Shown here in pieces: positions 1-64,000 of a stretch of DNA of 64,000 nt. The DNA comes from Myrmaecium sp. VS I D KN 1. Lineage: Eukaryota > Ascomycota > Dothideomycetes > Valsariales > Valsariaceae. Under the pieces are notes generated by a model that worked only from the letters and a program-made list of their open reading frames with translations, was not told the origin of the DNA and did not search any database. Numbering within the stretch: position 1 is the stretch's first letter; each line of letters starts with the position of its first letter. The stretch spans positions 1,612,001 to 1,676,000 of the forward strand of contig JADQAV010000002.1 of the NCBI GenBank assembly GCA_019775845.1, in the 5' to 3' direction. A program made the translations under genes and the position numbers.

Positions 1-500
1 TCGCCCCGCCTTCCGAACTCATTGCCCGCCAGCACCGTCTCGAATCCATCCTTGGCCGCCTGCAGGATCGATTCGTCGAAGCTGCCGGGCTGCAGCCAGA
101 CGGCCTTGATGCCCACCTCCTTGGCCTCCCTCAGGAGCGCCTTCGTCACCGCGGGCGGGGTGATGACGCTCAAGCCATACGAGGCCGGGTCGTCGGGCAG
201 TTGCGAGGGCGTCGAGATGGCGGGATGGTCGTGCGAGCGCACGCGGACGGAGGGCACCCGCGGATTGATCGGCTGGACCGGGAGCGAATGGGCGAGGTAC
301 CAGGCGAACACTGTGCAGCGGAAGCGGGGACCAATTAGCCAGTATTTATCTTCCCCGGAGGAGATCCGGTATTTATTTGGGGCTATTTCAGTATAGATAT
401 ATACAGTACCTTTGTGGCCGTACTTGGACGGATCGGAAGAGGCACCTGCGACCGCAAAGCGGGGGCAGCTGAAGAAGCGTTTCAGTGCTGCTTCGGCCAT
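1..500 (-). CDS. CoA-binding domain protein (YccU-like), 3' part cut by window edge
   Basis: Two exons are visible, 500..410 and 310..1, joined by a 99-nt GT-AG intron; the gene runs off the window. The product starts MAEAALKRFFSCPRF and continues with VAGASSDPSKYGHK, a Rossmann-type nucleotide loop, then KVFAWYLAHSLPVQPINP and SVITPPAVT, which match the small CoA-binding (YccU/succinyl-CoA-ligase alpha-like) family. Near the edge are VWLQPGSFDE and a Gly-Asn segment, as in that family. The ATG was chosen because it directly precedes the family's usual N-terminus and the splice restores the frame exactly. Family members bind CoA, but their physiological role is poorly known. About 134 residues are present, roughly the family's usual length, so little is missing. 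Confidence 0.85.
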   Translation of the reverse strand, partial: MAEAALKRFFSCPRFAVAGASSDPSKYGHKGTVYIYTEIAPNKYRISSGEDKYWLIGPRFRCTVFAWYLAHSLPVQPINPRVPSVRVRSHDHPAISTPSQLPDDPASYGLSVITPPAVTKALLREAKEVGIKAVWLQPGSFDESILQAAKDGFETVLAGNEFGRRG

Positions 501-1478
501 GACGTCGTCTTTCGTTCTCGAAGGACAGGACACGCAAGGCTGGGATGCGATGGGGTAAGGTCCCGGCGCTACAGGTGGGCGAATCGATCCACCTTTAGAA
601 TGCGTGGTGCTTGGTTGGGGAAGTTTTGGGTGTAGAACTAAAGGGAGACAAATATCAGATATGAATATATCGACACCAGGATGACAAATATCTATGGCAC
701 ACAAGGGCCACGCTCCGAACCACAAATGCAGTCAGGCCATCATACCCGAGGTTTTATAACATGTACTACCCTCAGTGGCGAGTTCCTACGATTCCGTGTA
801 ATGACGCATGGATTATAGAATACACTGTGTACAAGTACCTGGCGAGGATATGTCCTAGATAGGCCAGTGGAAGAGTATACATCCACTATCCCTGGCTTGA
901 TTATGATGGTACAACAGTAAGTAGGCATGACATATCAAACGGAGAAAGCGGAAGGCACATAATTCAATTCCTGCTATCCTAAGAAACGCCAACCTTGAAA
1001 TCGCAATGGTGGATCATGATATGTAAAGGGATGTGCTGGTCAAGGCAAGACTATCGCTCGAGACCAAGGTGAAAAGGAACGCCAATCTTCGTAACGCGTG
1101 AGTGCAGATGCATTTCCAGTGAACTTCATCCGGTAACATCGGCTTATCGTCACGGGACTTCCGTGCTTTAGGGGGTCGTTGACTCGTAGATTTCGTGGCT
1201 CGTGAACATCATATCTGCAATGAAAATGGCGGTATCCCCCTACAACAATATAGGTGGACAGGGCTCATGTAATGCGTGGAGAAGCCTCTTAATGGCTTTT
1301 GGGCGAGGGCCGCTATGTCAGCGTTGCTATCATCGCTGCCACTAACTCTGGTTTCGGGCCTTTCCGTCCTGCGGTTATACAGTCAGTCTCATTATCTCCT
1401 TTAGACGATCGATCGAGCCCCTGGAACAACTCACACGAGAGCGTCAAGGAAAGGAACGAGGCAAGGAACCTACACAAC
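501..1478. other. Intergenic region, no gene seen
   Basis: This is the upstream region of the CoA-binding gene and the downstream region of the Arg/Ser-rich gene. Its ORFs are short, lack a coding pattern and match nothing I recognise. Confidence 0.6.
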
Positions 1479-3016
1479 CTAATGTGCAGATCTCACCAGG
1501 GCCAACCTACCCTTTCTGTCCCTGTCGATACGAATCACGTCTTTCGATTCCTCTTTCTCCTTCCGGCTCTCTGTGACTGCACGGCGGTCTACAAGTTCAT
1601 AATCGCTTTCCCTCTCGTTGCGCAGGGCCCGACGTTCAAGCTCCAGATCACGCATCTCACGTTCAATCTCACGCTCACTGCGTGGATGGTCCTTACGAGG
1701 AACAAGGACAGTCAATGGTCCGCCGATGTGGTTACTCTCTTCCACACGCTCCTCGTAGTGGTCATATTGGCGATGTGTACGCGCAGGCGAGGCAGATCGG
1801 ACAGTCCCAGGAGGAGCAGCATAGTATCCACCTGGAGCTGCCGGGGGCGCATATACAGATTCGAGTTGGGGGGCAGCTGGAGGGATTTCGATGACATTTT
1901 GAGTAGCAGGCGGACCCGATTCATAGATGTAGGTGGTTCTAGCTGTTCCTTCGAAAGCTCATGGTCAATCGGTGATCACTTCTATATATCGCAACACCGA
2001 ATGGGGAACCACTTACTGGAAGTCCTATAATCCTCGCTGATCTTGATGATCTCGTCAATCTGCTCTTTCTCGAGAGCGCGGCGAACAATTATAAAGTCCT
2101 CCTAAGACGCAGAGTCAGCTTAGTGAAACGAGGCACAGATTCGGCGGGGCGATATCTATCCGCTCACCTCTTCCTCGAAGGGGTAGCCTAGATCGACCAC
2201 GACCTTCTTCTCTACGAGACGTTTGGGCATTCGGGTTCGGCCTTTTTTACCAAGCGCGCGTGACGGAGGAGCAAGATCTTCGAAGCTGGATGAAGAGCTA
2301 CGGGGGGATGGGACTTGACTCTTGCGTCGACGACTTCTAGAGCGATGAATATGGATATCACGGTAGTCTTCCTCTCTGTAGTCGGGCTCCGTATCCTTAT
2401 ACCGAATCTCTTCATAGTCTTCCTCTCGATATCTAGTCCTAGAGGGAGACCGCCGTCGAGAGGGGGAGCGCCGGGAACGGATGGGGAGAGGGATGTCGAT
2501 GTTCTTCGGAGGACGCCATTCCTCCGAGTCGCGGGGATCGACGTATCGCCGCTTGTCGAAGGTGTCGACGGACGAAACCCTCCTGAGGTATTGCGGGCGA
2601 CCTGTCCGTTGAGGTGGAGCTTCCTCATATTCGCGTTCGATGATCGATTTGCGTCGATACGGAGCGAGGGCGCGGTTGGCAACATCGAATGGCGTGGGCT
2701 CGTCCAGAAACTCAGGCCTACGGCGGCTGGAACGTTGAGATCGGTCGTCGTCAAATCGATCTCTCTCGGCCAGGCGGGCTCGGGGTGCAGCTCTGCGCTC
2801 AAAGCTATCATCGATCTCGACCTCGCGGCGAAATCTGCCACCGGGAACAGATAAACGGTCGCGCTCCTCAATGTACAAAGAGTCGCGCTCTTCGGTAGCT
2901 CGGCGGCCACTGAGCCGCTCAAACTTGTCTCGGTCCCAGCGTTCTACTCGACGCCTTGGATCATCTTCGCACAACCCAAGATCGCCGGTTGAAGAACGAT
3001 AGTTGTGGTATGGCAT
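1479..3016 (-). CDS. Arg/Ser-rich charged protein, probable fungal DUF8035 family
   Basis: Three exons, 3016..2168, 2101..2017 and 1942..1479, give 465 residues; both introns are short GT-AG and keep the frame. The start is the ATG giving MPYHNYRSSTGDLG; an upstream in-frame start would add a leader low in charge that looks non-coding. Residues 1-280 are dominated by Arg, Glu, Asp and Ser, with an SR-like stretch (RSRRSPSRRRSPSRTRYREE) near 200. The second exon encodes EDFIIVRRALEKEQIDEIIK, an amphipathic helix I associate from memory with the conserved part of fungal DUF8035 proteins. The C-terminus has a Pro/Ala/Tyr-rich linker, then a long charged helix likely to be coiled. SR-type composition hints at RNA or nuclear association, but no catalytic motif is visible and the function is unknown. 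Confidence 0.75.
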
Positions 3017-4179
3017 GGCGATGGCGATGGCGATGGGGAGCTTCAGCAGGAGTCTGCGCAGTCTTGTCACAACAGCGATGCGATGGAAGCGCCCTGTGCG
3101 GTCGAAGCCTGGGAACAGATAGCCGCTTGCAGATGAGGGGTGCTCAAGGCGAGGCGTCTAGCTCGGCGGTGAAGGGGCTCTGGTTGCGAAGGAGGGGTTG
3201 CTCGTGAAGAGAAGAGCAGGCAGATAGTAGTGGAGGGGAACAGATGGGCAGTCTGCGAGATGAAGAGGTCGGACAGGTTCGAGGAGGCCTCGATGCAACG
3301 CTCTGAGGCGAAGTGGAGCTGTTGCAAGGAGGGCGTATGTACGGCACTGGCTGACCAGTGGGAGTGGATGAATGAGGTGGATGGGCATGAGCAGCAATCA
3401 GGTTGTCCGTCCGAGCTGGCCGAGCTGGCCGACTTGGTGGCTTGGGTGCGTCATCGCCCAGCAGCAACATCCATGGAAACCCTTGGGCTGACGGATTGGG
3501 TCCCGTCCCATCTTCCGTTCATGTTCGCCCAACTTCAGTTGCCCTTTCGTCTCGTCTCGCCGTCTCGGCCACACACAAGACACCTTCCGACTTCTATCGC
3601 GGCTCGTCTCCGACCCAACATTCGACGCTGCCGTGACGATGGCGGCATCGGAAGATAGCGGATCAAGAATCCAACAGATCCCGCCGCGAGAGGAGCGGGA
3701 GGAGGGCGAGAGGGTGAGCAAGAGTAGACGACAAAAGAAAGGTGCAAATGTACCTCATCACAGACGATCGTACAGTATAAATACTACATACGGTACGAAG
3801 TATCAAGGAGTAATGTACTGTACCTACAGTAATCTACGTGGATTATATTTAGTCGAGTGGCAAGCACCTTCTTCTACCTTCCTTCAACTCCACCCTTCAC
3901 ATCATCTGACGCGATGAGGGGGGGCATGGTGTTCGAAGATGAAGAATGCCCGACGCACGAGCACCTCATCACTTCCTCCACCTCGATCGTATCCGTACAG
4001 CGCCAGCTACAGACAAGAATATGTAGGCCACCGGGAGCATCGATCCTCTGCGTATGACGGCGGGGAGAGGAATCTGGAGCACTCTTCCGCTCCGTAGACT
4101 AAAACCACCGGCGTCGTTCCTGCCCCCTCGTCGCAAGTCTCCAAATACGACTCGCAAAACTGCCTGGAAGGGTAAGCGT

Positions 4180-4700
4180 TAGGTACCTACTGTACCTTAC
4201 CTTAAGGTACCTACTACCTTAGAACTTACCTGACCTAATGTAAGTACCATGTACATAGCCCATACCTGATAGCAAGGTGTTGTATGTATCCCTAAACTGC
4301 ATGGTAATGCCTACTGAGCTATTTACATGTAGAACTCCGGACGACTGCTCGTACTACTAGGTACTTAGGTAGTACTATGTACCTTACCTACTAGTACCTT
4401 ACATTGCCTACAGTACCTAATATGATACCGTCGGGTATCTGCTTGGGCGAAGCCGACGGGACCAATGACCTCCATAGGTTAAGTACAGTACAGCACTACC
4501 TTACTAGGTTAACTGTGCCTAAGGTAGCAGGTACTACCTTAGGTACCGTACCTGATATTCGACTCCAGGTAGAAGAGGTCCCATCTCGTCCCATTCCGTC
4601 CACATTCATCGAGGTCATCTTCCGGCAACCTCCTATCCCGGCGTGACCTTTCATTCCCTACTACTAGTAACTACAGTACTTACTAGTACTTCAGTATACT
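4180..4700. repeat. GTACC/GGTAC palindrome-rich intergenic tract
   Basis: Words such as TTAGGTACC, CCTTAAGGTACC and TACTAGTAC recur many times over roughly 500 nt, on both strands because many are self-complementary. The same vocabulary reappears in other intergenic regions (about 17.8, 29.1-29.6, 49.6 and 54.5-54.8 kb) but not inside coding exons. It is a low-complexity signature rather than a definable element; no terminal repeats or coding remnant are seen. Confidence 0.6.
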
Positions 4701-5348
4701 GTTTACATCATTATCATCATCATCGTCATTATCCCCTCCTTTAATTCGTGCTCACTGCTGCCACATCTTCTTTCTTCCCACATGGACCCTGATGGTTATA
4801 CGAACCTATCTGCTTACATGGTACATACCTGACTGTCTCCGAGTCGTCACGACCTAATGGCCATCTTATCAATCCAGACGGCGCGCCAGGACTAGCATGT
4901 CGGCATCCAGTCTTCATTCCGTCCGGCCTTGCGCCTTTCTATGCAGTCTGTAAGAGAAAAGCTGACCTCGATTGGCTAGCACAGGTTCTTCTAGTCCTGA
5001 CTCTAGTTCTCGCAGTCAACCGCAGTCATCCCTCCGACCCTTTATGCTTGCCACGCGCCACACACAATGTGATGCTACCCTTCGTTCCGTCAATATAGTT
5101 CTCCGTTCTCTGAAGGCCGGGATCGGGAGCACTGCAGCTGACCGGGTGGTGACCCTTTTGAGGATCTTCGGCCACAAAACGAATCCCCTACCGTCTCTTA
5201 ACTGTTTCCGTAGCTCGCAAGTAGGCGTCTTTCACGTCGTCCTGGTATGCCCCCGCACCGTACTGCTGTCGGCGCTACAATCCTTCTCTTTTCTTCTCGT
5301 CTGAGTTCGCTTGGGCGCAGGATATGTTTTTGGGTGGCTCCCTATGCC

Positions 5349-5355
5349 TATATAA
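5349..5355 (+). promoter_or_regulatory. TATA-like box of the giant secreted-protein gene
   Basis: TATATAA lies about 110 nt upstream of the ATG at 5466, followed by a pyrimidine-rich leader. The position suits a fungal core promoter; this is inferred from motif and spacing only. Confidence 0.4.
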
Positions 5356-5465
5356 CTAGGTCTTGCTCACCTAGATTCTCCTTTTGACCATTCTCCCCCT
5401 TGGATAATTCTTGTGTCTTGAAAATTTCAATTCCCATACATTGGTGCAAGTTTCTTTCTGGCAAC

Positions 5466-8400
5466 ATGCGTACCGGTGCTCTGCCCCTGGCCATGGCCTT
5501 GGGCGTATCTGTCGCTGCCTTCCCCCAGGCACATACGAAAGACTACGCACCCATTAGGATCCAACGCGTTGACGGCCGCGGTAACGAAGTGGAACTTGGC
5601 AGATATCGTTTCCAGGACGATTCAATCATGGACGTTCAGGGCCATGGCTGCAGCTTTCTTGGCAACAATCGTCATTTCAAGTGCATCAAAGGATACCAGT
5701 GTGAGTGCCAATATAGCGGAAAAGGGGAAGAGGTTTTTAGCTGATATGTATCACAGCTCGAAACTTCCAGTTGGGCTGCGACGGACTCATCCGTTATGCT
5801 CACGGCCAATCATTCTTTGCATGTGGCAACGGCCTTGAGACTGAGTTCGAACTGCATGACAGGCGTATCGAGGAGGACTGCGAAGAGGTTCGCCTGTATT
5901 GGGCTGGTCAGCTCAATACTGACTCATGCTTCGAATATCGCCAACCTGGCCACGCAAAGCTCCAGGACGTATTGCAAGGTGCCGTAGTGAATCGTCAAGC
6001 TCTGAAGAGAAGGCAGGAACTTGATACCGTGGAGGAGCCCATTGAAGAACTTGCTTTCGTGGAGGAGCCCAATGGACCCGATCCTTCTCCGTAAGCACTC
6101 GCCCAAAGCAGACTGTGTATATCACTGGATCTGCCTGTTATCTTGCATTTCGAAGGTTTACTAACGCCACTGAAGTCTCCAAGTAGTTCAAACCCAGGAC
6201 GGGTTCGCGGTTGTTGCTAATCCTCCCTTGACCGAGCAGGTGATCACACTTTCTGCTGATCCTCCTCAAACTGAGCAGGTGGCTACAATTGTTCCTATTG
6301 CTCCTGAAATCGAAGAGGTGGTTACTGTCATCGCTGATGCATCCGAAGATGAGGAGGTAGTCACAGCTATTGCTGAAACTCCCGTTACCGTGACGGAATT
6401 TGTCACCTCGACCTTAACGCAATCTGGGACCGGCGACCTACTGGCTACGCCCGAACCTGAGAGTGAGGAGGCTGATGATGAAGAACTCATCGACACAATG
6501 ATCGTCGAAACGGTGACTGAAGTAGAGTCTGTCGTCGTCACAGTCACGGCTACTTCTACGCCTACCCTTGCCGAAAAGAGAGATGTGCAAGGCGGTCTGG
6601 AGAAGCGCCAGGCTACCAGTATTAGCGTTGTGACCGTCACAAGTGCACCGGCGACAGTGGTTATGGTGACTATGGTCCCAGGGGGGTTCGTCACGTCCAC
6701 GTTGTTGCTGGGCTCGGTGTCCTCATCCTCGAAGTCCTCATCCTCGACTTCCTCGACTTCCTCAACTTCGTCGTCCTCATCATCGTCTAGTTCATCTATT
6801 GGGTGCCCGACGTCCACATCCACATCTACCGCCTGCCCGCCATACACGACATCGTCGGAAGGATGTGCGACGTCCACGTCCACATCGTCCACCTCCTGCC
6901 CGACTTCATCCACGTCTTCCACGTCCTCCTGTAGCACATCGACGAGCAGCACTACGAATGGTTGCTCTTTCAGTTCCAACTGCGGTCCGACGACTTCGGT
7001 GTCTAGCTCCAGCTCCAGCTCTAGTTATACCACGTCTAGCTCTCAAGGGCTCTATTACCCAAACTCGGAGGGCCGTAATGAGCAGACTCAACAAGGCAAA
7101 GCTGGCTACGGAGTGAGTGAAGGACCAGCCGGCAAGGACGCGCAATTGGACCGATCAGCTGGTAATGGTCAAGGCCAAAGCAATGGCAACTCGAACGCTG
7201 GCCAGGCCCAAGGATTCGATCCCGAAAGAGCGAAAGCTTTCTTCGCTAATATCTTTGGCAACATGGGCGCTCAAGAAGGCCAATCCGAAACCCAAGGGAC
7301 TGGCCAGGACGGCAAACACGGCGGCAACCAGCATGCCAATCAGAAGGGCAACCAGAGTGGTAACGAGAATGATCAGCTGAATGACAATCAGAATGCCCAG
7401 CAGAACTCCCAGCAAACTGGCAATCATGAAGGCAACCAAAAGGGCAACCAGAACGGTAACCAGAATGGTAATCAGAACGCCAACCAGAATGCCCACCACA
7501 ATGCCAATCAGAAGGACAACCAGCATGCCCACCAGAATGCCAACCAGGATGCCAACCAAAAGGGCAGCCAGGTCGGCTACCAGAACGGCAACCAGAACGG
7601 CAACCAGAACGGCAACCAGAACGGCAACCAGAACGGCAACCAGAACGGCCACCAGAACGGCCACCAGAACGGCCACCAGAACGGCCACCAGAACGGCAAC
7701 CAGAACGGCCACCAGAACGGCAACCACAAATCCAACCAAAAGAGCAGCCAGAACGACAACCATGGCGGCAATCAGAATGCCAATCAAAAGGGCAACCAAA
7801 AGGGCAACCAAAAGGGTAACCAGAACGGTAACCAGAAAGGCAACCAAAACGTCCATCAGAAGGGCAGCCAGATTGCCTACCAGACTGCTACCCAGACTGC
7901 CACCCAGACTGCCAATCAGGCTTCCAGCAAGCCTGCCAACCCAAAGGGCAGCCAGAACGCCAACCAAAATGCTAACCAAAAGGGTGGCCAGAGCGGCATC
8001 CAAGCTGACAATCAGAAAGATAATCATAACAAGAACCAGAAGGGTGATCAGGTCGGCAGCCAGTCCGGAGAGAAGAAAGGCAGCCAAAGGCTTCAAGGAG
8101 AGAATGACGCAAAACCCAAGGACCGGATTGGAAGTTCAGGTGGGAATGAGAACTATCTTCAGCCCGGCTCCTAAACTAACATGCTAAAAGGTAGCCTAGG
8201 AGCCCTAGATAAGGGCGTGGGCGCTCAGGATACTAATCAAGGCGGATCACAAGTCGGCGCCCCGCATGAGAACTTCGAGAGCCAGCGAGAGGCTAAACAC
8301 CAAATCCAAGGTCAGGGTGAGAATAAGGGTAGCAATCAAGGTGTCAATGGTGACTTCCTCCCGCCAAGGATGCGTCCGGCTGGTATCCTCGAGATGATCA

Positions 8401-10376
8401 GCAGACTTCGTGCAGATGCTGAGCGCTTACACGGTAACAACGGCGGTAACCAGGCAGGAAACGAGGGCGGCAACCGCACCGGCCCCGAAACCAGCAACCA
8501 GAGCAAGGAGGGCGAAGCCCATAGAGAGGGCATTGAAGGCTTTGGTAAGGCAGCAACCTTCCCTAGCAGCAGTGAAATAGCGCCCCAAGGCGGGAACGGA
8601 AAGGAGCAGCCCGAGAGACAAACCAGCAACGAAGGCGCAAGCCAAGTTGACGCCGGCAAGTGGCTGAAGCCTCACCAACGCCGGGACTTGGAGCATCTGG
8701 GCAAGGGGCAGACCAGTTGGGAGCAAATCTCGTCTCACTATAGGAACAGAAAGGGCCGAAAGGAATGGGTTTCCACCCACATTACCGGGGATGGAGCCCC
8801 ACCGAAAGGTAGAATTTCGTTCCAGGACCTCTTGAAGGGGTTAACCTCCTCCAACGGCAATGAAGAGGCCAGAGCTCGCAACACGCCCTCCCCTTCGTCT
8901 GCATCCCTGGCGTTGGGTTCGCTCTCCGCCGGCCAGAGCACTTTCTCGACCTTCAACAATGGGACCGCCTCTACGAGGGACTTGTCCACAAGTGCGTCTC
9001 TCTCCAGCTCCACGGAGGCGGCTCAAACAGAGACATCGTCTGCAAGTGTATTCTCCTCCAGCTCCACTGAGGTGGCCCAGGCAGAAACTTCGTCCGCAAC
9101 TGTATCCTCCTCCAGCTCCACCGAGGTGGCGCAATCTGAGCCGTCGCCCATAACGGCATCTTCCTCCAGCTCTACTGAAGCTGCCCAGGCTGCAGAAACT
9201 GAGGTAGACCCTGCCTCCCCTCGTGAAACAGCTCGCCCTGCAGAGAGCGACTCTGAAGGATTTCCATCGGATCTTGAAGACTCACAGACGACGACCGTCT
9301 CTTCCAGCTCGGCTGAAGCTTCAGTCGCATCGACTGAGAGCTCGGCGGCTGAGACCGCTGATGCTCTTACGCTCCCGGGCAGCTTTTCGGAGGCCACGGC
9401 CACCTCCGAAGCCGAGGCTGCGCTCACATCATCTACATCGATTGCAGAGTCTGAAGTGCCGTCAGCTTCAGCTTCAGCAGTCGAGGCTCCTGCATCCCAG
9501 ACTTCTTCGGAACCCGCTTTAGCTTCTTCTTCTTCTTCTTCTTCTTCTTCTTCTTCTATCTTTGAAACCGCAGCTGAGGAATCCGAGGCGGCAGCTTCCG
9601 AATCTCCCCTACCTGCTTCAGCAGAAGCTCTGGACACCGTCTCTGGAACTGCTAGTGGAGCATCGTCATCTGTGCCGGAGGGCACCAGTGCCGCTAGCAC
9701 TGAGCTGGCCTTTGATTCTCCCATGCCAACAGCCGAGGCTACTGCCGCTGATGAAACCCCAAGTGCTACTTCAGAAGAGCCATCTGTGGCCGCAGCAGCT
9801 GAAACGGCCTACGAGACTGTGACTGTCTATGAACTCATAACCACCGCGTCAGCATCTGCTTCGCAGTCTGCAGCTGCCTCCGAGGCTGCAGTTGAATCTG
9901 CTTCTCCCTCTGCAAGTGGCTCAGCCTCTGAATCCGTGAGCGCTGATGCTGCTGAAACAGCTGAGGCTACCGCAACTTCGGCTGCGGCATCTTCAGCTGC
10001 CGCCACTGCTGACGCAGCTTCCTCTACGAGCTCTAGTACTGACTCTTCTACCGCAGTTGAGTCAACTTCCGCAGCCCCTTCCGCCTCTGTAGTAGAAGCA
10101 GCTTCTTCTTCCGAGACAGCATTTGCTTCGGCCACAGCCGCCTCTTCCACGGCGGCCGCCTCGGAGCAGGCTGCCGCGGATCCCACCACTTCCACTTCGA
10201 CCACTTCCAAGAGCGTTGTCGAGAGCAAGGTCGCAGGCGTGGGTGAGAAGCTCATCAGAATCATCTTGAATCAGCTTAGGGCTGTGCTCGAGTTCAGCGA
10301 TGAGAGTGATGAGAACGACGAAGGCACCATCGTTGCTAGGTCTCCGATGCGCTTCGAGCGTCGCAACTTGCTTTGA
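5466..10376 (+). CDS. Giant secreted repeat protein (Cys head, Ser/Thr, Asn/Gln repeat and Ser/Ala domains)
   Basis: Four exons, 5466..5700, 5757..6090, 6176..8139 and 8191..10376, join in frame to about 1,572 residues. Introns are 56, 85 and 51 nt with good donors (GTGAGT, GTAAGC, GTGGGA); CTAAC lies before the second and third acceptors. Residues 1-20 form a signal peptide (MRTGALPLAMALGVSVAAF). Residues 20-165 hold a compact domain with at least six cysteines. Next come VTVT/EE-rich segments with possible Kex2 sites (ALKRR, AEKR, LEKR), a Ser/Cys/Thr-rich stretch, an Asn/Gln tract at about 570-795, a charged segment with apparent order (WLKPHQRRDLEHLG) and a long Ser/Ala/Glu-rich tail. The C-terminus (FERRNLL) is not hydrophobic, so a GPI anchor is unlikely. 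I do not recognise the family; a surface or matrix protein, adhesin-like, is an inference. Confidence 0.8.
7581..7724 (+). repeat. 12-bp tandem repeat encoding QNG(N/H)
   Basis: Twelve consecutive 12-bp units of the form CAGAACGGC(A/C)AC encode QNGN or QNGH. Degenerate NQxx units extend on both sides from about 7310 to 7990. Near-identity at the DNA level in the core suggests recent expansion by slippage or unequal exchange. The period of 12 leaves several frames open on both strands, which explains the long spurious ORFs there. Confidence 0.9.
9523..9557 (+). repeat. (CTT)n microsatellite encoding a Ser run
   Basis: About twelve CTT units lie inside exon 4 of the giant secreted-protein gene and encode an uninterrupted serine homopolymer. 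It is a likely site of length variation. Confidence 0.9.
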
Positions 10377-10868
10377 GTGTAATAGCGTGCCTTCTGCTGA
10401 GCCCTGAAAGCTAGCCATGAGGCGGGCAATCGCCCGGAAGGGCAACTTATCAACAGCACGGAATCGAAAGGCTGTCGATAGATGCGCGTGGCTCTCGCTT
10501 GACGAGCGTTGGTAACGGCCTAAGAAGGATTACAAAGGTGATCTGGGACCAGGTTGTGCCAGCATCTAAGCAAGGGCGGTGAAACTGCTTTTTAGTTTTG
10601 CGTGTGTTTGCAGGCCTCCCGAGAGTCGCTTGTATATGGATCCTTGGGTGTGAGCCATGATTTCTATCATGTCCAAACTTCGGGGGCCGATACGAGCACA
10701 GGAACTGCATGCGTAGTGCACAGTATTATTTAATAAAAGAATAAAAATAAAACTCTTTTGTTTCTGATAAAGCTCAGATAGTGTTTGTTTACCTACGTTC
10801 ACCCTCTACCTGCGATCAGCACCTGCAAGCAGTGTGAGTGCTTCACCTCTCTCGGACGACAAAGCCTT
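10377..10868. other. Intergenic region between convergent genes
   Basis: It holds the 3' ends of the giant secreted-protein gene and the EXPERA gene. An A/T-rich stretch near 10730-10760 with AATAAA words could supply polyadenylation signals. No gene is seen. Confidence 0.6.
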
Positions 10869-11808
10869 TCAACGCTTCTTCGTTTGGCGTTCCGCTTCGT
10901 CCAGCTGCCTCGCCATCCTAACCAGCCGCGCGGCCATATCCACCCCCATGGCCAAGGCCAGGAGCAAGTAAGGTAGGTACAAGCCCAGGAGGGCCTTCTT
11001 CTGGTCCCAGCTGTGCGTCGACCAGCTCAGCAATTCGGCCACGCACGTCACCGTCGTCACGGCCGTTTGGACCGCGTACGGGAGGAGGACGACAGGGACG
11101 TAGGGCGAGTCTCGCGGGATGGCGCGGAGCGCCCAGATGCTCAAGGGCACGTGCAGAATGAGCTCGAGGAAGACGTAGAGAGGGAAGAAAGCGCTGCAGG
11201 GCAAAGCGTTAGTGGAGTTTAGAGGAAAGAGAGGTTGTCGTGGGGGTAAACACCCTCTTGCCCCTTCTATCCNNNNNNTCCCCCCCCCCCCCCCCCCCTT
11301 TTTTTTCCCCTTTTCGACACTCTCGGAGGCACATGTGCATAGGGGGACTCACGGTGGATGGGTGAAGAAACGGTCCGCGTATGTGGCTGTGTAGTGTGTT
11401 TGGAGCTCTCGAAGGATTTGAGGGACCAGGTTAGGAGGGTAGAGCGGGACGAGGTCAACGGCTGTTTAGGAGGCAAGACCTTTGATCAGTCTGGCTGAGG
11501 CGGACGCGAGAGATAGACAAGATAACGCCGCTCACGGGGGAGGAAGGGTACATTAGGAGGAGAATCTTTGACAGAACGGCGAGATGGTAGAGAGAAGCTA
11601 AGAAGGGGGTTGCTTGACTGCAGAGACAAGGTACGGCGGAGTGAAGTGGGACGAAAAAAACATGCAAAAGAAGCGAAAGGAGAAGAGGAAACGAGCATCG
11701 ATTGAAGTGAAAGGAAAATACCCACTCACCAAACATGACCGGTAAATGAATACAGAAAAAGACAAAGTAAAGCAGATCCCGCTTTCGCGAGATCAGAGAG
11801 CGCGCCAT
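10869..11808 (-). CDS. EXPERA-domain (TMEM97/sigma-2-receptor-like) ER membrane protein
   Basis: Three exons, 11808..11730, 11461..11353 and 11193..10869, give 170 residues with four hydrophobic segments. Exon 1 encodes MARSLISRKRDLLYFVFFC; exon 2 continues with AVDLVPLYP, the acidic/Tyr-Pro signature at the end of the first helix; exon 3 encodes FFPLYVFLELILHVPLSIW and two more helices, ending in a Lys/Arg tail (TKKR) that suits ER retention. This fits the TMEM97/EXPERA family of four-helix sterol-related membrane proteins. The precise ligand in fungi is not known. Intron 2 contains a short N-gap and a C/T homopolymer, so its true length is uncertain, but both splice sites flank it cleanly. 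The gene converges on the giant secreted-protein gene. Confidence 0.85.
11273..11299. other. Assembly gap (6 N) beside a C homopolymer
   Basis: Six N are followed by TC and a run of about 19 C and then T residues, inside intron 2 of the EXPERA gene. This is a technical gap at a homopolymer. Confidence 0.95.
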
Positions 11809-12177
11809 CTCTCTCCAGTCCAGAGGTCAAGGCTACAGTCTTGGGTCGAGATTGAGGTTGTCAAATGTCGGCCTTGACGTCTCGGAAAAGGGGAGATGTC
11901 ATTACGGCTTACTAAGCCGAAAATGTGTCATAATCCATGTAAATTGTATGTAGTTTCTATGAGTAATGTAAGCTATATACCCTGTTCGATATATTGCCTG
12001 AACAGCAACGCATTATTATCAGTTCCAAGTAATTGACAGACTACTATCATATTTCGCTATCCCTGAAGTAGAAATCCAGCAACCTCGACACCACTTATGC
12101 TAGCCTGCAGCTTTCGCCAAAGGCCAGCTCAATGCATTCAATCATAAGTCGTTGTATGCAAGTGTTGTGTCTGGATT
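11809..12177. other. Intergenic region
   Basis: It holds the promoter of the EXPERA gene and the 3' flank of the HAUS6-like gene. Nothing else is seen. Confidence 0.6.
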
Positions 12178-14665
12178 TCACCACCGACTCCTTTTCTCCT
12201 TCCCTACTAGAGGACTACTCATGGCTGCTTCGTCCCAGATGCCATCCTCTTCCTCAAATTGATCTTCGCCGACGCCTCCGAGATCCGCAAAACTCACATC
12301 AGCTGGTGTGGCCAAGGGGCTCAACTTGATCTTCGGCCTGCTCTTGAAGACGCTCTCCTGCTCCGCATCGTTGCTGAAGAACATCTCTTTCGGCGTGGCA
12401 CCGTTCAGCCCTTCCTCGTCGACCTCCCAGAGTAGACTGCCTTCACCGCCGAATCCGTACTCGCTCTGTCTACGCTGCTGGCGATGTGTCTGAGACTGGC
12501 CTACTGGGTGAAACGGACGGCCATTCCGTTGGTTTTCGGTGCCCTGTTTGTGTTTGATGTCGTGATCCCGGTCCGTGCGGCTCTTCGTGTGGTCAAAGGA
12601 AAGCCCGCTCATGCTTTGGCGGGTACGTTCGATGAGAGTGGCGCGCCTGTTGAAGCTCGGCGTTGCGTCTACGTCGCTGTGCTCGTCCATTTGCCCCGTT
12701 TGCCGAGCCTCTTGTGTCACCACAGGTGGCCCTGCATCTTTGCCTTCTACCCCATCCACGAGCGGGTCGAGCTTACTGGACATCATTGATAAGCGAGTGC
12801 GTTGAGAGAGAGACGGAAGGGATTGCTGGGTGAACGGAGGGAGCGACGGGCGTTCTAAACATTCTGGGCTCGATTTATTTACTGAGTCGAGTATCTGAGC
12901 TGCTAAGACATTTGAGGGGCTCGCTTCCTGTGGCCAGAATTCTTCAGACGATTCTGGCGACGTTTTAGGTGTTGAGTCGCACGGGTGGCCCATAGAAGTA
13001 GAAGTATGATGCTGTGGGGTTAGCGCAGTGGTCGGCGATACCTGCACATTGTCGTCTCCTTGTGAGGATGTCGGCTCATGATGACGGTTCGATTCCTCTG
13101 TATGATCGCAGCCTTGGCCCCTCCCACTGTTCTCGGCTTTTGACTTTCCGTAGACGCCCCGTGTGTAGAGAGGTTGCTGGTCCGGGATGGGAGCGTTTTC
13201 TCCCTGATGGACGTGCATATCAGGAGAGCAAGAACCCGATCTAACTGGATTGTCGGACCGATGTGGAACTTCCTTGCGCATTTCATTGCCGGGTTTGGAG
13301 GCGGTTTCGCTGTATAAGCGCGGGAGACGAGATTGTCCAGGCACGGGCGACCTACGTTCTGGCAATGGTGGCCTGTTGTGTTTCTTGAAACTCGCCGCAT
13401 CTTCCAGACATCGATTCATGTCCGTTAAGATATCCCAATAAGCTTTGGAGATCTCTGTCGGCATAACATCCTTAAGCTGTCCTTCAACCCGCTCAGGCGG
13501 CGGACCGTAGTGAGAGTCAAACTTGCATAGCACAGGCTGACTCTCAGCTTCTAAAGGTGTGCTGCCCTGGAAAGCTGCCTTCCCGCTACTAAATCTGCGC
13601 CGGAAAGCTTTCCAATTCTCTAGTCGCCGCTGCTGAAGCCTGACGCGCGTCTCCAGATTGTCTAGAAACCCGGCCTCTTCATCTGCTTCGCTCAGAGGCT
13701 GACCCTGCTCGATGAACGGCCAAGCGCAACTGAAGGGTTTCTGCAATAAGCTGGAACTCGTACGCCATTCTTTGCCATACAGTAACGCATCAAAGCAAGT
13801 GCCATCCCCAGTCCAATTCTCCTCCAGTTGTTTCTTCACTAGTGCAGGGTTGCGCGCTCTTCGAATCGAAGAGGTAGCGTCTTCCTCACACTCGAGGCGC
13901 TGCTGTTTCTCTACCACATCTTCATCCTTCCGGTCAAGGGTTTCAAGTAGCCCTTGGTATCTTGCTCCTAGCTCTTCCCTTCGACGCAAGCTCTTCGCAA
14001 GCTTGATTTTGTAAGCTATTGTTAGTGGCAGTATAGCTTCTTGATGGCTGCTGGACAAAAGTTCCGCGGTAGCTATCGATCTGGCAACGGGCAAGTGCGA
14101 TCCTTTCTTGGTCTTTTGTGTGGTAGCTTTGCGCAGCACAGCGGCAGAGAACAGCAGCAGAATATCAAACAACTTCTCACCCTTGCATTCGTCCAACATA
14201 GTCTTGCGGAGTATTATATCTCTTCCAAGAATTCCATTTTTCTTCAAATCATTGAGGCAACGATAAAGAGCTCCGCGAAGGTTCACAGATTGTAGGGGCT
14301 CAAGCGGCGGGAAGAAGGGTTGCAATTTCTACACGAGTCAGCATTGACGCACCCTACTTTCTGCAGTTAGTATCACCTACATCGCGTGTTGTCTCAAGAT
14401 CCCATATCTCGAATAGTCTAAACAGTGTCCACTCGACACATCGTATCCTGTTCTTCTGGTTTTGCTGGGCATCCTTGGTAGCGAAAGTTTGTGCAGTAAT
14501 ATCGGGCCAGTCAGGCTTCTTGTCCAGATCCAACAGCCGGAGGTTAGTCAAGAATGTTGAGATGTTAGTCGGCCTCGAGGTAATGGCGGCGGATTTGACG
14601 GAGAGTGTACGGGAATGTCCCGGCGGCACCATCGCGGAAGTATTGGCTGCAGCAGTGCGAGACAT
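12178..14665 (-). CDS. HAUS6: HAUS6-like augmin complex subunit
   Basis: Two exons, 14665..14381 and 14328..12178, give 811 residues; the 52-nt intron (GTAGGT donor, ACTAAC near the donor side) keeps the frame. Residues about 30-200 read as a HAUS6 N-terminal domain: STFLTNLRLLDLDKKPDWPD, IRCVEWTLFRLFEIWD, then LQPFFPPLEPLQSVNLRGAL, RKTMLDECKGEKLFDILLLF. A predicted coiled coil (KLAKSLRRREELGARYQGLL) follows, then a long disordered Ser/Pro/Gln-rich tail. HAUS6 belongs to augmin, the eight-subunit complex that recruits gamma-tubulin to existing microtubules. The start is the ATG giving MSRTAAANTS; the frame is open further upstream but no better start is seen. The family call rests on residue patterns I remember. 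A HAUS3-like gene lies 6.3 kb away. Confidence 0.82.
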
Positions 14666-15179
14666 GTTCAGGAGGGATGGTATGAGCCTGACCACCCAAT
14701 CTCGCGCAGCTGCAGAGTTCCCGATGGCTGGAAGGCGGATGTGAGTGTTAAGCCCAATGCGCAATGATAGGTATTGGATGCAGTCAGTTGTAAACATTGC
14801 CCCGTACATGTACCCACCGAAACTCCGCACTCCACACCGCGTTGATAATGGAGATGGACCGGAGCTGGTTCGGAGATGGGAGGTGTGCCCCGCTCTCCGC
14901 GGTCACCCTAAACAAACGAATGGTGCCGCTTGCAATTACTCTGACAAACAACGGTTCTCTCCTGCAAGGTAGACAGCTCTCAGCGAACAACCCAACGTGC
15001 ACCAAGCCTCCTATAGAAACATCGTCCGATCCTTTGTACGTCCAAGAAATTTTAGCTATTACGAACGCCACGAGAAGTGGAGAATGACAGACAACACTAC
15101 AGTCCCAAATGGCGGCAAGAGTATGCGACTCGATCTTCATGGCTGCTTTTAAGCCAGAACTAACACCAGAAAAGGCACT
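14666..15179. other. Divergent promoter region, HAUS6 / HD-domain nucleotidase
   Basis: The region of 514 bp separates two start codons on opposite strands. Long ORFs here are antisense or chance reading frames. Confidence 0.55.
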
Positions 15180-16031
15180 ATGAACGGCGACCTTACGCCG
15201 AACACCGCTGCTGGTACTACCTGGACGCCCGAGACCGGTATGTAGTAAAGGAGATTCAGGTAGCAACGCGGTAGCACAGCTCCGTATGCCGGCATTTTCC
15301 TTCTGATAAACTCCTATGTAGGTGTTGGCTAATATACCATACGCGCAGTCATTGCCACGCTTGACTATCGTCCTGCCGAGAGCACCAAATCGCCAACCTC
15401 TTTCTTCCATCTGCTCGAGCGCCTCAAAACCACCAAACGGGCAGGATGGCAACGTTTCAACATCAAGGCCGGAGAATCCATTTCTGACCATATGTATCGC
15501 ATGTCCATAATCACTATGCTTGCGCCTCCTTCGCTCTCCAGTAAACTTGACATATCGCGCTGCACCCGGATGGCACTCATTCATGACATGGCGGAGTCCC
15601 TCGTGGGTGACATCACTCCTGTCGATGGTGTCACCAAGGTCGAGAAGAACAGACGGGAGGCAGAGACGATGGACTACATCTGCAACACATTGCTGGGGAA
15701 GGTTGGTGCCGGTATTGCTGGCGCGGATATCCGAAAAATTTGGCAGGAATACGAGGATAACGAAACGCCGGAAGCCCGGTTTGTGCACGATGTGGATAAG
15801 ATGGAGCTGATACTCCAGATGGTGGAGTATGAGAGAACTTTCAAGGACGAGCATGGCAGAAGGGGCACGAACGATCTTGGAGAGTTTACCTGGGTCTCGA
15901 TGAAGATTGAAATGCCCGAGGTTAGAGAGTGGTGCAAACAAGTGCTTCAGGAGAGGGTGTGCTTTTGGAAAGAGATAGGAAAGGAGCCAATGTGGCCGGA
16001 GGGCGTGAAGGAAGCATATGGCTTGGAGTAG
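15180..16031 (+). CDS. HD-domain 5'-deoxynucleotidase (HDDC2/YfbR family)
   Basis: Two exons, 15180..15237 and 15349..16031, give 246 residues, close to the family's usual length. Metal-binding HD-superfamily residues are visible: His in SISDHMYRM, the His-Asp pair in MALIHDMAES, and Asp in FVHDVDKMEL; VGDITP after the HD pair is typical of HDDC2 and yeast YBR242W/YGK1. Family members are metal-dependent phosphohydrolases removing phosphate from deoxynucleoside 5'-monophosphates, which helps balance dNTP pools. The 111-nt intron has a GTATGT donor and splits a Val codon. The start ATG is supported by a short N-terminal leader before the HD fold. Expression probably shares the divergent promoter with HAUS6. 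Confidence 0.88.
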
Positions 16032-16543
16032 CGCGCTCGCCTGTCGAAGTCGGTGAAGTTGTCCCCTTGTATACTTTTACTTTGTCCCACTTGTAGCTGT
16101 TACTAGAACGCTTGCGGCGGTGCTTGTTATAGATAATATGACGACCCAATTGCTCTAGCCTCTGTTGGTGCTGCTAAGTTCCCGCAAGAAATCGAGTACA
16201 TGGACGAACTGAAGGCTTCGTGTGAAAAATGGAAGTCAGATTGGTGGTAGAGAGCCATGTAAATCGAGAAGTCTTGTGATGTATAATTTGGAATATTGTA
16301 CAAAGCTGTCGTAGTGTTCCGGATTGCTTGCAACATACCTGCTAGAAGCTTCTCCCGCATACGTATTTATGTCGGCGAGTTTCAGCCCTGCGACCCTAGG
16401 TGCCTGCCGCCAATCCCCCCACCCCCAAGTTATCACTCCTCCCGATCTCCGCTCACCTCCGACCCAGCCGCATACATCGCCAAAGGCATCGCCGACTGCA
16501 GGGCCTTTCTAACTCTCCACCTCCCAAGGCCTCTGGGGCAAGG
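16032..16543. other. Intergenic region
   Basis: This is the 3' flank of the nucleotidase gene and the promoter of the CHIP-like gene. No gene is seen. Confidence 0.6.
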
Positions 16544-17560
16544 ATGTCGTATTATCCGCCATCATATCAGGCGGAACAGTTGAAAGAGCAAGGAAACGCG
16601 CATTTCAAGAAGGGAGAGTACGGAAAGGCTGAGGAGTGCTACAGCCAAGCTATCACAAAGAACCCAATTAACCACCTACTATGGACAAATCGCGCAAATG
16701 CCCGGTTGAAGCAAGGAAAAGCGCGCGAGGCCCTTGATGATTGTTTAAGGAGCGTGGAGCTTCATAAGGAGAACTTAAAGGCATACTTTTTGCTGGGTAG
16801 GTCGTGTCCATACCCCCCAGGAGCACAATCGATCGAGAGAAGTACAGTATATCTGCATGGTTCGATCTAGAGCCCTTCTCGACGCTGACTTCTGCCGGAT
16901 GCACTAACGAGACTAACGATTCTCTCCTTCCCCATAGCGCAAGCCCAACTTGCGGTCAATCATCCTGCAGAAGCCCTCACCTCTGCTCTTACGGCATACG
17001 AGCTTTGCATTAATTCACCTGTCCAAACCTCCTCCGCAGCTACAATATCGGCTCTTGTTCTTAACTGCAAACGACGAAAATGGGAGATTCGCGAGACAGA
17101 GCGATTGCGCCGGCGCAATAGTCTGCTCAAACAGCTCGAAGAGCACTTGGAAGCTAAGATGGCAAACGCAATCAGGGAGCTGGATGAACGTAAGGCATCA
17201 GGCGAGTTAGGGGAGATCGGGTACAAAGAAGAGCGTGACGCGGTGGAGGAAGAAGGAAAAAACGCAATCAACGATCTTCGGACTGCATTCAGCATATCAG
17301 ACCCACAGAATATGGAGAAGCGCGAGGTGCCGGACTGGCTGGTGGATGCCATTACCTTCGAAATCATGCACGATCCTGTCATCACCAAGAACGGGAGGAG
17401 TTACGAAAGAGCCACGATCATTGAGCATCTGAAGCGCAGCCCCACAGATCCTCTTACGCGGGAACCGCTGACAATCGAGGAGCTTCGACCAAATCTGGCA
17501 CTGAGGCAAGCTTGCGAGGAGTTCCTAGAGCATAACAAGGGTTGGTGCTACGATTGGTGA
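16544..17560 (+). CDS. STUB1: CHIP-type TPR/U-box E3 ubiquitin ligase
   Basis: Two exons, 16544..16796 and 16938..17560, give 291 residues (human CHIP has 303). Residues 1-110 hold TPR repeats (LKEQGNAHFKKGEYGKAEEC, NPINHLLWTNRANARLKQGK, SVELHKENLKAYFLL); next is a charged coiled coil (LLKQLEEHLEAKMANAIREL); the C-terminal 75 residues are a U-box (VPDWLVDAITFEIMHDPVIT, RSYERATIIEHL, DPLTREPLT, LRPNLALRQACEEFL). The domain order and length match CHIP, a co-chaperone that binds Hsp70/Hsp90 C-termini through its TPR and ubiquitinates misfolded clients. The intron of 141 nt falls inside the TPR domain and splits an Ala codon. Confidence 0.92.
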
Positions 17561-18081
17561 GAAATGCCTGCTGGTAGGAGCAAAAGGAAAGCCGACCTTG
17601 GAGTGACTTCGACATAATCTATTTGGCGCCTGAATCGACTACACCTAACCACCCGTTAGGAGTTGAGGGCAGTCCTTGTGTACATATATACGTACCGAAT
17701 ATACCCTTGTATATCCTGTGTAAGATAATGAAGGATTAACATAGTGACTTATACATCCTTAGACGGGATCAACTTTATAATGAATGCGATGCTATATAGA
17801 CCGGATATACATAAGTAGCGCGATAGCCTTGCCTACTATACCTACCTACCCGTGCTACCTTACCGTACCTTAACCTGCCCGTATAGGTACTACTTTAGTC
17901 AGCGGGCACCCGGCTCGGCGTGTTATTAATCCACCAGCCCGGCCGGGCGGCCCCGACCCCGTCCACCTAGGTAGATTGGTCCTCAGGTTCAGGACCCTAC
18001 GTAAGAGTTGAAGTCCATCCAAAGACACCGCGATATCTCGAATCTCTTCGCTTGTCCAAACGACCCATCACTATCTTCGAA
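17561..18081. other. Intergenic region with TACC-rich words
   Basis: It lies between the CHIP-like gene and VMA9. The stretch 17830-17900 has the TACCTACC/GTACC vocabulary seen elsewhere between genes. Nothing else is seen. Confidence 0.55.
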
Positions 18082-18859
18082 ATGGCAAACGGGTATGCCT
18101 TCTGTAATACCGCGACCTAAACCAGATCCTGCTAACAATCTCACTCATCAGGTGGTCACTGATCATCGGCTTGCTGTTCGTAGTCGTCTTCGGTATCGTC
18201 GCTTGGTTCGCAAGCCCCAAAGGAGAGAACCAAACGTACGTGTCCGCCTATAGCTGCTCTCATGCCACCCGGTGGAATTGGAATCATCTGCCACAGGCAT
18301 ATCTTCACAGCCTTACCATCAGCTCCTGCTGACTCTTTCACAGTGTCTGGCGCTCATCTCTCCTTCTCTCCGCCGCTTCATGCTATCTGATGTGGGGTAT
18401 GTGCCTATTCTCCTTATATCATGCACAATACATACAAAGTACTCCCGGGCCGGGCTCGTTGGGTAAGGAAGATGGTCTCTCAAGGCCACTGCACTGCCAA
18501 GGTGCATGACGAATCACCCTGGCGATCAGGCGCAAGCTTCGGTCGCACTGGGGAAACCTCATGAGAGCCATTTGTTGAGGAAGTTCTATCGGTAGCCCGG
18601 TCGGTCAGATCGGTTCCTGCGGGTCAACAGAACTTTTCTTTCTCGACAAAAGCTCCACTTCGTTACTCCCTTCGCAAACATTCTACTTGCTTGTTCTTCC
18701 TTGATTATGGGTTTCAGGAGAGACACCTCGCTGGTTCACTTTGCTAATGAAGATTCACGTGCAGCTATCACATTCCTGGCTCAATGGCATCCGCTCATTG
18801 CTCCGCTTCGCGACGACATACGTCCAGAACTCGAGAACCATGCAGACAAGCTATTTTGA
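18082..18859 (+). CDS. VMA9: V-type ATPase subunit e (Vma9), small four-exon gene
   Basis: Four exons, 18082..18092, 18152..18235, 18344..18396 and 18765..18859, join in frame to 80 residues. The product is two transmembrane helices: WSLIIGLLFVVVFGIVAWF, then VWRSSLLLSAASCYLMWAIT, followed by FLAQWHPLIAPLRDDIRPEL. This matches subunit e of the membrane (Vo) sector of the vacuolar proton pump; yeast Vma9 shares the PK..(A/T)VWRS, LMWAITFL and HPL(I/V)AP segments. The first exon is only 11 nt and the third intron is 368 nt, unusually long for this window. The subunit is needed for Vo assembly in yeast. Confidence 0.93.
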
Positions 18860-19607
18860 ACCAAGTATAAGAACTATCCGACACATCAATGGGAGATGGC
18901 AATATTGCATAGTTGGGTGAGGAGAGTGCAAGCTTGAGGCTTTGCGATTTGGTGCACCTTCCTGTAAATGAAACGGCAGGCTGCGAGACGGCCGGGATGC
19001 CCGGATTGCCGAGTGGCAAGCCACGCGATAGCTGAAGGATCCAGGAGAAAACGTCGCTCAATTCTCTACGATGACCGTCCGCTTGACGTTGTGTCATGTA
19101 CGATCGTCGGTCATGCTTGGTTGAGTGGTCCATCTGCTTGTTCGCATGAACCAATATTCTACCGGGTATGTAATGCAGTGCCGGCTACCTTGCACAAGGC
19201 ATACGATCAATTGGAGTACGGATTCACTAAGAGGATAAGGGGAACAAACGGTGTATTAGGAGTATAATGTAGTAGTAGTCTAGTCATACTTTTCAGTACT
19301 ACATCCTCACACAGTAATATCGCTTTATGAAGATTATCAGAGGATTTATATGAAAGTGCATAAAACTCAAATCTAGAAACATTACATGCTTAGAACTTAC
19401 CCTATATTTTTATTTTGAAGCATTAATTAGATTTTGAAATACTGCATTTTATCTTATTAGCCAAGCGCTGTACCTTAGTATACAGGCGATCACTAAGCTT
19501 ACCTGGTAACCCCGTTGCGCCAAGTATAAACTCCAGTATGCTTTATTTCCCTGGGCTACCATCTCCGCTGTCGCAACCTCAGGACCAATGGGATAACATC
19601 CTCCATC
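18860..19607. other. Intergenic region, A/T-rich in its second half
   Basis: It lies between VMA9 and ARV1. From about 19260 to 19450 the sequence is A/T-rich with no reading frame of note. Nothing else is seen. Confidence 0.55.
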
Positions 19608-20776
19608 ATGCCCATATGTATCGAGTGTACATATCCGGTAGAGACGCTGTATATGTCCTACAGCAAGGCCGATGACCGGTCTTTGGGCAAAGGCGTGCGT
19701 CTGACACAATGTCCGCGCTGCAAACGATTCGCCGATAAATACGTCGAGCATGACTTCGTGGTGTTGTTCATCGATCTGGTTTTGATCAAACCGCAGGTAC
19801 ACTCCGCTTCAGGAACGGCGTTAGCTTCAGCATGAGCATGCGGCTGATCAATCTTCCAGGTCTACCGTCATCTTCTCTTCAACCGCCTTGGGCGTGATGA
19901 TGACCGCTTCGACGTACGTCCCAGCCCGGTCGACCTGCGCCCTGTCTATCAAGACTGCTAACGTTGATGTGTGAACAGCCCAGTATAATTCGGCTTTCCG
20001 TTCTCCTTCTGCTCTTCGACGTCTATCTCACCTGGGCTCGGATTGAGAAGCTCGCCGCCCCCTCGCCCCTTGCTGGCCACGACGACTCTTCGGGTGCGGC
20101 CTCGTCGTCGACCAGCAATCACTCCGTCTCCCAGCTGCGCTCATCGGGATCCGTGGCGACCCTCCCTTCCTCGTCCTTCCTCTCCACGCAGCCGCTGATG
20201 GCCCAATACGTCTTTTTCCTCATCCTTGTCTTTCTCGAGACTCTCGCCTTCCACTTACCGATCCGACTCCTCTGCACGTACACCCCGCGCATCCCCCTGC
20301 CCTCTTTTCTCCGCTGGCGGAAGCCGTCCGCACAGTCGTCCGCTCCCAACTCCAGGAGCTCTCCAAACCCTTTCAAGCCCTCCTCTCCCCAGCTGCCCGC
20401 GGCGGAGAACGACTCGTCCTGGGTGTTCCTCTTCCCGCACCATCCACACCCGTCCAATGTCTCCACCGCGCTCACCGTCTCCTCATGCACGAAGCTCTTC
20501 CCCTTGCTCCGTCTCATCTGGGACTTTGACCTTCCCTCCAGCGCCACCGCCGTATCCTGTGCAGTCATCGTGAACAACATCTCGGCTATCGAGTTCCTGA
20601 CGGATTGCGGGTATCTGCGTGCTGTGGCCGTGGTTGGGGTGGGCGCGATGTGCAGAGCATTAGTGGGCGGGACGATCTTGAGGTGCGTGGGATTGGGAGA
20701 CGTCGACTTGTTCAGTCATGCAAAAGGATTGCTGAGTGGGCTGGGAGGTCTCTCATTATGGGAATGGGGTAGTTGA
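19608..20776 (+). CDS. ARV1: ARV1-family sterol/lipid homeostasis protein of the ER
   Basis: Three exons, 19608..19796, 19860..19913 and 19979..20776, give 346 residues. The N-terminus is the ARV1 homology domain: a zinc-binding arrangement with Cys4, Cys7, Cys35 and Cys38 (CIEC and CPRC), then FADKYVEHDFVVLFIDLVLI and YRHLLFNRL across the first splice. Hydrophobic segments follow (IIRLSVLLLLFDVYLTW, YVFFLILVFLETLAFHL, and two near the C-terminus), so it is a multi-pass ER membrane protein. ARV1 proteins act in sterol trafficking and GPI-precursor handling. A Ser/Thr/Pro-rich loop between membrane segments is longer than in yeast Arv1. The gene converges on the HAUS3-like gene with only 198 bp between stop codons. 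Confidence 0.92.
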
Positions 20777-20974
20777 CGAGCTATGAGCCGTTTTGTAGTT
20801 GTTTAGTACTATAAGTCGCAATAATATTTGCCATCAACCCCGGAGTTCTAATGTTATGTACGCTTCTGATTTGATTCCTCGTTCTCCACGGAAAAGGTGT
20901 ACTTCTTTCCCCTCCGCACCGCAACATATATATCATGCTTCATATGATGTATAATATGGAATCCTGATTAGACC

Positions 20975-22652
20975 TCAGTTGTTTGCCCTCTCGCTGCCCC
21001 ATCGCCGCACCAATTCCTCCCCTTTAGTTCCTCTTGCGGCCTCACCGAGCAACTCGTCCAAACCCATTATTTGGCTGCTGATGTCGCCGATGGATTTTGC
21101 GAGCTTCTCTCTGCGAGCCCGTAGCTCCGGATCCCGTACCTCGATTGTCGCATAGGGTGAATATCTGTAGACACTGTTCAAGAGGGCCAAGGTAGTCTTA
21201 TCAGCCTCCTCCAAGCCCTGGGATATGGTTGTATGGATGTTGAGTGTGGTGGCCCGGTGGTGAGCCTCCAGAGGGGCAAGGCAGCTCTGCTGGGCGAGGG
21301 TCGAAACAGACGGGGATGAACTGGGAATGTCGAGGTGTCGGAGAAAAGCCATTGCGGTTTGCGAAGGCGGAGAAGGAGGCGAAAGGGTTGGCTTCATGGA
21401 ACTCTGGCGACGATGGTGGGCAGGCTCAGGCGCAGAATCCACTTGGTCGGATGGCTCAATCGCGCGGACCACGGCGTCTATTTGGGCGAGCGCAGAGCGG
21501 TGCGCGACCAGGCTCGCGGCGTGCTGGGTGCTCAGAGCGATCCGAAGGGTCAGGTACTCGAGAGTGGTGGATATATATTCATATATCTCGAGCAACGTGC
21601 GACGATGGTTAGCACGCCGAGCTTTCTGGCGGGTCTGTAGCGGGCTAAGTAGTTCACTGCGAACGACCATTTCGGCGACAGAGCTGATCTCAGAGTAGAG
21701 CGAGTCCAATTCGCTCTGAAGAGCGGACTTCTCGGCGGTGAGCTCTTGAGTGGTGAAGTCGGTTGGCGAGGTATTGGTTCCTCGAAGTTCGCTATGTTCC
21801 GCTACGCCTTGACGGTAGACGGCGTCAATGCGATATTTGATCTCTGCTGTCCTAAAAGTGATGAGTGCCTGGCATAACTGTTCGGCGCCGGAGTCACTGG
21901 TTTTCTCCCTGCTTGGATCGGCCGGTGGCACGATCTTCGAGAGTGCTGTCAATTTTCGATTGTCGGAAGAAAGTCTCTCAGATGCGAAGGCCGAGAAGGT
22001 ATTGACTGTTTTCCGACAGTCTTTATGTGCAGCTTCTAACTGCTCCGAGAGAGTGTGAGACATCTCATTAATCTATACATAGTAAATTGGGGTTAGTGGC
22101 CATATATTTGTTCCGCGGTCGGGGATAGAGTCACGTACATCGAAATCAAGATGGCCCTTTTCTTGAGCCCGTCGACGACGGAAGTCTTGCTCATAGCGCA
22201 ACGAGCTGGCACTAGGCTTACTCTGCTCAATGAGGGAGCCAAGAGCTTGCTTTTGAATCTCAAGCTCACGATGTTGCCGGTCGATGGCCGCGGTGGAGGT
22301 TTCAAGAGCGGCAATCGCGGTTTCGATCTCGTGGTCATAGAACGGTGACGGCGATGGTAATGGCAAGCCAGCACTCCGTGCAGCTCCTCTTTTTTCGATC
22401 TTGCGATACCTTGATGGTACGAAGGTCAGCAACGTAAAGCTTGTAGGGATTATTGAGGATGTGGTACAATTCCAGTTCTTCCTTGGTGAGAAGCGTAGGC
22501 TGATTGATATATTCCCTCACCCATGCCGTCGCCTCGTCTCTGGTCTTGGCTGATTCAAAGGCCCACAGAACATCATCTTCTGCTAGAGGAATGTCATGTT
22601 CTCGAAGTGCTGTTAACAGCGTCTCCACAACAGGTGTACGCATCGAGGCCAT
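20975..22652 (-). CDS. HAUS3: HAUS3-like augmin complex subunit
   Basis: The preferred model has three exons, 22652..22410, 22327..22139 and 22072..20975, giving 509 residues. The N-terminus (ETLLTALREHDIPLAEDD, WAFESAKTRDEATAWVREYI, LTKEELELYHIL) aligns by eye with the human HAUS3 start, where DFDWLF, FLKWFC and LSERELEAFSIL occupy the same spacing. The rest is almost entirely alpha-helical coiled coil with Gln/Leu/Glu periodicity, as expected for an augmin subunit. The second splice (GTACGT...TATAG) is clear. The first is less certain: the 82-nt intron has a weak branch site, and the frame change could instead be a sequence error. Augmin nucleates microtubules from existing ones in the spindle. 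Confidence 0.75.
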
Positions 22653-23325
22653 TTCCCATTTCCTTCTTGCAACGGTCTCGTCTCCTTTTGCACCTCTACC
22701 TGCAGCTGTCTCACCCAGAATTTATCGTCTATCTTCTAGCTTTCTGCCTTCTCTTTCCTTTTTTTCTACTAATTCCCCTTCTCTCTCTCTTCCTATCTCG
22801 GAGAGCTGTCGTAGTGGTCGTATAGTACGTTCCTTTGAGAGAGGTACTGTACTCAGCTCTATGACGATAATCCTAATGGATGAGCAAGGTTCACATACAA
22901 AAACATATCAGTGAGGCCATTCATGCTACTTACCCGTATATATCTCGTTCAGGTACAATGGTTGCAATGCGAGTTCCACAGACGGACGATGTTGGATCGT
23001 TGCCGGAGCGATTATCGTAGTCCTTATCCTGCCCGCCAAGAGCAGATGAGGAAAGTAGTACGGTAACATATTTGACACTTACCCAACTAGTATATAATAT
23101 ACGGTCTGCCCCATGGCGCGCCCCTCCGCGGGCCATAATTAAATTGAAGAACAACGTTAGACGCGACGCGTTCCTCTCCGCTTTCTTCCCTTCCGCGGTC
23201 AAGCAGGAGCTACATTTTCTGTGACCACGACCCGGTATCATATCCAAGGGATTTCTCGCCCCTAGACTACGCTTTTCAAAGTATATACAACTCCACAAGA
23301 CGCCAGCTTCTCCTTCAAAGCGACA
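22653..23325. other. Divergent promoter region, HAUS3 / thymidylate synthase
   Basis: It lies between two start codons on opposite strands. A C/T-rich stretch occurs near 22730-22800. No gene is seen. Confidence 0.55.
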
Positions 23326-24345
23326 ATGGCCCCTGCCGCGGTCGAGCCTACGGTCACAGACCGGGTTCCCTCCGAGCAGCAACCAGTCCCGCAAACCCGC
23401 AGCAATCCACAACATGAAGAATACCAATATCTGGACTTGATCGCATCCATTCTTTCCACCGGCGAACACCGACCCGACCGTACAGGCACGGGAACATTCT
23501 CCCTCTTCGCCCCTCCACAAATGCGGTTCTCTCTTTCCAAGCGCTCCCCAGACGGATCATACACCCCGATCCTCCCTCTCCTTACTACAAAGCGTGTTTT
23601 TCTGCGCGCTGTCATTGCCGAATTGCTGTGGTTCATTGCGGGATCCACCTCGTCCAAACCCCTCTCCGCCGTTGGCATCAAGATCTGGGACGGCAACGGT
23701 TCCCGAGCATATCTTGACAGCGTCGGGCTCAGCCATCGCGAGGAAGGCGACCTTGGTCCGGTGTACGGGTTCCAGTGGCGGCATTTCGGCGCCGAGTACG
23801 TGGATGCCGATACGGATTACACAGGTCAAGGCGTCGACCAGCTGGCGGAGGTGATCCACAAGCTCAAGCATAACCCCTTCGATCGGCGCATCATCATGAG
23901 CGCTTGGAATCCTGCGGACCTAAAGAAAATGGCTCTTCCGCCATGTCACATGTTCGCGCAGTTTTACGTGAGCTACCCCGCGGACGCGGCGGTGCGGGCA
24001 GATGGGAGCAAGCAGGGCAGCTTGCACTGCCAGCTCTACCAGCGGTCCTGTGATATGGGTCTCGGCGTCCCGTTCAACATCGCTTCCTACGCGTTGCTGA
24101 CACACATGCTGGCGCACGTCTGCGACCTGGTCCCCGGCAGCTTCATACACACCATGGGCGATGCGCACGTCTATCTCGATCATGTAGATGCGTTGCGGAC
24201 GCAGATGCTCAGGGAACCAAAGGACTTCCCGGAACTCAGGATCAAGAGGGAGCCGGGAGGAAGCATCGACGGGTGGTCAGCAGAGGACTTCGAGGTGCTG
24301 GGATATGACCCGCATAAGGGGATCGCTATGAAGATGTCTGTGTAG
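23326..24345 (+). CDS. TYMS: Thymidylate synthase
   Basis: A single exon encodes 339 residues. The enzyme converts dUMP to dTMP using methylene-tetrahydrofolate. Visible signatures are [20 protein letters not shown] (folate/phosphate loop), [32 protein letters not shown], the catalytic Cys207 in [31 protein letters not shown], and the C-terminal GDAHVYLDH. The length is slightly above the human 313 because of an N-terminal extension rich in Pro and Gln. The ATG gives [12 protein letters not shown] and is the only start before the conserved YLDLI segment. No intron is needed. dTMP supply links it loosely to the HD-domain nucleotidase at 15 kb, though the two are far apart. Confidence 0.97.
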
Positions 24346-24736
24346 CGTGTTATGCTGGAGTGGAAGGGCGGTGCTTGATCCGATGTTAAAAATAACATAG
24401 GGTTTATGATGTATGGAACGGCGTTGGATAGCGGTGGAGTTGTATTTGGAACTTGTTTCATTTTACTTGGAGAGAACCCGGTACATGAGGTAGATACCTT
24501 TCGAATCGATGGGACATTGGCACGCATGCATGCTCACATAACTACTAGCTCCTTTGCGCCATGCGATGTTTTTTTGGCATTTTCTACCAAGGACTGATGC
24601 TCTGCACATTCCTAGTCCGCTGAAACCTCGATTCAGGGGTTCTTCCGTACCTATCTGATCGCCCAAGGCAGCAGACCAGTCGAACACATTGCTAGTAACT
24701 CCGTGAGGGGGCCGGTGGGAGCAATTCTTTTTTTTT
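24346..24736. other. Intergenic region between convergent genes
   Basis: This is the shared 3' flank of thymidylate synthase and ZNG1. No gene is seen. Confidence 0.6.
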
Positions 24737-26395
24737 CTACGAACACACAGCATCACGAAGGCTCTTGCTAAGTGATTCTTCATCTAAGCCCCGTCCAATG
24801 AGCACCACCTTCCCAACCTCAGCTCCCTTGCCGTCTTTCTCCTCCGTCACCCCGTCCGTCAGCTCAAAGACTTCCCGCACCCCCTGAAGAAACTTGACCC
24901 CTCCTCCCTTGAGAGGGATACGGCCCTTGGCCCGATGAACCTCGAAAGACCTCGACTCTCCCGCTTCTCCTGCCTCAGCGTCCATTCCGGGCAAATTGCT
25001 TTCCCAGAGCACACTCCTCAGCCAACTATCTAAACTCTCCAGTTGCGCTTGGTCAAGCAGGGGGAGCGCCATCGATATGGTGCTGATGCTCGGGTCCAGG
25101 TGACTGTGTCCTTTGCCACGGAACGTGGCGTCCACGTCCTGCACCTCAACGCGGTCGTATGCGTGCAGGTCCAGCACCAACCCCTCGAGCGCCGGCAGCT
25201 TGGCGTACGCCGTGTGGTGCAGCTTCGCGATGCTGTTGATGGATCGGATGCGGGAAACGACCGCGTCGAGTTCTTGGGGGGAAACCAGGTCGGTTTTGTT
25301 CAGGATGATGACGTCGGCATGGGAGAGCTGCAGGTGCGCCGTTGTCAGATGGGGGCCCAGGACTCGTCTACCGCCCTCCTCCCCTTCTTCAGGGTGATCG
25401 TGTGCTGCATCCGATGGGGCTTCATCCAAGGATTTCGCGATATTTGTGGCATCGACCACGGTGACGATGCCGTCCAGGTAGATACTGCTGCCGAGGCCCT
25501 CGTCAACCCAGAAGAGTGGAGCAATGTTACCGGGGTCAGCAAGACCTGTCGTCTCTAGTAGTATGTAGTCAAAGGCGCCGCGCCGGTCCATCAGCGATTC
25601 GATGGCGTTAACACCGGAGTCTCTGTTGGTACAGCATGGTTAGATATTCAAGGTAAAGATGAGATAGGCTTTCTTTTCGGCGGTCACAAAGGAGGGGAAA
25701 AGCCGCGTGGGGAGGGAAAGGAAATCGAAATGAGTCTGTTGGAAAATGACATACTTTACAGAGCAGCAGATGCAGCCATTGGCCAGCTCGAGCCATTCTT
25801 CCACTTGCTGGCCGTCCTTGTTGACGGTAAGTGACTTCTCAATGTCGGCAGCTGAAGGATTGAACAGTTAGAAGAGCAACGGCCTACCGGGGTCTATCTA
25901 CACGTAAACATACAGTCACCAAACTCTATTGGGAGTTAGCTGGCATGCTCGGTACAAAACGAGGTAAGTCCAGGTACATGCCGTTCAGTATCACCGCGAT
26001 CTTCTTGCCGTGGCGTTCGTTGAGGATATAGTTGAGTAGAGTGGTCTTCCCAGCACCGAGGTAGCCTGCAATGAGTCAGGAGGCTTGCCGAATGAGGTCC
26101 ACATATAGGGAGCGTAGCGGTTGTAAGAACGGAAAGAGAGGAAAGCAGACAAGGGAGCTGGGACACGCATCATGGACCACAGCAAAGATAATATGTTCTT
26201 TTTTCTTTCTTACTTCTTTGTCTCAAAGAGAAGGGAAATAACTGAGAATCGGTATACACAAAGTTACTTACCTGTGACTATGGTGATGGGCACCCTGTGA
26301 TGACTTGGATTCACCTCAGGCTGATCCTCTTCCACGGGGGCGCCGTCCTGACCAACCAGGAGGGGCGGCACTTCATCCTCGTCCTCGATGTTCAT
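24737..26395 (-). CDS. ZNG1: ZNG1-type zinc-regulated GTPase metallochaperone (CobW/COG0523)
   Basis: Five exons, 26395..26272, 26065..25982, 25925..25914, 25851..25755 and 25622..24737, give 400 residues. The G-domain has the P-loop [12 protein letters not shown], the EFGD motif, the metal-binding CxCC in [10 protein letters not shown], the ETTGLADPG switch and the NKTDLV guanine-specificity motif; a CobW C-terminal domain follows. An acidic N-terminal EDEVPPLL may be the segment by which ZNG1 contacts methionine aminopeptidase 1. The protein uses GTP to deliver zinc to that enzyme when zinc is scarce. Exon 3 is only 12 nt and encodes most of EFGD; the intron before it uses a GC donor (GCATGT). 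All junctions keep the frame. It diverges from MOB3 over 394 bp. Confidence 0.92.
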
Positions 26396-26789
26396 GGCCG
26401 GTGAATATATAGAGAGTGGGAGAGGCTGCCGGACTACGCAAGAAAGAACTATGGAGGAAGAAAAAGAAGAACCACCTTTTCGCTTTCCGAACAAATCTCT
26501 TTAATCGAGGCCGTATCCGTCCGCGGCACTCGGAGTACTGTTCTTTGGTATCCGTAGTGGTGACCAGCCGGTAGATCTTCGGTAGCCGCCCGCGCAAGCC
26601 CAACAATCGAGATGGCTGCACCACAACAGCACCGACAGGCAGGAAGCCGATGCCGCGTGCAGCTCCACGTCGACAGCAAAACATCCCCTCAGCCGCCATC
26701 GCAACCTCGACCGGCCTTTCACAGCCTCCTGCCCCGTCTCCGGCATATCCTCCCTCCATCCCTCCCTTGAAGGCCCGAAGCTGTCAAGC
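26396..26789. promoter_or_regulatory. Bidirectional promoter region, ZNG1 / MOB3
   Basis: The 394 bp between divergent start codons must hold both promoters. No specific operator is identified. Confidence 0.5.
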
Positions 26790-28558
26790 ATGGCCTCCGC
26801 CGCATCTCCCGCGACCTCTCCCCGCCTGCCGAGTCCTCCGCCCATGGCCGAGGACCAGATCGGGCCGCTCTCACCCAACCTCGCGACATCCTTTGAGGAG
26901 AAGGGCAAATCATCCGCCTTCAACCCGAAGCATGCAGCCGCTCGACGGATCCGGCCCGGTTCAAAGTTCGCGGACATTGCTGAAGGTCCTCCCTTGGTGG
27001 ATCTGGGCGAAGTAGAGCTTCCCGAGACTCGGCATGCTGGCATGCCCAACCTGCCAGCTCAGAATGACGGACTGACACTTGCCTTTCCTGATAGATCGAC
27101 TCCGCCTTTCAACTGACCGAACACCTTCAAGCCCTGCACAACCACTACACTCATCCTCCCGACTCGATCTCCACTCACCCGCTCGACCGGTCGACCTCCG
27201 TGCTCCTTGCACAGCCTCCGAACGGAGTCGATCGTGCTCTCTGGCTCTATGAGCTATGTCGCTTTTTGATCCAAAAGGTTAACTCCATCATAGTGGCCCT
27301 CTTCGCCGACGAGCCTCCGTGCAGCAGCGCCACATGCCCAGAGATGCGGGCTAGCGAATGGCAGTATCTCTGCGCCGTCCACGATCCACCGAAATCCTGT
27401 TGCGCCATAGATTATTGCTGTCACACCCTTGACTGGGCAGCCAACGTCCTCACCTCACCAAAACACTTCCCCTCTCGCCTTTCCCTCGGGACCGAGAGCA
27501 CCAACGTGCATCAGCAGGTCCGCCAGTTGACCAACGTTTTCCGAAGGGTCTACAGGATTTTTGCGCATGCTTGGTTTCAGCATAGGGACATGTTCTGGAA
27601 GGTCGAAGGGCGGACGGGGCTATATGTTTTCTTCAAGACAGTGTGCGACGTATACGCCTTGATCCCGGAGGATAACTACACCATCCCGCCGGAAGCGGAG
27701 GGAGAGGGTCTGAGTGGAGATGTTCTGGGTGTCACAGATGCTGGCACTGACGTGGGAGGGCAGAAGCCCGAGGATGGTCAGGAGCAACGACAAGGGTACA
27801 AAGGGCAGCCTACAATACTCCGAAAGGATCGGGAGCGAGAACGGGAACGGCATCCACATAACTCCGCACAGCCGGAGGAACGACAAATGACTAAACGACA
27901 TCGACAAACGGCTTCCAGAAGTGGCGGCGATTTGACACTGGGCGCTGGCGTTGCCACGGTTCCGGAAGAGAATGAGACCGAGAACGAGACCGAGGAGCGT
28001 GAGGGACGGGGAGCGCCACTGGAACGGATGGGAACAGTGCAACCGAGGTCGATTGAAGAGACGCAAGAGCATCTTGGGAGCTCGGAAGTGGAGGCGCGCA
28101 CGGAGGATGCGGAGAAGAAGGCGAGGAATTTAGGCGAGGGAGTGAACGTGGTGGCCACAGAGGTTCCTGAGGAAGAGCCAGTGCCTGGAGAGGATAGCGG
28201 AGCGGGTGAGGCCGCAGTCGTGGAACCTATCGTACCGGTACATGAAGAGCGGGGTTTGGACGCAGGGGAAGCGAGGGCAGAGGAGGATCGGGGACGAGAA
28301 GAGGAAGGCACGGCCGCTGATGGGGCCGTTTCAGGAGAGCAGAAGGAAGAGGAAAAGACCAAAGGCAAGGCTGCAGCCGAAGCTCAGGGCGAGGTCGAGA
28401 CCGCGGGAGGAAGTGTCGCAGAGAGCATGGGAGAAGAGGAGGCGGCTCAAGAACGCGCGGACGATGTAGAGACAGGCAAAGATGATGCCTCTGCTGCGCA
28501 TAAGGATGCGAACGAATCGGACTCGGCAGAGGCAGACAAGACGAGCGAACAAAGCTGA
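26790..28558 (+). CDS. MOB3: MOB3/phocein-family protein with long acidic C-terminal extension
   Basis: Two exons, 26790..27011 and 27095..28558, give 561 residues. After a Ser/Pro leader, residues about 60-285 form the Mob fold: GPPLVDLGEIDSAFQLTEHL, ALWLYELCRFLIQKVNSII, CPEMRASEWQYLC, and the metal-binding HAWFQH in RIFAHAWFQHRDMFW. The sequence resembles phocein/MOB3, the STRIPAK subunit required for hyphal fusion and sexual development in filamentous fungi. The remaining 275 residues are very rich in Glu, Ala, Gly and Lys with no fold visible; such tails are longer than in animal phocein (about 225 residues in total). The intron (GTAGAG donor, CTGAC branch) restores the frame. A second Met at 19 could be used instead. 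Confidence 0.85.
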
Positions 28559-28617
28559 GGATTGCGGAGTGCTTCCCAGGGCTGTACAGCATGTACCTTA
28601 TAGCAGGACGGAGTCTT

Positions 28618-28647
28618 GGGGGGGGGGGGGGGGGGGNNNNNNNNNNN
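28618..28647. other. Assembly gap (11 N) beside a G homopolymer
   Basis: A run of about 19 G is followed by 11 N, just after the MOB3 stop. This is a technical gap at a homopolymer. Confidence 0.95.
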
Positions 28648-29847
28648 GAAGAAGAAGGTGGCCGAGCGATTTCTCTATACCCTTTTTTCGCTTTTGATCG
28701 CGCGCATACATTTTTTCTGTATAAGTAGGTACCTAGAAAACCTCAAGCATGGGATGGAACGCAGTACATTTGCATTGAGATGCAGACGAGGTTGTCGCAA
28801 TCACATGCTACCATTCGAACTTGAAGACTGCCACTCTGTCCGTACGGTTCTCGCTGGTACGTGCAGAATGGCTGACGGCATTGGATGATTGTTGGGTTTA
28901 TCGGGCCCATCTGCTCGGAGTAGCTATCTGGTTTGCAAATCCGATTTGTGTACCTTTTTCCCCGGCTTATTTCACGTCCCGCGGCGCGGCCGCTTCAGCG
29001 GTGGGGATCCCCCCTAAGGTATTCCCCTATCGGGGGCTAAAAGAGCTCCATGGAGCTTCTTGGTTCTAAGCGAGCTGACATGCCCGACCGGGGAGGTATC
29101 CGTACGGACTCGAGTAAATACCTACCTTATCCGTATGTACTCACGGTGAGTTCAGGGACCGCCATTGAAGAAATCAATACCCGGCGGCAGACGCGGAGAA
29201 TGGGTAATTCGAGGTATATACAGACTGTACCTTATATACTACTTGTATATATGTACTTGCCTCACAGCTTGAGTACCGGTTGCCTCATCAACAGCCTGAT
29301 ATAGAAAACCATCGGAATCTTTGCACATCAATGAATCGTTATCTTGGTCAGTTTGATGTCCAAGCTACTACTAGTACCTCCGTATCAGCATGTATGTACA
29401 TCATATCAGTGGACATCGGGGATCGTGGGCCTCTCTGGTACTCCATACTCCATACCCGTTAAGGTGCTAGTATCTCCGAATCCCTCAGATTAGCATGTGT
29501 ACCAGGTACTAGTACTTCGTCGTCCCAGAGTTGGGAGAGTTTCAACCTGAGGCGTACTAACTACTAGTACCTACTGTACTACCACTGGCCCCTCCACCCC
29601 GGCCGTCATCCCCCCCCCCTATCTATCTCGCCTTATCGTTGCCTTCCTGCCTTCCTGCCTTCCTCCACCATTCCACCATCGCAATCCGCACGCGAACACG
29701 GAAGGACCAGGGGCGGGGGGCGATGGCTTCCGTTCGTTCCGCCACCTGTTCTGACATGCTTGGCCTGCCGCCGCCTGCCACCTGCCAACTTGCCCGATAT
29801 TGCCCATCACTTGCACCCCTTCCTGACCTCCAGTGCTCCAGTGCCAC

Positions 29848-29918
29848 TACTACTACTACCTTACCCTTACCTTGACCTTTACCTTTACCTTTACCATTAC
29901 CATTACCTTACCTTACAT
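29848..29918 (+). repeat. (TTTACC)/(ATTACC) pyrimidine-rich microsatellite
   Basis: Degenerate hexamers ACCTTT, ACCATT and ACCTTA recur about ten times. It does not match the telomeric CCCTAA unit. Confidence 0.7.
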
Positions 29919-30656
29919 ACCACCTACAGTACTACCTTGCTCACCGTACCTCTCTCAACCCTCACCACCGTCACCACCATCACAACCACCGCCGTTTCCA
30001 TCATCATCACTACCACTACGTTGCCGGTCCCGCGATCCCGCCCCCATCCTACCTTCTCACCACTCCAGTAGTCAGTATCCAGCATCGCGCAACACGCACT
30101 CCTCAAGGTTCCGGGTCTCTTCAACCACCCGACGGCCTGTTCTGCCTTCTCCTCCTCTTCTTCATTCAACCAACCCTCGCTGGATTGGCTTTCCACCTCT
30201 GTCGCTCGCCCTCCGGAAACCGCGGGTCCGAGTACTCACCCGGTGCCGGCGAAGCGCTCTGTCCCCCGCCGCTGGGCAGATACACCTTGCCTGGAAGAAC
30301 CGCGAGACCAGCACCCCACCGAGGTTCGCCGCTTGGTCTGCTCTTCCTCAATCGACGCGCCGCGGACCATTCCGCTTCTCCAAGTTGCTGTGATATACCC
30401 GTAGCATCCTCTTCCGCACGCGATTGCCTGTCTGGTCCCCCAAGCCTTGCGCCTATCGTCTGCACGTGCCATGTTGGATTTATAGCCTTGGGATGCTCAT
30501 CTTCCCCGGCCGATTCGCATCCCTGGAAATCTTGTACTTGCGGCCAGCGTTGTTTCGCTCCTCTGTTGCGAGAAGCTCAGGCGGGGACGTGAGCCTTTGC
30601 CCTAGAGACCGAGTCGAATCCCTTCACATCGGCCTGCGATCATATATGATCCGGCG

Positions 30657-33600
30657 ATGACGACGCAGGTACTAGCCATACAACCAGTGCACCCTCCAGA
30701 TTTCGGATCAGTTCTCCGGGAGATTAGACCGTCCATTGACCACATGGAAAGCGGAACAGCGGGTCAGCCGCCAACCCCGGCCTCTCCATTGAAGGAAGAG
30801 GAGCGAGGACGGCGACGCACGCGCGATGATGAGAATGGCGACATGGACGTAGACCAAGCCGATGGAGATGGCAGCGACCCCCCGGGCTCTTCTAGGAAGC
30901 GAAGGCGAAGTCGCAAAGGCTTGGACAAAAAGTTCGAATGTCCTCACGAAGGCTGCGGAAAGAGCTACTCGCGAGCCGAACATCTGTACAGACATCAATT
31001 GAACCGTAGGTACCCCAGAATATCATTCTTGTCCGCCGTCGTCATAGTACTTCTTCGATGTAGGCCGGACCTGGTAGTCAGGCTGAGATGACCCGCGCCG
31101 CGCTGTCACGATGCCCTAGATGCGCCTGCATCGCCACGTCTTCACCCACTTTCGTTCGCGGAGAAAGGCAGAGGAAGCTGACGACTTGCACATAGACAAT
31201 CCGAAGCAGATATATCATTGTGATTTCGAGGGATGCCATCGCTCATTCGTCCGGCAAGACTTGTGCGTCAGGCACAAAGAGAGGCATACCGCTCGAGGGT
31301 CCCAATTACTTCGCAAGGATACGTTCATGCACAACATGAATCCGATTGTCACCGCTGCTGTCGGCTCCGGGACGGGACCAAACCCGGTCGGCGGTCCTCA
31401 TCAGCGGGAGGATACATATATGCCCCAGTCACCTGGTGCTGCGGCGGCCCCTGATATAACGCGGGTGGGGCCTTCTCCTACAAACCAGTCATTCACTTCT
31501 CCTACTCCTGAACAAACGGTGAGAGGTCCGGCGGCGAGGAATGGGAGCATCGATGGTTACCGCACCGATCTTTCAAAGCCTTATACAGCCACACAATCTG
31601 GCTATGGTAGCCTTCAGAGGCACTCTAGCTTTGGATCCGTGAGTAGTAACCGTCCACAAAGCATCTCTTCTTACCAAGCCAATGATGGCCACCGACTTTC
31701 AATGCAATCGCAGGCTTCGAATGTCTCGTATTCGGCGAACCCTCCATATGTACCTACTTCACCCCAGACCCAGCGATTCGGTTCGTCTGCCGGATTAAAT
31801 TCCCAATACACTCGCAATTCTCCAGCCCCTTACCAGCATCCACGGCAACAGCAACAACAACAACCGCGGCCGCACTCAAACTCAATCTCGACCTACACTA
31901 CGCTTCCAACACCTGGATTTTCCAACATGGCTCAGGGTCAGCAGTCTTCAAGGGACCATGATATGAATCATTCCGGTACGTCAGGCCCGACGGCAATACG
32001 CGGCGCCGAAGGTGTCTCCCCGACCACCGTTGGCGATACCACTATGCTTGAAAATATCACCCCTTCATACGCCATGCCGGTATTTGGCGGCGAAGGATAC
32101 AGTCGCTCACCGTTCGCCATGGCAGATGACTTTGCGGCTTGGCTTTTCAACGACTCTAATCTGGGGGCTGGCACGTCGCCCATGGGCTATCAGGGTGGCG
32201 CCGGGGGTATGCCTGGCATGCTGGGATCTTCAGCAGTAGGATTGCAGGCACCTTACTTCAACTATGACCCTGTAGTGAGCGGTTACATGGCGCAACCCGT
32301 ACCCCCACAACATCCAATGGCCGTCAAAAGCATCCTAGATCCTAGCCTGCCCGAATCGGCCCTGTCGGAGGAAAAGCGACAGCGCCTTCTCGAACTCATC
32401 AACTGCCGGTTTAACGAAAAGGAGAACGAACCAGAGAAGAAGCAAAAAGAGGAGCTTCTACAAGGCATCGAAGCCGGTGACGAACGGCATGTGCTCAGTT
32501 TGCGAATGATGCAGACATATATCGGTACGCCCCCTTCTTTCCCCCTGCCACTTCTACGCTAAAAACTTGATCCATATTCTAGGCTCGTATTGGGCGCGTT
32601 TCCATCCACAGTTGCCAATACTCCATAGACCTACTTTCAGCGCGGACTCCTGCCCTGATCTGCTCCTCATCGCCATCATTGCTCTCGGTGCATCGTGCTT
32701 GGAAAGCAACCACGGCTATGAGGTAACGTCGGCAGCATCTAGGCTTGGGAATTTTCTTGTGTGGCACCTTCGTTGGGAGATCTTCATGCATGCCGACTTC
32801 CGTCCGCCGGCGAAGCTTTGGGTCTTCCAAGCTCTGCTCCTTCTCGAGGTGTTTGAAAAGATGTATTCGACCCGCCCGCTTCATGAGCGTGCACACATCC
32901 ATCACGCCACAACTCTGACCCTCATGCGGCGCGGCTCTTCTCTCATCGGCCGTTCTACCATGGATTCTCCGCCTTCGGGCCACAAGGATGCCAATGGCAA
33001 GCTTGTTGGCCGAGCATCAATAAGCCACACGCCCGACGAGTGGTGGAATCACTGGATCACCAACGAGGCGACTCGTCGCGTTGCTTTTGCTGCATTCATC
33101 ATGGACTCCATCCATGCGACCATGTTCGGGCATTCGGCCGTCATGGTGGCTCACGAGATGCGCCTTCCTCTTCCATGTGATGAGACATTATGGAGCGCGA
33201 CATCATCTGCGGAGGTAGCACGGTTGGAGCAGGCCATCCACTCCAGCGGTGTCAAACCCACCACGTTCCTTGAGGGATTGAAGAAAACCCTCAACGGTCA
33301 AAGTGTCCGTACAAATTCCTTCGGACGTACCGTGCTCATGGCTGGACTGCTAAGTGTTAGCTGGCATATGAACCAGCGGGATTTGCAGGTCAGTAGCTTG
33401 GGTGTCACACAAGCTCTCGGAGGCAGAGACAAGTGGAGAGGCAGTCTCACCCGGGCTTTCGATTTCTGGAAGAGGGATTTTGATGAAAACACTACACATG
33501 ACGGCGTGGGAGGTTTAGGTACGACGGGCAAGCGGGACAGCGTGGTGGAGAGGGAGAACGTGTTTGAGGGGCGAACCGTGCTACATCATTTGGCACATAT

Positions 33601-34331
33601 GGCTATGCACGTAAGTTCTGAGCCCCTTCTACATATTTTGTCGTGTGAAATCTTGGGCGAGAAGAACAAAGGGGCTAACTATTCTTTGCTAGGTTGACAT
33701 CGTCGACTGTCAGATCTATGCTGGCGCCACCCGACTTCTTGGCCGTTCGATCACCCCGCAGGATTACAACGGCGCGACGAGACGGATGAAAGAATCGTGG
33801 GCTCCGACCGCTCGCGCGAGAGATGCCACTTTTTACGCCCTTCGCTTCCTCTCTCAGGTCTTGATCCCGGAAGATCACGGGTTGCCTCCACCCACGGGTC
33901 CGGGTGCGGGAAGCACACGTGCTGCTGCGGGGGGTTTAAACAGCAACGACCTCCATCCGGACTTCACCTACTCGGCCCGCGATGACTTCTTGCTCAACCG
34001 TCCCTGGGTCCTCTATTTCGCCACGTTGATCGTGTGGAGCTACGGGTTCGCTTTGGACGGCCCGCTCCATCCCCGGTACTCCCTTCACAGCCGGGAGGAC
34101 ATGGTCAAGGATATGCAAGGCTTCCTCCGCCGCGTTGGTGGGATCAAGAACCCGGACGAGCTCCGGGCCGTCGACAACCGGAACGCCTGCCTGGGCCTCC
34201 TCCTCCTCGTCCGCGAGTCCTTCGAGCGGGCCCGGTGGGAGCTCCTGGCCGAAGGCCGGGAGCTGATCGGCAACTGCATCGCCATGCTCGTGGGCGAAGA
34301 GATCCCCCGGGATCGCGGCGGACGAATCTGA
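30657..34331 (+). CDS. C2H2 zinc-finger transcription factor with fungal_trans domain
   Basis: Four exons, 30657..31005, 31196..32524, 32583..33610 and 33693..34331, give 1,114 residues. Two C2H2 fingers lie near residues 97-150: CPHEGCGKSYSRAEHLYRHQ and CDFEGCHRSFVRQDLCVRHK. A Ser/Gln/Pro-rich linker with a short poly-Gln run follows (about 160-520). From about 560 is the fungal-specific transcription-factor domain (YWARFHPQLPILHRPTF, LLIAIIALGASCLE, LWVFQALLLLEVFEKMYS, RRVAFAAFIMDSIHATMFGH). Nuclear regulators with this pairing occur across Pezizomycotina; I cannot name the orthologue or its targets. Intron 1 (190 nt) splits the codon of the last zinc-ligand His of finger 1. The ATG follows an unusually long upstream region with no competing start. 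Confidence 0.88.
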
Positions 34332-35222
34332 TTGAGGATGCATGTGTGTACGCATGCATGGCTGGGTTGGGGAGGGAACCACCCACGTGGCGCTAAAAGG
34401 AGGAATGGAGACCGGGGTCCGTATGAGATTTGGATATCGAGGATCGGGCAGGCTCTTGCATATTACCAGGGTTGTCGGGTTTGTTGATTTTTTCTCGTTT
34501 TTTTAAGTTTTTTATCTGTTTTTTCCCTTTTGGGGAAGGACGTTATGGATGTACATGTTCACGGCCGTTACTTGTTTGGGAGAACTTCCACATTCGAGCG
34601 ACTTTTGATATTTATTTATTCATATGCAAGCATGTTATATTTTTCTATGCCTTCTTTTCTTTCAGGGAATCTTTCACGCAAGCTTTTTTAACCATTTTTT
34701 ATCTCTCGTGTTCAGATCAGGATGTTTCATGCACCTACTTCTATTTTCTTTCAAAAAATTCGTTTTAACGTGCAGGGGTTGGGCAGATCACGGGGTAACG
34801 TCCGAAGAAAATCACAGTATTTCTTATTTCTTTTATTCTTCATACTCCTTAGCCGTCCGGTAGGAGGGGAGTGAGAGGGCTGCTGCACTCGCTACTTGCT
34901 ACACACAGTAGTTCTCTCCCTCTCTCTCTCTTCCGAATCCTTTCAAGCCTATCTAGGACTAATTACAGGCCGAACTCTCGTTTGTATGTATGTAAGTCTT
35001 GTAGGTCGGATCCTGCAAGGTCGGAATGTCTCACCGCTCACCGTTCCGGCGTCATTGCCATCAGTACGAGAGGGACCGCCGCGAGGAATAAGTACGGATC
35101 GTCGGAGGAAGGACGGCACTCTCGTCCCTAATGAGAAGACATTCGCCGCGAACGTCCCACATCCAGCGGGTTCCGGCGCGCAAATACCAGATCGCGGCTG
35201 AGAGGCAGGACACCCACGCCTT
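34332..35222. other. Intergenic region between convergent genes, T-rich
   Basis: It holds the 3' flanks of the C2H2 regulator and the unrecognised 1,178-residue gene. 34480-34760 is strongly T-rich. No gene is seen. Confidence 0.6.
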
Positions 35223-38200
35223 TTACGCGTACATCTGCCTCGACGGTTCCGTGTACGTGGGGAACGGTTCGCTCCCCTCGCCGTCCCAGGGCCGAGGTCC
35301 ACCGCCTGCGTCGCCGGTGCGCATGTTGGGGAGCGGTCTGGGGAATGCGTGAGCGTGGCGTTCGCTGGAGTTTGCTGACGGGGGAGAGCCGGACGCATGC
35401 TGAATACGTACGACGTGAGCTGGCTTCGCATCGGGAGGGGCGTTCGGCTTCTTGTCCTCGCCGTGCGGGCCAAGCTCCTCGGGCAGAGATGGTAACGGGT
35501 GCTGCGTGTGGTGATGATCGTGCTGGACGTCGGGCTGAGTGCCGGCTCCAGAACGCAGGGCTTCGGCGCCAGCAACACGTTTGCCTTCGCTACGCACGTT
35601 GCGCTCTTGTTGCAGATACGCTTCGTGTTGCATCTGAGTGCATGAGACAGCGTTGCCATCGCGTCGGAGAGAATCTTCTTCAGCTTCCTGCTTGACCAAC
35701 CCCTCTGCGCGGTCATACTGTTTGTGTGACAAAGCTTGAACATTGTAGTCGAATGCAGCGGCTCTGCCATTGGGGTGACGGAGCTCTCTCTCGTGGGGAT
35801 CAACATGCATATCGGAGTGCTCATTCTCCTTGATTACTTTCGAGTCAATGATGGTCGTGCTGGCAACGTCCAGGTCGGCCATTGGACGGACTTCACGAGA
35901 TATACCTTCGTGCTTCTGTGATGGAGGATGCGTTTCAGGGATAGAGGTAACGGCGCATCCCGTCGAAGCCGCCGCGTCTCTCTTGACTAGTGGAAGCTTT
36001 TCGTTCCCGTTTAACTGGTTACTAGAGCCTCGATCGATGCCACCGTCTTGCTCGCCGAATGGCGGCGCCGTAGTGTACTTTCTATCGTTGGCAAGCGCTT
36101 TACCTTTGCCATGTGCTTCCCAACTGCCACGAGAATCCGAACGCGAAACTTGCTTCTCACGATTTGCGCCTGTCTCACTCTTCTTCTTGTCTCTCTTAGA
36201 AGCTGCTCTGCTCTTCTTGCTCCTCTGCTGGCCGACGCAACCGTCCGTGTGATTGGTAGCTCCGTTCTGGGGATCATGGTTCAAGCCAGTTCTGGTAGGG
36301 CCCTTGCCAGCCTTCTGATGCTGGCCCTTGCCTGTCTGCGATTGAGCACCCGGGGGCACGGCTTCAGCAGGGGTCTTCCGTTGGAAGGACCTGGTCGAGC
36401 TGGTCCTGTTCCTTCTGCCGTCCTTGTGGCCTCGATTGCTTGGGTCTGCATACCCAGCGGCGTTCTTCACCATGCTCTGCCCGACATAGCCGGTTCCGCG
36501 CGAACCAGCAGCCGCATGCTGTACACCATATCGTAGCGAATCATGGGGGGCGCGGTTCTGATGGAAGAAGTCTCCACTCACGCTAGGACCCTGAATGGTG
36601 TGCCGTGGAGTATAATGCGGAATGTTCCCTTGTGTGTTGCTCACACCGAGTGACGTTCGGCGAGTTTGCTCACTTCTAAAGAATGCACCTGGCCCACCGC
36701 CGCCCTGTCCGTACTCTGTTGTATTGGAAGATTGCTTTCTGACGGTTCCATTTCTGTTCATGTAGCCTTGGAAGTGATTGGGATCATTCGCAAACTGGAC
36801 TGTTCCCATATTCGAGGGTGCAGCCCCGCCATTGTTGTAAGATCCATTGAATGTGGGATCAATACCTTTGTCCTGGTGGAAATGAGCTGCTCCATGCCAA
36901 GTACTAGCTTTATTCGACCACTTTTTCTTCGGTCCAGAAGCGTTCTTGTTGTGCGCGACCTTAACATGGCCACCGGAAACGCTACCGTGACCACGCGCGT
37001 GATCGTGGCTGAAAGTATCGTTGGTATTACCATATGTCCAGTAGGGACCATTGAATCTATAGGGACGACCCTCTACACCGAAACCAGCAGTGTTGGTAAC
37101 TGGGTAAGGGAATACGGGCCTATGACCTGGAGAGAGCTGCTGGTGCGGACCATACCCAAAGACTCCCGATGTTGGCGGAGGGAATCTAGCGTAGCGTGCC
37201 TGATGTGGAGGAGAAGCGAACATTGTGCCTTTCGCATTCGCATCCTTGAGCATCTCGGGAAAGTATTGCTGCTGACCGTACAAATGATAGAGTGCTGGGT
37301 GGAAGTTGTGGTTTGGCCGAACACCGACCCCAGATGTGCCGCTATAATCTCGGGAATTGATGTTTGATTGCCTTGGGAACTGGTAAAGCCGCAGACCCTT
37401 GGGGTCAGTTGGCTGGAAAGAGCTTTTGGTGCGCTCGTTTGCCCAGTCCTGTGGGAGCGGAGGTCGTCGGTATTGCGTCTCATTGCGGGGCCGAATCGAG
37501 CCAGGCGTTTGGCAATGCTCCGGTAATGAGTTCGGTCGAGTTGGATCATGCGGTTTTCGATATGTCTCATTCCAGCGACTTCCATCGACTATGCATGGTC
37601 CCCTGTTCGAGGAAACGCTGCCAGGATGGGCGGAACCAAGGTTACAAGGAGATATAGTAGCCCTATCGGACGAAGGAGCAGAGACATGCGAGCCATCAAG
37701 CTGAACCATAGAATTAGCTCCATTTGCATTCTTATACGCGGGAACAGAGAATCTGTCAGAACTCGCAAGATGCGGTCTGGCAGGATCTGATGCCCCGGCA
37801 TTAATCGTCTGAAAGCTTGCTTGTATAGATTGTCCAGCGCCTGCCAGATTAGCAGGCCCAGACAGATGTGCTTCTCCTTGTGGAAATCTGATGGCAGCAG
37901 TATGCCCATTTTCGCAAAAGGGGTTCGGAACAGGGGTTGTCCAGGGGTTTGGGGCCGACGTAAGTAATGCAGAGGACGGGCCTTCGCAATTGAAACTGAT
38001 ATCTCGGTTGATAGCAGATACAACACCTGCAGTTGGTGTACGGCTGACGGCCTGGCCATCAGAACCATTTTTCGTCTCCTGATGCTGCTTGACAGAGGTC
38101 GGCTTTGGGGTGATGAGAATTTCAAGGTCAAGTGGTTCAGGTGCGGGTTTCGGGGGGCGGATATTCAGACGGCTACAAGCATGTTAGCTGCGTTTACGAG

Positions 38201-38832
38201 GCCATGACGTCGAATTCGCTAGCGGCTTTATGTGCTTGGACTTACAGATACGGCGCTAGGTCACGAGTCTTCTCAAGCTTAGCCTGAAGGCGCTCACGAT
38301 CACGACAGCCCTTCAGCAGTTTTCTGTCCGATTCCCCCAGTGGAAGCCTCTCGGGGATGGTTGACACGAGGACATGACGACCCATTGTCAGGATCTGGTC
38401 CTCCAGTATGTCGAGCCACACATACGCTGCATCATGTGCAAACAGATCCTTGGTGGAACAGGTGGTGTTTTCTTCTCCGGCGGGTGAACAGATAGAGTCT
38501 AAAAAGTCCTTGAGATTGTTGACAGTGACTTCTAGATGACTGATGACCTCCATGCAATGGTTGCGAGTCGGATTCGATAAGTCGTGATAGACCTTGACTT
38601 GGTCATAACTTGCGTAGAGTTGCTCTCTTAGCTCTTGCGGCAATGCATCTTCAAGCTTCACTCGACCGACAGTGGTGCTTTCGAGCACCACATTGGCCTC
38701 ATTCGTCGTATTGAGACAGAGATCTACCGTTGCGTTAGTTGTAACCGCTAGTATGCTCTTAGCCAGGCGGTCGTCGTCCGTACCAGTATTCTCCTCAGTC
38801 ATGGTAATAGTGAAGCCCATGTTGCTGCCCAT
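35223..38832 (-). CDS. Large low-complexity protein of unknown function
   Basis: Two exons, 38832..38246 and 38172..35223, give 1,178 residues; the 73-nt intron (GTAAGT...TGTAG) joins DLAPYL to RLNIRPPKPAPEPLDLEIL in frame. I do not recognise the family. Residues 1-200 look folded and helical (YDQVKVYHDLSNPTRNHCME, HLEVTVNNLKDFLDSI, YVWLDILEDQILTMGRHVLV, LEKTRDLAPYL). The rest is disordered: Asn/Gly/His/Pro/Tyr-rich, with aromatic-Gly segments around 480-560 (FNGPYWTYGNTNDTF) resembling RNA-binding or condensate-forming sequences, then a basic Lys/Arg/Ser patch (RSKKSRAASKRDKKKS) that could be a nuclear signal. No catalytic motif is seen. An additional 5' exon cannot be excluded. Confidence 0.75.
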
Positions 38833-39547
38833 AAGTCTCCCTTAAGGGCCGGGTGTCACAAACAGTCGCAGCTGCAGAAGGTCGCTGAAGCAAAACACAC
38901 CTGACGGAGAGATTGGTGCAATGGGTCCTTCAGTAGAAACGTGGTTGCAAGCGACGTCGTAGAAATAGTTTGCAAAGGCACAATTGAGAAAGGTTGTGCA
39001 GGCAAGGCGGGAACTTCAGATCGACAAACTTATTGAGACCAGAGCAGACGTCACACGCGTGGCATGCGAACGGTAGAAGCCGGATATGAAACATCTGCAA
39101 AGAATTGGCAATGAACGGTCTAAGGCACAAGTGCATGAAAACAAGCAAGGCGCAAGAAGCATGAAAAATGACCTGTGCTAGTACCCACTAACATTTGAAG
39201 AAAGCATGATGTTGATATGTCTGATCTGAAAGAAAGGCGACAAATTCAAGAAGAGGTTGCCATAGATTCACCGACGCCCAATTGGTGCCTTGAGACAAAA
39301 TGTATGAGAAGCAAACGGAAATCAAACTCACTCACCGACCCCGGAAATTCGCACGTCCGTCATCAGAAGGGTTGCCGCAAGGCTGGGTCATCTGCTTCTT
39401 TGACATATCACGTTGGCACCCGGTGACGTTGAAGCTTTCAATACCACTTCTGCCTGAATATTGCTTCCGTCGACAACATATCTGCGAGGGATTGGATCTC
39501 ACGTATTCTAAGAGTGCCCTAGAGGATGAAAGTGTTCCTATCGATAC
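38833..39547. other. Intergenic region
   Basis: This is the promoter side of the unrecognised gene and the 3' flank of the Zn2Cys6 regulator. No gene is seen. Confidence 0.6.
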
Positions 39548-41472
39548 TTACGCGATCAGCCACCTTTCCCCTCCCAGTCCTTCAATGGCCTTGACCCAGC
39601 TTTTCCCGTTCTTCTCTTTGTCCTTGGTATGCCATATCATATGCAGCATCTCCATCGCACTGCTAACGTAACCCCAGAGCAGGGCGTCCCAGATGCGCGC
39701 CAAGCGCTGCATGACCCAGTCCCTCTGGTGAGCATCTTCGCATTCTGCACCCGCCAAAAATGTCGGGAACGTCGTCGCTTTGAGAAGGAGATGGTCTTCC
39801 GGGATTTTCTTGAGATGATCTAGCGTGGCCGTCACAAGGCTGGAAAGTGATGAAGGAGTGGAAGCTGATGCCGCTGTCTCAGCACAATGTGAAAGTCTCG
39901 AGAAGACACATATGTGGCCGTTCGCTCGTATGAGGGGTACGGGTAAGACCCTGGCGAGATATATACAAACCGCGTACTTGTGTGCTGAAGCCACATGCAC
40001 CCGCAAATCTTGATCCGGTTGCAAGCTGACTTCCTGCACTTGTTGTGCCCAAGCTTCCGGGTCGAACTCCCTCGCAGCTTGGAGAAGGGAAGCCGCTTCC
40101 GCCTCCGCGTTCGGAGGACTCGTGTAGCATAGCTCTGAGGCCTGAAGGAGAATGCGCAGCAAAACCGCAGGACAAGAAAGATAGCTGTTCCCCTCGGCGA
40201 ATTTGAGAATAGGTTCTAACTTGATCTCGGAAGAAAGAGGAGGGGACGGAGGGTATGGGTACGATAACGCACAGCCCAGGATGTCATATACCAAGACATC
40301 GGCGACCATGCTCTGGCGTAGTGTATGTAGAGGGGGAATTTTGTTGCGTGGAGAGCTATCAGTCAGATAAGAGGGTCCGAGTGCATTGATGAGCTGTTTT
40401 GCCCCAGTCATGTGGACTCGCCAGCTATCCTTGCCGCTGTCTATGAGCTCAAAATTTATGAAAAGTAGAACCGATGCAAGCAGAACGTCGGCATGGCAAA
40501 GGCCATGCGAGGCAAGGTTGTCGTTCAGAAGTCGAATGGCACGTTGCTTGGCGATCAGAGCATCCCGCAAGATGTTATTGTTGTGGGAGGCATAGTAGCC
40601 ACTGCGATTGAGGACGCTGATACCGTTCCTGGGGTTAGAGGAGATGGCATCACGTACAGAGCGATGCGAAGAATTGAACATATGGAAGGCGGCACTTGCG
40701 ATCATGATTTGCAGGAGCATAGGGTGTTCGCGGGTCAAGGGGATCAGATCGCGCATCGGATTACGCGTGGGGTTGTCATAGAGCACGAAGTCTACGCACA
40801 GGCGTTCTCGGTCTGGGTGAACTTCAGTATGAGTAAACTACACGATAAAGTGCAATGCAATGCAGGCCACGGCTTACAATGCGCCAGATACCATCTGGAC
40901 CTCGAGTCCAAGTCCTGATAAATCGGATCCAGCATGGGCCGCCGTAGCGGCGTCTCATCGCCATTTCCATTGAGGATGGCGGCGAAAGAGCGGGTCAGGT
41001 CGATATCGCTACGTTTGTACGTCACCGCCATAGCCTCCGGGCGGTCATCGGCCGAACCGTCATCCGATCTTCCATCGCTGCTGCTGGATGATGGAGCAGG
41101 CGTTCCGGAAGTTGGAGGAGTAGCATCACAGTCCACGGTTCCACTGGGACGAGAAAACAATATCCCTTCAGAGGTAGTCGCAGCGGACGCTCCGGGGCTG
41201 CGCTGCTGCGAATGCCGACCTAAGGGCCCCCCTGTATCGACTCGCGCCCGTTTCGCGGGAGGCGGCGAAGGCAGCTGGCCTTCCACATCCTCAAAGGTCT
41301 TCCCCATCATCTTCCCCCTGCTGGCAACCCCCTTATTCCATATCAACAGCTGTCCGTACCCCAGGCACTCCTGCCCGTGGGTGATGCACTTGTGGCATGC
41401 GGGCACGGCGCGATCGCAGCGCAGCCGGCGACGGCGACAGGTGTGACATGGCCTGGATGCGGTCGATGCCAT
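39548..41472 (-). CDS. Zn2Cys6 transcription factor with fungal-specific TF domain
   Basis: Two exons, 41472..40878 and 40791..39548, give 612 residues. The N-terminus has the binuclear zinc cluster with six Cys at 9, 12, 19, 26, 29 and 36 (CHTCRRRRLRCDRAVPAC then HKCITHGQECLGY). After a Ser/Pro/Asp-rich linker, the region from about 185 (YNP-like YDNPTRNPMRDLIPLTREHP, LLQIMIASAAFHMFN, LLASVLLFINFELIDSG, WRVHMTGAKQLI) is the fungal-specific TF domain of the Fungal_trans_2 type. It is a nuclear DNA-binding regulator recognising CGG-type half-sites. The 86-nt intron splits a Tyr codon. It lies directly downstream of the PL4 lyase on the same strand, so it may control that gene; this is inference from position only. 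Confidence 0.9.
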
Positions 41473-41774
41473 TTAAGGAGCCATCACAGACGACGGGGGA
41501 GCTCGGGGACTGTGCAGCTGTGAGCAGGCAGTTGTACGACCTGACGTCGGGATGTTCTCCACATGGGCGGGTGATGGTCTGAGTGGGGGTGGGACGGCTT
41601 GGCGGCGGAGTGGGGCCACCGGACTTGGTCCGCTCCGATCTGATAAGCTCTAAAGACACTACGGATACTACACTACTCCTACTGAAAGACCATCTACACA
41701 TCAGATCCACCGAGAAAACGGATGCACACAATCCAAACCGAGCTTCCCCTTTTCCTCGACGGGTCTCGCCGCGC
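41473..41774. other. Short intergenic region
   Basis: This is the promoter of the Zn2Cys6 gene and the 3' flank of the PL4 gene. Nothing else is seen. Confidence 0.6.
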
Positions 41775-43926
41775 CTACTTCACCTCCAGCCGAAGGGCAT
41801 CGTATTGCACGTACACCTGCCCCGGCAGCAGCGCGGACTCATAATCCATGGCGTCCTGGGGAAGCCCGAGCACCAGCTCGTTCTCGCCCGTCCGGAGCCA
41901 ACTGGCCGCGAAGGTGAACTGGTGGCCGATGTTGTAGCAACTCACGGCCGAGCGCACGGCGCAGGAGCTGGAGTGGTAGTACCTGGTCGATCGACATGGG
42001 TTAGCCATCTGGATCCGTCTCTCGAAGGTCGTTTGTGCGGAAGGACATGTACTGTACTTACGGAATCACCCACGGCTCCAACGTCCGTCCATTCACCGTC
42101 GCCGTCAAAGGCAGGTTCGCATACGGTTGCGAGGCATTGTACACGTCCGTGTTCCCGGCCGCCGTCTTCGCCCCCGCCAGCTGCACCGTCAGCGTCGCGA
42201 CCGTAGCGCCGCTCAGATCGGCCGCGGCGGCGTCGAACAGGAACGTCCAGTCCGCCACCTCCGGTCCGTAGATCGTCTCGTTCCGCAGGAAGTTCGCCGT
42301 GCCGCCGAAGGAACTCCAGTGCACGTAGTTCAGCTCTCGTCGCTCATCGCCCTGGCCGATCTTAAACCGCACTCCCTTCGGGAAGTCCTTGACGAAATCG
42401 TACGCCGCCCAGTAGATCCGGTACTGCTCTGGCTTCCGAGGCTTCGTCTCGTCGAGCTCGTATCCGTGGCGGAACTCCCCTGAACTCTTGTCCGGCCGAC
42501 CCACTCTCCACAGCTCCCGGCCCGCGCTCTCCTCCTTCCAGGTCACTCGCGTAACGGTGGTATTGCCGGCCGTCACCTCCACCCCGTCCTGGACGAAGTC
42601 GCCGAAGACCCCGTCCGCATACACCGTGAGCCTGTACCGCCCCTCCCTCACCCGGGGAATCGTCACCGTCGCGACATCGCCCGCTCGCGCAACCTCTAAC
42701 TCACCCCAATACTGGTACGCTGTCGAGTCCACCGTGTTGTCCTGGAAATCGACGCCCTCGGCGGACAACACGGCTACCGGATTGCTGAGCCCTTCCCTGA
42801 GCGGAAGACGTACTTCCCCCGTCCACGTCCCTCTGCCGGCCGTCGTAACCGTGTTAGGAACGTGAGCGGCGATGCTATCGTAAAACGCCTCCCACGGCTT
42901 GTCCGGCACCCCCTCCGCCTCCGCCCTGCTGGCCGCAATCCCTCCCCCCGGCTGTCCGTGGGTGAACCAGTACACCTGCGGGCCAAATGTCCGGTCAAAG
43001 CCGGTGGTGATGTTCGGCGTGCCGTTGCCGTGGTGGTTCGAGACGATGTAGTTGTACACGATCCCATCCACGGTCAGGTCGGAGTTCAACGGGCCGTTGA
43101 AGTAGGTCTCCTTGGTGTTCAGCACCAGCCAGGCGCCGAAGGTGCTATTGTCCGCCGTCGCGGATCCGTCCGCCCAGAGGCCGTGGGCGCGGTGCGACCG
43201 ATAGCTGGACTGGAAGGTGTACTTGGTGAAGTACGCGCTCATCTCGCGCACGTACGGGTCGGCCGGGGTCGCGCCCAGATACCACGTCGCATCCTGGACC
43301 GTCACCTCCGCGCTCACGCCCGCGTCGCCGGGCAAGGGCGCGGTCGTGTGCGGGGTCGCGCTCAGGTGCGTCCACAGCGGCGTGTTCGGCCGGAACAGGG
43401 TGCGGAACTCCTGCAGGTTGCGCAGGAACGGGCGGGTGGCGTTGTCGTACGCCAGCCGGCTGAACGTGTGCACGCCCGTCTCGCCCTCGCGCAGGAAGAC
43501 GTACAGCTCGAGCAGCTGGCCCGTGCCTGGGTAGCGCTCCCCCATCACCACACCCGCGTAGGGCGTCGACGTGCTATCGTTCCCCTGGAAGACGGCGTAG
43601 TTGGGCGCGATGGCGCCCGGGGTATAGGAGCCCTCGGGGGTGCAGTAGCAGTCAAGGTAGGGGCCGATCCCGCCGTCACCGGATCCGGTCGCGCCGCCGG
43701 GTGTGGGCGTAACGTGGTCGGCCGTGCCGAGCAGGTCCTGCCCGTCCAGCCCGAGTTCGTCGATGAGCCCTCGGGACTTGTTGACCGCGAACCGGAGTCG
43801 GTCGTTGCGGACGACGATCTGCGCGGACGTCTCGTCGACGGTCAGCAAACCGAGAGCGCAGGAAGCGGCCAGGCACAGCGCGAGCAGGCAGCGCCCGGGG
43901 CTCTTTAAAATGGTGAAGGCGCTCAT
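41775..43926 (-). CDS. rglB: Secreted rhamnogalacturonan lyase, polysaccharide lyase family 4
   Basis: Two exons, 43926..42062 and 41982..41775, give 690 residues, near the usual length of fungal PL4 enzymes. A signal peptide is clear (SPGRCLLALCLAASCALGLL). The catalytic beta-sandwich domain starts at RNDRLRFAVNKSRGLIDEL and includes GDGGIGPYLDCYC, GERYPGTGQLLELYVFLREG and VYNYIVSNHHGNGTPNIT; next are a fibronectin-III-like domain (GRYRLTVYADGVFGDFVQ) and a C-terminal carbohydrate-binding-like domain (WTFLFD...LAGAKTAAGNTDVY). PL4 lyases cleave the backbone of rhamnogalacturonan I in pectin by beta-elimination outside the cell. The start is the Met just before the hydrophobic core; an in-frame GTG five codons upstream is not a start. 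The gene is GC-rich with strong G/C third positions, which opens a long antisense ORF. Confidence 0.93.
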
Positions 43927-44761
43927 CGAGGACGAAGTCACGGAGCGTGATTGAGCGTAAGTTGTGCAGGGAGGCGAAAAAGAGGAATCACTTACCTTTC
44001 ATTCATTTTTTCCTCGCCCTTTTACAGCCTCGCCGCGAAATCTGGATAAACATATCCATGGCCGGGGGAATTCCACCCATGCAAAAACGAAGCGCAGCGC
44101 CCGCCGTGGCGAAAATGTGCTCCTGGCTGGGAACGTCGCCGTGTGGAGCTCGAAAGTCTGCGGGGAAAGTGTGGAGAAGAGCGATGCGCAGATCCATCTG
44201 AGCCGCTCGGCATCAATCCACCCGAAATCCCGTCTCGTCCCTTCTTAATTCGGACCATGGACCTTGATCAGCCACACCACGCTTGAAGTCATACCTACAG
44301 CAGCAATTCAAAAAGAGGACTGGAGAAGCCAAAAAATAAAGCTCTTGAATAGGGATGAATAATTCGTCGCTATCATGGCAGAAAATGCCGTCTGATTGGG
44401 TACTTGTACCACACTACAAGACCATGCTGGACAATTTTTGAAAGAAATCTGCCATGTGCTCCACCTCGCAGGTGCACTCGCATCGCCTCCAGAAGATTTG
44501 GGTATCTGCAAAGGACCAAATGATAACACAAGATGACGTGATCAAGACGCCAGATGCCGCTAGATGAAACGAAAAGAAAACAGAAGAAAAGAGGAGGAAT
44601 ATGGAACAGATCAAAAGAAAATATACAGGGAAAAAGAATGACTGCCGCATAGACTTTTTCTCGGATATCAGGTCCGCTGCGCTGCCCGAGCGCAAACATA
44701 AGCGCAGCGGAGTACAAAAAGATTCAAGTATTAGTGATTACAAGGAGGTGAGGTCTGCGCC
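43927..44761. other. Intergenic region
   Basis: This is the promoter of the PL4 lyase and the 3' flank of the GT2 gene. No gene is seen. Confidence 0.6.
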
Positions 44762-47700
44762 TCACAATAGATACGAACGGTCATCAACCGAATTCAATGA
44801 GCTCGCCGTCATGATGGACGTGCGGCTGGCTGGTCGGCTCGGGCCCGGGCTGGCCGCCGGGCTATTGTTCCACTTCGACGGCGGCGGATATTTGAACGGT
44901 TGCGGATGATGCACGATGCTCGGCTCACGCACGCGCACCTTAGGCAAATCCTCCAGCTCTGTGCCGATCGTGCTGCCGCTGATTTGGCCGGTGCTCTTCT
45001 CGCTTGCCTGACTCTTGGTGCTCACAGCATCCGCCAGCGTGTGTCCCGAGCGGTTCGACCCGGATGAGCCACCGGAACCAGAGCCGGTGAACTTAACCTG
45101 CAGGCCGAAAGGATCTCCGCCTCCCACAACGGAGCCTTCGCTGATGCTCTCCATACTCCTTCCGCTACTTCCAAGGCTTCCGTTCTCGTTCCTGTCGCTG
45201 TGGGTGACATCTTGTCCGTCGGGCTCACCGAGCTCCTCTTTAAAGATACTGTTTCGACTTTGGCCCCTCTCCAGCCTTGGTCGCCCGGGGCTCCTTACCC
45301 CTCCGGTCAGCCTCTCCTCCTGACTTTTCTTGCCCCCTAGGGCTGCATCCATCTCCTGCTCCTGCTCATGTTCCTCTGCGAACCGCTCCAGCCTCTCTGG
45401 CTCGACCTCCAAGACTCTGGCCACCGCAGCCGTGGGCAAAGTGGCGTCTTCGCCTTGCTCTTCTCCAAGGGTTTCAAGCGTTTCAAGCAGTTCCCTGGCC
45501 ACCTGGAGCCTTTCTTTCCTCTTCTCGCGCGCCTTCTCGACACACATCTTCGCAGCATCCAGGGCCTTGAAGTTCTCAATGACTCTGGGGTGACGGACGG
45601 AGAAGAAGTCGGCGTACGAGTAGAGCGCATAGAAGACGGAGGCTGTGTTGACGAACATCAAGGCGAGCTTCATGGCGAAATAAACCGGAATGACCTTCCA
45701 TGCGATCATCTCCTTCTTCCTGCGGAGCTGGTTGAGATTGAAAAAGGTCACGCCCACAACGTAAACACCAATGAGCGATGCCATCATGATAGCCGTTAGT
45801 CGGGGCTGCACCACGAACGCGATGGGCATAAGGATCGGACGAATGGTGTACGTGATCGTGCTGTAGATCTCGTAGATTAGGTAGAGCTTAGCGATGACCT
45901 CGTAGCGCCCTAGCCGCCAGGCGAAGAAGAGGTAGTGCAGGTCGTCTCGCAGCCGGTAGATGTAAAAGAAGTTCCAGCGGAAGAAACGCTGCTTCCAGAT
46001 CGTCATCTCGCCGTAGCCGCCGCGGGTTGATTTGACCGGGATGAAAAGACTTGGGGGCGTCTCCGTCTCGACAAACACCTGAGAGCAGAAACCGATCCTG
46101 TAACCTGAAGACTAAAGGGGATGTTAGCTTCAAAATTCTACACAAATCTGCGAAGGGGATGTGGCTTACCCTGGCGGTGTGGCCAAAGTACCAATCCTCG
46201 CTGATCTGGAACCCGGGGTGTCCCCAGAACAACTTCTCTAACACCTTGCGATCCCACAAGATGATTGCACCATGGGGGAAGATCGCCGTACCGACCTTCG
46301 CCTGGAAACAACGACTCAGCCCGCTCATCTTATACTCCAAATCCTGGGCCTGCTGGATCAAAGTGCCCTTGCTGCCGTTAGGGCCCGTGCTCTTAATCGT
46401 GTAGCCGATGCATTTGGTCATGTCGTCCAGACGCTCTGTCACCAGTGGTAGGTTGGGTGGGAGATGGACATCATCGTCAATGAGCATGATGTACTTGTAG
46501 TCCTTCGCCATGAGGCAACCGACAAACTCGGCCGTGATCTTGCTGCCAACCGGGACCCAGACGTGATTCACGCCGTACTTGTTGCAGACCTCTTCTGTGT
46601 TGTCGAGCGGCGTGGGAGAGTTGCCGTTGGCGATAATGAAAATCTGTTCGGGCTTAAAAATCTTCTGCGCGTGTTCAATCGTCTCGCCCAGAGCTCCGGC
46701 TGCCTTGTACGCAGGGATGACAAGACAGCACTCGCTTGCATCACGCTTCTCAACATCTTCGATCTCCGCTGTCTTCTCAAACTGGGTGAAAATCAAGGGG
46801 ACCCATGCGAAAATCAATCCCCAGCAGAAGAAAATGACGAATCCACAGGAGATCGGATCGATGGTCGAGAGGAACCAATACAGGCTATACACAATCCCGT
46901 TCCAGAGCGGAAAGCCAACGAAGGCGAAGTAAATGATGCAGGTCAAGAGGGTGAACCAGAAGACTTTGAAAGCCATCTTCCGCGGTCCGCTTGGCTTGTA
47001 AGATTCTGTCTTGAGCTGCGCCATGTCCATAAACTCCTTGACCTCATCCGGATGGGCATCGTCGTCGAGGAAAGGGAGATCGTTCTGCAGCGGAGCTTTT
47101 CCAATATAGTACAGAACAGACGAAGCGGAAATCGACCGCCGGGAACTGAAGTTACGACGGATGTCAACAGACATGGACCGCGACATAGAGCGTACAGACC
47201 GAAGAGAGTTAGAGCGGGCGAATACAGATGGTCGTTTCGGTGAAGGAGAGCCGGTGAAGAGGGATTTGGACCGAGCTGGAGAAGGTCTGTCTGGTGAAGG
47301 GCCAGGACCTGCGGAGACTGACCGCCTCGGCGATGCGCGAGGCGTGTATGAGGCCGAGCGGAAGTGCTTGAAGCGGGAGGGCCATTGCGGTCGACCGGCG
47401 CTGGCATCATCGACGGAAGGAAGGGCCGTCACATCATCTTCGGCGATGGGCGGCTCCAGCGCGCTCGCATCTCCCTCTCCTCTTGAGACGCCGGCGAAAG
47501 AGACATGACGAAAGTGCCCGTCGGTTTTTGTGCGAGTGGGCTGCGGCCGGCCATCATCCTCCCGCAAGTAGGTACGAGCTGGCACTCCAGTCGCTTCCTT
47601 CTCCTCCAGAGGGTCGACGTCAATCGTGGGCCGTCGCGCTCCGGTTAGTGAGGCGCGGGGATGAAGGCTTGAGCGACGAAGAGGATGATGCGGGTGAAGG

Positions 47701-48429
47701 GGCGGAGGATGGAGCGAGCGATCTTCTGGGGCCGCAGGATCCACGTCGATAGTTGGCCGTCGAGTTTGTGTCGTCGAAGCCAGTGGATGAAGGCTCGATC
47801 GGCGAGGCGGATGCTGCGAGAAAACATCTTCTCCCATCGCAGGATCCACTTCGATGGTTGGCCGTCGAGGCATATGCTGCGCCGGATGGTCGGCTGCTAA
47901 GGGATCCAAGTCGACAGTCGGTCGTCTGGAGGTGTTTGTTGGCGTCCGAGGGTAGAGGCTCGAACGCCGCGGCGGTGTACGGAACGCGGTCTGCGCATGG
48001 CGTATTGATGGACGTTGCTGGGCAAAGTCGTGGGTGGTGGTGGTTGTGGTTTGGGCGTCTGCATGCTGCTCAGAACGTGGCTCGGATGGGAGCACGTTCT
48101 CCTGGGCTGCAGACTGTCGCACCTCCGGCGCCGTCTTTCGGCTTGTGTTTGTAGGGAGAGAAGATTGTGTGCCGAGGACAGCTCCTTCGTCAGCTCTGAC
48201 GGGAGTGGAAGGTGTCGGCGTTGAGGGTTGGGAAGCTCTTCTATCGGGTCTGCTGGGTGACTGCGGTGAAGCCTGGGTGTCTTGTGTCCCGCTCGCGCGC
48301 CTGGGTGACAATCGCGGGATCTTCGATTTCTTCGTGAGCTTGTTCGGTGTTCTCGGTGGTGACGTCTGATGGTTGAAGCGTCAGTGAGAGAGCAGATGGC
48401 ACCCGGGACATGGGAGGACAGCTTACCAT
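44762..48429 (-). CDS. Processive family-2 glycosyltransferase (hyaluronan/chitin-synthase-like membrane protein)
   Basis: Three exons, 48429..48427, 48365..46170 and 46111..44762, give 1,182 residues; exon 1 is just the start codon ATG followed by GTAAGC. Residues 1-440 are a disordered basic Ser/Pro/Arg leader with four copies of RRPT(I/V)(D/E)(V/L)DP. Membrane helices begin near 463 (FKVFWFTLLTCIIYFAFVGF). The catalytic domain has CLVIPAYKAAGAL, IANGNSP, the DxD-type IDDDVHLP near 630, SEDWYF near 720, and KQRFFRW near 774, the product-binding QxxRW motif of processive GT2 enzymes. More helices follow (MPIAFVVQPRLTAIMMASL, VYFAMKLALMFVNTASVFYA), then a coiled coil and a Ser/Gly-rich tail. 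It resembles the fungal GT2 needed for hyphal growth on surfaces in Zymoseptoria and Fusarium; orthology is from memory. The polymer it makes is unknown. Confidence 0.88.
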
Positions 48430-49430
48430 GACTGCGGTTGATTATGATACTGCGGTATGGAAGGGAGGGAAAGTGTTGGATGGAGGTGTTGTGGAGGTTG
48501 AGACGCAGGTCGGCGTAAGGAAAGCCGAAAGGAAGGGAGCGCTCTTGCTCTCAAGAGGGCGGTTGACGAAAGACACAGACAGTTGACGTTTTCCGCCTTA
48601 CATACGTCGTCACACACTGAACGGGAAGGAAAGCTCTGCAAGGCCTGGCTGGGTCGATCGACGGTGATCCCTACCTGGACGGGAGTGGAGGGGGAGGGGT
48701 CGAGGGTAGCTCCTTCTTCGATTTTTTCTTCTTCCTGTTCTGGTCCCCTGGGGAAGAGGAGGGCAGGCAGGGGTCCAAGTGCGGAAGGAGTGGGAGAGCA
48801 GGGCGAGGGCCAGGTCGAGGGCGAGGGCGATGGAAGGGTGAGAGAAGGGTGAGGATGGGCGATGGTCGGCGGGCACGTCGTCATAGTAACCCAGTCGGGT
48901 AAGGCATCCAGGGCACGTGCTGGTGAAAGGCCGAATGGAAGGTGCAAAGGTGATTCTGGCACCCACATCTGCGTCTAACTAGAGGTACGGCCCGGTCTGG
49001 AGGAGTCCGGAATGGGTCCGGGTGGGGGGGAAGGACGTGAGGAGGATACGAGGGGAAGGGTGCCTGAGTCCTTCCGGAAGTCTTTCCTGAGGCCCTCTTC
49101 AGACGTCCTTCCCCATCACCCAACCATCACCCTTAACCCAAACGCCGAAGAGGGTTGGGGTTGACGCTGGGTGGGGAGCAGGGTGGAGGTGCTCGTTCAC
49201 TCCTGAGCATCATGATCCTCACCCTGGCCTTGCCGGCGTGTTGCCGGCGCAGGTACCGGTGTTGTGTCCGGTGCCTGGGGAACCTGTGGTCTGGACCGGA
49301 TCGGCAAGTGGACTACTGCATGAGGCAATTTCAGCAGGATCGGCCGGTCGGGACGGGTATGCACGCCATCATAGTCTGATGGAGGGGCCGCGTGGGTCAG
49401 GGTGGGCTGCAATAGGGTGGATTTGGCTGG

Positions 49431-49468
49431 GCGGGTTTAAGCGGGTTAAGCGGGTTAGGTGGGTTAGC
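49431..49468. repeat. Four tandem copies of a 9-10-bp GCGGGTTAA-like unit
   Basis: The copies read GCGGGTTTAA, GCGGGTTAA, GCGGGTTAG and GTGGGTTAG. They lie in the shared GT2/dehydrogenase upstream region. CGG is the half-site of Zn2Cys6 regulators; the unit also partly resembles telomeric GGGTTA. Confidence 0.75.
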
Positions 49469-50688
49469 CGGTGTCAAAGGTAAGAGCCGCAAGGTTATGG
49501 AGGAGAGGGGGGCGACGGCAAGCAAGAGCCGCATGGTGGTCGGCGACGACCCCTCTGATCCGGTTAGGCTCACCTTCACCACACCCCGGGCCATACTTAC
49601 TTACCTCCCTAAGGTAAGGTACCGCCCGTACCAGGTACTGACTGAACCACAGACGCCGACTTCACAACATTCGGATCCTTGGCAGGACCTCAGCCATTGC
49701 CCGAAACGGCATCGATCAGGCGCAAATCTATTTCCCCCTCTGTCCTGACATGTCCGCCCACCTGACGTACATGGCATTCCTTGCCCGGCAAAGGCGTATC
49801 CGCCCAATCCCGTAACCCAGCCATCCCACGGTTGCGGAACAGACAGGAGTCAGTTGGGAGGGAAGCGACCAGGTTCCTGGCAGCCGGTCTGGCAGATCCA
49901 GCGGGTAGAGCAATTGCATCGCATCCTGCGATTAGTCTGCGACTTCTACGAGTGTTGCGAGATCTGCGAGACATGCGAGATCAGCGGGTCGGGTCAGTCA
50001 GCGATGCACCAATGCCCCACAACTCCTGATGCCCGAACATCTGTGGTGTTGCTCGTCGACCACCATGCTCTGTTCACAAAGGTCCGCGAGAAGGGAACCT
50101 TACGTCGGTTTGACTTGACACATCGCCCCACTGCTGCAACGCTGGAGAGCAAGCGCAGCCGCAATCCTCCCTCTCATGGACCGATTGCCAATGCCGCGGC
50201 CCGTTGAGGTGGCGGCTAAGGTTGAAGGTCTGCCCGATGAGGTAGGGAGGATGCCGAAAGAGGAAAGATGGCGGTCGGCAGATGTTGCGTTGCACGATGA
50301 GCCAAGATGGCGAAAGGGAAGATAGAGAGAGAGAGCCGATGCGCAAGTCCGATGGGCGAGTCATGTCTGTCGTGTACAATATATTGGCAAACCTTGCTAG
50401 GAGGGTCTGCGGTGCGCCAGGCTGCGGTAGTCCGCGATAGTTCCGCCAAACCCGCTAGCGCGCACTCTAATGCAGGGTCCGGCGGCAAGCGGAAAGGGCG
50501 CGGCTGCCGGGCCCGCTTGGCTTTGCTCGGCGAGGCTGCCCCGCGCCAACACCTACCGGATGTGGCTCGTCATCGCTGATTCGGATTCGCAGTTACGGCC
50601 GGACTTTACCCGCCTCCTTGGAAGCCGCGGACATCGACCGACCGACCTCATCCGACCGGACCGCCGCCGCCTTTGCTGCCTGCCGGTT

Positions 50689-50713
50689 TGCCTGCCTGTC
50701 TGCCTGCCTGCCT
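50689..50713 (+). repeat. (TGCC)n short microsatellite
   Basis: About six TGCC/TGTC units lie in the same upstream region. It is a simple repeat with no apparent function. Confidence 0.8.
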
Positions 50714-52081
50714 CTTGCTGAGGCGTCTGTCGCCCTCATGCACATGGCATTTTCATGCGTCTCAGCCATTCCCATGCTCTCGGCAGGCCAGTCTGAAGTG
50801 AGCGGGTGTACCCCTTCGTGCCTGAATTTTTTCCTGTCGTTTCAGTTTGCCACAAAGGGTTCGGGGATGCCTCAGGTACTGGCTTCACCTGTGGAATGTA
50901 CCTTGCAGCTTCTCCTGTCTTTCTGCAGGCCACCTCCAGGCCACTAGGCCCCCAGGCCCCCCGATCCGAGGTAAGGTAGGAGGGCCCCCGTCATCAGGCC
51001 ATACTGGCACCATCCCTGCTGCCCCGGTTCCTTTCCGACTGCCTCCGCCTGTCCGCCTAAGGTATCCGCCTGCGCTTGCCCAGCCACCCAGCCGAGCCGG
51101 TAGCGTTGCCCTCGCTTCCCGCCGCCTGCAGCAAGAGCCTCCAACGGACTCTCGGTTCACTGAGCCCATCTCTCCTTTGCACGCCTGAGGCTCCATCGCT
51201 GCCGCCGCTTGACCGCCCCCATTCACAACGGCGGCCAATCACCGACCGTCCGATCGTCCCCGGTGATCCCCAGCCATGCCCACCAGGAAGCCAGAGCGTC
51301 ATCGAACCAGAATTCTTCTGTGAATCCTTCACCCCACCCGCTGACGCTTTGCCCCCAACCGAGCCGGCGGTCCCTCCCTGGCGGTCCGAGGCTGCCCGGA
51401 CCTTCTTCGAGCACTGACGTTTTCTCTATTCTCCCCGAGGGCCCTCAGTCACACCTCACAGTAGCCACCCTTCAGTCCATATCGAGCAAGGTTCGAGCGG
51501 ATCTGGTCAATCAGGAGAGCCGGTCGAGCACGCTGGCATTGGCCCCGTCGAGTCCGACCCATGGCCTCGCCAGAGTCACCTCCCATCCGCTCGAGCTAGA
51601 AGCTCCGCAGAACTTCTCTTACGTCGAGATCGGCATAGCGTTTCGATAGTCTCTCCCAACACTGGCTTGACATCGGCTTCCTGCAGCAGATCCCGCTGCG
51701 AACATGTTCACCCTCATGCAAGGCTGGACTGGTCTGGACTGCGCTTCGAGCGCCATCCTCAGAGCCTTTGGCGATTCACACACTGCTCGAGGCGAGTGTG
51801 AATACATCACCCCAGCCTTCGACTTGTTCCTGAGAAGAGAAGGGCTATAAAGCCCGGGGTCTCCAGGGGAACATTCTCTCAATCATCCTCACTGGTGGAC
51901 GGTCACTCAGCAGCCTTACTTACTAATTCCCTGATCGTTTCAACATCCTTCCAATTGTCTATTGAAGGCTCTATTATCTGGCATACTTTTTACCCTGCTA
52001 CCCTAATCTTTAACTTCTTAATCCATCACCACCACCTCTCCTCCTCTTCTCCAACCTTTCCTCCCCTCCACAACCTCCAAC

Positions 52082-53590
52082 ATGATTACCCCTTCCCCCA
52101 GCTTTGAGGCCAACCAGGCCCCGATGCGTTCCGGAGTGGCTGCCCGCAGGCCCTCCGTGCCCATCATTAAGCTCGACAATGTGGAGATAGCGATGAAGCA
52201 GAGTGTGGACACCGCCTCCGTCCTCCCTTCTACGCCCTCTACGCTCGACAACCCTCTCGCGCCTATCATCAAGATGAAGCGCATCATCACACCTCCGGAG
52301 TCACCTAAGCCAACCAAATCCTTCCAGAAGGGAGCTGACAGCTCCTACTTCCCTCCGCGTGTCGACTCTCTCACTCCGGCACCCGCTACCCAACTCCCGG
52401 TCTCTGACGATGAAACCCCCCTCGTCGCCGTCATCGGCGTCGGCTATGTTGGCATCCATCTGGTCGAGGCCTTCGCGAAGCACTACAGCGTTGTTGCCTT
52501 TGACGTCTCCGACGCACGGCTAGCCACCGTTGGCGAAGAGCTCTCCTACCTCGACACCATCAAGTACACCTCCAACCCCCGCGATCTGAAGCCCGCGACC
52601 CACTTCCTCATCTCGGTGCCTACTCTTCTCCAGGCCGACAAGTCCATCAACACCTCCTACGTGCAGTCCGCCATCTCCACCTTGGCCCGGTACGCTCGGC
52701 CCAACGCGACCGTTGTCATGGAATCCTCCGTCGCCGTTGGCATGACCCGGGAGCTCCTGACCCCGCTAATGCAGTCTCGCGGCCTGCGGGCCGGTATGTC
52801 CCCCGAGCGCGTCGACCCCGGCCGTACCGAGCCCGCGTTTGAGGAGATCCCCAAGGTCATCTCCGGTCTCGACGACATCACCCCGGGCTCCCTGGAGTCC
52901 ATCCAGAAGCTGTACAGCAAGGTCTTCCAGCGCACCCTTCCCGTCAGCAAGCCGGAGGTGGCCGAGATGACCAAGCTGTACGAGAACTGCCAGCGGATGA
53001 TGGCGATCGCGTACGTGAACGAGATGGCCGACGCCTGCTCCACGCTGGGCATCGACGCCTTCGAGGTCGCCAACGCGGCCGCCAGCAAGCCGTTCGGCTA
53101 CCTGCCCATGTACCCCTCCCTCGGCGTGGGCGGGCACTGTATCCCTGTCAACCCCTACTACCTCCTCTCCAACTGCGACTTCCCGCTGCTGCAGGAGGCG
53201 GCCCGGCGCATGAACGAGCGGCCCGGCGCGGTCGGCGACCGTCTCCTCGCTCAGCTCAACAAGGACCACGCCGGCAAGTTCCTCTCGCAGAAGGCGCGCG
53301 TGCTGGTGGTCGGCGCCGGCTTCAAGAAGGGCCAGAGCCTGACGACGATGAGCCCGGGCGTGGAGCTGATGCGCTGCCTGCTCGACCGGCACGACGTCCA
53401 CGTCGAGTTCGCCGACCCGCTCGTCGGCGAGGAGGTCCTGCCCTGGCTGCCCAAGCTTGCCGACGAGGACTGGAACAAGCAGACGCTCGAGACGTTCGAC
53501 CTGATCGTCGTCGCCGTCCGCCAGGAGGGCATCGACTTCAGCGTCCTCGACAAGCTCGAGGGTGTCAAGGTGGAGGTGTTGGCTCAATAA
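52082..53590 (+). CDS. Nucleotide-sugar 6-dehydrogenase, WecC/WbpA-like (UDP-HexNAc type)
   Basis: A single exon encodes 502 residues. After a disordered leader of about 110 residues is the NAD-binding Rossmann fold (PLVAVIGVGYVGIHLVEAF), then VPTLLQADKSINTSYV, VVMESSVAVGMTRELL, SPERVDPGRTEP, the helical core KPEVAEMTKLYENCQRMMAI, the catalytic Cys353 in GVGGHCIPVNPYYL, and a C-terminal domain (VLVVGAGFKKGQSLTTMSPG). The enzyme oxidises C6 of a UDP-sugar to the uronic acid in two NAD-dependent steps. UDP-glucose dehydrogenases usually read GGSCFxKD at the cysteine; GGHCIPVxPYYL is the signature of UDP-ManNAc/GlcNAc dehydrogenases, so an N-acetyl-aminouronate donor is likely. The 3' half is very GC-rich. 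It is head-to-head with the processive GT2 gene. Confidence 0.9.
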   Translation: MITPSPSFEANQAPMRSGVAARRPSVPIIKLDNVEIAMKQSVDTASVLPSTPSTLDNPLAPIIKMKRIITPPESPKPTKSFQKGADSSYFPPRVDSLTPAPATQLPVSDDETPLVAVIGVGYVGIHLVEAFAKHYSVVAFDVSDARLATVGEELSYLDTIKYTSNPRDLKPATHFLISVPTLLQADKSINTSYVQSAISTLARYARPNATVVMESSVAVGMTRELLTPLMQSRGLRAGMSPERVDPGRTEPAFEEIPKVISGLDDITPGSLESIQKLYSKVFQRTLPVSKPEVAEMTKLYENCQRMMAIAYVNEMADACSTLGIDAFEVANAAASKPFGYLPMYPSLGVGGHCIPVNPYYLLSNCDFPLLQEAARRMNERPGAVGDRLLAQLNKDHAGKFLSQKARVLVVGAGFKKGQSLTTMSPGVELMRCLLDRHDVHVEFADPLVGEEVLPWLPKLADEDWNKQTLETFDLIVVAVRQEGIDFSVLDKLEGVKVEVLAQ

Positions 53591-55521
53591 AGTGTTTCCG
53601 TCTTCGGTTCCTTTGTTTCTTTTACGGACGAGTCATCAACTGTTCGAGCATTAACCGGCGCAATTCCTCCATCATTCTTGACGAATGGGTAGCAGTTTTT
53701 TTGGATATTTAGTTAAATCTCGGGATGGCGTTTTTGGGTTGTTGATGTCATTTCTGTTTTGGCTGGTTATATCTGGCGGCTAAGGTATACCCTCCGCGGA
53801 AAGTTGGGAGGAGCATTCCCCATCTACTACTATTGCTATTGTTTAAAAAATTTCCTAATCATCACGATTCAACTATTAATTGCATCTCTGCCTTGGTTTT
53901 TTGTTGGATTCAATCTCTTACTTGAATAAAAGTGTGGTCCATTCTTCAAGAATTCCGTGCTGCATCTATCTCTGAGGTCGTGAGTAGGTTACGATAGTCA
54001 ACTTTAGCCGGCACGCCCCTCCTGGCCCCGGGCTCCCGACAGCAGAGCCGCAACCAAAGTTTTGGAAAGCCATGCAGAAACCCGGGACGCCAGGGGGTGG
54101 TGGCGTTCGTGCAGGGAAGGGGGGGGGGAGGCTGGTTGTTGCCGACCTTCCCTTCCTTTCTCCCTTCACCCAAAGATTCCCCTTTTAGGGGAAAACAAGG
54201 GAATTAAAACGCCACCCGAGGTGGAAAAACGTTGTTTTCTTGCGCCCTCCCTGGCTGGAATCGGGTACCGAGGTTTTTGAGTGAGTGAAGGGATTTGGAT
54301 GCTGCACGTCGTCTTTGGTATCGTCGGATGTAATTGTCGGTATTTATTATTGATTATCCTCTGCTTGAAACATCTTCCTTAGGAAATTTTTCATCTCTAT
54401 TTTTTTGAAGGGCGTGAGGAAAGTACGAACATTAGGTAATTACTAGTGCCTGACTATAACTGATGATGACACCGACATATCTGTACCTCCGTACATTACC
54501 AGGTACACTACCACGACTCATTTACCGCCAACGGTGTGAAGAAAGCCGCCACCGCCTCCCCCTCTGTCACTATCGTCCGATTCGGGTGAATCGTCGGTAC
54601 AGGTGACGATCGTGGAAAAGAGCCGCAGGGGAAGAACTGAAAGTATGGAAGATTTTGATTACGCATATGTTCCGGCTTGGTACTAGTGGTAGGTCAAAAT
54701 TAAATTTATTTTTATTACCGCCTTCGCCCGTTCTTTGTTTCCGGACCATTGAATGTGGTCTGAGTAGTACGTACAGTAGGTAGTAGGTACTCCGTACGCT
54801 CTTTGGTACTATTGATTTGTGGCGTTTATGGTAATCTGGCTTCCGGTTGTGTTGTTATATACCTAGGTCTTGTACCCTGGGAGAGGGAAGTGAGGGAGAG
54901 AGAGAGAGAGGGAGAGTATATGTGTGTGTGTAAATCTATGCATGTGTGTACTGCTTGAGATGTCTATTCTCTTCTCTCTCTCCGTGACGCAACCTCTGGA
55001 GCAGAACTTAGGTCGAGCTGTCGGGGGCCGCCCTTCAATGCTGTTCAGCCTCTTCTTCAATTATGGTACATACAAGAAGTATATACGGCTTCACGATCGA
55101 AGCGAAGTCGGCTTGTGGCGTTCCTCGGACGTATCGGCTGGACTTGACTCAATGTTCACGCATAAAATGTTTGGTCATGAAGGTTATACACCTTTCTGAT
55201 ATGCGCACCTTGCTTTCCTAGGCGATACTCGCTCATATGGTATCTGGGCTGTTGTGGAATACCTTACACCCCTGATTCAGCCTTGACTTCCCATTATATG
55301 ACTGGGCTTGGCACAGTCCTGATATCGACCCCTCATGGGATCAATGAGCATGCCAGCGCTATCAAGGCTGGTGAGCCGGCAAAAAGAGTGTGCTGTCCAG
55401 AGTTCAAACAGAAAACCAAACGCGATGGGAGTTGATGAGTATGAGAGGACTGCAGACAGCTGCAAAGCGTATCCCTAGACCTCAGCCTTATGTTTTCCGC
55501 CTGCATGCGCATGCCGCCCGC
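53591..55521. other. Long intergenic region between convergent genes
   Basis: The 1.9 kb region has no convincing gene. It is partly A/T-rich (53700-53900, 54300-54480), has GTACC words (54480-54800) and a dinucleotide microsatellite near 54.9 kb. Confidence 0.55.
54891..54930 (+). repeat. (AG)n/(TG)n microsatellite
   Basis: About a dozen AG units with one GG interruption are followed by five TG units. It is a simple repeat. Confidence 0.85.
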
Positions 55522-56813
55522 TCACAACCTGTGCAGGCCTCTGCGAACTCCCCATGCTCCTTGGTTCCACAGCGCAACATTCCCACCAACGGCCTCCCAC
55601 CTCTTCTCGTCCACCTTCCTGCGCGACTCGCTTACCCGCGTGCGCGCCTGCTCCCCTTTCCTATTGGCCAATAGCTCCGGGCTCCACGTCCATGCCCAAT
55701 TCGAAATGATATGCCTCTTCGATGATGCAGAAGGTGTCTTGAGATGCCTTGGAGTGCGGGTTGCCGGGGTCCGGGAACGACAAGATCTTGTCGTGGAGCA
55801 AGCAGGGAGAGGGGTGATATGGCGATTCGATCGTAGGCGAGTAGAATGCGGGGCCCCAGACGGCAGTGCAACGTTACCGGCTAGAGTTGAGGGGGTTGGA
55901 GTCCCTGCAGGAGCTGTCGGAGTTGCTGGAGGAGCACCAGATGCATGCTCCACAAGTCTGCGTCCTACGGCATCCCTCTCGATCGAAAAAGGGGTCCTGC
56001 GACGTAACGTGCGTCGGCGTGGCTCAGGCGCAATCGGCTCACTTCCGTCTTCTTGTACCTGCATGTCCTTCCATCTGCTTCGCTTCCTCGACGCATTCAC
56101 CTCTGCTCCTACCCGCTCTCGGATGATCGCATCGGCCTTTCCGTCCTCCTCGTCTGGCTCGGTGTCCTGCGCGTCCTCTCCTCTGCGTCGCGCCTCATCC
56201 AGCATTTGCCTGTCCACTCCTCTCGGACACCCCGCGTACAGCCCTGACCAAACATGCGCCCGCCGCTCGAACTCGCTCCAACCGCCGGCGGCGCTCAGCA
56301 ACCTCCCCGCTTCGCCATTCAGCGCGCTTTCTCCATTCGGAGCTACCAATAAGTCTCGAATAGTGCCCAGCACCTGCCGTAGATCAACGCTCTCCGTCCA
56401 TCCACCTTCTACATCCTTCTTCAGCAAACCGAGACACACGGCTCCGCTCTCGGGGTCGACGTTGGGGTGAAAGATTTTCGTCTCGAAGTAAGCGGCGGGA
56501 GGGTCCCGGGGATAGGTCGCGGGAAACGCCAGACGGAGCCTAAAAACCCCGGTCGCATACGGAGTGCCGGCTGGTCCGGTGAGGAGTAGTGAGAGGGTGG
56601 TGAGGTTGGCGCAGCAATCGACGTCGGAGGAGTGGGGAGGTAGAAGGTAACACGGCGGAAGCGGCGAGGTGTGGAGAGTGCTGTGCTCGGCTGCGAGACG
56701 GCGCAGGGATCTGGACGACTATAATGGTAATATTCACGGAGTTAGTCTTGGGCCTTTGTGCTCCTTCCGCGAACTTCGGGGAGCTCGTTGAGACCTGAAC
56801 TGACCATCGCCAT
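55522..56813 (-). CDS. UBE2S: UBE2S-like ubiquitin-conjugating enzyme E2 with long C-terminal tail
   Basis: Two exons, 56813..56805 (9 nt, encoding MAM) and 56718..55522, give 401 residues; the 86-nt intron has a GTCAGT donor and a CTAAC branch. Residues 4-160 are a UBC fold: SLRRLAAEH, LLTGPAGTPYATGVFRLRLA, PPAAYFETKIFHPNV, catalytic Cys98 in GAVCLGLLKKD, then LRQVLGTIRDLLVAPN and ESALNGEAGRLL. The HPN motif and the ESALNxEAGRLL segment are closest, from memory, to UBE2S, the E2 that extends K11-linked chains with the anaphase-promoting complex. The remaining 240 residues are a basic Arg/Thr/Pro-rich tail not known from animals. The ending GAWGVRRGLHRL is not the Leu-Arg-Arg-Leu peptide of UBE2S but is similarly basic and hydrophobic. 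Confidence 0.82.
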
Positions 56814-57626
56814 GTTTGCAGAGGGAGACGCGGTTTGGGAGCCGCTAAGGTAAAGGCGGACTCGAGGAGTTAGTATATAAGTTAATCAGACTGTGCAATT
56901 GGCTGCTGGAGGAAGAATAATAGTCTGGATAGGCGCAGCCTCAATGTAGACTGGAGAAACGAAATACTCCCTGTGTTTTGTGTTGTCCCTGGTTGCTACG
57001 ACCCTCGCGCACGGATCAGAGCTTGTGGCGAGCCTGCAGGAGCGGATGTGGGGAACAAAGGGTCTACATTTGACTCCCTGTGCCGAAAGCGCGCTACCTC
57101 GGAATAAGATATGAAAGTACTCGGATATACGAGTTCTTATAGTAAAGAACAGTTATTTAAAGATAATATAGTAAAAGTAGCTTCTATAGTAAAGTGATAG
57201 CTTCTTTAGATAAAATAAAGAAGATAAAATCTAAGCTACTTAATGAGTTAATAGAGTAAAATACTTTATAATTAGTACTACTTTAATAAATCATAATATA
57301 TTACTTAAGCTTAACTAGCTTTAGTCTTAATAAATAATACTATAATATATACTATACTAGTATAATATACTCTATTATGGTTGTTACTTCAGGTCTGTTG
57401 GGTACCTTATCTTATCGCGACTACCCCGGACCGTCCAACCGCCCGTCTTGTCCCGCCACTCCCGTCCCATCCAGATTGCGCCCGCTCTCTCGTCTCAACC
57501 GTGCAACACCTCCACCGATGCAAAGACCGTCCTTTCTACTCTCAACTCATCGCTCTCCGCAACACCCAGAGGCTCGCGCAGATACCCTGCTTTTCCAGCG
57601 CAGTTCGTAAATACATCGTTCTCGGA
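56814..57626. other. Divergent promoter region with an A/T-rich island
   Basis: It lies between the E2 gene and the unrecognised gene at 57.6 kb. The 57110-57376 part is an A/T-rich island; the rest has no coding signal. Confidence 0.55.
57110..57376. other. A/T-rich, TA-dense island resembling RIP-altered DNA
   Basis: This stretch is mostly A and T with very frequent TA, ATA and TAGTA words, in contrast to its GC-richer neighbours. Such composition is typical of DNA changed by repeat-induced point mutation (C to T, favouring TpA). No terminal repeat or protein remnant is recognisable, so no element family is assigned. Confidence 0.6.
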
Positions 57627-58631
57627 ATGCCAATCCGCAACCCTTTCCGCCGTATCGGTGGCGGTGCCGATGTCCAGGATGAAAGCCGCTCCCGTAGTGA
57701 CCGGGGGTTCGAGAATACAGCCGTCACGGGCTCGCGTCCCGTAGATGTCAAGGAGCCCGCGGAGTACAAACTGAGTGGTATGTGCAGTTCCGCCATCCCT
57801 GACTGCAACTGGCTTTGTTCTCTTCCATCCCCAAGTTCACGTCACACAATGCTCACGCCATATTCTACTAGAAATCAATGACAGCGGGGTCTATCTCCCT
57901 GTACGTCTTCTTCCGTCCATCAGGATCCAAGAGGAAACACCGTTCCGTTGCGGTTCTAGGCTTCTAATCCTTCGAACAGCCTTCTCCTCCCGAAAAACCT
58001 TCCTTTTGGCATTCCCGCTCGAACAACTCAACCTCCTCTAACCACCGTTCCCTACTCAATGAGAACGAACCATTCAGCATCTCCCGCGAAAGTTTTGATA
58101 GCTACCGTCGCTCCTTTGTATGGCAAAGTGGCACCCTGCTCGCTTTCCCCGCCGCACCGGCTAACGCCTATTGCGTAGGACATCTCCGCTCGATCTCCTA
58201 TTCCTGACACACGCCAATCCTTTGACGTTCATACCCGCTCAAGGGCAAGCATGGACACATATGCTCGTCCTGGCAGACAGTCATTAGATATCTACAGCCG
58301 CCCTCGTGGCGCCCCAACTAATCAGCCGTCGGGTCGCGCCTCGCTCAACATCCCTCGACCATTCCACGGCAGCTCTGGTAGCAATGGCAATACCCCTACT
58401 TCTCCAGGGACGCCGACAGTGGATGAGAGTTTTGAGGATGTTGGTTTGGATGAGGAGCCGAAGCCGCAGCAGAAGAAGAAAGGGCTCCTTGCGAGGCTAG
58501 GTGTAGATGGTGATGATAGAGATGGACACGGTTTCCATTTTGGAGTGGGTGGTGGCAGGAAAAGAGGAGGCAGTGGTCAGGGAAACGAGCTCAGGAGTAT
58601 GCCGGCTCAACAAGAGATCGAGTCCCGTTAA
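57627..58631 (+). CDS. Ser/Arg/Pro-rich protein of unknown function
   Basis: Four exons, 57627..57777, 57872..57900 (29 nt), 57980..58117 and 58179..58631, give 256 residues; all four join in frame with good donors (GTATGT, GTACGT, GTATGG). I do not recognise the family. The N-terminus is MPIRNPFRRIGG; a short motif INDSGVYLPPSPPEKPSFWH spans exons 2-3 and looks conserved because it is less degenerate than the rest. Further on are repeated Arg-Gln-Ser-(Leu/Phe)-Asp phrases (RQSFDVH, RQSLDIYSR), suggesting phosphosites, and a C-terminal Lys patch before GLLARLGVDGDD. No membrane segment or catalytic motif is seen; it is probably disordered and cytoplasmic. Confidence 0.75.
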
Positions 58632-59210
58632 CGCATACCCCCAAGGTTACTGCTCCATTATTTTCTAAGAGCCTCCGGAGAGTGCAAGATGGCTGGTCCA
58701 CGCGGAATTGGTAGACGGATTTAGGCGTTGCTGGACTTGGGTATTGATCACCGGGAGTACCTCAGCTGTGGTCAAGGTTTGCCTAGGGTGGCATATTCTA
58801 TGACGTTTAGTCTGGGTCATAAGTTATTGGCTTTCGTCCGCTTTAACGTAATGTATACATATATATTATAGTTATATCAATCGAGGAATTGATTTGTAGA
58901 CTCACAGTGCTGCTGAGAAAATGGAGGCTCGGTTTAGATCATGAAGTGCCCGCCGCCATATCTGTACTGCGAACTGCACGAAGGCTACTACTCTGTAGCT
59001 ATATGTATGCCTCAGGCTTGAAGATGCAGGTCCCCGGTCCAAGCTCTACCTTAAAAGTTGTGCCGGATTTTTTACCTCACCGCCTTCACATTTTCTGGCT
59101 GCAACCCCAAAAAACCCTTCCGAGTACACAGGATACCTACTTCGTCGGCGACCTCGCAAATTTCCCTGCTGCCATCGCTCCACAGACAATCGAAGCACGG
59201 AAAGGAAAGG
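58632..59210. other. Intergenic region
   Basis: This is the 3' flank of the preceding gene and the promoter of PUF6. No gene is seen. Confidence 0.6.
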
Positions 59211-61510
59211 ATGGCCGGCATCAAACGCAAGCAAGACGTCGCTTCTACGGGCGCACCGGCGTCTGGGAAATCCGCCTCGAAAAAGCTCAGGTCCTCTTCC
59301 GATGCAGCTACACCAAAATTCAAGACAGAGAAGCACTACAAGGAAGGGAAAAGCAAGCACGCCGGGAAGACATCAGCGCAAGAGAAACCCAAGAAACGGG
59401 AACCGGTGTCCGAAGATAGCGATATAAGCGAAGAGGAGCATGAGTCCGATGAGTACGCGGCTGCGGAAGGAAAGTTCCAGACGGACAGAACCAACGGCGT
59501 TGATCATGGGCAAGACACCGGGAAGGAGGGTGAGTGGCCTTTCTTAGTCTTTGCTTCACCTTCTCTGCGGCAGAGGCTCCCGTACATAGGCCCATGCTAA
59601 TATACAATTTACTGTAGGTTTGAATGAAGCTAGCACTACCACGTCAGCGTCTTCGAAGGAGGCACATGCGAAACAACGTAAACTCGCCAAAGAGCGCAAA
59701 GCTGCGAAGCCGAATGCGGATATCATTGCGCGATCCAAGAAGTTGTGGGAGCGACTGCGCCTCAAGAGCCATGTCCCCAAAGACGAAAGGAAGGCGTTGG
59801 TGACGGAACTCTTCGAGATCATCACCGGAAGGGTGAAGGATTTCGTGTTCAAGCACGATAGCGTCAGAGTCATCCAGTGTGCGCTCAAGTACGCCAATCC
59901 GGATCAGAGAAAGGCTATTGCGGAGGAGTTGAGAGGAGAGTATAGAGCACTCGCTGAGAGTCGATACGCCAAGTTTTTGATTGGAAAGATCTTGGTGGAG
60001 GGGTAAGTTGCCGTCTATATTTCCAAATGCCTTTCTTCCTAGGCTGGGCTGTAGCTGTCAAGTTATTATTGATTGCTAACTTATCTTGCGTAGCGATTCA
60101 CACATTCGCTCGATGGTAGTCTCGGAGTTCAGCGGGCACGTGAAGCGTCTTATCAACCACCCCGAAGCCTCTTGGATTCTTGATGACACTTACCGAGGTG
60201 TTATGACAAGCTCACAGAAGGCCAGCCTGCTGCGTGAGTGGTATGGTCCTGAGTTTGCGCTTTTCAAGAACGCAAACGCGACGCAGGAAGCGCCTGTTAC
60301 GGCTGATCTGCGCGAGATCCTGCAACAATCACCGGAGAAGCGCAAGCCCATCCTCGAGCATCTACACCGTCTCATCAATCAGCTTGTCCAAAAGAAGGCT
60401 ACCGGTTTCACTATGCTTCATGATGCCATGCTACAATATTACTTGGCTCTGACTCCCGGTTCTGCCGAAGCTAACGAGTTCCTCGAGCTGTTGAAATCCG
60501 ACGAGGATCACAACCTTCTCCACAATCTCGCCTTTACAAAATCCGGGGCTAGGGTTGTTGCTCTTGCCCTGGCTTATTCAGGGGCTAAGGATCGCAAACA
60601 CATCCTCAAGGCTTACAAAGACCTCGTGGAACAGTGTGCGTTCGATCCGAATGCCTCTGTGGTACTCCTAGCGGCATGCGAAGTTATAGATGATACGGTG
60701 CTCACCGGAAAGTCCATCTTCCCCGAACTCCTGGGTAAGGAGGGCAACGATGAGGCGCAGCAAAACAAGATTCTAGATCTCGCAAACCACCTTATTGCTC
60801 GCTCGCTGCCGCTATTCCTCTTCTCCGGAGGTCAAACCAAGTATCTCTCCGTCTACCAGAAGGGGGTGCTGGAGGAAGTTCACAGTATCCGTGAGACTAC
60901 CTCCAAAAAGGATTCAAACGTTCGGCGGGTCGAATTGGTAAAATCGGCAACGGCCCCTGTGCTCGCTACGATCGCTGCCCGGGCGCCCGATTTTGCGAGC
61001 ACAAGTTTTGGATGCCAGTTCATAACCGAGGCGCTCTTGGGTAGTGTTGGGGACAAGTCTGCAGCGGTGAACGCTGTTGCCGAGCTAGCCAAAGGCGATC
61101 CTAAGGAGGAAAGTCACATTGCGCAATCTGCGGCGGGTGGCCGAATGCTGAAGGCATTGGCAGCCGGCGGTCGTTTCGATCCGGAAAAGAAGGAGGTGGT
61201 GCTAGCAGACCCCAGAGTCGGGTTTGCTGGGGTCCTGTACAAGGCCATTCATGATCATTTGATCGACTGGGCCACCGGGACAAGTAGCTTCGTCGTTGTG
61301 GGCTTGACGGAGAGTGGCGATCTAGATGAGAAGAGCAAGGCGGAATTGTTGCGGAAGCTACGAAGGGGAAAGAAGGAGTTGGCGAAGGCGGCCGGCCCGC
61401 CAGCTGAAGAGAAGGGAGCCGTGCAAGGGGAGAAAAAGAGCAAGAAGGAATCGAATGGGGAGGGGAGGAAAGGCAACGTGGGCGCGAGGCTGCTCTTGGA
61501 AAAGTTGTGA
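59211..61510 (+). CDS. PUF6: PUF6-family Pumilio/penguin RNA-binding protein
   Basis: Three exons, 59211..59529, 59618..60002 and 60094..61510, give 706 residues. The N-terminal 130 residues are Lys/Ser/Glu-rich with nuclear-signal-like basic groups. From about 150 is the PUF6/CPL region: KLWERLRLKSHVPKDERKAL, FEIITGRVKDFVFKHDSVRV, KYANPDQRKAIAEELRGEYR, and RYAKFLIGKILVEGDSHIRS across the second splice. Further repeats end with TSFGCQFITEALLGSVGD, and a Lys/Glu tail follows. Yeast Puf6 acts in 60S ribosome biogenesis and represses ASH1 mRNA; human PUM3 is similar. Introns of 88 and 91 nt have good splice sites. Confidence 0.93.
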
Positions 61511-61827
61511 GTGCTGCAGTGCCGAGGAAGAATGGCCATGTCCTTGAACCGCGAGGCTGTGGGCATCGTGGTTCAGAGTTGTTGTGTGCACGGAGTTGTA
61601 ATTCACGGTCATCGTTTCGCGAATCTATTGTATGTTTTGATGGGCAGGCAGGTTGAAGAAAGCCGCTGTGCGCATGTGGATATGCCATGTTGTCTTACGT
61701 ATGCGATCTGCGTTCGCTTCCTTTATGTTCTCTTCACATCCTCATCTTCATTGAGGTGCTGCGTTGATGGTCGTGAATCTCCGCTCGGAGGTGTTGAGCA
61801 CCTCCTTGTTCTTCGGTACCTGAAACG
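61511..61827. other. Short intergenic region
   Basis: This is the 3' flank of PUF6. No gene is seen. Confidence 0.55.
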
Positions 61828-62304
61828 TTACGTAAGGCGAGGACGTGGAGGAATCGCGGTGTGAGTACGCGAGTAAGGCGGCCACACAGCCTTTTTACAT
61901 ACAATCGCCGAGCAATCCCGATCCCTCAATCCTTCGGGCCTGCGCAAGTGCTCCCACGCTTCCTCCCAATCTCCACGCTCTCTCCGCACCGCCCCCTCCA
62001 TGATCCGGGCAAGGAATCCTGATTCCTGCGGCTTCACCGCTGCGACGGTATGGCTCTCCGCCGCCAGCACCTCGCTCACATCTCCGGCGGTGCACTTTCG
62101 GCACATCGTCAGCAACCTGACGTGAAGATGTTCTCTCCGTCAACCTCTGCCACATTGCCAGTGCAGTACTGATGCTGCCATTAGGCGCGGGGAACCCAGC
62201 AGCTCCCATCTCATGGCAGGGCAGCGCAAGGCGGAGTGATGGCGCACAAAAGAGGCGGGCATACCCTACGATAGGGCTTCGTGAACGGTCACTGCCTCCG
62301 CCAT
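61828..62304 (-). CDS. Possible small two-exon gene, unknown function
   Basis: A candidate model has exons 62304..62270 and 62134..61828, giving 113 residues. It starts MAEAVTVHEALS and continues EHLHVRLLTMCRKCTAGDVS, then VKPQESGFLARIMEGAVRRE, GDWEEAWEHLRRPEGL. The second exon reads like real protein: amphipathic, with Trp and paired charges, and no low complexity. Support is only moderate, because the donor (GTAGGG) and acceptor (GGAG) are weak and I recognise no family. The CRKC pair could be a partial metal site. It could instead be part of a longer gene or a chance ORF. Confidence 0.35.
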
Positions 62305-62926
62305 CGTCGTCCTGGCTCCTTTCGCAACGCATCACCTTTCGAACGCTTGGGCACCCTCGCCTACCCATCTCCCACTCACTCCCGTCCGCTATTGGTCAAG
62401 GCCGCTTCTACCGCGCTACTGCCAGCTCGTCGGACCTTTCAGACCCGCCCTGAGGCTGAGACCAAGTTGGTACAGAGAGTCTGCAGGCAAGCCCCCGCAA
62501 AAGCGGGAATGGCACCTCAGCATTTCGTGATCGCTGTTTCTATTATTGTTACAAAGGCTCTGTCGCGGGCTTGGGGTTCTGTGCTGCCTTGCACTGGAGG
62601 ATCGTTCATGGGATGCGATGTTTTGGTGCACTTCCTATATCACCCACGGGGTTACCGCAGGTCGTCTCTGTTCCTTCACCATACTCCACACCCGGTTCCC
62701 TAAATCCTGCTGAGGACTCACTACATGTTCTCGCGAGTCCAGAAAACTTCTTCTTTGGTCTCTTGACTTCTGTACTCTTTCACCTCCGTTCCATTTTCAG
62801 CTCCCTAGACCTGTCGCAACTGCTGCCACTTAGCTCGCCAAATCACAGCAGAGCCAGCGGACCTCACTATCTAGAAATCATACCGCTCCCCTTTCTCTTG
62901 AGCCGGTCTTCCCACCGAACGCGACT
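62305..62926. other. Intergenic region
   Basis: This is the promoter side of the membrane-protein gene at 62.9 kb. No convincing gene is seen. Confidence 0.5.
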
Positions 62927-63730
62927 ATGGCACCCGCCCCCACTGCCACGGACGACAGCTCGGCAAGCAAGACCACGGAGACTGCTGCCGCCACGACCTC
63001 AGCAGCAGCCGGCATGTCTACCAGAACGGCGACTATAGTCGGGGCTACGATATTCGGCGTATTCCTCCTCATCTGCGTTTTGAGCGTGTGTCTTTGGTGG
63101 CTTCACCGGCGCCGCCAGGCATTGAAAAGCCCGCATTACGCGCACCTCTTCAATCCTGCCCAGGGCGATGGCGAATCCGGTTCGGATGCAGAAGTGGCGG
63201 CAAAGAGAAATAGCCGGCAAAGCTTACAGGCGTATAACCCGTTCAAAGACCCCTTCGGGGGAAAGCGAGCAAGTACCGGGAGCTTGACCAACCAGAAAGG
63301 GGCGCTGTTAAGCCCAGAGCTAGAGGAGAGGGAGAAGTTCATGTACACCCGCGAGGCCAAGAGCATGACACTCTATATCCCGGAGGAGCCGGAGGAAGAA
63401 GTCAGACCGGAAAACCCGAGAAGGCACAGTAGCAACCTGAACCTTATCCCCGTCACTGTGGAACCACCCAGTCCAGTGCAGCTGCGAGAAGGAGCGACGG
63501 GGACGCAGCCCCACGAATTCGAGAGAGATCTGCCACTCTTCTCCGGCACCGGCAGGCCTGGACCGAGAAGCAGTCTCTCCAGCGAAGAAGCTGGTCTGGC
63601 GGGGAGGAAGAGGAGCCATAGCGGCAACTGGGTCGGCGAGAGATACTATAGCCGTTCCAGGGCGAGCTCGGGAGGCAGTATCGAGGTTCGAACTGAGTTC
63701 AGTGTGGTACATGAAGGGCCAGGCCTTTAG
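62927..63730 (+). CDS. Single-pass membrane protein with Ser/Thr/Ala-rich N-terminus
   Basis: A single exon encodes 267 residues. Residues 1-33 are Ala/Thr/Ser-rich and probably extracellular. One strong transmembrane helix lies at about 35-58 (IVGATIFGVFLLICVLSVCL), followed by a WWLHRRRQ stop-transfer cluster. The cytoplasmic tail of about 200 residues is rich in Ser, Arg, Glu and Pro (YNPFKDPFGGKRASTGSL, PVTVEPPSPVQLRE) and looks disordered and phosphorylatable. The architecture is like fungal wall-stress sensors of the Mid2/Wsc kind, but there is no signal peptide and no WSC or Cys-rich domain, so this is only a topological resemblance. A missed upstream exon could supply a signal peptide. 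The family is not recognised. Confidence 0.7.
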   Translation: MAPAPTATDDSSASKTTETAAATTSAAAGMSTRTATIVGATIFGVFLLICVLSVCLWWLHRRRQALKSPHYAHLFNPAQGDGESGSDAEVAAKRNSRQSLQAYNPFKDPFGGKRASTGSLTNQKGALLSPELEEREKFMYTREAKSMTLYIPEEPEEEVRPENPRRHSSNLNLIPVTVEPPSPVQLREGATGTQPHEFERDLPLFSGTGRPGPRSSLSSEEAGLAGRKRSHSGNWVGERYYSRSRASSGGSIEVRTEFSVVHEGPGL

Positions 63731-64000
63731 GAGAAAAACATCGTTCCGAAGAGAAGCGGTCGAGGAAGAGGAAGCGGTCGGCAGGCGCTCCATTATGCTT
63801 CAGCATGCAAAAACATCTGGTATCACCCCTTTCGTCTTGAATATCTGGTGGATCTCCGCGGTGGTTGACCTTAGCGCTGGCAGCATTTCGGGTAGCGGGA
63901 AACTCCCTTCTTGTATTTTATGACGATTATTCGGAAGACTCTTTCATGACGCATACGTACTGTAGTACATGGTAGATCTGCTGATGTCCGCGCAGCCGCG

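Follow-up and report, generated by a model that had tools for sequence, protein, structure and literature searches.

GT2 glycosyltransferase genes adjoining genes annotated as 'UDP-GlcNAc 6-dehydrogenase' have already been published from fungi and algal viruses (PMC4059230, PMC5122149, PMC7053769). This two-gene cluster, CHSL-UNGD, also named the CV/ESV chitin synthase clusters, occurs in Wangiella dermatitidis, Fusarium, A. flavus/oryzae, Ustilago hordei, chloroviruses and EsV-1, and takes the form chs8-cda1-UNGD in Trichoderma (PMC4059230, PMC5122149, PMC7053769). CHSL matched the chitin synthase domain, PF03142, at 4e-23 (PMC4059230). In this study, we analysed a 64,000-nucleotide stretch of DNA (the window) from a filamentous fungus with a 25.66-Mb genome, in which a GT2 gene likewise adjoins a dehydrogenase-family gene of the N-acetylhexosamine (HexNAc) type. 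The likeness to CHSL-UNGD is one of homology, with UNGD compared by description only. The original prediction had treated what it inferred from this arrangement as not described for fungi; since fungal pairs of this kind are in print, that part of it falls. Among the papers listed in our literature searches, none reported a GT2 of the kind described below beside such a dehydrogenase, and one may still exist.

The two genes lie head to head, as had been claimed, and the coordinates and motif strings given for them (IDDDVHLP, SEDW, QRFFRW and GGHCIPVNPYYL) were all correct on re-reading. The dehydrogenase-family gene is a single plus-strand exon encoding 502 aa (52082-53590). The GT2 gene is divergent, on the minus strand. 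In our own splice model it consists of exon 1, which holds the ATG only (48427-48429), exon 2 (46170-48365) and exon 3 (44762-46111), with introns of 61 and 58 bases that have GT..AG ends, and encodes 1182 aa, open throughout. Exon 2 carries a low-complexity, Ser/Pro-rich N-terminal tail of about 465 aa, hydrophobic segments and a GT-A domain with IDDDVHLP and SEDW, whereas exon 3 carries KQRFFRW, the C-terminal hydrophobic segments, a long low-complexity tail and the stop codon; the hydrophobic segments were read from hydropathy. Exon 2 matched PF13641, PF00535 and PF13632, with E values for PF13641 of 2.1e-16 (exon 2) and 1.4e-23 (spliced core). The dehydrogenase matched PF00984 (E 5.8e-23) and PF03721 (E 5.6e-16). 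At these E values the matches are not due to chance, and both are intact, ordinary nuclear genes. They share an intergenic region of 3.65 kb, start codon to start codon (48430-52081), with only short imperfect repeats of 20-34 bases and ORFs of at most 161 aa, which we do not regard as genes. A TATAAA string on the plus strand (51846-51851), 236 bases upstream of the dehydrogenase ATG, is a candidate core promoter by string match only.

The dehydrogenase has a low-complexity N-terminal extension of about 110 aa. It matched the nucleotide-sugar dehydrogenase superfamily model TIGR03026 at 237.5 bits (cut-off 189.8), and the third family domain, PF03720, was not listed at E 0.001. In the PDB sequence comparison, the UDP-ManNAc dehydrogenase 4r16 scored best (119 bits), followed by Cap5O (83.2 bits), and the best UDP-glucose dehydrogenase reached 54.3 bits. 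The NCBIfam HexNAc equivalog models scored 112-133 bits against 36.5-76.3 bits for the UDP-glucose models, and all of these models scored far below their cut-offs (459-750 bits for the HexNAc models). Identity was 27% to E. coli WecC and 25% to E. coli Ugd. Nine positions specific to UDP-ManNAc dehydrogenases have been defined (PMC4794789); in our own mapping through the Cap5O alignment seven agreed, and the two misses, read by eye, were Lys336 (for His) and Tyr360 (for Phe). The strings ESS, SPERVDPGR, ENCQR and GGHC are of the HexNAc and not the UDP-glucose type. In a tree of 130 rows, a branch with SH-aLRT 100 parted E. coli Ugd from the window protein and WecC; the window protein sat on the second longest branch (2.35), and its neighbour L132, a join of two long branches, was left out of the interpretation. 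A Foldseek search with the predicted model (pLDDT 89.0) ranked 4r16 and 3ojl first, with TMq values of 0.85 for 4r16, 0.84 for UDP-glucose enzymes and 0.85-0.87 for the TDP-glucose enzyme CalS8; fold scores from this predicted model do not separate the substrate classes. Sequence scores, the residue signature and the tree mark the protein as a relative of the HexNAc type, and the predicted pairing of such a relative with a synthase-type membrane GT2 is supported. UDP-GlcNAc 2-epimerase (PF02350) was not found in the genome search, which in a control gave matches in 11 of 14 prokaryote genomes. UDP-GlcNAc is therefore favoured as the substrate, and UDP-ManNAc is disfavoured.

Relatives outside the genome were also searched. 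Among the 80 loci kept of at least 582 confirmed candidates, best-segment identity to the dehydrogenase was 30-37%, and 30 of those 80 were 33-42% identical in the alignment. On these identities a bacterial transfer is rejected as a recent event, not as an ancient one. In viral contigs, single-protein scans gave no confirmed relative of either protein, two motif scans gave no match and a GT2 alignment scan gave no confirmed relative. In the dehydrogenase alignment scan, 136 viral loci were confirmed, and the 80 retained were 24-37% identical.

By analogy with the published fungal GT2-UNGD pairs, we tentatively favour a reading in which the dehydrogenase would act on UDP-GlcNAc, oxidation would still run through to the acid even with the catalytic replacements set out below, and the product would feed a surface-polysaccharide synthase, possibly the neighbouring GT2. 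The dehydrogenase is the only match to its family found in the 25.66 Mb, so its position beside a GT2 gene is unlikely to arise by chance; assuming 9,000 genes and 12 GT2 genes, the figure is about 0.003, reckoned after the fact. This figure and the recurrence of fungal GT2-dehydrogenase linkage in print argue against incidental neighbours, that is, a dehydrogenase serving another glycosyltransferase or glycolipid pathway beside a GT2 that polymerises UDP-GlcNAc or UDP-glucose alone. Such a dehydrogenase is known, as A. fumigatus UDP-glucose dehydrogenase serves an acidic glycolipid according to a passage of PMC4059230 that cites Fontaine 2009. The 3.65-kb gap also speaks for incidental neighbours, as does a GT2 paralogue in this genome, 49% identical and 0.9 Mb away, which has no dehydrogenase match beside it. 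The next neighbours, a PL4 lyase gene (a family with three further matches elsewhere in the genome) and a Zn2Cys6 regulator, have no known tie to the pair. Third-codon-position GC also differs between GT2 and dehydrogenase (0.67 vs 0.87). Taken together, we consider incidental neighbours somewhat unlikely. The predicted aminouronic polymer is weakened by this GC difference and because no characterised member of the window GT2's subfamily was identified; we know of no product for the window GT2 group. A larger capsule-like cluster was also considered and rejected, as the lyase, the regulator and a ubiquitin-conjugating enzyme gene nearby showed no evident tie.

The dehydrogenase has replacements at several conserved catalytic and NAD-binding positions. 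In the catalytic loop GGHCIPVNPYYL (53129-53164, plus strand), Asn357 (codon 53150-53152) takes the place of the general-base Asp, which is present in 163 of 164 aligned relatives. The conserved Thr is replaced by Ser216 (52727-52729, plus strand), a position with Thr in 159 and Ser in 2 of 161 aligned relatives (4 of 165 unaligned there). Leu420 and Thr422 (53339-53347, plus strand) stand where an Asp and the NAD-pyrophosphate Arg are each found in 125 of 125 aligned relatives, with 40 of 165 unaligned there. The general-base Asp is invariant across 229 sequences and the Arg is 99% conserved (PMC4794789). Of the 18 residues invariant in those 229 sequences, the window protein keeps 16, and Thr and Asp, replaced by Ser216 and Asn357, are the two lost. 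A passage of PMC3184952 reports a detrimental effect of this Asp-to-Asn substitution on the human enzyme. Because of the Asn in place of the general base and the loss of the NAD-binding Arg, UDP-GlcNAc oxidation is not to be assumed. The HexNAc type that the original prediction drew from the signature stands, whereas the UDP-GlcNAc/ManNAc oxidation drawn from it is weakened, and, judged from these residues, donor-making is the weakest link in that prediction.

These replacements suggest that the enzyme could have been re-purposed, with its fold and the greater part of its sugar-nucleotide pocket retained while the four-electron oxidation is lost or changed. Oxidation could halt midway or draw on a different base, or the protein could serve to sense or regulate UDP-HexNAc or the synthase. 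The changes fall precisely on the catalytic-water pair and the NAD-pyrophosphate Arg, alongside a retained catalytic Cys, Lys and Asn, and the intact gene, with third-position GC of 0.869 (0.915 in the core; top comparison ORF 0.914), does not resemble a decaying one. The same retained Cys, Lys and Asn can be read the other way, the Asn in the general-base position might still hold water, and Ser at the Thr position does occur in relatives. Moreover, local GC is 0.59-0.65 in four of five 2-kb blocks (42-44 and 48-54 kb), so the high third-position GC is partly regional, and the case rests on one fungal sequence. Re-purposing is thus unlikely in our judgement. Its extension is a whole fungal branch of HexNAc-type dehydrogenases that has dispensed with the general base, the Thr paired with it and the Arg that binds NAD. 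Such a branch would oxidise only partially, rely on a different base or act in sensing, next to a GT2 synthase; this too seems improbable.

From its sequence, the GT2 is a predicted membrane glycosyltransferase of synthase architecture, with hydrophobic segments flanking the GT-A domain and long low-complexity tails. Its acidic, DxD-type motif IDDDVHLPP lies at 46455-46481 (minus strand; IDDDVHLP starts at 46481), SEDW at 46191-46202 and QRFFRW at 45974-45991, both on the minus strand. QRFFRW had been put forward as a processive-synthase motif; the string is present, but it reads RxxRW, with the Q one residue early, and is not the canonical QxxRW. Among seven GT2 proteins of this genome that were compared, RxxRW was found in the window GT2 and its paralogue, and QCLRW or QRRRW in the other five. 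Two further GT2 genes of the genome, L016 and L017, are 43% alike, both carry QCLRW and appear Cps-like. The best E value of the window GT2 against them was 0.06, and its paralogue reached 0.0009 against L016. Scanning the spliced core down to E 10 did not list PF03142, and a chitin synthase reading was rejected on that ground; this domain was found seven times in the genome, always at other loci. PDB sequence searches gave no match for exon 2 (E 0.001) or the spliced core (E 10), and the structure predicted from the sequence of part of exon 2 alone was of low quality (pLDDT 51.4). On these comparisons, the GT2 group is separate from the genome's chitin synthases and from the compared QxxRW-bearing GT2 genes. 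A hyaluronan-like locus, with a UDP-glucose dehydrogenase and a hyaluronan-type synthase, would fit the general layout, and Cryptococcus CPS1 is termed a hyaluronic acid synthase in a passage of PMC5653360 citing Jong 2007, but the HexNAc signature and a GT2 with neither QxxRW nor a PDB match make it highly improbable.

If the pair works together, as we tentatively favour, it would make an acidic amino-sugar polymer with a synthase unlike this fungus's chitin synthases; as part of the wall or matrix, this polymer could escape standard wall analyses. If the oxidation is not as expected, the annotation given to the fungal and algal-virus clusters since 2014 would have homology as its sole support and may be incorrect for some members of the family. 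Should the fungal UNGD genes in print carry the same residue changes, their assigned activity would need fresh testing.

The Cps1/GT2/CpsA synthases (ZtGT2, MoGt2, A. fumigatus CpsA, BcCps1 and Cps2 paralogues), thought to make outer-wall or matrix polysaccharide, are also fungal membrane GT2 proteins with acidic and W motifs, and the window GT2 and its paralogue may be a Cps1/Cps2 pair. MoGt2, in the part of PMC6731526 that describes it, has 483 aa and QxxRW, unlike the 1182 aa and RxxRW of the window GT2. Counted between the first D and the Q, the spacing is 143 in the window GT2 and 145 in MoGt2, which fits a Cps1 reading. That reading is not favoured on sequence because the W motif differs and the similarity to L016 and L017 is weak; these two fit the Cps1/GT2/CpsA motif better. 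The dehydrogenase resembles the UDP-ManNAc dehydrogenases Cap5O (3ojl), P. horikoshii 4r16 and E. coli WecC in fold and in seven of the nine group-specific positions, and differs from them where Asn357, Ser216 and Thr422 replace conserved residues. Unlike the CV-type clusters, the window locus has no polysaccharide deacetylase match nearby; the genome search placed its two PF01522 matches on contigs C2 and C27. As far as can be judged from sequence, the locus differs from the published CHSL-UNGD pairs in a GT2 that lacks the chitin synthase domain and carries RxxRW, and in having no deacetylase nearby. Its dehydrogenase lacks residues that are considered essential to catalysis in the family.

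The source genome (66 contigs, 25.66 Mb) has fungal-type features, namely short GT..AG introns, a Zn2Cys6 regulator and strong chitin synthase matches, and so belongs to a fungus, probably one of the Pezizomycotina. In the window, the dehydrogenase gene occupies 52082-53590 on the forward strand as one exon; the divergent GT2 gene (48429 to 44762, reverse strand) has three exons and encodes 1182 aa. All motif strings named in the original prediction were found in the sequence. Both proteins carry long low-complexity N-terminal extensions, ~110 aa in the dehydrogenase (52082-52417) and ~465 aa in GT2 (46965-48365); the extension was absent from four bacterial dehydrogenases aligned with the window dehydrogenase. 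We tentatively favor a reading in which a working UDP-HexNAc dehydrogenase would be tied to polysaccharide synthesis, like the published pairs of GT2 and predicted UDP-GlcNAc 6-dehydrogenase (UNGD). That the two genes are incidental neighbours is doubtful: a chance adjacency of ~0.003, assuming 9,000 genes and 12 GT2 genes and reckoned after the fact, is mild evidence against it.

Eighteen residues are invariant across 229 sequences (PMC4794789, section 4), and the window dehydrogenase keeps 16 of them. The Thr holding the catalytic water is replaced by Ser216, and the general-base Asp that activates the water by Asn357. The NAD-pyrophosphate-binding Arg, 99% conserved (PMC4794789), is Thr422, and a nearby Asp is Leu420. 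In the human enzyme, the Asp-to-Asn change was detrimental according to the available part of PMC3184952. The changes affect four separate codons of an open frame, which is more than one sequencing error could account for. These positions were checked against L027-L191, dehydrogenase relatives of plasmid, E. coli, viral and bacterial origin (none known to be fungal), using the best tblastn stretch of each, and all 165 were matched; they are not 165 independent cases because some viral loci are near-copies of one another. Position 357 was Asp in 163 of 164 aligned relatives, the sole exception (L068) lying at a ragged alignment end. Asp and Arg occupied positions 420 and 422 in 125/125 aligned relatives, with 40 unaligned there, and position 216 was Thr in 159 of 161 and Ser in two. 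Genome-collection relatives (80 kept of 582 confirmed candidates) had Asp, Asp and Arg at 357, 420 and 422 in 80/80 each. Positions 216, 357, 420 and 422 were not among the sites of the search patterns that gathered the viral and genome-collection relatives. The AlphaFold model had a mean pLDDT of 89.0, and the ten-residue block with the Asn357 loop was lowest, at 56.

Third-position GC of the dehydrogenase was 0.869 over the whole gene and 0.915 in the core; elsewhere in the window it was 0.67 for GT2, 0.871 for a PL4-type lyase gene and 0.54-0.70 for six other long ORFs. In the translation-factor comparison, L192 and L195, whose ORFs are putatively EF-G and EF2 judging by their first residues, gave 0.914 and 0.827; for L194 and L196 at least, the longest ORF measured was seemingly off the factor's own frame. 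The dehydrogenase value fits a used gene, with only moderate weight because the region is GC-rich. A TATAAA string is found 236 bases upstream of the start codon. An altered active site in a gene seemingly in use would also be found if the dehydrogenase had been re-purposed, which we consider unlikely.

As to the type of dehydrogenase, the top sequence matches among solved structures were UDP-ManNAc dehydrogenases, and HexNAc NCBIfam models outscored UDP-glucose models. Fold comparison gave the same top two structures as sequence, but its TM-scores did not separate the classes. Seven of nine UDP-ManNAc dehydrogenase-specific positions agree (list from the available part of PMC4794789). The N-acetyl-contacting Arg of the Pyrococcus enzyme corresponds to Phe338 in an alignment read by eye, and the KPFG stretch at Phe338 is also in the consensus of a 31-row alignment. 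WbpA-kind UDP-GlcNAc dehydrogenases share this stretch. No PF02350 epimerase was found in the genome by profile search. Because of this and the HexNAc-type evidence, the likeliest original substrate would be UDP-GlcNAc. Alongside these matches, a hyaluronan-like locus is very improbable.

In the GT2 gene, PF13641, PF13632 and PF00535 all matched exon 2 in the profile search, and the PF13641 score rose to 84.5 bits with the spliced 461-aa core. No chitin synthase domain was listed for this core at E up to 10, subject to HMMER filters. In a crude hydropathy scan, the catalytic domain was flanked by hydrophobic segments, at 469-527 on its N-terminal side and at 826-896 on its C-terminal side. Genome-wide, PF13641 matched 11 stretches, 10 above the cut-off; some are exons of one gene, and three fall in chitin synthases. 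BLASTP among seven GT2-type proteins of the genome, with E-values applying to that set, gave three groups: the window GT2 and a paralogue located at C10:2.586 Mb, 49% identical to it across 459 residues; L016 and L017 (43%); and three chitin synthases. Beyond its own group, the best E-value of the window GT2 was 0.06; its paralogue matched L016 at 0.0009, and therefore remote kinship between these two groups is visible. The W-motif is KQRFFRW and KQRFMRW in the window pair, QCLRW in L016/L017 and QRRRW in the chitin synthases. The paralogue (L006 5874-9266; contig C10, ~2.584-2.587 Mb) has four modelled exons and 1074 aa, with an RxxRW-type motif and long tails as in the window GT2. L016 and L017 are further GT2 genes, on contigs C16 and C21. 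Magnaporthe MoGt2 has 483 aa, D156, D158, Q301 and QxxRW (PMC6731526, available part), and this motif is matched by L016 and L017. First-D-to-Q spacing was non-discriminating (MoGt2 145, window GT2 143, L016 141, L017 147). Cps1/Cps2 genes are described for Leotiomyceta in the available parts of PMC9500679 (section 17) and PMC5653360. Because they match the MoGt2 motif, L016 and L017 are perhaps the Cps1/Cps2-like pair of this genome, judged by motif rather than by reference sequences.

An intact PL4-type polysaccharide lyase gene (42061-43926, reverse strand; PF14686, PF14683) sits 0.8 kb past the GT2 3' end, and PF14686 has three other matches in the genome. Adjoining it is a Zn2Cys6 regulator (39551-41472, reverse strand), whose Zn_clus and Fungal_trans_2 ORFs are probably one intron-bearing gene. 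An ORF at 6174-8174 (forward strand) bears a long Asn/Gln/Gly/Lys stretch, with repeats at 7379-7978 of 12-base and 36-base periods; a Ser-rich ORF (8175-10376) directly follows it.

The original prediction pointed to a polymer with an N-acetyl-aminouronic acid that it did not know to be described for fungi; its central idea was already published in substance, as the available parts of PMC4059230, PMC5122149 and PMC7053769 indicate. In Wangiella, a chitin-synthase-like gene adjoins a predicted UDP-GlcNAc 6-dehydrogenase (PMC4059230, sections 14, 15, 20), and the same source reports this adjacency in Sordariomycetes, two Aspergillus species, Ustilaginomycetes and algal viruses, calling the role of UDP-GlcNAcA in fungi unclear. 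Such GT2-dehydrogenase clusters also appear in PMC5122149 (sections 8, 9) and PMC7053769, where the CV type includes a deacetylase. In the parts cited, these papers describe neither a partner GT2 like that of the window nor the loss of those catalytic residues.
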